A DNA stretch of 39,256 nucleotides, from positions 1-39,256 of the forward strand of contig JALQUE010000425.1 of assembly GCA_023260815.1 (NCBI GenBank), given 5' to 3'. The notes beneath the pieces were generated by a model, which was not told where the DNA came from, made no database searches, and saw only the letters and a list, made by a program, of their open reading frames with translations. Each line of letters begins with the position of its first letter. Positions within the stretch are counted from its first letter, which is position 1. This document shows, one piece after another, positions 1 through 39,256 of this stretch. A program made the translations under genes and the position numbers. This DNA is from Roseovarius sp. (lineage in GTDB: Bacteria; Pseudomonadota; Alphaproteobacteria; Rhodobacterales; Rhodobacteraceae).

Positions 1-63
1 CGTAATGCGTTATGCAATTTTAGCGCACGTCGTCCGGTCACGTCCAACACATGGACGGCAAAA

Positions 64-108
64 TTCGTAATGATGGGGTCGGGGGTTCGAGTCCCTTCAG
101 CGGCACCA
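64..108 (+). tRNA. 3' half of tRNA-Thr(CGT), 5' half absent (probable attachment-site remnant)
   Basis: Anticodon loop TTCGTAA (64-70, anticodon CGT), 3' anticodon stem TGATG (71-75), variable GGGTC, T-stem/loop GGGGG-TTCGAGT-CCCTT (81-97), acceptor CAGCGGC (98-104), A, CCA (106-108). No GCCGCTG acceptor 5' strand or D-arm (TAGCTCA) in 1-63. Confidence 0.8.
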
Positions 109-262
109 CTTTTCTTGCGCCTTCGTATGCATGGTCAAGCCGTCCGGTATCGCGCCGTCGCGGTGCCCCGCGCCATCTTTTCCAACCAATTTTAATCGTT
201 AAAGGCCCGGTAACACCTCAGGCGCTATTCCTGTCATTGGGTGAGTTGAAAAGGTGGTGAAG

Positions 263-1135
263 ATGGCTGCGTCTGGCGATAACGCCGCGCCGGTCATCAT
301 CAAACGGAAAAAAGTCATTGCTGGCGGCGGGCACCATGGCGGTGCCTGGAAAGTCGCTTACGCCGATTTCGTAACGGCGATGATGGCGTTTTTTCTTTTG
401 ATGTGGCTGTTGAACGCGACGACGGAAAAGCAACGAAAAGGCATTGCTGATTATTTCAGCCCGACGGTGCCGATCAACCGCATCTCGGGTGGTGGGGACG
501 GCAATTTTGGCGGTGACAGCGTATTCTCTGAAATGACGCTGCCCCAGAACGGTAACGGCGCCACCAATCAACGCCCCTCCGATGCAGAGAAATCTCGTGG
601 CGAAACGGGTGTGTCCGACGATGGTGCGCCTGCCGACGGGCCTGGGGCGGCGCAGCAAGCGGCAGAAAATGCCGGCCTCGAAAAGGTTCAGGATCTTCTC
701 AAGGGTCGGTCGGGCGAAAGTGCCGTCTCGCCGGAAATCCTGCGCCATGTCCTGACGCGCGTGACCGATGAGGGCCTCGTGATTGAACTTTTCGATCTCC
801 AGGATGCGAGACTGTTTCACCCTGAAAGCGCTTCATCGACACCGTTACTCCGGCAATTGGCGCTTTTGGTCGGGGCCGCCGCGCAGCTTGTCGAAAACGG
901 CATCGCGGTCGAGGGGCACACCCGCGCAAGGCCAGTTGTTCTACAGGATAACCCGGTCTGGAACCTGTCGGTGGCGCGTGCGGATGCCATGCGCACCCTG
1001 ATGCAGGACACCGGCATCGACGCCGATCGCATGACGCGTGTGACGGGCCATGCTGATCGTGAACCGGTCCTGTCCGACAGGATGGCCATACGCAACAACC
1101 GGCTGGAGGTGATTCTGCTTCGATCTGACAAGTAA
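263..1135 (+). CDS. motB: flagellar motor protein MotB (OmpA-like C-terminus); GTG at 254 is an alternative start
   Basis: N-terminal GGAWKVAYADFVTAMMAFFLLMWLLNA plug/TM motif with catalytic-type Asp; C-terminal GHTRARP/NLSVARADAMRTLM/RVTGHADREP OmpA-like motifs. Confidence 0.93.
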   Translation: MAASGDNAAPVIIKRKKVIAGGGHHGGAWKVAYADFVTAMMAFFLLMWLLNATTEKQRKGIADYFSPTVPINRISGGGDGNFGGDSVFSEMTLPQNGNGATNQRPSDAEKSRGETGVSDDGAPADGPGAAQQAAENAGLEKVQDLLKGRSGESAVSPEILRHVLTRVTDEGLVIELFDLQDARLFHPESASSTPLLRQLALLVGAAAQLVENGIAVEGHTRARPVVLQDNPVWNLSVARADAMRTLMQDTGIDADRMTRVTGHADREPVLSDRMAIRNNRLEVILLRSDK

Positions 1136-1279
1136 GTCAGGCCAAGCGTTCCGGTTTTCCGGGGCTCTTTGGCCAAAGTCGCGGCATTTTAGAACGGATT
1201 TTATCTGTTCACCGGACATTAAATGGATGTGAGCCATGGTGCATCGCGAAACCTGTCGATGCAGCAGAAAGGCGTATCC

Positions 1280-2581
1280 ATGACGATTTCCTCTTCTCTC
1301 AATGCCGGTGTTGCGGGCCTGGCGTCGAACGCAACGCGTTTGGCGGCCATCTCGGACAATATCGCCAACTCGGCCACCTTCGGTTACAAACGGGTCGAAA
1401 CCGATTTCCAATCGCTTGTCATTTCGTCCAACGGCGGCAGCTACTCCGCTGGTGGTGTGCGGTCTGTCACACAACGCCTGATCGACGAAAGCGGGTCTTT
1501 GGTCACCACATCCAACCCGACCGATCTTGCCGTACGGGGGCGTGGCATGTTGCCCGTCGCGTCGATCAGCCAGATCGACGCGGGCAATGGCGCCCCGCAG
1601 ATGTTGTTGACCACAACGGGGTCGTTTCGCACCGATGCCGAAGGGCGCTTGATGACGGGCACCGGGCTTGTCCTTCTGGGGTGGCCCGCAGGGCCGGATG
1701 GCAGCGTGCCGGAATTTCCCCGCGATACCAGCGATGGGCTTGAACCCGTCCGCATCAACGTCAATCAATTGACCGGCGAACCCACGACCGAAATCAATTT
1801 GGGCGTCAACCTTCCCGCGACCGAGACCGAGGCTGGGTCTGACGGCGATTTGCGCCAGTTGTCGGTTGAATATTTCGACAATCTCGGCAAATCTGAGAAT
1901 ATTCTTGTCGAATTTTCCCCGTCTGTGCCAGCCACCGGTTCGTCCAATGAATGGACTGTGACGATGCGGGATTCCGCCTTGGGCGGCGCGGTGATCGGTG
2001 AATATACCCTTGGCTTCGACGATGCACGCGCTTCGGGTGGGACGCTCCAAACCGTCACCACCATGTCCGGCGGTGCCTTTGACGCGATCAATGGCAGCGT
2101 GATTGTCAATGTCGCGGGTGGGCCGATGGAAATCAGCATCGGTCAGCTTGGAACATCCAATGGCATCACGCAGCTCTCCAACAGTTTCGCGCCGCTGTCG
2201 ATTTCGAAGGATGGCTCACCTGTCGGCAACATGGTGTCGGTGAATGTGGATGCCAACGGCTTTGTGCATGCCTCGTTCGACACCGGGATCACCAAGATCA
2301 TCTATCAGGTTCCGCTTGTCGATCTCCCAAACCCCAATGGCATGGTGTCGCTGGACAAACAGACATTCATGCCGTCCCCCAACAGCGGATCGTTCTTCCT
2401 GTGGAATGCCGGTGACGGGCCAACCGGGGATGTGGTGGCCTTCGCCCGCGAGGAATCGGCCACCGATGTCGCCGGCGAACTCACCGACATGATCCAGACC
2501 CAGCGCGCCTATTCGTCCAACGCCAAGGTCATCCAGACCGTCGACGAGATGCTGCAGGAAACCACCAACATCAAGCGCTAA
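1280..2581 (+). CDS. flgE: flagellar hook protein FlgE
   Basis: MTISSSLNAGVAGLASNATRLAAISDNIANSATFGYKRVETDF N-term and DMIQTQRAYSSNAKVIQTVDEMLQETTNIKR C-term. Confidence 0.95.
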   Translation: MTISSSLNAGVAGLASNATRLAAISDNIANSATFGYKRVETDFQSLVISSNGGSYSAGGVRSVTQRLIDESGSLVTTSNPTDLAVRGRGMLPVASISQIDAGNGAPQMLLTTTGSFRTDAEGRLMTGTGLVLLGWPAGPDGSVPEFPRDTSDGLEPVRINVNQLTGEPTTEINLGVNLPATETEAGSDGDLRQLSVEYFDNLGKSENILVEFSPSVPATGSSNEWTVTMRDSALGGAVIGEYTLGFDDARASGGTLQTVTTMSGGAFDAINGSVIVNVAGGPMEISIGQLGTSNGITQLSNSFAPLSISKDGSPVGNMVSVNVDANGFVHASFDTGITKIIYQVPLVDLPNPNGMVSLDKQTFMPSPNSGSFFLWNAGDGPTGDVVAFAREESATDVAGELTDMIQTQRAYSSNAKVIQTVDEMLQETTNIKR

Positions 2582-2637
2582 GCCTTTGGCGCTCTGCTGC
2601 GCCACGGCCAACGCTCTGACTGAAAAGGCCAATAATA

Positions 2638-4086
2638 ATGAGCATTACATCCGCCTTGTCGGTGGCCTTGAACGGCCTCACGGCAAGCTCCCGCTCTGCC
2701 GAGGTCGTGTCATCCAACCTCGCCAATATGCTGACAGAAGGCTACGCGCCGCGCGACATCGTCCTCGGCGCGCGGCCAGATACCAAAGGCGTCCGGGTGC
2801 TCGGCATTACGCGCTATGTCGATGACCGTCTGCTGGCAGACCGTCGCATGGCCGACGCCGAAGCTTCGGGGTCCCGTATCGGTGTGAATTTCCTGCACGA
2901 CATCGAAAGTGTGCTGGGCCTGCCCGGCGATCCCGCATCGCTTTCGGCCCGCAGCGCCACGTTCGAGGCCAGCCTCATCTCTGCCGCCAGCCGTCCTGAC
3001 GAAAACATCCGTCTCTCCGAAGCTGTGACCGCGGCGTCGCACCTGGTTCGGTCTTTAAACGCGGGATCGGACAGGATCGGTGTTTTGCGCACGCGGGCCG
3101 ATACCGACATTCATATGACCGTGCAGGACATGAACCGGACGTTGTCCCAGATCGCGGACATGAACGTTCAGATCGTGGCGGCCAGTTCAAGCGGGCGGTC
3201 CATCGCCGGACTCGAGGATCGACGCCAGATTGCGATCGACAGGGTCGCATCCGAAATTCCGATCGTTCAGTCGCCGCGGGCCAATGGCGCTGTGGCCTTA
3301 TACACGGCTGGCGGGTCGGTGTTGCTGGATGGCAGGGCCGCAACGCTCGAGTTTACACCCTCCAATGTGGTTGCACCGCATATGACCGGCCAGAATGGTC
3401 TGCTGTCGGGTCTGCGGATCAACGGTATGGCGATCGATCACCTTGGGGATCGCAGCCCCATCGCCGGTGGCAGGCTGGCTGCCCTTTTCGCGCAGCGCGA
3501 TGTTCAGGGCGTGTCGGCCCAGGCGCGACTTGATGGGCTGGCCCGGAACCTGGTCGAACGGTTTCAGGACCCGTCACTGGATCCGACCTTGTCCGCCGGC
3601 ATGGCGGGCCTCTTCACCGATGGCGGTGCGGCCTTTGATCCCGCCGATGAAATCGGCCTCGCCGGTCGCCTGCGGATCAATGCTGCCGTCGATACCGCTC
3701 AGGGCGGCGCGCCTTGGCGCCTCAGGGACGGGATCGGGGCCGTATCTCCCGGTGTGGCAGGCTCCGGGGATTTGCTGAACGCCCTGCACACGCGGCTGGT
3801 CGCGCGTGACGGGCTGGCCTCCAGTGATCTCGCCGGGCTGGACAGGCCCTTCGCCGGCCATGTTGCCAGCCTCACCTCGGCCTTGTCGCTGGACCGGTCT
3901 ACCGCCGATCAGGCCATGACCTTCGCCGAAGCCCGCAGGGCCGAACTTGTCGCGCTCGAGAAGGAAGGCGGTGTCGATTCAGACGCCGAAATGCAGCGCC
4001 TTCTTGTGATCGAACAGGCGTATGCGGCCAACGCCCGAATGATCCAGACAATCGATGACCTGATGCAAACCCTTCTGAGGATCTGA
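2638..4086 (+). CDS. flgK: flagellar hook-associated protein FlgK
   Basis: MSITSALSVALNGLTASSRSAEVVSSNLANMLTEGYAPRD N-term; EMQRLLVIEQAYAANARMIQTIDDLMQTLLRI C-term. Confidence 0.93.
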   Translation: MSITSALSVALNGLTASSRSAEVVSSNLANMLTEGYAPRDIVLGARPDTKGVRVLGITRYVDDRLLADRRMADAEASGSRIGVNFLHDIESVLGLPGDPASLSARSATFEASLISAASRPDENIRLSEAVTAASHLVRSLNAGSDRIGVLRTRADTDIHMTVQDMNRTLSQIADMNVQIVAASSSGRSIAGLEDRRQIAIDRVASEIPIVQSPRANGAVALYTAGGSVLLDGRAATLEFTPSNVVAPHMTGQNGLLSGLRINGMAIDHLGDRSPIAGGRLAALFAQRDVQGVSAQARLDGLARNLVERFQDPSLDPTLSAGMAGLFTDGGAAFDPADEIGLAGRLRINAAVDTAQGGAPWRLRDGIGAVSPGVAGSGDLLNALHTRLVARDGLASSDLAGLDRPFAGHVASLTSALSLDRSTADQAMTFAEARRAELVALEKEGGVDSDAEMQRLLVIEQAYAANARMIQTIDDLMQTLLRI

Positions 4087-4090
4087 TCTC

Positions 4091-5104
4091 ATGATGATAT
4101 CCAGCACCATAGGCGACATGGCCCAGACATTCCGGATGCGCCTGCAAACCAATGATCTCAAACAGCGTATGGATCAGTTGACCCTCGACCTCACGCAAGG
4201 CGTGTCTATCCAGCAGGCCAAGACCATACCAGGCGGGCTGTCGCGACTGGGTGATCTCGAACATGATCTGATCATTCTGGACCGCAGGAAGCACGCCGCA
4301 ATCGAAGCGCAATTCACCACCAATGTGATGCAAACCGCGCTGGAACGTGTGCAATCCGTCACCAACGATCTTGCTGCAACCGCCGTTCTGGCATCGCCTG
4401 AAACCGGCCCCGCATACCTGTCGTCCACGGCGGGGCAGGCACGTGCCGCGCTTGATGCCACCGTGGCCGCGCTCAATACCACGGCCGCGGGCCGCGCGAT
4501 CTTTGCGGGCGCGGATGTTGCAGGGCCAGCCCTCGTGTCCGCCCAGGACATCATGACCGCCGCGCGCACCGCCGTGGCTGGCGCGGCAAGTGCCGATGAC
4601 ATCCTGATTGCCCTATCCGCGATGTTCGATCCAACCGGCGGGCCCTATGACACGGCGCTCTATCAGGGTGGATCAACCTCGTTATCTCCGTTCCAGCTTG
4701 GCGCAGGAGAATCGGTTGCCCTTGATCTGCGTGCCGATGATCCGGCCTTGCGCCATACGATCAAACACATGGTGGCTGCCGCCTTGGTGGACGATCCCGC
4801 TGCGCCGCTTTCTGTCGCGGAACGGGGTGATCTTGCGCGCATGGCGGGGCAGGGGCTTTATGGCGCCGAGCAGGGTCTTGTGACCATCCGCGCCAATCTT
4901 GGCCACGCCGAAAGCCGAATCGAGGCCGCGACCAGCCGTCTATCGGCCGAACTGAACCTCTTGCAGCGGGCGCGCAACGATCTGATTGCGGTCGATCCGT
5001 TTGAGGCTGCGTCCGAACTCGATGCCGTGCAAACGCAGCTTGAAACCCTTTATGCGATAACCGCGCGATCTTCGCGCCTCAGCTTGGTGGCCTTCCTCAG
5101 ATGA
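4091..5104 (+). CDS. flgL: flagellin/hook-filament junction protein FlgL
   Basis: Follows flgK; flagellin-like coiled-coil termini, C-term DAVQTQLETLYAITARSSRLSLVAFLR. Confidence 0.88.
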   Translation: MMISSTIGDMAQTFRMRLQTNDLKQRMDQLTLDLTQGVSIQQAKTIPGGLSRLGDLEHDLIILDRRKHAAIEAQFTTNVMQTALERVQSVTNDLAATAVLASPETGPAYLSSTAGQARAALDATVAALNTTAAGRAIFAGADVAGPALVSAQDIMTAARTAVAGAASADDILIALSAMFDPTGGPYDTALYQGGSTSLSPFQLGAGESVALDLRADDPALRHTIKHMVAAALVDDPAAPLSVAERGDLARMAGQGLYGAEQGLVTIRANLGHAESRIEAATSRLSAELNLLQRARNDLIAVDPFEAASELDAVQTQLETLYAITARSSRLSLVAFLR

Positions 5105-6207
5105 TGATCAAACGCGCCCTGATACTTTTCGCCGCCGCCATCTGCATCGCTCCGGCAGCCTCCGGTCAGATCCGCATCAAGGATCTCGTCGAATTCGACG
5201 GGGTGCGCAGCAACGACCTCGTGGGATACGGCCTTGTCGTCGGCCTGAACGGCACGGGGGACGGCATCCGAAACGCGCCATTCACAGAAGAAATCATGTC
5301 AAACGTTCTCGAACGCCTTGGTGTCAATGTCACCGGAGAGCAGTTTCGCCCCAAGAACGTCGCTGCCGTCTTCGTTACCGCCAGCATGCCGCCCTTCGCG
5401 CGGGCCGGCAGCACGATCGACATCACCGTGTCGGCGATCGGCGATGCCAACAGCCTGCTGGGCGGCACGTTGATCATGACGCCTCTCAATGCGGCGGACG
5501 GGCAGATTTACGCGGTTGCACAGGGCACGATCATCGCAGGCGGTGCCGCAGCCCAGGGCGATGGCGGCGGCGTGGTTCAGGGCGTTCCGACCGCCGGCGT
5601 CATCCCGTCGGGTGCCAGGATCGAGCGTGAAATCGATTTCGAACTCGCCGCCCTCGACTCGCTGCGCCTCGCGCTGCGCGAGCCTGACTTCACCACGGCC
5701 TCCCGGATCGAAACCGCCATAAACCGGACGTTCGGGCGCTCTGTCGCGGTGATGCTCGATTCCGGCACGATCCGCCTCGATGTGGCAGCGACGGGCCAAC
5801 GATCCACCGCACATGCACTGGGCCGGGTCGAAAATATTCTGGTCGAGCCTGAACGTAAGGCGCGCGTCGTCGTCGATCAGCGCTCTGGAACCATCGTCAT
5901 GGGCGAAGAGGTGCGGATTTCCCGCGTGGCTGTCTCTCAGGGCAATCTGACCCTCCGGGTCGAGGAAAGGCCTCTCGTGTCGCAGCCCAACCCTTTCGCC
6001 AGTGGCGAAACGGTGGTGGTCCCCCGCACTGCCGCCGAAATCGAGGAAGAGCCGGGGATCGGCCTTGCTGAAGTGCCCGGTGGCACATCCCTCTCCGAGG
6101 TGATCGCAGGGTTGAACGCCCTAGGGGTCGCACCCCGCGACATGATCGACATTCTCAAAAGCATCAAGGCGGCCGGTGCGCTGCATGCGGAGTTTCTGGT
6201 GAGGTAG
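5101..6207 (+). CDS. flgI: flagellar P-ring protein FlgI
   Basis: RIKDLVEFDGVRSNDLVGYGLVVGLNGTGDG...; C-term VIAGLNALGVAPRDMIDILKSIKAAGALHAEFLVR; start overlaps flgL stop. Confidence 0.97.
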   Translation: MMIKRALILFAAAICIAPAASGQIRIKDLVEFDGVRSNDLVGYGLVVGLNGTGDGIRNAPFTEEIMSNVLERLGVNVTGEQFRPKNVAAVFVTASMPPFARAGSTIDITVSAIGDANSLLGGTLIMTPLNAADGQIYAVAQGTIIAGGAAAQGDGGGVVQGVPTAGVIPSGARIEREIDFELAALDSLRLALREPDFTTASRIETAINRTFGRSVAVMLDSGTIRLDVAATGQRSTAHALGRVENILVEPERKARVVVDQRSGTIVMGEEVRISRVAVSQGNLTLRVEERPLVSQPNPFASGETVVVPRTAAEIEEEPGIGLAEVPGGTSLSEVIAGLNALGVAPRDMIDILKSIKAAGALHAEFLVR

Positions 6208-6290
6208 CTTGTCGGCCCAACGCGCAAATGCCACAGCCCCTTGGATGTGGCTGGCCGCGGCCTCTTGCTGCCAGACCGTGCTGGCCAGCC

Positions 6291-7031
6291 TTACAGATAC
6301 GAGCGTACCATACTGTTGGCGATCAGGCTCCAACCGTCGGCAACCACGAAAAACGCCAGCTTGAACGGCAGTGAGACGATCACGGGCGGGACCATCATCA
6401 TGCCCATCGACATCAGGATCGCCGCCACGACCAGATCGATGATCAGGAACGGCAGAAAGATGAGGAAGCCGATCTGGAACGCCATCGCGATTTCCGACAA
6501 CAGAAAACTGGATATCAGGATCGACAGCGGCGCCTCCAGGGGCGTCACGTCAGCGGCCACATCGGGCCGCAGGGCCGCCATGGCCGAAAACGTATCCGCG
6601 TCGACCCGTCCGGCCATAAAGATGCGGAACGGCCCGATTGCGCGCTCAAAGGCAGTTTCCACCGGAATCGCGTCTTGGATAAGCGGGTCGATGCCAGCGG
6701 TCCACGCCTCGACAAAGACGGGTTCCATCACGAAATAGGTCAGAAACAGGGCCAGTGTCACGATCAGCATATTGGGCGGCGATTGTTGCAGGCCGATACC
6801 CTGCCGCAGAATGGCCAGAACCGTCACCATGAACGGAAAACAGGTGATCATGATCGCCAGACCGGGTGCAAGGCTCAGCACGGTGATCAGCAGAATCAAC
6901 TGCACGGTCCGCGCCGAGATCGATCCTTCGTCACCCAGCGAAATCGACAGATCCTGTGCCGCGCCGGGATCGGCCAGACAGATCAGACACCCGGCCAGCA
7001 AAAGGGGTGCCGGGCGCAGGCCCGGCCTCAT
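6291..7031 (-). CDS. fliP: flagellar export apparatus protein FliP
   Basis: LSLAPGLAIMITCFPFMVTVLAILRQGIGLQQSPPNMLIVTLALFLTYFVM and C-terminal FLIFLPFLIIDLVVAAILMSMGMMMVPPVIVSLPFKLAFFV. Confidence 0.97.
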   Translation of the reverse strand: MRPGLRPAPLLLAGCLICLADPGAAQDLSISLGDEGSISARTVQLILLITVLSLAPGLAIMITCFPFMVTVLAILRQGIGLQQSPPNMLIVTLALFLTYFVMEPVFVEAWTAGIDPLIQDAIPVETAFERAIGPFRIFMAGRVDADTFSAMAALRPDVAADVTPLEAPLSILISSFLLSEIAMAFQIGFLIFLPFLIIDLVVAAILMSMGMMMVPPVIVSLPFKLAFFVVADGWSLIANSMVRSYL

Positions 7032-7330
7032 CCCAGATCATCCTGCAGATCGGCCACCTCGGTCAAACGCACGGCAAGTTGTCCTTGCTGATCGCCCTCC
7101 AACTCTTCCAGTTCGCCGCGTGCGATCAGGCGTTCGCCGATATACAGCTCCACAGCATCATCCACGCGCCGATCCAGCGGCAGGACAGAATCCCGGCCCA
7201 TCTTCAAAAGGTCCCGGATCAGGGGCCGTGTCTTGCCGACGGAAATCATGATTTCGATCGGGACAGAGGAAAACGGGGTCTTCAGGTCAGGCGCGGGCCT
7301 GGTCGGCGCATCGGAGGGGGTGTCAGTCAT
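7028..7330 (-). CDS. fliN: flagellar motor switch protein FliN
   Basis: SVPIEIMISVGKTRPLIRDLLKMGRDSVLPLDRRVDDAVELYIGERLIARGELEELEGDQQGQLAVRLTEV SpoA/FliN domain. Confidence 0.94.
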   Translation of the reverse strand: MTDTPSDAPTRPAPDLKTPFSSVPIEIMISVGKTRPLIRDLLKMGRDSVLPLDRRVDDAVELYIGERLIARGELEELEGDQQGQLAVRLTEVADLQDDLG

Positions 7331-7914
7331 GCTCTTTCCTTCTGGTTGTCCTCGAAGAAGCCCGTAACAGCGTCATCAATCTTGCGGAGGGTCTCATTCA
7401 GGTCGATTTCGTGCTCGGTTTGCCCAAGCCGGATGCTGACCTGCCCGCTGACAAGCCCGTCATCTTCGACCAGCCGCACCCGTTTTGACCATGTATCGGC
7501 GCCAATCGTTTCTAGCGCCGTCATGTCCGACGGCGCGGCGCATAGCTCGATGGGCTGATCGCCGCCCTCTCGGATCATTTGCGCGATTTCCTCGGCGACC
7601 ACATCCGGTAGCCTGTCCTGTGCCAGACGCGGCAGGACGGTTTCGACCATCTGCCTGAGCAGCGGCGCAAGCGACGCAATCACATCTGCCCGCGCTTCCT
7701 CATAGCTGAAGGACACATCCTGCAGGTTTTGCGACAACTGCACCGACACCGAGCGCGAATCATCCTTCTGGGCAGTCACCGCGTCGTCCCAACCGGCCTG
7801 ATAGCCTTTCTCGAATGCCTCGAGCCGCACCTCCTCCAGGGACACATCGGTCAGGGAAACGGGACTGCCATTCAGATACGGTCCGAAATCATCCAGAAGA
7901 TGCGAGATGCTCAT
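7327..7914 (-). CDS. fliH: FliH-like flagellar assembly/export regulator
   Basis: Located between fliF and fliN with start/stop overlaps; EKGYQAGWDDA motif and helical region consistent with FliH. Confidence 0.65.
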   Translation of the reverse strand: MSISHLLDDFGPYLNGSPVSLTDVSLEEVRLEAFEKGYQAGWDDAVTAQKDDSRSVSVQLSQNLQDVSFSYEEARADVIASLAPLLRQMVETVLPRLAQDRLPDVVAEEIAQMIREGGDQPIELCAAPSDMTALETIGADTWSKRVRLVEDDGLVSGQVSIRLGQTEHEIDLNETLRKIDDAVTGFFEDNQKERA

Positions 7915-9587
7915 CAGGCTTTCTCCTCCTCGCCTTCCAGCCAGCTGCGGAGGATTTCAACGGTTTCTTCCTGACGGTCTTCTATCATTGCCCTCAGCCG
8001 GGCCACGGGATCTTCCTCGGGGCTGGCCAGGGTGGGTACGTCGCCGCTGCGAGTCCCGCCTCGGCCTGTGTCACCCGAAACCAGCGACAATCGCCCATCA
8101 TCGAAATCGCCATCATCAATCTCACCGGTCAGTGCCTCCCCCGGAAGGATCCTGTCCGCCGGCTGCGCCACTGGGCCAGACAGCGCCGCCACTGGCGCTG
8201 CACTGGGCCGGGCAAGGATGGGCCGCACCACGAACAACCCCAGGATCAACGCCACGATGGCCAGAACCGCCGCCTGCAAAAGTGACATGACGTCCAGCGC
8301 CATAGCCTCGAGAAACGATGCTTCGGCGAGCGTGCCCTGAGGGATGGCCGGTTGAAACTCCAGTGTTTTGATGGTGATCACATCTCCACGGGTCTCATCA
8401 AAACCCACGGCCGACGCCACCAGATCCCGCAGCGCGCCCATTTCCTCTTCCGATCTTGGCTCATACGTCTCGGCCCCGTCCGCGGTCGTCGCCATCGATC
8501 CGTTGACCAGAACCGCCACCGTCAGACGCCTGATCGCCCCGGGCTGCATGATGACCTCGCGTTCGGTTTCCGAAACCTCGTAATTCACCCGTTCGCGCGT
8601 CTGCGAGGATTGACTGTTGGAGGTATCCCCCCCCGCCGCGTCTCCATCCGGCAGGTTGGAGGCAACCGTCACATCGCCGCCGCCCTGATCCGTCGCCGTG
8701 TCCGACCTTTCCTCGGTATCGGTGCTGATCGCCACCCGGCTTTGCGGATCGACACGCCGCTCACGCAGCGATTCGGATTGCGTTACCGTGTCGACACTGA
8801 CCTCCACCACGGCATTGCCGCGCCCGACACGCGCCTCCAGCAACCGCTCCACGCGCTGGCGCATCGTCTCTGCGCGGTCGTCGGTCGCATTGGCGGGCGG
8901 ATCGTCCACAGCCCCGATCAGCCCGCCTGATCCGTCGATCACCGACACATCCTCGGGCGCCAGCCCCGCCACGGCGGAAGCCACCAGAAACTGCAGGGCG
9001 CGCGCGTGTTTGCCGCTCACAGCCCCCGGCGCGGCACTGATCATCACCGAGGCCGTCGGCTGCACATTGCGCTGAAACGGGTTCGAGCCTGTCGTTGCAA
9101 TATGGACCCGGGCGCTGCTGATCGCGGGATGCGACGTGATCGTCCGCGCCAGTTCGCCCTCCTTTGCGCGCCAATAGGCTGCATCGAACATCTGCGAGGT
9201 CGTGCCGAATCCCGACAACCCGTCCAGCAATTCATAGCCCTTCGCGGATGTCGCCGGCAGGCCTTCGGTGGCCAGCGTCATACGCAGCGTGTCGCGTTGC
9301 GCCGCATCCACGAAAATCGCCCCGCCGCGCACCTCATAGGCCACACCGCGTTGCTCGAGTGCTGTCACCACCTCACCTGCGGCACTGCTTTCCAGCCCGG
9401 AATACAACAGCTCCAAACTGGGGGTCGACGCCATGCGGCCCAAGGCCAGAACGGCCGCGAACATCCCGAGGCTGGCAAGAATCACGATAATGCGACGGCG
9501 CGGTTCAAGCGCATTCCAAACGGTTCCGATCTGCTGCAAGTCTTCGCCTCCTGTTCCCGGCTTTCTGCCGGACGTCTGAGCCATCAT
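7914..9587 (-). CDS. fliF: flagellar MS-ring protein FliF
   Basis: LLYSGLESSAAGEVVTALEQRGVAYEVRGGAIFVDAAQRDTLRMTLATEGLP; ARVHIATTG; ERVNYEVSETEREVIMQPGAIRRLTVAVLVNG. Confidence 0.97.
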   Translation of the reverse strand: MMAQTSGRKPGTGGEDLQQIGTVWNALEPRRRIIVILASLGMFAAVLALGRMASTPSLELLYSGLESSAAGEVVTALEQRGVAYEVRGGAIFVDAAQRDTLRMTLATEGLPATSAKGYELLDGLSGFGTTSQMFDAAYWRAKEGELARTITSHPAISSARVHIATTGSNPFQRNVQPTASVMISAAPGAVSGKHARALQFLVASAVAGLAPEDVSVIDGSGGLIGAVDDPPANATDDRAETMRQRVERLLEARVGRGNAVVEVSVDTVTQSESLRERRVDPQSRVAISTDTEERSDTATDQGGGDVTVASNLPDGDAAGGDTSNSQSSQTRERVNYEVSETEREVIMQPGAIRRLTVAVLVNGSMATTADGAETYEPRSEEEMGALRDLVASAVGFDETRGDVITIKTLEFQPAIPQGTLAEASFLEAMALDVMSLLQAAVLAIVALILGLFVVRPILARPSAAPVAALSGPVAQPADRILPGEALTGEIDDGDFDDGRLSLVSGDTGRGGTRSGDVPTLASPEEDPVARLRAMIEDRQEETVEILRSWLEGEEEKA

Positions 9588-9600
9588 TGACCGAACAGCC

Positions 9601-9615
9601 TTAACAATCGGTTAG
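9601..9615. promoter_or_regulatory. putative CtrA-like site (TTAA-N7-TTAG) in the fliF/fliL divergent region
   Basis: TTAACAATCGGTTAG; one mismatch from TTAA-N7-TTAA. Confidence 0.45.
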
Positions 9616-9662
9616 TTCATCGGCGGCTATAGTCGGTCTTGGATCAGTTTCAGGAACAGACC

Positions 9663-10160
9663 ATGGCCATCACCGAAGACCCCGTTTCTCAAGACACCGG
9701 CAAACGATCGAAACTGCCGCTTATCCTTGGCTGCGTCCTGGCCTTGTCCGGGGCGGGGGCGGGCTTTTATGCGGTGCAATCGGGCCTTTTGCTTGGGGGG
9801 TCTGCCCCGGACGCGGATCAAGCCGTCATACCTGACGCCGCGCATGTCACCGCGATGCCCGATGTGGCTTTCGTGCCCATAGATCCCATCGTTATTTCGC
9901 TAAGCAACGCAGGCGGCCCCGGCCATCTGCGGTTTCGTGCGCAGCTCGAGGTGCCAAGCACCTACGCCGCTGAGGTCGGTCGCCTGATGCCGCGCGTGGT
10001 CGATGTGCTCAACAGCTATCTGCGGGCCATCCAGCTGGAGGATGTTCGCGAACCATCGGCCCTGGTCCGAATGCGGGCGCAAATGCTGCGCCGTGTGCAG
10101 ATCGTCACCGGGGGTGGGCGTGTAAACGACCTCCTGATCATGGAATTCGTACTGAACTGA
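9663..10160 (+). CDS. fliL: flagellar basal body-associated protein FliL
   Basis: Single N-terminal TM then VFVPIDPIVISLSNAGGPGHLRFRAQLEV...LMPRVVDVLNSYLRAI; typical FliL. Confidence 0.9.
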   Translation: MAITEDPVSQDTGKRSKLPLILGCVLALSGAGAGFYAVQSGLLLGGSAPDADQAVIPDAAHVTAMPDVAFVPIDPIVISLSNAGGPGHLRFRAQLEVPSTYAAEVGRLMPRVVDVLNSYLRAIQLEDVREPSALVRMRAQMLRRVQIVTGGGRVNDLLIMEFVLN

Positions 10161-10167
10161 GGACAAA

Positions 10168-10575
10168 ATGCAGACAATTGCTGATATTCTTCTTGTCGCG
10201 GGCGCTTTGGGGGCGGGGTTTTATTGCTACATCCTGGCCCGGCGTCTGGCGCGGCTCAACGATCTGGAATCCGGCGTCGGTGCCGCTGTCGCGGTTCTGT
10301 CTGCGCAGGTCGATGATCTGACCAAAGCGCTGGCTGCGGCGCAAACCACCGCCGATACGTCAACGCATTCTCTCGATGGGCTGACAGACAGGGCCGAAAG
10401 TGCGGCCAAGCGATTGGAATTGCTGGTCGCCTCCATGCATGACCTGCCCGCGCATCCCCCCGCCGCCGAACCGCGCAAACCTGTGCAGAATGGGCAGAAT
10501 GTGCAGGATGTGCAGGATGGACAGGATGCGCCCGTGTTCCGCCGTCATCGCGATGATCTGGACGCGGCCTCGTGA
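10168..10575 (+). CDS. N-terminal TM plus coiled-coil motility-locus protein of unknown function (possibly DUF6468-like)
   Basis: TIADILLVAGALGAGFYCYILARRLARLNDLESGVGAAVAVLSAQVDDLTKAL; between fliL and motE-like gene. Confidence 0.7.
   Translation: MQTIADILLVAGALGAGFYCYILARRLARLNDLESGVGAAVAVLSAQVDDLTKALAAAQTTADTSTHSLDGLTDRAESAAKRLELLVASMHDLPAHPPAAEPRKPVQNGQNVQDVQDGQDAPVFRRHRDDLDAAS
10483..10527 (+). repeat. 5 x 9-bp tandem repeat inside CDS (GTGCAGGAT-like), encoding VQN GQN VQD VQD GQD
   Basis: gtgcagaat gggcagaat gtgcaggat gtgcaggat ggacaggat. Confidence 0.95.
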
Positions 10576-11186
10576 TGTCCGGCACATCGCGCAAACTCGC
10601 CCGGCGCCGGTCGCGCACACGCGGCACGCTCGTTGTCATCGCCATCTTGCTGGTCTCGTCGGCGGTGATCCGTCTGGGGTCCGGCGCGGGGTCTGCGTTC
10701 GCGCTTGCGCCGGACGCCAAACAGATCTCGCCCTCGGACACCGCGTCAGCCTCCCAGTCGCAGGGATGCGAGCCAGACCCTGACCTGAAACAGATTTTGC
10801 AGGCTTTTGACGCCCGCGAATCGCGTATCGAGCAGGCCGAGGCGGCGCTGCGGGACCGGATGCAGGCGTTGACCATCGCGGATCGCGAAGTCAGCAGCAA
10901 ACTGGCGGAACTCACCGATGCCGAAGCACGATTGCGGGACACCATCGCGATCGCCGAATCGGCTGCAGACACCGATATCGATCGCCTGACGCAGGTCTAC
11001 GAAGCCATGAAACCCAAGCAGGCCGCCGCTCTGTTCGAGCAGATGGACCCGAATTTTGCCGCGGGCTTCCTTGGCCGCATGCGCCCCGAGGCTGCGGCGG
11101 GCATCATGGCCAGCCTTGCGCCCGACGTGGCCCATATGTTCAGCGTGGTGATCGCCGGCCGCAATGCGGGGGCGCCCAAAGAATGA
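10572..11186 (+). CDS. MotE-like protein (coiled coil with MgtE-N-like C-terminus)
   Basis: LTQVYEAMKPKQAAALFEQMDPNFAAGFLGRMRPEAAAGIMASLAPDVAHMFSVVIAGRN. Confidence 0.8.
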   Translation: MMSGTSRKLARRRSRTRGTLVVIAILLVSSAVIRLGSGAGSAFALAPDAKQISPSDTASASQSQGCEPDPDLKQILQAFDARESRIEQAEAALRDRMQALTIADREVSSKLAELTDAEARLRDTIAIAESAADTDIDRLTQVYEAMKPKQAAALFEQMDPNFAAGFLGRMRPEAAAGIMASLAPDVAHMFSVVIAGRNAGAPKE

Positions 11187-11257
11187 TCTCCGCGCTTCAG
11201 CCATTTCTTAACCTGCGCATGCGACCCTGACCGCCTGTCTATTAGGGGAAGCTTTGG

Positions 11258-12127
11258 ATGCTTGGAATCGTTGGTATTGTCACCATTTTCGTCATGGTGT
11301 TCGGCGGCTACATGGCTGCGGGCGGCAAGTTCGGTATCATCCTCAAGGCGCTGCCTTTCGAAATGATGATGATCCTTGGTGCCGCGATCGGTGCGTTTCT
11401 CATCAGCAATGACATGTCGGCTGTGAAACACACGATCAAGGACATCGGCAAGGTCTTCAAGGGGCCGAAATGGAAGCCCGCTGATTATCGGGATCTACTC
11501 TGTCTGCTGTTCGAACTGATCCGCCTCGCCCGGCAGAATCCCGTTGCGATCGAGGAACATATCGAAGCACCGGACAGCTCTTCGATTTTTGGGAAATACC
11601 CCAAGATTCTCGCAGATCACGAGGCGGTTGCCCTGATCAGCGACACGTTGCGCTCTGCTTCGATGAACTACGATGACCCTCATCAGGTCGAGGAGGTTCT
11701 TGAAAAAAGGATGGAAGCCAACCAGCATCACGCCCTCCATTCCAGCCACGCGCTTCAGACGATGGCGGACGGCCTCCCGGCCCTTGGGATCGTCGCGGCC
11801 GTTCTTGGTGTGATCAAGACCATGGCATCGATCGATCAGCCACCGGAAATCCTCGGCAAGATGATCGGCGGCGCCCTTGTCGGGACATTTCTGGGGGTAT
11901 TTCTGGCCTATGGTTTCGTCGGGCCTTTCGCCGGCAAGGTCAAGGCCGTGGTCGAGGAAGACGCCCATTTTTACCAACTCATCCGCGAGGTGTTGGTGGC
12001 AAACCTCCACAACCATGCCACCAACATCTGCATCGAAGTTGGCCGCCAGAACACCCCGCACCACTGCCGGCCCAGTTTCTCTGATCTCGAAGAGGCCCTG
12101 AAATCCGTCAAGCAGGATGCGGCATGA
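11258..12127 (+). CDS. motA: flagellar motor stator protein MotA
   Basis: MLGIVGIVTIFVMVFGGYMAAGGKFGIILKALPFEMMMILGAAIGAFLI; LGIVAAVLGVIKTMASIDQPPEILGKMIGGALVGTFLGVFLAYGFVGPF. Confidence 0.97.
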   Translation: MLGIVGIVTIFVMVFGGYMAAGGKFGIILKALPFEMMMILGAAIGAFLISNDMSAVKHTIKDIGKVFKGPKWKPADYRDLLCLLFELIRLARQNPVAIEEHIEAPDSSSIFGKYPKILADHEAVALISDTLRSASMNYDDPHQVEEVLEKRMEANQHHALHSSHALQTMADGLPALGIVAAVLGVIKTMASIDQPPEILGKMIGGALVGTFLGVFLAYGFVGPFAGKVKAVVEEDAHFYQLIREVLVANLHNHATNICIEVGRQNTPHHCRPSFSDLEEALKSVKQDAA

Positions 12128-14349
12128 TGCTCAGGGGCTTGTGCGCGATCCTCATTCTTCTCCCGGCGGCCGCCTTGTCCGATCCGATCACCGTCCGCTC
12201 AGGTGAGCATGACAGCTTCACCCGTCTGACGATACCGTTGCCGCAACGTGTCCCTTGGCGCGTCACACGCCGGAACCGTGTCGTCGACCTCTCTTTGCAG
12301 GGACTGACCGCCACTCTTGATACAAGTGCCGTCTTCAGCCGCATCTCCGGCACCCGCCTCGCCGGCATCACAGCGTCGGAGACCGGGCTGCGACTGGACC
12401 TTGCCTGCGAGTGCGAGGTGTCGGGATTCTGGCATGGCGGTACTTTGTTGGTGGTGGATATTCAGGATGCGGTCACCCAAACCGCAGTTCGTCCTGATAC
12501 CGCGTCTGTTTCGTACGATCCGTACACACCTCCCGCCTCCGCCGCAGCCGCGTTGACGATCCGGAAAATGCCCGTAAACCCTGCGCAACCACCTCGCGAA
12601 ATCGCCGCCACACCAGAAGGTTTCGAGGCCGAGGCGCTTGACGAAATGCGCGACACCCTCCTCGTTCAGTTGGGTCGGGCAGCCTCTCAAGGCCTTCTGG
12701 AACCACGAAAATCCGGGATCATCGAAACCAGCAACCCCCCCCCAGCCCCGCTTGAAACACCATCCCAAACGCCCGTTTCGCAAGCGGCCATTCACAACAT
12801 CAACCTGCGTGCCGAAACAAGCATGGACCGGGAATTCGTCAAGCTGATCGAAGAAAACCTGCCCGGTTTACCGACGCCGAACTGTATCCCCGACCACCAG
12901 CTAAACATCCGCGAATGGGCGGATGACAGGCCGATCTGGTCTCAAATTGGGCCATTGCGCGCCAATTTGACCAGTGAGACGGATAAAATAAACCCGAATG
13001 CAGCTCTCGATCTGGCGCGCGTCTATATTCATTTCGGCTTTGGCGCCGAAGCGATTGCCGTCCTGAATACCAGCCAGATCACGTCGCCCGACGCCCTCCT
13101 ATTGCGTGATCTCGCAACGATACTGGACCGTGGCTCCGTACCGGCGCCCAATCTTCTGTCCGATCAGATCAGCTGTCCTGGCGCGGCGGCTCTTTGGTCG
13201 GCACTCGCCGTTCCAAACCTGCCAATGGATCAGCCCATCGACAAGGACGCGATCCTTCTGGCTTTTGCGTCAATGCCATATCACTTGCGCGTCTACCTGG
13301 GTTCAGGGCTGGCACTGCGCTTCACCCGCGCCGAAGATCAGGACTCGGCACAGAAAATCCTGTCGATGATCGAACGCGGGCCACTTCCTGTACCGCCACC
13401 CGCTCGGCTTGCGCGTGCCGAGCTGAATCTTGCGTCGGGCTTGGACGAGGCCGCTCAGGCAATATTGGCGGAAGTCGCCGAAAGCAATTCGGAACCCTCT
13501 GCGGATGCGCTGATAAGAATTGTCGAAACGCATATCGATACGGGGCAAACCCTTTCGTTTGAGACAGCGCAGCTTGTAACCGCCTATGCCACGGAAAATC
13601 GTGATAGCCCTTTGGCCGGTGATCTGGCTTGGGCACAGGTTGCGGCCTTGTCGGCGTCTCATGCTTTTGATGAGGCCTTCGAAAATTTGCAGACGCTGGA
13701 AGCGCTCCTGCCCCCCGAACGGCCAGCAATACGGTCGATATTGGCAAGCCAGCTGACAGAACATGGGGATGATGTCGTGTTTCTGCGCCATGTTCTGGCG
13801 GGTGACCTTGGCCCGCCCTCGACGCTGTCGGCGACAAGTGCCAATGCACTGGCCGACAGGTTGTTGTCGCTTGGGTTTCCCGATCCTGCCCGCAGCCTGA
13901 TCGCGGCCCCCGCTTCGGATGCCGCCGCCGAGCGGGAAAGACAGCTTTTGCGCGCCCGCGCAGCGCTTGCCTTGGGCCGTCCGCGCCAAGCGGAGGTCGA
14001 TCTGCTCAACCGCACAGACAAGGCTGCAAACAGCCTTCGCGCCCGGGCGCGCAGCATGGTTGGTGAACACGGAGCAGCCAGTGAGTATTACGCGTCAGCT
14101 GATCAGCAGGCCGAGGCTTTGACCGAAGCGTGGATGGCCGAAAACTGGCCAGATCTTAGGGAGTCCGCCAATGCTGAAGTGTCTGATCTGGCCAACCTCA
14201 TGACGATGGAAGGCACGACACCGGACCTTGCGATTGATCAGGGCGTCCTCGCACGGAACCGAGCACTGCTTGAGAATAGCGACAGGATGCGCCGCACGGT
14301 CTCTGCTCTTCTCGACGCCAAACAGCCCCCGGCTTTGACCGAAAACTGA
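12124..14349 (+). CDS. secreted protein with AMIN-like N-terminal beta region and TPR-like helical repeats, unknown function
   Basis: Signal peptide MMLRGLCAILILLPAAALS; beta-rich SFTRLTIPLPQRVPWRVTRRNRVVDLSLQG; helical repeats e.g. DLARVYIHFGFGAEAIAVLNT; start overlaps motA stop. Confidence 0.8.
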   Translation: MMLRGLCAILILLPAAALSDPITVRSGEHDSFTRLTIPLPQRVPWRVTRRNRVVDLSLQGLTATLDTSAVFSRISGTRLAGITASETGLRLDLACECEVSGFWHGGTLLVVDIQDAVTQTAVRPDTASVSYDPYTPPASAAAALTIRKMPVNPAQPPREIAATPEGFEAEALDEMRDTLLVQLGRAASQGLLEPRKSGIIETSNPPPAPLETPSQTPVSQAAIHNINLRAETSMDREFVKLIEENLPGLPTPNCIPDHQLNIREWADDRPIWSQIGPLRANLTSETDKINPNAALDLARVYIHFGFGAEAIAVLNTSQITSPDALLLRDLATILDRGSVPAPNLLSDQISCPGAAALWSALAVPNLPMDQPIDKDAILLAFASMPYHLRVYLGSGLALRFTRAEDQDSAQKILSMIERGPLPVPPPARLARAELNLASGLDEAAQAILAEVAESNSEPSADALIRIVETHIDTGQTLSFETAQLVTAYATENRDSPLAGDLAWAQVAALSASHAFDEAFENLQTLEALLPPERPAIRSILASQLTEHGDDVVFLRHVLAGDLGPPSTLSATSANALADRLLSLGFPDPARSLIAAPASDAAAERERQLLRARAALALGRPRQAEVDLLNRTDKAANSLRARARSMVGEHGAASEYYASADQQAEALTEAWMAENWPDLRESANAEVSDLANLMTMEGTTPDLAIDQGVLARNRALLENSDRMRRTVSALLDAKQPPALTEN

Positions 14350-14361
14350 ATGGAAACCTCC

Positions 14362-14399
14362 CCAGCTTACCAAATGTAAAGGTTGCAGACCTAAGCTGG
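14362..14399 (+). other. inverted repeat CCAGCTTA...TAAGCTGG with inner AGGT-TGCAG-ACCT stem
   Basis: 8-bp perfect outer stem 14362-14369/14392-14399 between TPR and SLT genes. Confidence 0.6.
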
Positions 14400-14480
14400 A
14401 CCCAATGGCGTAGAACGCGCTTGTTCGAGGATGAAACCCTTGCCCCATGGAATGACCCGATGTGATGCGACCCGGTGTTT

Positions 14481-14498
14481 GCGGCCTTGCAAGGCCGC
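14481..14498. promoter_or_regulatory. perfect 18-bp palindrome just upstream of the SLT start
   Basis: GCGGCCTTGCAAGGCCGC is its own reverse complement; 7 nt before ATG at 14506. Confidence 0.6.
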
Positions 14499-14505
14499 TG
14501 ACTTA

Positions 14506-15243
14506 ATGAACCCCACCCACCGAAGGCTTAGCTATTTGGCAGCCGCAATTCTTTTTGCACTGTCTCTTGCGGCTCCTTCGACGGCGATCGCATCGACACC
14601 GCAAATATGCGACCAGGCCGCTTATCGCGCATCACAAGAAAGCGGCGTTCCGCTTGAGGTGCTGCGCACGATCACGCGCACCGAAACCGGCCGCGCCAAA
14701 AACGGTCGTCTGGAGCCATGGCCCTGGACCGTCAATATGGAGGGAAAGGGCCGCTGGTTCGCCACCGAAGACGAAGCGCGCGCATATGTCTTTCAGCACT
14801 TCAAGCGCGGTGCACGAAGTTTTGATGTCGGCTGTTTTCAGATCAACTATCGGTGGCACGGACAGGCCTTCAGTTCGATTGATCAGATGTTCGATCCGCT
14901 TATGAATGCCCGTTACGCCGCACAATTTCTCAAATCTCTCTATGGTGAAACCGGGAACTGGTCGAAAGCGGCGGGCAAATATCACTCCCGAACTCCCAGG
15001 TTTTCCGAAAGGTATCGTGCGCGGTTCGACAAGATCAGATCATCATTGTCGGATCAGCCCGTGTCAGCCGAGTCTGCAACCCTGCCTGCCTCTCACGGTG
15101 AGACAGATACAGCCGAAAAGACCCAAAATCGTTTCCCCCTTCTACAAAGTGGCGACATGCGTCGCTCACCGGGGTCTCTGGTCCCGCTCGACACTGGCAG
15201 AGCCGTGGCGCTGATCGGTCCTTCCAGGCAGGCGATGCAATGA
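14506..15243 (+). CDS. lytic transglycosylase SLT-domain protein (SltF-like flagellar muramidase)
   Basis: Signal peptide; ASQESGVPLEVLRTITRTETGR...ARSFDVGCFQINYRWHG...MFDPLMNARYAAQFLKSLYGETGNWSKAAGKYHSRTP. Confidence 0.88.
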   Translation: MNPTHRRLSYLAAAILFALSLAAPSTAIASTPQICDQAAYRASQESGVPLEVLRTITRTETGRAKNGRLEPWPWTVNMEGKGRWFATEDEARAYVFQHFKRGARSFDVGCFQINYRWHGQAFSSIDQMFDPLMNARYAAQFLKSLYGETGNWSKAAGKYHSRTPRFSERYRARFDKIRSSLSDQPVSAESATLPASHGETDTAEKTQNRFPLLQSGDMRRSPGSLVPLDTGRAVALIGPSRQAMQ

Positions 15244-17327
15244 CACTTCCTGATGTGGGTAAGTTGTTTCAGCCGACGGTTCTGCTGGCACTGGCTTTGA
15301 TGGCGATCATCGTCATGATGATCTTGCCGATGCCTGCTTGGGTACTGGACGTGGGGCTTGCCGCCTCTTTTGCACTGGCAATCCTGATATTCACCATCAC
15401 GCTTTTCATTGAGCGGCCTTTGGATTTCTCGGCGTTTCCGACGATCCTGCTTGCCTCGCTCATGTTGCGTCTATCGCTCAATGTGTCATCGACCAAGCTT
15501 ATCATCGGGCAGGGGCATACGGGCACCGATGCTGCGGGCGAGGTGATCGAAGGATTTGCAAACTTCATCATGGGGGGCAGTGTGTTCCTCGGCCTTGTGG
15601 TTTTTGGCGTGCTGTTGATCGTGAACTTCATGGTCATAACCAAAGGCGCTGCCCGCATGGCCGAAGTCGGCGCGCGTTTCGCGTTGGACGGAATGCCCGG
15701 CAAGCAGCTTGCCATTGACAGCGACATGTCTGCAGGCGCCATCGATCACGAGGAAGCCAAGCAAAGACGCGAGCGAGAGCAACAGGAAACCACTTTTTTC
15801 GGATCGCTTGATGGGGCGTCGAAATTCGTCAAGGGTGATGCGGTCGCCGGCTTGTTGATAACACTGCTGAATTTGGTGGTTGGCCTGATCATGGGGGCTG
15901 TTGTCCATGACATGCCGTTGGCCACAGCCTTTGAGACATATGCGATCCTGACAGTGGGTGATGGCCTTGTCACGCAGATACCCGCCGTTGTGATTTCGAT
16001 CGCTTCGGCCCTTTTGCTGGCGCGGGGCGGCACGCAAGGCTCGACTGATCGGGCCATCGGCGATCAGATTGGCCGCTATCCCGCGGCCGTCGCAACAGTT
16101 GCGGTGCTTATGGCAATGTTCGCGCTTGTGCCGGGCCTGCCGTTTCTACCCTTCATCCTCGGTGGCCTGGGTCTTGGCGCGACAGCTGCCTGGCTTTACG
16201 CGCGCCAATCGGAAGGTGCGGAGATGCCTGATATTCATTCTAGTATCGGTGCTATCCCGTCCGAACCGTCGATTGGCGATGTTCTGGATCTTGATGACAT
16301 CCACGTGGAATTTGCAGCAGACCTTGTGAACATGGTGTTGGACCCCGGCACTGGCCTTGATGTGCGGATTGGCAACATGCGTCGGCATGTTGCGCAGGTT
16401 TATGGGCTCATCCTGCCCGAAATTCGCCTGACCGACGATCCGTCTTTGCCGTCGGGCATGTATGTGATCCGTATTCAGGGGGTCGAGCAGGCCCGCGCCG
16501 TGCTTCGACCAGACCGCATATTGGCACTCGACCCAAAGTCCACGGCCGAATTGCCCTCCGGAGAGCAGGTGAAAGAGCCGGTTTATGGCGCGCCTGCACG
16601 CTGGATCGATCCTGCCGCCCGCAATGACAGCGCTTTGGCAGGCACCACATTGGTCGCACCCGCCGAAGTTCTGGCGACCCACCTTCTGGAAACCATACGC
16701 CAGAACCTCAGCCGCTTGTTGACGATGAAGACCATGCGCCGCCTGCTGGATGAGATGACGCGTTTGTCCGACGCCACAAGATCCGAGGCCAACCGGCGCT
16801 TGCTGGACGAGATGATTCCTGACCGTGTGGCGCCGGACCTGCTGCATTCGGTGTTACGCCTGCTTTTGTCGGAACAGGTATCCATTCGGAACATTCCGCT
16901 AATCCTCGAGGCGATTTCCGAGGCCCGACAGAAAAATGCCACGCCCGAGTCGATCTGCGAACATGTCCGGCAGCGTCTTGGATTTCAACTGGTGTCAGCC
17001 CTTCAGCGTCAGGATGGCACTCTGCCGGTGATTCAGCTTGCATCGGAATGGGAGGATACCTTCGCCACATATCAGATCGAAGGTGATCGCGGCCAGATCG
17101 ACATCGCTCTGCCGCCGGAAATGTTCAATGCGCTGACCAATTCGATATCGGCTGAATTGTCCAAGGCCGGTGACCGTGGGCTTTATCCGGCTGTCGTGAC
17201 ATCAACCGCGCGGCGCCGTTTCGTTCGAACGGTGATGGCGGCGCGCAAGATTTCCAACCCGGTTTTGTCCTTCGAAGAAGTCGGGCTTGAGGCCAATCCA
17301 TCGCTCGTAGGGGTGGCGGCCGCGTGA
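15240..17327 (+). CDS. flhA: flagellar export protein FlhA
   Basis: FPTILLASLMLRLSLNVSSTKLII; VITKGAARMAEVGARFALDGMPGKQLAIDSDMSAGAIDHEEAKQRRE. Confidence 0.98.
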   Translation: MTLPDVGKLFQPTVLLALALMAIIVMMILPMPAWVLDVGLAASFALAILIFTITLFIERPLDFSAFPTILLASLMLRLSLNVSSTKLIIGQGHTGTDAAGEVIEGFANFIMGGSVFLGLVVFGVLLIVNFMVITKGAARMAEVGARFALDGMPGKQLAIDSDMSAGAIDHEEAKQRREREQQETTFFGSLDGASKFVKGDAVAGLLITLLNLVVGLIMGAVVHDMPLATAFETYAILTVGDGLVTQIPAVVISIASALLLARGGTQGSTDRAIGDQIGRYPAAVATVAVLMAMFALVPGLPFLPFILGGLGLGATAAWLYARQSEGAEMPDIHSSIGAIPSEPSIGDVLDLDDIHVEFAADLVNMVLDPGTGLDVRIGNMRRHVAQVYGLILPEIRLTDDPSLPSGMYVIRIQGVEQARAVLRPDRILALDPKSTAELPSGEQVKEPVYGAPARWIDPAARNDSALAGTTLVAPAEVLATHLLETIRQNLSRLLTMKTMRRLLDEMTRLSDATRSEANRRLLDEMIPDRVAPDLLHSVLRLLLSEQVSIRNIPLILEAISEARQKNATPESICEHVRQRLGFQLVSALQRQDGTLPVIQLASEWEDTFATYQIEGDRGQIDIALPPEMFNALTNSISAELSKAGDRGLYPAVVTSTARRRFVRTVMAARKISNPVLSFEEVGLEANPSLVGVAAA

Positions 17328-18094
17328 ATGATGCGGATCACATCCTGTCCTTTGCCAGAGAAATCCTCTGGTCACATGTCCTTGTTTTCCTGCGTGTGGG
17401 GCCGGTGATATCGCTGTTTCCCGGATTTGGTGAAAGCACGGTGCCTGTGCGCATCAAACTGGCGCTGGCGCTGGCCTTTACGGTCATTATCACACCCGTG
17501 ATCGTGCCATTTCTGTCTACGTCAGGGGCCACCGCACCGCCGTTTCCGCTTATCATGAGCGAAACCGCGATCGGGCTTGTGATGGGCATAGGGATCCGCT
17601 TGTTTGTGCTGGCCCTGCAGACTGCCGGAACGATTGCTGGTCAAGCAACCTCGCTTACACAGATCCTTGGCTCTGCGGGTGTCACGCCGCTGCCTGCGAT
17701 TGGGCATATTCTGGTGCTTGGGGGGCTTGCCCTGGCCATGATGACCGGGCTGCATGTGCAGGCGGCCCGCATGATCGTGCTCAGCTATGGTTTGTTTCCG
17801 GCGGGTGATCTGCCTCGGACAGGTGCTCTTGCGGATTGGGGGGTGCGCCAGGTCGCGGGCGCCTTTGCCCTTGCGTTCACGTTGGCGGCACCGTTTCTGA
17901 TCGTGTCGGTGCTCTATAATCTGACGCTTGGCATCATCAACAGGGCGATGCCGCAGATGATGGTCGTCTTTGTCGGTGCGCCAGTGATCACGGCGGTGGG
18001 TATTGTCCTGTTGCTTATGCTGGCGCCGACGATCCTGACGATTTGGATCACTGCGCTGCAGGGCTTTTTGATCAACCCGTTTGGCGGCCCGTGA
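17324..18094 (+). CDS. fliR: flagellar export protein FliR
   Basis: LRVGPVISLFPGFGESTVPVRIKLALALAFTVIITPV; multi-TM; between flhA and flhB. Confidence 0.95.
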   Translation: MNDADHILSFAREILWSHVLVFLRVGPVISLFPGFGESTVPVRIKLALALAFTVIITPVIVPFLSTSGATAPPFPLIMSETAIGLVMGIGIRLFVLALQTAGTIAGQATSLTQILGSAGVTPLPAIGHILVLGGLALAMMTGLHVQAARMIVLSYGLFPAGDLPRTGALADWGVRQVAGAFALAFTLAAPFLIVSVLYNLTLGIINRAMPQMMVVFVGAPVITAVGIVLLLMLAPTILTIWITALQGFLINPFGGP

Positions 18095-19179
18095 TGTCTC
18101 CGCAGGATGACGACACCGAAAAGTCGCTCGAGCCGACGCAGCACAAATTGGAAGAGGCTCGTAAAAAGGGTGAACTGGTCCGGTCAGCGGATCTTGCAAC
18201 GGCTGCCGCCTATGGCGGCATTCTTCTGGCAGCTCTGACAGCGGGTCAGTCATCGATTCAACAGGTCAGTACCGCGATGATGGTCCTGCTAGATCAACCT
18301 GATAGGCTGATCGCGGATTTTTTTGGAACCCGCGCCTCGGCCCCGGTCGGGGGCCTTTTGGTGGCAGTTGGGCTGGGTACCATGGCCTGGTTTTTGATCC
18401 CTGCGGTTGCAGCACTTACGGCGGTAATCGCGCAGCGTGCGTTTGTTGTCGCTCCCTCGAAAGTGTCGCCTCGGCTATCGCGCATCGATCCGATGCAGAA
18501 CTTGAAAAACAAGTATGGCCCTTCGGGTCTTTTTGAATTTGCCAAGAGCTTTGCCAAATTGGTTCTCTATTCAGTTGTGCTTGGTATCTATCTGTCGGGC
18601 AGAGTGTCGGACATGGCTGGTGCCCTGCATGGAGATCCCGGGAACGTCGGCCTGTTACTGAGCCGTATGATGATCGAGTTCATGGCGGTTGTGCTATGTG
18701 TGGCGCTTGCGATTGGGGGGGTCGACTATCTTTGGCAGCGGTACGATCACCTGCGTCGCCACAGGATGTCACATCGTGATCTGCAGGACGAACACAAGCA
18801 GCACGAAGGCGATCCGCATATGAAAAACGAACGCCGTCAGCGAGCCAACCGGATTGCCGGCGATCAGATGATGGCTGATGTGCCCGGTGCTGATGTCGTG
18901 ATCGTCAACCCGACGCATTACGCCGTTGCACTGAAATGGAGCCGGGCGCCCAATTCTGCGCCGATCTGCGTCGCCAAGGGTGTCGATCATGTGGCTCTGG
19001 CGATTCGTGCTGTGGCGAAAGATCACGGCGTCCCCGTGCGCAGCGATCCTCCCACGGCGCGGGCCATCCATGCCACGACAGACATCGGAATGGAAATCGA
19101 CCCCGAGCAGTATCAGACTGTCGCAGCCGCAATCCGCTTCTCGGAGGCGATGCGCCATAAGGCAAGGGCGCGCGGATGA
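18094..19179 (+). CDS. flhB: flagellar export switch protein FlhB
   Basis: KSLEPTQHKLEEARKKGELVRSADL; autocleavage motif NPTHYAVALKW. Confidence 0.97.
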   Translation: MSPQDDDTEKSLEPTQHKLEEARKKGELVRSADLATAAAYGGILLAALTAGQSSIQQVSTAMMVLLDQPDRLIADFFGTRASAPVGGLLVAVGLGTMAWFLIPAVAALTAVIAQRAFVVAPSKVSPRLSRIDPMQNLKNKYGPSGLFEFAKSFAKLVLYSVVLGIYLSGRVSDMAGALHGDPGNVGLLLSRMMIEFMAVVLCVALAIGGVDYLWQRYDHLRRHRMSHRDLQDEHKQHEGDPHMKNERRQRANRIAGDQMMADVPGADVVIVNPTHYAVALKWSRAPNSAPICVAKGVDHVALAIRAVAKDHGVPVRSDPPTARAIHATTDIGMEIDPEQYQTVAAAIRFSEAMRHKARARG

Positions 19180-19619
19180 CGGACCGCTCCCTGTATGATC
19201 TGGCCGCCTTGACCGATGCCGTCTTCCGCAACGAGCAGGCCCGATTGCAGCAAATTCTTGCCCAAGAGGCGCAATTGCGCAGCGCGCTTGCCGACCTGAA
19301 CGCGCAGGCCCGCACCAATGCCAGCCTGTCTTCGCAAGGCGTGCGAGAGATCGGTGCCGATATGCTCTGGGACGGTTGGGTCCGGCGGATGCGCGCCGAC
19401 CTTCAGGGGCGCCTGGCCATGGTTCTCGTGCGAAAAAGCGCGATGATCGCTGCGATGCGCAATGCGCATGGACGCAAGATCGCGGCTGAAAGCCTTCTTG
19501 AGCAGTGGACGAAAACAACCGCCAGCGCGCATCGAAAAACCCTGAATGAGCAAGAACAGAGCCTGATATTATGCCAGCAGACCTTGCTGCGACAGGGGCG
19601 ACCGGATCAGATGTCCTGA
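19176..19619 (+). CDS. FliJ-like coiled-coil flagellar protein (tentative)
   Basis: 148-aa-class charged helical protein, start overlaps flhB stop. Confidence 0.5.
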   Translation: MTDRSLYDLAALTDAVFRNEQARLQQILAQEAQLRSALADLNAQARTNASLSSQGVREIGADMLWDGWVRRMRADLQGRLAMVLVRKSAMIAAMRNAHGRKIAAESLLEQWTKTTASAHRKTLNEQEQSLILCQQTLLRQGRPDQMS

Positions 19620-20113
19620 CGGCCGATATCGGTGATGAGTATGCCTTTGGCCGCCATCCCGATAATGGATTGTGCGACTTCGGTCAGCGACATGCGCAGA
19701 ACATCCATGTTGTTGGCGCTGGTGAACTCACCGGCAAAGCCGCCCATATTCGCATGATCGAACAAGACCTGTAGAAACGCGTCCCGCAGTTTCGGCTCGG
19801 TTTCATAGACAAGAGAGGACTGGCCCACCGCGACTTCGACGCTCAACGCCAGAACGACCAGCGCGTCGATTCTTTCAGCGCTGACCACCGGCACCACGAA
19901 CTGATTGTTCAACTTCACATATTCCGCAGCTGCCGGATCGGGCTCGACCGGCTCATTTTGGGCGGTCGCGACGGTTTCTGTTTCCGACCCTGTGTCACCA
20001 CAAGGATTGATCTCGACAGTTTCCAGGGGATCGGGCCGCATGATGTATCCGGCCCCCACACCGCCGGAAATGCCGATCGCCGCAAGAACGACAGGAAGCA
20101 ACACTTTCATCAT
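19607..20113 (-). CDS. second FliL-like flagellar basal body protein
   Basis: N-term TM; EYVKLNNQFVVPVVSAERIDALVVLALSVEVAVGQSSLVYETEPKLRDAFLQVLFDHANMGGF. Confidence 0.8.
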   Translation of the reverse strand: MMKVLLPVVLAAIGISGGVGAGYIMRPDPLETVEINPCGDTGSETETVATAQNEPVEPDPAAAEYVKLNNQFVVPVVSAERIDALVVLALSVEVAVGQSSLVYETEPKLRDAFLQVLFDHANMGGFAGEFTSANNMDVLRMSLTEVAQSIIGMAAKGILITDIGRQDI

Positions 20114-20122
20114 CGGACTCTC

Positions 20123-20848
20123 CTAGAAGGGCAAAAACATGTCCAGCACCTGTTGCCCGTAGCGGGGCTGCTGCATGTCGCTGATCTGTCCGCGTCCGCC
20201 ATAAGAAATGCGGGCCGCTGCGATCTTGTCATATGTGATTTCATTCTGCCGCGAGATGTCTTCGGGTCGGACATATCCGGTCACCAGCAACTCCCGCAGC
20301 TCGAAGTTCACGCGCACTTCCTGTGATCCTTGGATCGCCAACACACCGTTTGGCAGAACCTCCATCACGGTGGCGGCAAGCCGCAACGTCAGTTCCTCGC
20401 GGCGGCTGACCGAACCGTCCCCATCCGATTGGCTGTTGGAATTTAGCGACACCGCATCCGCCATGCTGGCGCCCTCGGGAAGTCTTTCGTTCAGCCGTTG
20501 CGGCAGCCCCAAAAGCTGCGGAATCCCCAGGCTTTCCGATCCGCTGCGCGACCGTGAGGTCGAATTTGAGATTTGCGCCTCCTCGTCGATCTCGATCCGC
20601 ACGGTCAGGATATCGCCTTTTTGCAAGGCGCGCCTGTCCCCAAGCAGCGATGTCCGGCCCGCGCGCCACAAAGACGCCTGATCGACCAGCCGCTGAGGCT
20701 CGTGGGTCATGGGCAAACCGGGGACCAGCATCGCACTATGCTCAACCGCGTTCTTGGTTGGCGTAAAGGTGGGTGCCCGGCCAAGGTGATCTGATCGCGC
20801 GCAGGCGCCAAGCATAAGGATCAAGCTGAAACAGAGACTGTTTTTCAT
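20123..20848 (-). CDS. flgH: flagellar L-ring protein FlgH
   Basis: Lipobox LMLGAC; SLLGDRRALQKGDILTVRIEIDEEAQISNSTSRSRSGSESLG; ELRELLVTGYVRPEDISRQNEI. Confidence 0.97.
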   Translation of the reverse strand: MKNSLCFSLILMLGACARSDHLGRAPTFTPTKNAVEHSAMLVPGLPMTHEPQRLVDQASLWRAGRTSLLGDRRALQKGDILTVRIEIDEEAQISNSTSRSRSGSESLGIPQLLGLPQRLNERLPEGASMADAVSLNSNSQSDGDGSVSRREELTLRLAATVMEVLPNGVLAIQGSQEVRVNFELRELLVTGYVRPEDISRQNEITYDKIAAARISYGGRGQISDMQQPRYGQQVLDMFLPF

Positions 20849-20866
20849 GATGTGAAACCATTTTCT

Positions 20867-21286
20867 TTAGTGCATGACGCGGATGCGGCCATCTGCCAAA
20901 ACCTCGCCCGAAACGGTGGTGCGTGACGACATGTTCATGACCCGAACCACCTCGCCCACGCCGGCACGATCCAACGCGCGTCCATCGGTGGCGATCTGAA
21001 GGCCGCTGCGCTCGAAGATCAGGGAAACGATCTGGTTGCGCTCGACCACGGCGGGTTCTCCGATATCGGCAAGGCGGATTGGCCGGCCCACATAAAGTGC
21101 GACGCGGGCTTCCTGCCCGACAACTTGATCCGGGTGGCTGGCCACGCCTGCAATTTCGCCTGCCTGCACCCCTATATCTCGGGGTGTAATGATCTCCTGC
21201 GGTCGGATGGTGCGCGCCGCAACAAGGATTTCGGCGGCCGCAGGCCCGGCAGCCAGAAGCAGAAGTAGGCTCAGCCGGATCATCAT
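20867..21286 (-). CDS. flgA: flagellar P-ring chaperone FlgA
   Basis: VAARTIRPQEIITPRDIGVQ...GQEARVALYVGRPIRLADIGEPAVVERNQIVSLIFERSGLQIATDGRALDRAGVGEVVRVMN. Confidence 0.93.
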   Translation of the reverse strand: MMIRLSLLLLLAAGPAAAEILVAARTIRPQEIITPRDIGVQAGEIAGVASHPDQVVGQEARVALYVGRPIRLADIGEPAVVERNQIVSLIFERSGLQIATDGRALDRAGVGEVVRVMNMSSRTTVSGEVLADGRIRVMH

Positions 21287-22068
21287 CTGACCTGCGCCGT
21301 AGCGCCAAGCATCTGATCTGCAGCGGAAATTACCTTGGCGTTCAACTCATAACCGCGCTGCGCCTCGATCAATTCCGTCACCTCGCGCACCGGATCGACG
21401 GAACTGTCCTCCAGATACCCCTGCCGTAGCGTGCCAAGCCCGTCCTGTCCGGGTGTTGCCACAAGGGATGGTCCCGACGCCTCGGTTTCCAGAAACAGAT
21501 TGTTACCCGCCGCCTCAAGTCCCTTCGGATTGGTAAAGCCCGCCAGGGTAATGTCCCCGATTTGCTGTGCTTCGGCGGTTTCCGCGAAGTAGGCGAATAC
21601 CTCGCCGGCCGCGTTGATGGAAATGCTGCGGGCGTCGGTGGGTATGGTGATCTCGGGGACGACCGGGAAGCCATCCGATGTTACGATCAGCCCGTCTGCC
21701 GAGCGTTTCAGCGCCCCGTCGCGCGTATAGGCCGATTGGCCCGATGGCAGCCTGACTTCCAGATACCCATTGCCGTCGATCGCCAGGTCCAGATCGCCAT
21801 TGGTCGCGGATAGCGAGCCTTGGGCCAGATGAATCGACACCGCAGCCGGGCGCACCCCCAGACCCAGTTGCACACCGGTCGGCAGGACGGATCCATCCGA
21901 GGCGTTCACGGTGCCGGGCCTGGCCATCTGCTGGTAATGCAGGTCTGAAAATTCGGCCCGACGTGTGTTGTAGCCGGTGGTCGACATGTTCGCGAGGTTG
22001 TTCGAGATGGTTTCCACCCGCAGTTGTTGGGCTGCCATACCCGTGGCGGCGATCTTCAAGGCGCGCAT
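21283..22068 (-). CDS. flgG: flagellar distal rod protein FlgG
   Basis: MRALKIAATGMAAQQLRVETISNNLANMSTTGYNTRRAEFSDLHYQ...REVTELIEAQRGYELNAKVISAADQMLG. Confidence 0.97.
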   Translation of the reverse strand: MRALKIAATGMAAQQLRVETISNNLANMSTTGYNTRRAEFSDLHYQQMARPGTVNASDGSVLPTGVQLGLGVRPAAVSIHLAQGSLSATNGDLDLAIDGNGYLEVRLPSGQSAYTRDGALKRSADGLIVTSDGFPVVPEITIPTDARSISINAAGEVFAYFAETAEAQQIGDITLAGFTNPKGLEAAGNNLFLETEASGPSLVATPGQDGLGTLRQGYLEDSSVDPVREVTELIEAQRGYELNAKVISAADQMLGATAQVR

Positions 22069-22084
22069 GGTGTTCTCCTCATGC

Positions 22085-22798
22085 TCAACGGATCATTGTC
22101 TTCAGGGTTTCGCGTATTCGGTTGTTTTCGTTTTCCAGAAAGTTCTGCCCAAACTCATAGGCGCGCTGCACCTCGACCATGCGGGCGACTTGCGAAATCG
22201 GATCGACATTCGCCCCCTCCAGAAACCCTTGCAGGATGCGCCCGTCTTGGACCGGTTCGGTCCCGCTATCGGTGCGGAACAGGGTTCCCCCTTCGCGGAT
22301 CAGATCATTGGGATCCAGCGGCCTGACAAGCCCGATCTGGCCAATCAACCGGCCTTCGGCGCTTATGGTTCCATCGGCTGCAATCCGCATATCGGTTGCA
22401 TTCGGCGGCACGAAAACCGGCGCCCCACCGGCATCCAAAACCCGATGCCCGTCATGCGTGACCATTTCTCCGGCGGCCGAAAGCGAGAAACTGCCCGCGC
22501 GGGTCAGCCTGTTTCCTTCGGCGGCTTCGATCAGGAAGAACCCGGCGCCTTCTATGGCGAAATCCAAGGTGCCACCTGTCGGTTGCAGGCTCCCCTGCAG
22601 GCTCGAAATGCTGCGTGCCGACGGGGTCGCCATCGAAATCGACGGACCATTTTCGATCCTCTGCACATATTCGGCAAAGATCAGCCCTTCTGCCCGGTAC
22701 CCGGTGGTCCCTGCATTCGCGATATTGTTGGCGATCACCTGCATTTCGCGCAGCAGGCCGGATTGCCGGGTCAGGGTCGTATATCCGGTATTTTCCAA
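22085..22798 (-). CDS. flgF: flagellar proximal rod protein FlgF
   Basis: MENTGYTTLTRQSGLLREMQVIANNIANAGTTGYRAEG...VARMVEVQRAYEFGQNFLENENNRIRETLKTM. Confidence 0.94.
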   Translation of the reverse strand: MENTGYTTLTRQSGLLREMQVIANNIANAGTTGYRAEGLIFAEYVQRIENGPSISMATPSARSISSLQGSLQPTGGTLDFAIEGAGFFLIEAAEGNRLTRAGSFSLSAAGEMVTHDGHRVLDAGGAPVFVPPNATDMRIAADGTISAEGRLIGQIGLVRPLDPNDLIREGGTLFRTDSGTEPVQDGRILQGFLEGANVDPISQVARMVEVQRAYEFGQNFLENENNRIRETLKTMIR

Positions 22799-22799
22799 T

Positions 22800-23069
22800 C
22801 TACCCTCCTGTAATCATTGGGATGATCCTGTCCTGAAAGAACGAGACCAGCGTTTGCGTCATGAAACCCATGGACAGCCAGAACACGAGAACGATCGCGC
22901 CCAGCTTGGGCACGAAAGTCAGGGTCAGCTCCTGGATCGAGGTGAGCGCCTGAAACAGTCCGACAAACAACCCGGCAAGAAGTGCCACGGTCAGGATCGG
23001 AACCGAGATGATGAGCGAGACCCAAAGCCCTTCCCGCATCGTGTCGAAAAAGACGACCTCGTCCAGCAT
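22800..23069 (-). CDS. fliQ: flagellar export protein FliQ
   Basis: EGLWVSLIISVPILTVALLAGLFVGLFQALTSIQELTLTFVPKLGAIVLVFWLSMGFMTQTLVSFFQ. Confidence 0.96.
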   Translation of the reverse strand: MLDEVVFFDTMREGLWVSLIISVPILTVALLAGLFVGLFQALTSIQELTLTFVPKLGAIVLVFWLSMGFMTQTLVSFFQDRIIPMITGG

Positions 23070-23072
23070 CGC

Positions 23073-23363
23073 TCAGACCGGCATGCGCAGGATTTCCTGA
23101 TAGGCTTCGACGACCCTGTTTCTCACGGTGACTGCGGTTTCCACAGCCAGCTCCGTTTGAGCCAGCGCCTGCACCAGAGCATGCGGATCGGCGCCGCCGG
23201 TCATCGCAGCCTTGGCTGTGGTTTCTCCATCATGCAGGGTTGCGGCGAAATCCCGTGCAAGCCCCATAAAGGTCTCACCCGGCCCGCCCGCGCCGGCCTT
23301 TGGCTCAGTCGCGGGGCGGGAAGCTGCATATTTCTGAACAGCGGTAAGGGAATTCACATCCAT
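23073..23363 (-). CDS. fliE: flagellar hook-basal body complex protein FliE
   Basis: FMGLARDFAATLHDGETTAKAAMTGGADPHALVQALAQTELAVETAVTVRNRVVEAYQEILRMPV. Confidence 0.94.
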   Translation of the reverse strand: MDVNSLTAVQKYAASRPATEPKAGAGGPGETFMGLARDFAATLHDGETTAKAAMTGGADPHALVQALAQTELAVETAVTVRNRVVEAYQEILRMPV

Positions 23364-23384
23364 TCTGGATCTCCTTCTTTGGTG

Positions 23385-23777
23385 TTAGCGGCGCAACAGT
23401 TCCATCAGGCTGGACGACATCTGCCGCGCCTGATCGAACATCTTCAGGTTCGCCTCGTAACTGCGCTGCGCTTCGCGCGCGTCAGCTATCTCGATCACAA
23501 GCTGAACGTTCGAGCCTTCGAAATGCCCGGTCTCGTCGGCCATCGGATGGCCCGGCTCGTAAATTCTTGAAAGGTCGCTGCGGTCCAGTCGCACCCGCCC
23601 GGTTTCAACGTGGCGCGCGGCGTCCAGCGCACCGAATTGGGCCTCGAACGATACCACTTTGCGCCGATAGCCAGGCGTGTCGGCATTGGCGATATTTTCT
23701 GACACATGCCGCAGGCGCTGCGCCTGTGCCTTAAGCCCGCTGGCCGAAACGGAAAGAGACTCGGAAAAACCGGTCAT
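23385..23777 (-). CDS. flgC: flagellar proximal rod protein FlgC
   Basis: SLSVSASGLKAQAQRLRHVSENIANADTPGYRRKVVSFE...NVQLVIEIADAREAQRSYEANLKMFDQARQM. Confidence 0.95.
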   Translation of the reverse strand: MTGFSESLSVSASGLKAQAQRLRHVSENIANADTPGYRRKVVSFEAQFGALDAARHVETGRVRLDRSDLSRIYEPGHPMADETGHFEGSNVQLVIEIADAREAQRSYEANLKMFDQARQMSSSLMELLRR

Positions 23778-23788
23778 TGATGTGCTCC

Positions 23789-24178
23789 TTATCTGACGCT
23801 CACGGCGGTGCGCAGCACGCCCAGGGCGGATTTGTATATGGCGACTGCGCGGTCATGCTGACGTTTGACATCGACCGCATGCAGCATCTCGGCTTCCAGA
23901 GAGACCGAGTTGCCATTGGGATCGGCCTGCGCGCCATCGCGCGGTGATACGTCGATCTGCAGCGGTCCCATGGGCGCGTTGAGATGCGCGGCGCGCGTGG
24001 CTTTTATCGTGAATTGCTGCGCATGCGTGTCGATCAAGGTGTTGAACGGGGCGACATCGCGGGCCTCATAGCCCGGCGTGTCGGCATTCGCGAGATTTTG
24101 CGCGACAACGGCCTGACGCGTGCCGGCATGAACGGCCATCGCGTGTGACAATCTGAAAACGTCTAGGTTCTGGAACAT
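23789..24178 (-). CDS. flgB: flagellar proximal rod protein FlgB
   Basis: MFQNLDVFRLSHAMAVHAGTRQAVVAQNLANADTPGYEARD...NSVSLEAEMLHAVDVKRQHDRAVAIYKSALGVLRTAV. Confidence 0.94.
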   Translation of the reverse strand: MFQNLDVFRLSHAMAVHAGTRQAVVAQNLANADTPGYEARDVAPFNTLIDTHAQQFTIKATRAAHLNAPMGPLQIDVSPRDGAQADPNGNSVSLEAEMLHAVDVKRQHDRAVAIYKSALGVLRTAVSVR

Positions 24179-24201
24179 CGGGGCTTCTCCCTCGATTGGC
24201 T

Positions 24202-24216
24202 TCAACCAAGGCTTAA
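24202..24216. promoter_or_regulatory. putative CtrA-like site (TCAA-N7-TTAA) in the flgB/fliI divergent region
   Basis: TCAACCAAGGCTTAA; reverse strand TTAA-N7-TTGA. Confidence 0.35.
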
Positions 24217-24263
24217 CCGTGATTCCTTTAGAAATTGTTTTCAGACAATTGCAGGAGCGCACG

Positions 24264-25688
24264 ATGACCGAAAAACCCCTATTGGCCCTGACCTCCGAAA
24301 TCGCTGGGATGCGGCGGGTACGCCATGTTGGCCGTATTAGCGCCATTCAAAGCCATCTCATTAGAATCACGGGTCTTTCCCGGGTGGCAACAATCGGGGA
24401 TCGTGTTGAAATTGACCGCAAGGGCACTGCTGCTCTCGGCGGAGAGGTGCTGCAACTCAATGGTGATTTGGCCGATGTGATGCCCGATAATCCCCCGGAC
24501 GGTGTGTCCATCGGTGCTCGGGCATGGCTTGCTGATTCGAACCTGATCCGCCCGTGTGACCGATGGATCGGTCGGATTTTCGATCCGTTTGGACAGCCGA
24601 TGGATGGTCAGCCTCTGCCCAAAGGAGAATTCGGTCGTGCCTTGCGCGCCGATCCGCCGCCAGCGGCCTGTCGTCGGGGCTTTGGCCCGCGGCTTGAAAC
24701 CGGCATGGCGGCGTTCAACACGTTCTTGCCTGTTGTGCGTGGCCAGAGGTTGGGACTGTTTGCAGGGTCCGGCGTGGGTAAATCCAACCTTCTGGCGACG
24801 CTTGGCCGCAACATGGAGGCCGATGTTGTGGTCTTTGCGCTGATTGGCGAACGGGGCCGGGAATTGCGTCATTTCATCGAAACCGGTCTTGGGCCTGAAG
24901 GCATGGAACGTTCCGTCGTGGTGGCGGCAACGTCGGATCAGTCGCCGTTGGCACGACGTCGCTGTGCCTGGACAGCGATGGCCGTGGCCGAGCATTTTCG
25001 CGATGCAGGCCATCAGGTTCTCTTGATGTTCGATTCCATCACCCGCTTTGCGGAAGCCCATCGGGAAGTGGCGATTGCGTCGGGCGAATTGCCGGCCTTG
25101 CGTGGATTTCCTGCGTCCACCAGTCATATGATCATGTCCCTTTGCGAACGCGCCGGCCCGGGTGCCAACGGATCAGGTGATATCACTGCGCTGTTCAGTG
25201 TGCTGGTGGCAGGGTCGGATCTGGATGAACCGGTGGCCGACATCCTGCGCGGGGTTCTTGATGGGCATGTGGTCCTTGACAGGCAGATTGCCGAACGTGG
25301 GCGTTATCCTGCGATCGATCTGCTGCGATCTGTCTCGCGCAGCTTGCCACAGGCGGCAACCGATGACGAAAATCAGACCATCCTCCGGGCGCGCGCTCTC
25401 TTGGGTGCTTATGCGAGATCCGAAACGATGGTGCGGGCCGGTCTTTATAGCGAGGGCAGCGATCCAGAACTCGATCAGGCAATCCGCGTCTGGCCTGAAC
25501 TGGATGCGTTTCTCGCTGAAATAGAGTCTGTTTCAACGCAAAATAGTTTCGATAGATTGCGTCTGATTTTGCGTCGTGCAGGGTCGCCCAGGTCTACAAC
25601 CGCTTCTGTCGCGCGGGTGGGGACCAAGAGCGGCATCCCAGGAAAAGGCGGGTCACGCGTGCAAGTGGCACTTGACGGATCGGGCTGA
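24264..25688 (+). CDS. fliI: flagellar export ATPase FliI
   Basis: GLFAGSGVGKSNLL Walker A; VLLMFDSITRFAEAHREVAIASGELPALRGFPAS. Confidence 0.97.
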   Translation: MTEKPLLALTSEIAGMRRVRHVGRISAIQSHLIRITGLSRVATIGDRVEIDRKGTAALGGEVLQLNGDLADVMPDNPPDGVSIGARAWLADSNLIRPCDRWIGRIFDPFGQPMDGQPLPKGEFGRALRADPPPAACRRGFGPRLETGMAAFNTFLPVVRGQRLGLFAGSGVGKSNLLATLGRNMEADVVVFALIGERGRELRHFIETGLGPEGMERSVVVAATSDQSPLARRRCAWTAMAVAEHFRDAGHQVLLMFDSITRFAEAHREVAIASGELPALRGFPASTSHMIMSLCERAGPGANGSGDITALFSVLVAGSDLDEPVADILRGVLDGHVVLDRQIAERGRYPAIDLLRSVSRSLPQAATDDENQTILRARALLGAYARSETMVRAGLYSEGSDPELDQAIRVWPELDAFLAEIESVSTQNSFDRLRLILRRAGSPRSTTASVARVGTKSGIPGKGGSRVQVALDGSG

Positions 25689-25753
25689 CGACGTGTCGTT
25701 AACATCGTTTTGGAGGCGTCTGTCGAAAGCCGGGATATTGCCGGCACAACCTG

Positions 25754-26557
25754 TCAGCGCAGGGGCTGGATGGCCTGCAACAGCGTGAGCGCAATAGCGC
25801 TGGAACTTTGGACCGTTATGCCTCTGATCTGATCCTGAAGCAGAAACCGTTCCACCAGTTTGTCGCGCGCGCCCTCGTCCGTAAGTTGGCGCAGGTCTGT
25901 TATGCCCAGCCGATCGGCTGAACGCGTCTTCAATTCATCCACCTGCCTGTCCAGATCCAATTGCGCAAACCCGTCAGGCAGGCCAAGCGCCGTCTCGAAA
26001 ACCTTGCGCAGCGGAGGGGTCCCCATGATCCGTAACCATCCTGTATCACCCTGTCCCGGGTCATTGGCCAGAATGGCAAGTTCGCGTTGCGCGTTAAGCG
26101 CCAGCCTCAGGCCCTGATCGCTATCACCAACCGCATTCTCAAAGGATCGCCGGCGGAACAGGTCCGTGATCTCCTGTCCAAAGCCGGTGCTTTGCGTCCT
26201 GGGTCCGCTTGCGGCGCCAAAGCCGAACGCATCAGCCAGATCCTTGTAACGTTCGTCTGTCAGGCGATTGGCTAGCGCATCGCGGTCTGCCGTACCGCCT
26301 TCCAGCACTTTCCGGATCAGAAAACGGCTGTTGATATCGTCCTGCAGCCCGAATGCACCAAGCGCGACCCGCAGCAGACGGCGGTCGCTCACCAACTCCT
26401 CCGCCGTGCTGATGTCGCCAATCCGCGCTTCGAAATAAGCGGTATCGCTGCTTATCCTTGGCCCGGCATCGAACGCCTTGCGCTGCGCGTCCATTGTGGC
26501 GTTGAGGAAAACCCAGCCACCCAGTCCACCGCTTGGAACAATCGGCTGAAAGGTCAT
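25754..26557 (-). CDS. DUF1217-like flagellar-locus protein
   Basis: MTFQPIVPSGGLGGWVFLNATMDAQRKAFDAGPRISSDTAYFEARIGDISTAEELVSDRRLLRVALGAFGL; ATGA overlap with flbT stop. Confidence 0.8.
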   Translation of the reverse strand: MTFQPIVPSGGLGGWVFLNATMDAQRKAFDAGPRISSDTAYFEARIGDISTAEELVSDRRLLRVALGAFGLQDDINSRFLIRKVLEGGTADRDALANRLTDERYKDLADAFGFGAASGPRTQSTGFGQEITDLFRRRSFENAVGDSDQGLRLALNAQRELAILANDPGQGDTGWLRIMGTPPLRKVFETALGLPDGFAQLDLDRQVDELKTRSADRLGITDLRQLTDEGARDKLVERFLLQDQIRGITVQSSSAIALTLLQAIQPLR

Positions 26558-26958
26558 GTCGAACCATGCGCCAACAGTCGTTCCTCGCGGGGCAGCAACG
26601 CCCTGAGAGACTTGAGGCACTGATAATACTCCCCCTCGAGCAGAGTGTCCGTCGCCCGCGCCAGCTGTGTGCGGCTGTCCGGATCTGTCAGGGCCTGACT
26701 AAGAGCTTCTATCTGGTGGAGCAGCTGTCTGCGCGCAATTTCGGGTTCGATATCCCCTGAAAGCAGCAATTGTGCCGCATAGCAGACACGCCGTACCGGT
26801 GTCCGCGCCTCTTCGGGATGAATCGCATCCCTCAGGCGCAGGATATTGGCGTTCGCAGTCAGGATCGACAGGCGCGTGCGCCGGTCACCATTCTCGATCA
26901 CGGCGCCGTTGATCAGCAATCTCTCCCGAGGGCTCAGCTTGAGAACAAGACCGCTCAT
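26554..26958 (-). CDS. flbT: flagellar biosynthesis repressor FlbT
   Basis: SGLVLKLSPRERLLINGAVIENGDRRTRLSILTANANILRLRDAIHPEEARTPVRRVCYAAQLLLSGD. Confidence 0.95.
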   Translation of the reverse strand: MSGLVLKLSPRERLLINGAVIENGDRRTRLSILTANANILRLRDAIHPEEARTPVRRVCYAAQLLLSGDIEPEIARRQLLHQIEALSQALTDPDSRTQLARATDTLLEGEYYQCLKSLRALLPREERLLAHGST

Positions 26959-27329
26959 GGCGTGGGTCTCCTGTCTTGCAGGCCGTGCATGATGGCGGTG
27001 TTGATCTCGATCAGGGGGTCGGCGCTGGCCGTGCCGGACAACACCTTGCGGCCATGGACCTCGGTGAATTCGGCAAGATAGATCAACCGGGCTTTCAGAT
27101 CGCTCGGCAACGGATTGCTATTTAACGCCACATCCGAGGCAAGGATCATCCAGAGCCTCCGGTTTTCATATAAGGCGGCGGCAAGTTCTGGAACGTTGTC
27201 CTTGGTCTTTGCCGCTGCGGTCAATCGCCGCGTGACGCGGGCAAAGGCATCGTATTCCGTATCTCTTGGCGTGTTGGTGGCGCGGGCATGATGACCGTAG
27301 GCGGTTTGCGCCCTTTGCATGGCGTTCAC
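26955..27329 (-). CDS. flaF: flagellar biosynthesis regulator FlaF
   Basis: MNAMQRAQTAYGHHARATNTPRDTEYDAFARVTRRLTAAAK...ALYENRRLWMILASDVALNSNPLPSDLKARLIYLAEFTEVHGRKVL. Confidence 0.95.
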   Translation of the reverse strand: MNAMQRAQTAYGHHARATNTPRDTEYDAFARVTRRLTAAAKTKDNVPELAAALYENRRLWMILASDVALNSNPLPSDLKARLIYLAEFTEVHGRKVLSGTASADPLIEINTAIMHGLQDRRPTP

Positions 27330-27369
27330 ACTATGTCCTTCCGAAAATGCGACTGTCAGGAGGTGGCGT

Positions 27370-27396
27370 CAGGGGCGCCCGTCAAAGGCGCCCCTG
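27370..27396 (-). terminator. GC-rich hairpin between flagellin and flaF, no U-tract
   Basis: CAGGGGCGCC (27370-27379) / GGCGCCCCTG (27387-27396), 7-nt loop. Confidence 0.5.
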
Positions 27397-27402
27397 CCTG
27401 GA

Positions 27403-28281
27403 TCACCGGAAGAGCTGCAGGATCGCCTGCGGCGCTTGGTTGGCGATGGTCAGCGACTGGGTTGCCAACTGCTGCTGCACCTGAAGCGCCTGCAGGCGTG
27501 CAGACGCCTCTTCCATGTTGGTGTCGACCATTGCACCCATACCGGACACCATTGCATCCGAGACCTTGCTGACGAATTCCGATTGGTCGGAAAGTCGCTT
27601 GGCGGACGCACCCAATGCTGCCGCGCCATCGATGGCCGTTTGGATATGCGTTTCGAGTGCGGTGAGCGAGGTATCTGCTGCCGCCGCGCCAGTGACGACG
27701 ATATCACCAAGAATGTTCGCCGCCATAATCGGATCTTCTACATCGGTCACCGCGGTGCCACCACCCAGTAGACCAGCCTGAAAATCGACCGATTCCACCG
27801 TGATCGACAGGTTTGAGATGCCGCCCGCACCATCCCGGTTGATAGACGCCAGGACATCGATGTCACCACCCGCCGTATCCAGAAGGTTCGTCCCGTTGAA
27901 CTGCGATCCACGGATGATCGCACCGATCTGTTCCTTCAGCGCGTTGACATCCGCCGTCAGCTTGTCATGGTCGACGTTGCTGCCGGTCGCGGCAACCACC
28001 CGCTCCTTCATGTCGTTGAGCAGGTTCACGATCTGCTCTGCACCTGCCGCAGCCACCGCGACGGTCGATTCCCCCAAGGCCAGGGAATCCTTCACGGCCT
28101 TGAAGCCGCTGACATCGGATTCCATTACCTTGGAAATGGCCCAGATGGCCGAGTTATCCTTGGCCTGGCCAATTTCCTTGCCGGTCGAGATCATGTTCTG
28201 GGTTTTGGCCAGGTTCTTGTTGACGGATTGCAGCGTTTGCAGCGCGACCATGGCGCTGTTGTTGGTCAGAATGCTGGACAT
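27403..28281 (-). CDS. fliC: flagellin
   Basis: MSSILTNNSAMVALQTLQSVNKNLAKTQNMISTGKEIGQAKDNSAIWAISKVMESDVSGF...EEASARLQALQVQQQLATQSLTIANQAPQAILQLFR. Confidence 0.97.
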   Translation of the reverse strand: MSSILTNNSAMVALQTLQSVNKNLAKTQNMISTGKEIGQAKDNSAIWAISKVMESDVSGFKAVKDSLALGESTVAVAAAGAEQIVNLLNDMKERVVAATGSNVDHDKLTADVNALKEQIGAIIRGSQFNGTNLLDTAGGDIDVLASINRDGAGGISNLSITVESVDFQAGLLGGGTAVTDVEDPIMAANILGDIVVTGAAAADTSLTALETHIQTAIDGAAALGASAKRLSDQSEFVSKVSDAMVSGMGAMVDTNMEEASARLQALQVQQQLATQSLTIANQAPQAILQLFR

Positions 28282-28301
28282 AGCTTTTTCCTTTAGCCTG
28301 C

Positions 28302-28314
28302 GGTGCTTTGCACC
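28302..28314 (-). promoter_or_regulatory. hairpin in flagellin 5' UTR next to the ribosome-binding region
   Basis: GGTGC-TTT-GCACC, 21 nt upstream of the flagellin ATG. Confidence 0.4.
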
Positions 28315-28438
28315 AGTTTTACGTCCCGCCCCCACCAGGAGACGGCCTCAGCGTCGTTCTGACGTATGCGGCGACCGGGTCACCTCCCGAAGCCGCGCCA
28401 ACCGCTTCCGGCTGCCCTGTCAACATCGCTGCCAATTG

Positions 28439-28453
28439 CTAAGGGAGTGCTAA
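28439..28453 (-). promoter_or_regulatory. putative CtrA-like direct repeat (TTAG-N7-TTAG) upstream of flagellin
   Basis: + strand CTAAGGGAGTGCTAA. Confidence 0.35.
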
Positions 28454-28492
28454 GTCAGCCCTTTGATATCACCCGCATTTGATGAAATTTGC

Positions 28493-28852
28493 TCAGGCTC
28501 GTTTTTCGATCTTGCGCAGCACGACGCCGTTGATCGTCTGCCGTTTGCCACTTTCGTCATATGTATCCAGCGATTGCCGCACGCGGCGCATCGCAGCCAT
28601 CCGTGCCGCGACCTTTCGAATACCTTCAAGAGCGCCGTCCAGAAGTTCCTGATTGCGCACGAGTTTTTGCTGAACGGCGGCAAGGTTCGGGTCGCGGTCG
28701 ATTTCATGCGCATTGAATCTATCGATCAGCTGCTCCTTGCGTGTGAGGATCGGGCCGATTTTCTCAAGATCCCCGGCAAGCAATGCGCGGCGTTCAGTCT
28801 CCAGAAGGTCATCCAGCCGGTCGATCAGCGATTGAGTGTCATTCGGTGTCAT
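28493..28852 (-). CDS. FlgN-like flagellar chaperone
   Basis: SLIDRLDDLLETERRALLAGDLEKIGPILTRKEQLIDRFNAHE...RNQELLDGALEGIRKVAARMAAMRRVRQSLDTYDESGKR. Confidence 0.7.
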   Translation of the reverse strand: MTPNDTQSLIDRLDDLLETERRALLAGDLEKIGPILTRKEQLIDRFNAHEIDRDPNLAAVQQKLVRNQELLDGALEGIRKVAARMAAMRRVRQSLDTYDESGKRQTINGVVLRKIEKRA

Positions 28853-29129
28853 TTTGGGCCTCCATGATTGCACGATAGAACGTTTCGGTCAGGCCAATGC
28901 CTCCGCTTTTCACCATTTGGTCTGCGATCGCCTGCCGGTGGAAGGACGCGAAATGATCCTCCCCATGGCCGCCGGACAGGCTGTTTTCCTGTTCGCCCAA
29001 CCCGGTTGATTTCAGCATTTCAGCCAGAAAACTCGCCTCGAGCTTTTGTGCCGCGTCCAGGGCCCTGCTCGTATGTGCTGCGGCAGCGGGCAGGGGAATG
29101 GACAAAGGATTCGATACAATATCAGTCAC
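28839..29129 (-). CDS. flgJ: single-domain rod-binding protein FlgJ-like (no muramidase domain)
   Basis: AAQKLEASFLAEMLKSTGLGEQENSLSGGHGEDHFASFHRQAIADQMVKSGGIGLTETFYRAIM. Confidence 0.85.
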   Translation of the reverse strand: MTDIVSNPLSIPLPAAAAHTSRALDAAQKLEASFLAEMLKSTGLGEQENSLSGGHGEDHFASFHRQAIADQMVKSGGIGLTETFYRAIMEAQNDTE

Positions 29130-29177
29130 TGTTTCACCTCAAATTGAACATACTACGGTCCATTTCACCCCAATCTG

Positions 29178-29192
29178 GTAAAGAACTGGTAA
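29178..29192. promoter_or_regulatory. putative CtrA-like direct repeat (GTAA-N7-GTAA) in the flgJ/fliK divergent region
   Basis: GTAAAGAACTGGTAA. Confidence 0.3.
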
Positions 29193-29244
29193 CCGGCGGA
29201 TGTCATTGTTCACGAACCCTGTGGAAGAAATCCCGGAGATTGTG

Positions 29245-31110
29245 ATGATTCTACCTGACACCGGCATACTGCCCGACGCCGCGCCGCGCCCAATGTCTCG
29301 CCTCGCGGCGGGGACACACCTGCAAGGGGCTGCCTCTCAATCCAGTTTTCAAAGTATCTTTGCCGTCGCGTCGGGCTTTGTGGCTACATTTTCGACAGAG
29401 GATGACATCGAAGCCGCGACCCCCGACATACCCGACCTGCCCTCGTCAGAACCTGATCAGGCAAGTGTGCTGGAACCGGACGTGCCCGATTTGGCCGCAC
29501 AGACGCTGATGGGTGATCAAGCGGGCGGTCATCCGATTGATCAAGCAGAGGATACCGACGATCCGGCGATTGATCGGGATCCCGTGCTTGTCTCGGCAAT
29601 GCCGAAACCGGCCCTGTTGCAGCCCGACCTGGATCAACGGGGACCGGTATCTGCAGCGTCAGAAAACCCGATCTTGTGGGACAAAACCACCGTAACGGCG
29701 CCGATCGGTCCGGTTGTCCCGGTTGATCCATCTGGTCAAAGCAGCGCGTTCAACGAACCGTCTGTTGCAGAAACCCGTCCCGCCAACCCACATCAGCCCA
29801 ACCCACATCTGGCCGACCCACAACATGTCAACCCACATCCCGCCAACCCACATCAGGCTGACCCGAGTCAGGCAGAGCCTCTGAAAACCCATGCGCAGAC
29901 ACTTGCGGCCCCCCCATCCGTGACCGCCGCGCCGCTTCAGCCCACCTCCGATAGTGCGCCTTCGATTACGCCCTTGCAGGTCGCTCCATCACCGAAAATC
30001 CGACCGGAATCATGGCCCGCAGCATGGCCAACCCCTCCCAATTTGCGCCAAACGATTGCCGCGCCGCTTGCCACAGGCGGCCCCGTGCCAAGCGCCGATA
30101 CCTTGGCTCTGCCTGCCAATCCGGAACCGGCGGCCATGCCAGTGCGAGCATCGGTGCCCCCGGATGTCCTCGATCACGCCTTGGTCCCGGATCACCAGAG
30201 GGCGCAACCGGGTACACATCAGAGCGCTATCGCATCTGGACCCGGCCCTTCGCCGGATATCGCGTCATGGCAGGACATGCCGGTTGCCGTGCACAAAGGT
30301 GGGGCCGCTCAGACTGACGCGCCCCATTCGGTGCCTGCATCAGCACCCGCTCAAATAGTTGCGCGCCCCATGCTATCTCAACCGATGCAAGCCAAAGCCC
30401 CAAGTCCTCAAACGCCCGCCACGTCACCCGAGCCAGAGACCTTGGCGCTCACAGATCGTCGTCCGGTGCCTGATGTCGCTCCGCCAACCTTTGCCTCCGC
30501 CTCTCTGCAGCCCGCGTCGCACCCATCGTTATACGCGCCTCCGGTAATGATCCCGGCTGCCCCACCGGTTCAGACTGTGCCTGCATTCCCCCCTGAGATC
30601 ACGATCGACAGTCAGATATTCGTCTCTGATCCCGCCGAAAACCCCGAATTCCGGCCTGCTGCCGAAGGAACCAGCCCATCGCGGGGTCTGCAAGACATCC
30701 TGCACCGCCCCGAACTGCCGCGCCATGTCTCCGCGCAGCTTTTGGCGACCATACAGCGTGGACCGACAGAGAAAAATCTGGAGCTGACCCTTAATCCGGC
30801 CGAATTGGGCCGCGTCCGCATCAGCCTGACCCCCGGCGATGCCGGTATCGTGGTGACAATCGTTGCCGAACGGCCGGAAACCCTCGATCTCATGCGTCGC
30901 AATGTGGACACGCTCGCGCAGGATTTCCTTGGCCTTGGCTATGGCCGGGCCGAGTTCAATTTTGGCCAGACGCCGCAGCGATCCGGGCAAGGGGGCCGCG
31001 CTGGCGGCCCGATGCTTGGTGACGACGTCGCCAGCGGCGCGCCAGACGATGACGCCGCTGCGCCGCCACTTGCCCATATCACAACCGACCGCGTTGATAT
31101 CAGACTCTAG
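29245..31110 (+). CDS. fliK: flagellar hook-length control protein FliK
   Basis: Pro-rich N-terminal region; C-terminal EKNLELTLNPAELGRVRISLTPGDAGIVVTIVAERPETLDLMRRNVDTLAQDFLGLGY; GGAG 7 nt before ATG at 29245. Confidence 0.92.
   Translation: MILPDTGILPDAAPRPMSRLAAGTHLQGAASQSSFQSIFAVASGFVATFSTEDDIEAATPDIPDLPSSEPDQASVLEPDVPDLAAQTLMGDQAGGHPIDQAEDTDDPAIDRDPVLVSAMPKPALLQPDLDQRGPVSAASENPILWDKTTVTAPIGPVVPVDPSGQSSAFNEPSVAETRPANPHQPNPHLADPQHVNPHPANPHQADPSQAEPLKTHAQTLAAPPSVTAAPLQPTSDSAPSITPLQVAPSPKIRPESWPAAWPTPPNLRQTIAAPLATGGPVPSADTLALPANPEPAAMPVRASVPPDVLDHALVPDHQRAQPGTHQSAIASGPGPSPDIASWQDMPVAVHKGGAAQTDAPHSVPASAPAQIVARPMLSQPMQAKAPSPQTPATSPEPETLALTDRRPVPDVAPPTFASASLQPASHPSLYAPPVMIPAAPPVQTVPAFPPEITIDSQIFVSDPAENPEFRPAAEGTSPSRGLQDILHRPELPRHVSAQLLATIQRGPTEKNLELTLNPAELGRVRISLTPGDAGIVVTIVAERPETLDLMRRNVDTLAQDFLGLGYGRAEFNFGQTPQRSGQGGRAGGPMLGDDVASGAPDDDAAAPPLAHITTDRVDIRL
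29785..29874 (+). repeat. 6 x 15-bp degenerate tandem repeat in fliK encoding (N/D)PHxx pentapeptides
   Basis: Units start AACCCACATC.. / GACCCACAAC.. at 29785, 29800, 29815, 29830, 29845, 29860; peptide NPHQP NPHLA DPQHV NPHPA NPHQA DPSQA. Confidence 0.95.
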
Positions 31111-31121
31111 AAAGGCTTGAA

Positions 31122-31817
31122 ATGGAACCGATCACAGCTCCCGTCCTGCCATCCGCACCGAAGGCGCCTGTCCCTCTGACCCCGGTGGCAAGCCCTGCTT
31201 CCACGGCAACCCCACAACCTGCGCTCAGCGCGGATTTTGAGACGTTCTTGAAAATGTTGACCGCGCAGATGCGCAATCAGGACCCCCTGAACCCAGTCGA
31301 ATCCTCTGATTTCGCGGTGCAACTTGCGACCTTTTCGACGGTGGAACAGCAGGTTCGCACCAATGATCTGCTCGAAACACTGGGCGACCGGATGGGGGCC
31401 ATGGGCATGTCGCAGCTGTCTGGCTGGGTCGGTATGGAGGCGCGCGCAACAGTGCCTGTTCAGTTCGATGGCGCGCCGGTCACCCTCACGCTTGCGCCAG
31501 CGCCTTTTGCCGATGTTGCCCAGATCGTCGCGCGCGATAGCACGGGCACCATCGTGCAGCGCAGTGATGTGGCGGCGCAGGGCGGCACCGTGCAATGGGC
31601 GGGTGTCGGGCCGGATGGCACGCCGCTGCCGTCAGGGCGATATGACCTGTCGGTCGACTCCTTCTCCAACGGCGAAAGCCTTGGGGAAACCCCCGTGCAG
31701 GTGCATGGCCGCATCGTCGAGGCGCGCAACGATTCGGGGGCCATCACCCTTGTCCTTGACGCCGGGCAGGAGGTGGCCGCCGAAAGCATCCTCGGTTTGC
31801 GTCGTCCCGATACCTGA
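31122..31817 (+). CDS. flgD: flagellar hook assembly (capping) protein FlgD
   Basis: ADFETFLKMLTAQMRNQDPLNPVESSDFAVQLATFSTVEQQVRTNDLLE. Confidence 0.97.
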   Translation: MEPITAPVLPSAPKAPVPLTPVASPASTATPQPALSADFETFLKMLTAQMRNQDPLNPVESSDFAVQLATFSTVEQQVRTNDLLETLGDRMGAMGMSQLSGWVGMEARATVPVQFDGAPVTLTLAPAPFADVAQIVARDSTGTIVQRSDVAAQGGTVQWAGVGPDGTPLPSGRYDLSVDSFSNGESLGETPVQVHGRIVEARNDSGAITLVLDAGQEVAAESILGLRRPDT

Positions 31818-31892
31818 CCGCCCCTTGCCCCTGAAGGCGCGCTGCCCTAGCGTCCGGTGTTCCGATGCTCAACTGCGGATGCCGCTTGGCCG

Positions 31893-32774
31893 ATGATATC
31901 CACCCTGACGACACCCCCCGAAGCGCTGACGGCAGAGCTGCTGCATCACTGCGTGCTTGCGCCCGAGGATGACTGGACACCGCTGCCGGATCGTCGGGGC
32001 ATGCGCCTTTGGCGTGTGGATCGCATCGGTGCGCCTTCGGTGACGGTCAAGCTCTATTCCGCCGCAAGACCCGATCCGCTGTTTGCCGATGATCCCGCCC
32101 TTGACGCGGCGATGCTCACGCATCTGGCGAAGCACCGTCTGGCGCCCCGCCTGTTGTTCCAAGGGCCCACGCCGTCAGGCGCCTGTCTTGTGCATGACGA
32201 TGTGCCCGGCGCGCCGCAGCGGCAGGGCGCTTATCTTGTGGCCCGCGCCCTGCACAAGCTGCACGCGATCGCCCGTCCCTCCGGGCTTTGCCCAGCCCCT
32301 GATGGTAGCGCCGCACTGGCTGACCAGACCGTCACGATCCTGTCGGACTGCACATCGCCCGCTGCAACTGCGGCCCGCAACCTTGCACCCCAGGGTCATG
32401 TGCCGCCGTTGCAGCGCCCGGTCTTTCTTCATGGCGATCCGGTGCCCGACGCCATGATCGTAACGGAAACCGGCTTTCGTTGGGCTGGCCTGGGCTGCGC
32501 CGCTTCGGGTGATCCCAGCCACGATCTTGCCCTGTTCCTGTCCCCGGCCATGCATTTGTTGCGCGGGGCAGCGCCTCTTGGCCCTACGGAACGTGCCGCC
32601 TTTCTGGCCAGCTACCCCTGTCAGCAGACCGTTGCGCACTACCGGGCCTTGGCGCCCTGGTATCACTGGCGGATGTTGGCCTATTGCCTCTGGCGGCATG
32701 AGCACGGCGATTCGGCGGCCCGCCATGCCGTGCGCGCCGAAGAATCCGCCCTCAGACAGTCTCAGCGCGTGTGA
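31893..32774 (+). CDS. aminoglycoside phosphotransferase-fold protein, probable pseudokinase
   Basis: RPVFLHGDPVPDAMIVTETGFRWAGLGCAASGDPSHDLALF resembles HGDxxxxN...D...GDPxxDLA with Asn and Asp replaced. Confidence 0.7.
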   Translation: MISTLTTPPEALTAELLHHCVLAPEDDWTPLPDRRGMRLWRVDRIGAPSVTVKLYSAARPDPLFADDPALDAAMLTHLAKHRLAPRLLFQGPTPSGACLVHDDVPGAPQRQGAYLVARALHKLHAIARPSGLCPAPDGSAALADQTVTILSDCTSPAATAARNLAPQGHVPPLQRPVFLHGDPVPDAMIVTETGFRWAGLGCAASGDPSHDLALFLSPAMHLLRGAAPLGPTERAAFLASYPCQQTVAHYRALAPWYHWRMLAYCLWRHEHGDSAARHAVRAEESALRQSQRV

Positions 32775-32844
32775 CCAAGGCGCCGCCGCGCCGATGACGG
32801 GCCTGATCCAGCACCTTGAAACGAATAGGCGGCATGTCCCGCCG

Positions 32845-34377
32845 TCAGATCAACCAGAACGCAGCAAGACTTGCAGCGATTCCCGTCACGGCACCGCCCG
32901 CCGCCCACAAGGCCGGCACCAGACGGCTGGGGGGCGGCGGCGGCGCGTTGGGCGCCGAGCTTCGGATCAGCGCGTTTTCCACGATCCCCGGTAGGCGCGG
33001 GCCGTAACGCATCAGAACCGCCAGCGTCTTTTGCAGATCCCTTGCCGCCGCGCGCGGTCCGATATTCTTGCGAATGTAATCTTCGACAACCGGGCGGGCG
33101 ACCTGCCATATGTTGATCTGCGGGCTCAGCGACCGGGCGACGCCTTCAACCACGACCATCGTGCGTTGCAGCAAAATCAGCTCGGTTCGGGTTTCCATGC
33201 CGAACCTCTCGGTCACTTCGAACAGGTAACTCAGCAGCTTGCCCATCGAAATCTGGCTGGCATCCATGCCGAAGATCGGCTCGCCCACAGCACGCAGCGC
33301 CCGTGCAAAAGCATCCACATCCCGGTCCGCAGGCACATACCCGGCTTCGAAATGCACCTCGGCCACCCGGCGATAATCCCGCCTGATGAAACCATACAGG
33401 ATCTCGGCATAGACCTTGCGGGTATATTCGTCGATATGGCCCATGATCCCGAAATCATAGGCAAGAATATCCCCCGAGGGCGCCACCTTGAGGTTGCCCT
33501 GATGCATGTCGGCGTGAAAATACCCATCTCGCAGCGCATGGCTCAGGAACAGTTGCAGCACGCGTTCGCCAAGCTCTTCGCGGTTATGTCCTGCCGCATC
33601 CAGCGCCGCATTGTCGCCCAGGGGCAGGCCGTCGGCCCAAGTCATCGTCATGACGCGGCGGCCCGACAGTGGCCATTTGATCGCCGGCAGGTCAAATCCC
33701 GCATCATTGGACGTGTTGGCTGCGAATTCACCCGCTGAGGCCGCTTCCAGCCGCAAATCCAGTTCACCCATGACCACGCCTTCGAAATGCGCGATCACGT
33801 CGGTTGGCCGCAAGCGCCGCGATCCGGGCGACAGAAATTCGATCGTGCGCGCGGCGAAATAGAACGCGTCGATATCGCGGCGGAACGCCCGTTCGATCCC
33901 TGGGCGCAACACCTTGACCGCCACCACCTCGCCCGTGCCGCGCAGTTCGGCGCGGTGGACCTGCGCAATCGACGCCGCGGCCACCGGCTCGCTGAAATTG
34001 TCGAACACCGTCTCTACGGGCTGGCCCAGTTGTTCGGCCACCTGCCGTTTGGCCTCGGTCACCGAAAACGGCGGCAGCTTGTCCTGCAACACGCGCAATT
34101 GCGTCGCCAATTCGTCGCCCACCAGATCGGGACGCGTCGACAGGATCTGGCCAAACTTGATATAGGCCGGTCCAAGGGCGGTCAGCGCCCGTGTCGCCGG
34201 TGGCACGGACGGATCACCGCGATAGCCCAACCACTGAAACGGCCAGGCCAGCACCCGCATCGTCACCCGCACCAGCGGCGGGGCGTCGAACGCATCCATG
34301 ACCTTGGCCATCGCGCCCGTGCGCTCCAGTGTGGCGCCGGTCACGATCAGCCGCAGGATATTGTGCGGACCTCTCAT
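32845..34377 (-). CDS. ubiB: ubiquinone biosynthesis protein UbiB (ABC1/ADCK family)
   Basis: ALGPAYIKFGQILSTRPDLVGDEL; SIAQVHRAELRGTGEVVAVKVLRPGIE; HADMHQGNLKV; AYDFGIMGHID. Confidence 0.96.
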   Translation of the reverse strand: MRGPHNILRLIVTGATLERTGAMAKVMDAFDAPPLVRVTMRVLAWPFQWLGYRGDPSVPPATRALTALGPAYIKFGQILSTRPDLVGDELATQLRVLQDKLPPFSVTEAKRQVAEQLGQPVETVFDNFSEPVAAASIAQVHRAELRGTGEVVAVKVLRPGIERAFRRDIDAFYFAARTIEFLSPGSRRLRPTDVIAHFEGVVMGELDLRLEAASAGEFAANTSNDAGFDLPAIKWPLSGRRVMTMTWADGLPLGDNAALDAAGHNREELGERVLQLFLSHALRDGYFHADMHQGNLKVAPSGDILAYDFGIMGHIDEYTRKVYAEILYGFIRRDYRRVAEVHFEAGYVPADRDVDAFARALRAVGEPIFGMDASQISMGKLLSYLFEVTERFGMETRTELILLQRTMVVVEGVARSLSPQINIWQVARPVVEDYIRKNIGPRAAARDLQKTLAVLMRYGPRLPGIVENALIRSSAPNAPPPPPSRLVPALWAAGGAVTGIAASLAAFWLI

Positions 34378-35121
34378 TCAGATCTTCCAGCCGGAATGCA
34401 GACAGGCGACGCCAAGGCTCAGGTTGCGATATTTCGCGTTTTCAAACCCTGCCGCCCGGACCATCTCGAGAAAGGTCTCCTGATCCGGAAACTTGCGAAT
34501 CGACTCGACCAGATACTGATAGCTGTCCCTGTCCCCGGCGATCATCTGCCCCATGCGCGGGATGATGTTGAAGGAATACAGGTCATAGGCCCATTGCATC
34601 AGGTCGTTGGGAATCTGGCTGAACTCCAGCACCATCAGCCGTCCGCCGGGTTTGAGAACGCGAAACGCTTCGTTCAGCGCCTCTTGCGGGCGGGTGACGT
34701 TCCGGATGCCAAAGCTGATCGTGTACACGTCAAAGCTGTTGTCCTCGAAGGGCAGGGCCATCGCATCGCCCACGATCCAATCCAGCCTGTCCTCCATCTG
34801 CGCGGCTTCTGCCCGTTTGCGGCCTTCCACCAGCATCGGTTCGGTCAGGTCCAGAACCGTGGCATGGCCCGACCCCGCACGCTTGAGAAACCGAAAGCTG
34901 ATATCGCCGGTGCCGCCCGCCACATCCAGCAGCCTCTGGCCGGGACGCGGCGCCAGCCAGTCCATCATCGCATCCTTCCAGATGCGGTGGATGCCAAAGG
35001 ACATCGCATCGTTCATCACATCGTATTTCGACGCGACCGAGCCGAAAACGCCCCGCACGCGGCCCGCCTTCTCGCTTTCGGGCACATCCTCGAATCCGAA
35101 ATGGGTGGTTTTCTCGTTCAT
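34378..35121 (-). CDS. ubiE: demethylmenaquinone/ubiquinone biosynthesis methyltransferase UbiE; upstream in-frame ATG at 35154 possible
   Basis: [61 protein letters not shown]. Confidence 0.96.
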
Positions 35122-35216
35122 TCTCGTGTCCGGGCCTTGCCGTTCATTCGTCACGACCTTCTTATAGGGCGCCCGGGGGTGGATACAATGCGCCCCTTTC
35201 GCAGAAGGTCCATACC

Positions 35217-36068
35217 ATGCCTGAATTGCCCGAGGTCGAGACAGTCCGCCGCGGCCTTGCCCCCGTGATGGAGGGCGCCGTGATCGCCCGCGCCGATGTG
35301 AATCGCCCCGATCTGCGCTGGCCGCTGCCCGTCGATATGGCCACCCGCCTGACCGGAAAGACCGTTCTGTCGCTGCGCCGGCGGTCGAAATACATCCTCG
35401 CCGATCTCTCCTCGGGGGAAACGCTGCTCATTCATCTGGGCATGTCGGGCCGGATGACCGTTTCGGGCGATCCTCTGGGCGCGTTCCACCATGAACACCC
35501 TGCACCCGCGAAACACGATCACGTCGTCTTTCACATGGACAATGGCGCGCGCGTCACCTTCAACGATCCGCGTCGCTTCGGCGCGATGGATCTGATCGCC
35601 ACGCCCACCGCCGATAGCCACCCCTTGCTGGCCAAAATCGGGCCGGAACCCTTGGGGAACCAGTTCGATGAACGCTACCTCGCCGAGGCCCTTTCAGGAC
35701 GCAACACACCCATCAAATCCGCCCTTCTGGATCAGCGAATCGTCGCGGGTCTTGGCAATATCTACGTCTGCGAGGCGCTCTATCGGGCGCGTGTTTCCCC
35801 GAAACGCCGGGCGCGCAATCTGTCGCGGGCGCGCGCCGAAGCGCTGGTTCCGATCATCCGCGACGTGCTCCGCGACGCGATCGAGGCGGGCGGCTCTTCG
35901 CTGCGCGATTACCGGCAGGCGGATGGCGAACTTGGTTATTTTCAACACAGTTTCGACGTCTACGACCGCGAGGGCGACCCCTGCCGCACCGAAGGTTGTC
36001 GCGGCACCATCACCCGCATCGTGCAATCGGGGCGATCCAGCTTCTATTGCACATTATGCCAAAGATGA
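35217..36068 (+). CDS. mutM: formamidopyrimidine-DNA glycosylase
   Basis: [15 protein letters not shown]-terminus and C-terminal Zn finger C-x4-C-x16-C-x2-C. Confidence 0.98.
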
Positions 36069-36133
36069 GGTTGATCCACGCGCGATCAGTGGTAAGGAAT
36101 CCGTCCTGACAGAAACAAGCGAAAGCAGATTTC

Positions 36134-36910
36134 ATGGCCTATGAGACGATCATCGTCGAAATAGAAGACCACGTCGCCCTCATCAAACTCAACCGCCCTG
36201 ACGCCCTGAACGCGCTGAATGCCCAGCTCATGACCGAGCTTTGCACGGCCCTGAAGGACGCACAGGCGAATGACAAGGTGCGCTGCATCATCCTCACCGG
36301 CTCCGACAAGGCATTCGCCGCGGGCGCCGATATCAAGATGATGAGCGAAAAAGGCTTCGTCGATGTGTTTTCCGAAGACCTGTTCGGTCCGGAAAGCGAT
36401 GCGATCATGCGCGTGCGCAAACCCATTATCGCCGCCGTTTCGGGCTACGCGCTCGGGGGCGGCTGTGAACTGGCGATGATGTGCGATTTCATCATTGCCT
36501 CCGACACTGCCAAATTCGGCCAGCCCGAGATAAATCTCGGCGTCATGGCGGGCCTTGGCGGAAGCCAGCGCCTGACCCGCTTCATCGGCAAATCCAAGGC
36601 GATGGACATGAACCTGACGGGCCGGTTCATGGATGCCGAAGAGGCCGAGCGTTCGGGGCTGGTCAGCCGCGTCGTGCCGGTCAAGAAGCTGATGGACGAA
36701 GCCCGCAGCGCCGCCGACAAGATTGCCGAGAAATCCATGATCACCGTCATGGCGGTCAAGGAATCGGTGAATCGCTCCTATGAAACGACCCTGCGTGAAG
36801 GGCTGTTGTTCGAACGCCGCGTCTTTCACTCGCTCTTCGCGACTGAAGATCAGGCCGAAGGCATGGCCGCGTTCGTCGAAAAGCGCGAGCCGCAGTTCCG
36901 CGACAAGTGA
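36134..36910 (+). CDS. enoyl-CoA hydratase/isomerase
   Basis: [76 protein letters not shown]. Confidence 0.96.
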
Positions 36911-36918
36911 CATCAGCC

Positions 36919-36946
36919 GGGCAAGGCCGTTCAAACGGCCTTGCCC
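36919..36946 (+). terminator. strong hairpin after enoyl-CoA hydratase gene, no U-tract
   Basis: GGGCAAGGCCGTT / AACGGCCTTGCCC, 13-bp complementarity. Confidence 0.5.
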
Positions 36947-36985
36947 CGACGCCCGATCGTGGTCCTGACCTTTGACGCCGGGACC

Positions 36986-37005
36986 ACGCGGTTTTCAAAC
37001 CGCGT
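36986..37005 (+). other. second hairpin with the same TTCAA-type apex
   Basis: ACGCGGTTT-TC-AAACCGCGT. Confidence 0.6.
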
Positions 37006-37214
37006 CTCCACCGCGCAGCTTTCAAGCCGCCCCCGGTTTCAAACAGCACCCAGTCAATTTCGGCTTTGCAATCTTCGCGAACTTGGCTATAGGCCTCCGT
37101 CATACATGCGCGTGCGGCCCGCTCTGGCCAGAATCACCTCCGGTCGATACATCGTCCGTTCGGGTTGCCTCCGCGCTATAGAGACACCAAAACCTGACAG
37201 AGGTCCGATTCAAA

Positions 37215-37478
37215 ATGGCAAATACGCCCCAGTCCAAAAAACGCGCCCGCCAGAGCGAGCGTCGCCTGAACGTCAACAAGGCACGCCGTTCGCGCATCCG
37301 CACCTACCTCCGCAAAGTCGAAGAAGCGATCGCTGCCGGCGACAAGGACGCGGCACAGGCCGCGCTTCGCGCAGCCCAGCCCGAACTGATGCGCGGCGTG
37401 ACCAAAGGCGTCTTCCACAAGAACACTGCATCGCGCAAGATGTCGCGTCTTTCGTCGCGTGTGAAGTCGCTCGGCTAA
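37215..37478 (+). CDS. rpsT: 30S ribosomal protein S20
   Basis: [39 protein letters not shown]...[24 protein letters not shown]. Confidence 0.99.
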
Positions 37479-37517
37479 GGCGCTACGCGCCAAATCCCTA
37501 AAGCATTGATACAAAAG

Positions 37518-37542
37518 GCGCCGGCTTGTCCGGCGCTTTTTT
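37518..37542 (+). terminator. Rho-independent terminator of rpsT
   Basis: GCGCCGG-CTTGT-CCGGCGC-TTTTTT. Confidence 0.93.
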
Positions 37543-37686
37543 GCGTTTGTGGCTTTCCTGATCGGGCCTGAGATTCTTTTCGCCCAAACCTTCTGTCAAG
37601 CGCGAAGTTCAGTTGCCGCCGCGCCTCCGGAGTTGGTAGTTTCGATGAGCGATTCAAGCTTGGGGGGACAAGCGGCGCAGCAGTGC

Positions 37687-37708
37687 GACGACAACGGGGT
37701 TTGTCGTC
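37687..37708 (+). other. 8-bp perfect stem-loop in dnaA upstream region
   Basis: GACGACAA-CGGGGT-TTGTCGTC. Confidence 0.5.
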
Positions 37709-37780
37709 TGTATCAGGGTATTTTTTATCTGCGCCACGTCTGACAAGTTCGGTGCGCAACACATTCTGAAAGCGTGGTAT

Positions 37781-37792
37781 CGGGACGTCCCG
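37781..37792. promoter_or_regulatory. 12-bp perfect palindrome upstream of dnaA
   Basis: CGGGACGTCCCG. Confidence 0.4.
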
Positions 37793-37955
37793 CGCGATCA
37801 GATTTGTTGCGTCTATTTGGATATCAAGGTCCGGTCGGGGCCATTCGCCTGCTGCAGCGATGCAGCGGACAAGAATGGTTTGTTCCGGATTTCCCCTCGG
37901 GTCGCGAGCCGCAACTGGCGAAGAACAAATGACGCGATGTCGAGACGGGGGAAGA

Positions 37956-39256
37956 ATGACGCAGGAACAATGGGGCCAATTAAAGCAGGACCTTCTGAAA
38001 TCGGTCGGAAAAAACAATTACACCAACTGGATTGAACCTCTGGAGCTTGCAGACGTCAACGAAGGCGTCGCCACATTCAGCGTTCCCACCAGTTTTCTGG
38101 GCAATTACGTCTCCCAGAATTTTGGGGATCTCATTCTCTACAAGGTGAACACCTTCGCGCCCGACATTCGCAGGGTTCAGTTCCGCGTCGCTGCCAATTC
38201 CGCCGTGCGCCCGGCGATGTCCCCGGCGGCTCAGGCGGATCGTGATGGTCTTTCCGACGCCTCCGCATCCGGGTCGCGGGCCTGCGCCGCGACACCCGTT
38301 GCCGATGCCGTTCAGACACAGCCCGCCTCCGATATCCGCCTCAACACCGCCCCGCTGGATGACAGGTTCACCTTCGACAGCTTCGTGGTCGGCAAACCGA
38401 ACGAGCTGGCCCATGCCGCGGCCCGGCGCGTCGCCGAAGGCGGTCCGGTCACGTTCAATCCGCTCTTTCTTTATGGGGGCGTCGGCCTCGGCAAGACGCA
38501 CCTGATGCACGCCATCGCCTGGGAGCTGAAACAGCGCAGCCCGGACCTCACGGTGCTGTACCTCTCGGCCGAGCAGTTCATGTATCGCTTCGTGCAGGCC
38601 CTGCGCGACCGCAAGATGATGGATTTCAAGGAAATGTTCCGCTCGGTCGATGTGCTGATGGTCGATGACGTGCAGTTCATCGCCGGCAAGGAAAGCACGC
38701 AGGAGGAATTCTTTCACACCTTCAATGCGCTGGTGGACCAGAACAAGCAGATCGTGATCTCCGGTGACCGCGCCCCGGGCGAGATCGCCAATCTCGAAGA
38801 TCGTATCAAGTCGCGTCTGCAATGCGGCCTTGTGGTCGATCTGCACCCCACCGATTACGAATTGCGCCTCGGCATCCTGCAATCCAAATCCGAGCATTAC
38901 GCCCGCCAATATCCCGATCTCAAGCTCTCCAACGGCGTGCTGGAATTTCTTGCCCACCGGATCAGCACCAATGTCCGCGTTCTCGAAGGCGCCCTGACCC
39001 GGCTTTTTGCCTTCGCCTCGCTGGTCGGTCACGAGATCACTCTGGAACTGACCCAAGATTGTCTTGCCGACATCCTGCGCGCCTCCGAGCGCAAGGTCAG
39101 CGTCGAGGAAATCCAGCGCCAGGTGGCCGATCACTACAACATCCGCCTCAGCGAGATGATCGGCCCCAAGCGCCTGCGCGCCTTTGCCCGGCCCCGTCAG
39201 GTGGCGATGTATCTGTGCAAGCAGATGACCAGCCGCTCGCTGCCGGAAATCGGCCG
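37956..39256 (+). CDS. dnaA: chromosomal replication initiator DnaA (3' truncated by window end)
   Basis: MTQEQWGQLKQDLLKSVGKNNYTNWIEPLE; NPLFLYGGVGLGKTHLMHAIAWEL; DVLMVDDVQFIAGKESTQEEFFHTFNALVDQNKQIVISGDRAP; open to window end, not in ORF track. Confidence 0.98.
   Translation, partial: MTQEQWGQLKQDLLKSVGKNNYTNWIEPLELADVNEGVATFSVPTSFLGNYVSQNFGDLILYKVNTFAPDIRRVQFRVAANSAVRPAMSPAAQADRDGLSDASASGSRACAATPVADAVQTQPASDIRLNTAPLDDRFTFDSFVVGKPNELAHAAARRVAEGGPVTFNPLFLYGGVGLGKTHLMHAIAWELKQRSPDLTVLYLSAEQFMYRFVQALRDRKMMDFKEMFRSVDVLMVDDVQFIAGKESTQEEFFHTFNALVDQNKQIVISGDRAPGEIANLEDRIKSRLQCGLVVDLHPTDYELRLGILQSKSEHYARQYPDLKLSNGVLEFLAHRISTNVRVLEGALTRLFAFASLVGHEITLELTQDCLADILRASERKVSVEEIQRQVADHYNIRLSEMIGPKRLRAFARPRQVAMYLCKQMTSRSLPEIG

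Follow-up and report, generated by a model that had tools for sequence, protein, structure and literature searches.

The closest described counterparts of the locus considered here are those of Cereibacter sphaeroides, in which MotK and MotE were characterized in 2024 (PMC10954123). Their operon is known to comprise fliL2, pflI, motE, motA2 and motK (PMC10954123), followed by sltF (PMC6180460), and one CtrA site drives both fliL2p and fliF2p (PMC6180460). MotK and MotE reside in the periplasm, interact with one another and with MotB2, and sit at the flagellated pole; they are required for rotation and dispensable for filament formation, and motK mutants are paralysed (PMC10954123). MotE has been viewed in a review as an E-ring component (PMC13023049), and the E-ring and spoke view of MotE and MotK has already been published (PMC13023049, PMC11870540). 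In Phaeobacter, the uncharacterized genes CP2-CP4 occupy these slots (PMC12363192).

Gene content and control of the locus

The window, a 39,256-nucleotide stretch of a Roseovarius sp. contig (JALQUE010000425.1), carries a flagellar gene cluster that is nearly complete, motB marking its left end (Table 1). It very probably contains a CtrA-controlled fliL-pflI-motE-motA-motK-sltF operon of the native Rhodobacterales flagellum, with the 741-aa protein as MotK acting through a stator-scaffold mechanism. This locus and its explanation in outline are already known, and the window contributes one further orthologue. The five plus-strand open reading frames of the region 10168-15243 were confirmed at the positions originally given, and the order after fliL is a 135-aa pflI, motE, motA, the 741-aa motK and a lytic transglycosylase gene, then flhA, fliR and flhB. 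The tight packing of these same-strand genes was likewise confirmed, with the motA stop overlapping the start codon of the 741-aa gene in an ATGA at 12124-12127; the same or an equivalent overlap is seen in most homologues. The motE frame spans 10572-11186 (204 aa), the likelier start being the ATG at 10575, and the transglycosylase frame (14431-15243) gains a proper signal peptide if the ATG at 14506 is the start. Judged by its TIGR03818 match (4e-111), the MotA assignment is certain.

Table 1. Features of the candidate MotK-MotE operon and its surroundings in the window
Feature	Position	Strand	Evidence
motB, partner stator subunit, same cluster	254..1135	+	MotB_plug 1.2e-19, OmpA 1.9e-7
CtrA-type box TTAACAATCGGTTAG	9601..9615	+	between divergent fliF and fliL
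fliL, operon's first gene	9663..10160	+	PF03748 1.6e-12
pflI / CP2, 135 aa	10168..10575	+	one N-terminal TM segment and conserved coiled coil (probable DUF6468)
motE / CP3	10575..11186	+	N-terminal hydrophobic helix, long coiled coil, MgtE_N (ARM-like) C-domain, 5.7e-6
motA, stator proton-channel subunit, 289 aa	11258..12127	+	TIGR03818 4.3e-111
motK / CP4, predicted secreted scaffold protein, 741 aa	12124..14349	+	match to C. sphaeroides MotK
MotK AMIN-like beta domain, residues 25-114	12196..12465	+	eight strands, pLDDT about 95
MotK TPR-type helical superhelix, residues 257-732	12892..14319	+	AlphaFold model, PDB fold search
sltF, Sec-secreted flagellar lytic transglycosylase, optional	14506..15243	+	PF01464 1.4e-5, above cut-off

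The flanking genes also have counterparts in C. sphaeroides. The products of pflI and sltF are 56% and 43% identical, respectively, to those of the C. sphaeroides genes in the same slots. The window PflI matches DUF6468 weakly and below cut-off (0.003), while 17/19 family members match it. The box between fliF and fliL reads TTAA-N7-TTAG; the strict form TTAA-N7-TTAA is absent from the window, and boxes with one mismatch number four against 1.5 expected, which is not clearly above chance alone. The box is convincing only because it is conserved across relatives: a CtrA-like box lies in 75/75 related fliF|fliL intergenic regions, compared with 1.1% of background windows, and the C. sphaeroides locus (L174, see below) carries a letter-identical one.

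Two further genes of the same families were seen. A second FliL-like gene lies on the minus strand at 19610-20113, shortly past the operon's flhB end (PF03748, 0.00096, below cut-off). A second FlhA-family gene, 37% identical, lies elsewhere in the same assembly (G000:C118:6796-8799) and points either to contamination or to another flagellar or type III secretion system.

Identity and predicted structure of the 741-aa protein

A reference locus for C. sphaeroides was sought in 397 genomes via the published fliL2 primer, which matches genome G083 without mismatch. The locus there, L174, has the same gene order as the window, and its MotE (185 aa) and MotK (652 aa) agree exactly in length with the published proteins; its identity as the reference is based on these lengths together with the gene order and the mismatch-free primer site. 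The 741-aa protein is 29% identical to the 652-aa MotK of L174 over 608 aa (E 1.8e-53), and its family profile matches the latter at E 9.3e-119. By direct sequence orthology, the 741-aa protein is thus assigned as MotK. The original prediction of a periplasmic, stator-associated factor partnered with MotE is borne out by this assignment.

Structure prediction agrees with the signal peptide, beta-rich N-terminus and helical repeats that had been proposed from the sequence. The N-terminus is hydrophobic and signal-peptide-like in the window protein and its relatives, as judged by hydropathy and inspection by eye, and the AlphaFold model (mean pLDDT 86.8) comprises an N-terminal helix corresponding to the signal peptide, the eight-strand domain, a disordered linker that contains a single helix, and a superhelix of about 30 TPR-type helices. 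Of the likenesses suspected in the original prediction, profile and structure searches upheld that to AMIN in family members and in the model, and failed to find that to FlgT. PF24837 (AMIN-like) matches 7/17 family members, at best with 3.3e-4, and TPR_19 matches 3/17; the window protein alone yields neither the AMIN-like domain nor any other significant Pfam match, and NCBIfam is likewise uninformative. FlgT was rejected, as the profile matches include no FlgT model, whether for the window protein (E up to 1) or for the 17 family members (E up to 0.1). A MotF-like identity was also discarded: MotF is a 24-kDa single-pass membrane protein (PMC7277832) with its transmembrane segment at 54-74, from which the 741-aa protein, with only an N-terminal hydrophobic segment, differs in size and topology.

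In a fold search of the whole PDB, the best match of the MotK model is 9hmf_K, from a Campylobacter flagellar periplasmic scaffold (E 5.4e-6), with other TPR proteins next at about 1e-5. The TM-score of this match is low (0.16), as expected since the superhelix is flexible. Chain K of 9hmf is taken to be PflA, its 773 residues fitting the mature protein; by published description, PflA consists of a beta-sandwich followed by a linker and a TPR superhelix (PMC12222027). A profile search of PDB sequences with the MotK family returned chance matches only, and neither an experimental MotK structure nor a peptidoglycan-binding assay is reported in the MotK literature cited here. Four cysteines (C95, C97, C254 and C351 in the window protein) are invariant in 66/66 sequences and kept in C. 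sphaeroides MotK, a pattern that would be compatible with disulphides or a metal site; the passages on MotK consulted here make no mention of them.

Conservation and co-occurrence

The block fliF | fliL-orf135-motE-motA-741-(slt)-flhA-fliR-flhB is kept in 16/16 genus relatives where the contig allows, and recurs in 80 named Rhodobacterales loci, giving a synteny total of about 95 loci. Its recurrence in relatives excludes chance as an explanation of the gene order. The original prediction had named a lack of synteny with motA as a point against itself; motA lies directly upstream of the large gene in 79/80 of the named loci, the contig of the 80th being truncated. The lytic transglycosylase gene is present in 11/16 genus-relative loci and 44/80 Rhodobacterales loci (about 71 of the 80 reach flhA) and is an optional member, which corrects the five-gene module first proposed. 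This flagellar enzyme is kept in only about two thirds of related clusters, yet Phaeobacter is immotile without it.

MotK is the fastest-changing gene of the block, with a median identity to the window of 33-36%, compared with 85-87% for MotA, 74-76% for FlhA and 49-57% for MotE. Owing to this divergence, a single-sequence search of genome contigs with the 741-aa protein gave zero matches, while a profile search succeeded. The MotK profile is found in 174/249 Rhodobacteraceae genomes and cluster-type FlhA, defined as a match at E<1e-200, in 173/249. By tallies made by hand, both are present in 171 of these genomes and neither in 73, so that 244/249 are concordant and five discordant (G047, G071, G260, G099 and G220). 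In the sample of relatives, the large protein occurs in 16/16 other genomes with cluster-type FlhA and in none without it, the window's own genome being excluded.

MotE and its cysteine

The 204-aa protein carries MgtE_N, the domain that marks MotE, FlgY and FlbB, above cut-off, and the domain is matched in 47/47 family sequences. It follows a coiled coil with an N-terminal signal or transmembrane segment, the arrangement of MotE and the E-ring proteins FlgY and FlbB, and the protein is 46% identical to C. sphaeroides MotE. The AlphaFold model (pLDDT 85) shows one long helix (70-145) and a four-helix C-domain, and among PDB entries it matches the FliF-YlxF model 9a67 best; YlxF has been named as a FlgY homologue (PMC13023049).

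Cys66 of the window MotE occupies the linker region, as does Cys49 (mature Cys20) in C. sphaeroides MotE. Loss of that cysteine destabilizes MotE in C. sphaeroides and Sinorhizobium meliloti. The disulphide-dimer cysteine is present in only 23/47 Rhodobacterales MotE sequences; the MotE family is therefore not defined by it, and in many species MotE dimers must owe their stability to something else.

Proposed mechanism and alternative explanations

The gene order, homology, co-occurrence and predicted folds described above are what this analysis shows for the MotK-MotE operon; the ring and spoke geometry, by likeness to FlgY and PflA, and the binding to peptidoglycan are proposed. MotE dimers would assemble into an E-ring lying against the MS-ring on its periplasmic side. 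MotK, exported via Sec, would extend its AMIN-like domain and disordered linker toward peptidoglycan or a neighbouring scaffold protein, and its TPR superhelix would be the spoke, bound both to MotE and to MotB on the periplasmic side. MotE and MotK jointly may gather MotA/MotB stators around the rotor or activate them, and a cell lacking them would be expected to assemble a flagellum that does not rotate. SltF, if present, would open the cell wall for the rod. The locus may thereby illustrate the construction of a periplasmic stator scaffold in alphaproteobacterial motors, similar to that made by the E-ring and PflA spoke in Campylobacter.

Two other accounts of the module are each improbable. 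One holds that MotE is mainly a chaperone and MotK the sole structural partner, as proposed for the S. meliloti MotE-MotC pair, in which MotC is degraded without MotE (described in PMC10954123, PMC13023049); the original prediction likewise cast MotE as chaperone of the large protein. The dependence runs in the opposite direction in C. sphaeroides: MotE disappears when MotK is missing, MotK remains stable in cells that lack MotE, and neither MotK nor the stators are needed for MotE-sfGFP to arrive at the flagellated pole (PMC10954123). The match of the MotE model to the E-ring homologue YlxF in complex with FliF also speaks against a chaperone.

The second account, of similarly low probability, has the 741-aa protein serving assembly, of the outer rings or of export, rather than torque generation. 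It draws on the Phaeobacter CP4 mutant, which has fewer extracellular flagellar proteins than the wild type; however, this mutant still yielded hook and filament proteins (PMC12363192), and the C. sphaeroides motK mutant is paralysed with filaments and similar hook protein levels, the localization of MotK itself depending on MotA2 and MotB2 (PMC10954123). Phenotypes reported for the neighbouring genes disagree, in that Phaeobacter CP2 and CP3 (motE slot) mutants lack flagella (PMC12363192) while loss of motE in C. sphaeroides leaves cells with flagella that are paralysed (PMC10954123), and this disagreement counts against the stator-scaffold explanation.

That the 741-aa protein is an unrelated cytoplasmic or general TPR factor, present here by coincidence, is rejected as having a negligible chance of being correct: TPR proteins are common and the window protein lacks a significant Pfam match of its own, but its signal-peptide-like N-terminus, strict synteny, co-occurrence with the cluster and direct orthology to MotK all contradict it.

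Distribution beyond the Rhodobacterales

CP1-4 have been stated to occur only in this cluster type and to be absent outside the order (PMC12363192). The MotE profile, however, matches 78/143 genomes sampled across the class, and the DUF6468 family is present in Caulobacter. Twenty motE loci from other alphaproteobacterial families (L144-L163) were collected; one of them, L144, shows the gene order of Rhodobacterales and is possibly itself a member of this order. When the MotK profile was run over the 905 open reading frames of these loci, a large same-strand frame downstream of motE matched in 17/20 (2.4e-28 to 7.5e-5), with the best other frame at 0.035. The AMIN part alone finds most of these large proteins, which often have two tandem AMIN-like domains compared with one in Rhodobacterales, and profile-profile comparison aligns them with MotK over 405 TPR columns (99.7% probability, E 7.7e-27). 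On these profile matches, MotK-like proteins near motE in other families appear to contradict the published restriction to Rhodobacterales.

MotK is probably the Rhodobacterales form of a class-wide alphaproteobacterial MotE partner, with an E-ring and AMIN-TPR spoke that would be ancestral and later shortened in Rhodobacterales. Such an extension was partly foreseen, for Caulobacter and by structure alone (PMC10954123, PMC13023049). With respect to MotC, no model for it is among the NCBIfam matches and the fetched loci yielded no identifiable MotC sequence; in one alphaproteobacterium, a secreted TPR protein encoded close to the motE match is recognized by the MotK TPR profile (2.2e-9) but could not be named MotC. 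The comparative additions are a module wider than published, a known MotE disulphide that is unusable in half of the species sampled, and four never-varying MotK cysteines. The module itself is real and well conserved.

Comparison with known systems

The nearest system is MotK of C. sphaeroides Fla2 (RSWS8N_12065), with which the Roseovarius locus shares gene order, the motK ATG over the motA stop, the signal peptide, the AMIN-like domain and TPR-type helices, the four conserved cysteines and the CtrA box before fliL. The Roseovarius protein differs in length (741 vs 652 aa) and is only 29% identical, and its function is predicted. Phaeobacter inhibens has the common slots CP2, CP3, motA, CP4, sltF and flhA after fliL; CP2-CP4 reportedly occur throughout this cluster type and are indispensable for motility, and the authors call the proteins uncharacterized and order-specific (PMC12363192). 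Caulobacter CC_2058/CC_2059 and the large motE-neighbour proteins share the AMIN-like N-terminus and TPR region near motE, CC_2058 by description only; the large neighbours differ in being 850-1355 aa long, often with two AMIN-like domains and usually not beside motA. S. meliloti MotC is, by description, also a periplasmic TPR protein that partners MotE and is required for rotation, but reportedly lacks an AMIN domain. PflA and FlgY of Campylobacter share with MotK and MotE the beta-sandwich, flexible linker and TPR superhelix, the MgtE_N partner and the scaffolding of stators, whereas PflA differs in having no sequence similarity in the PDB profile search and a low TM-score.
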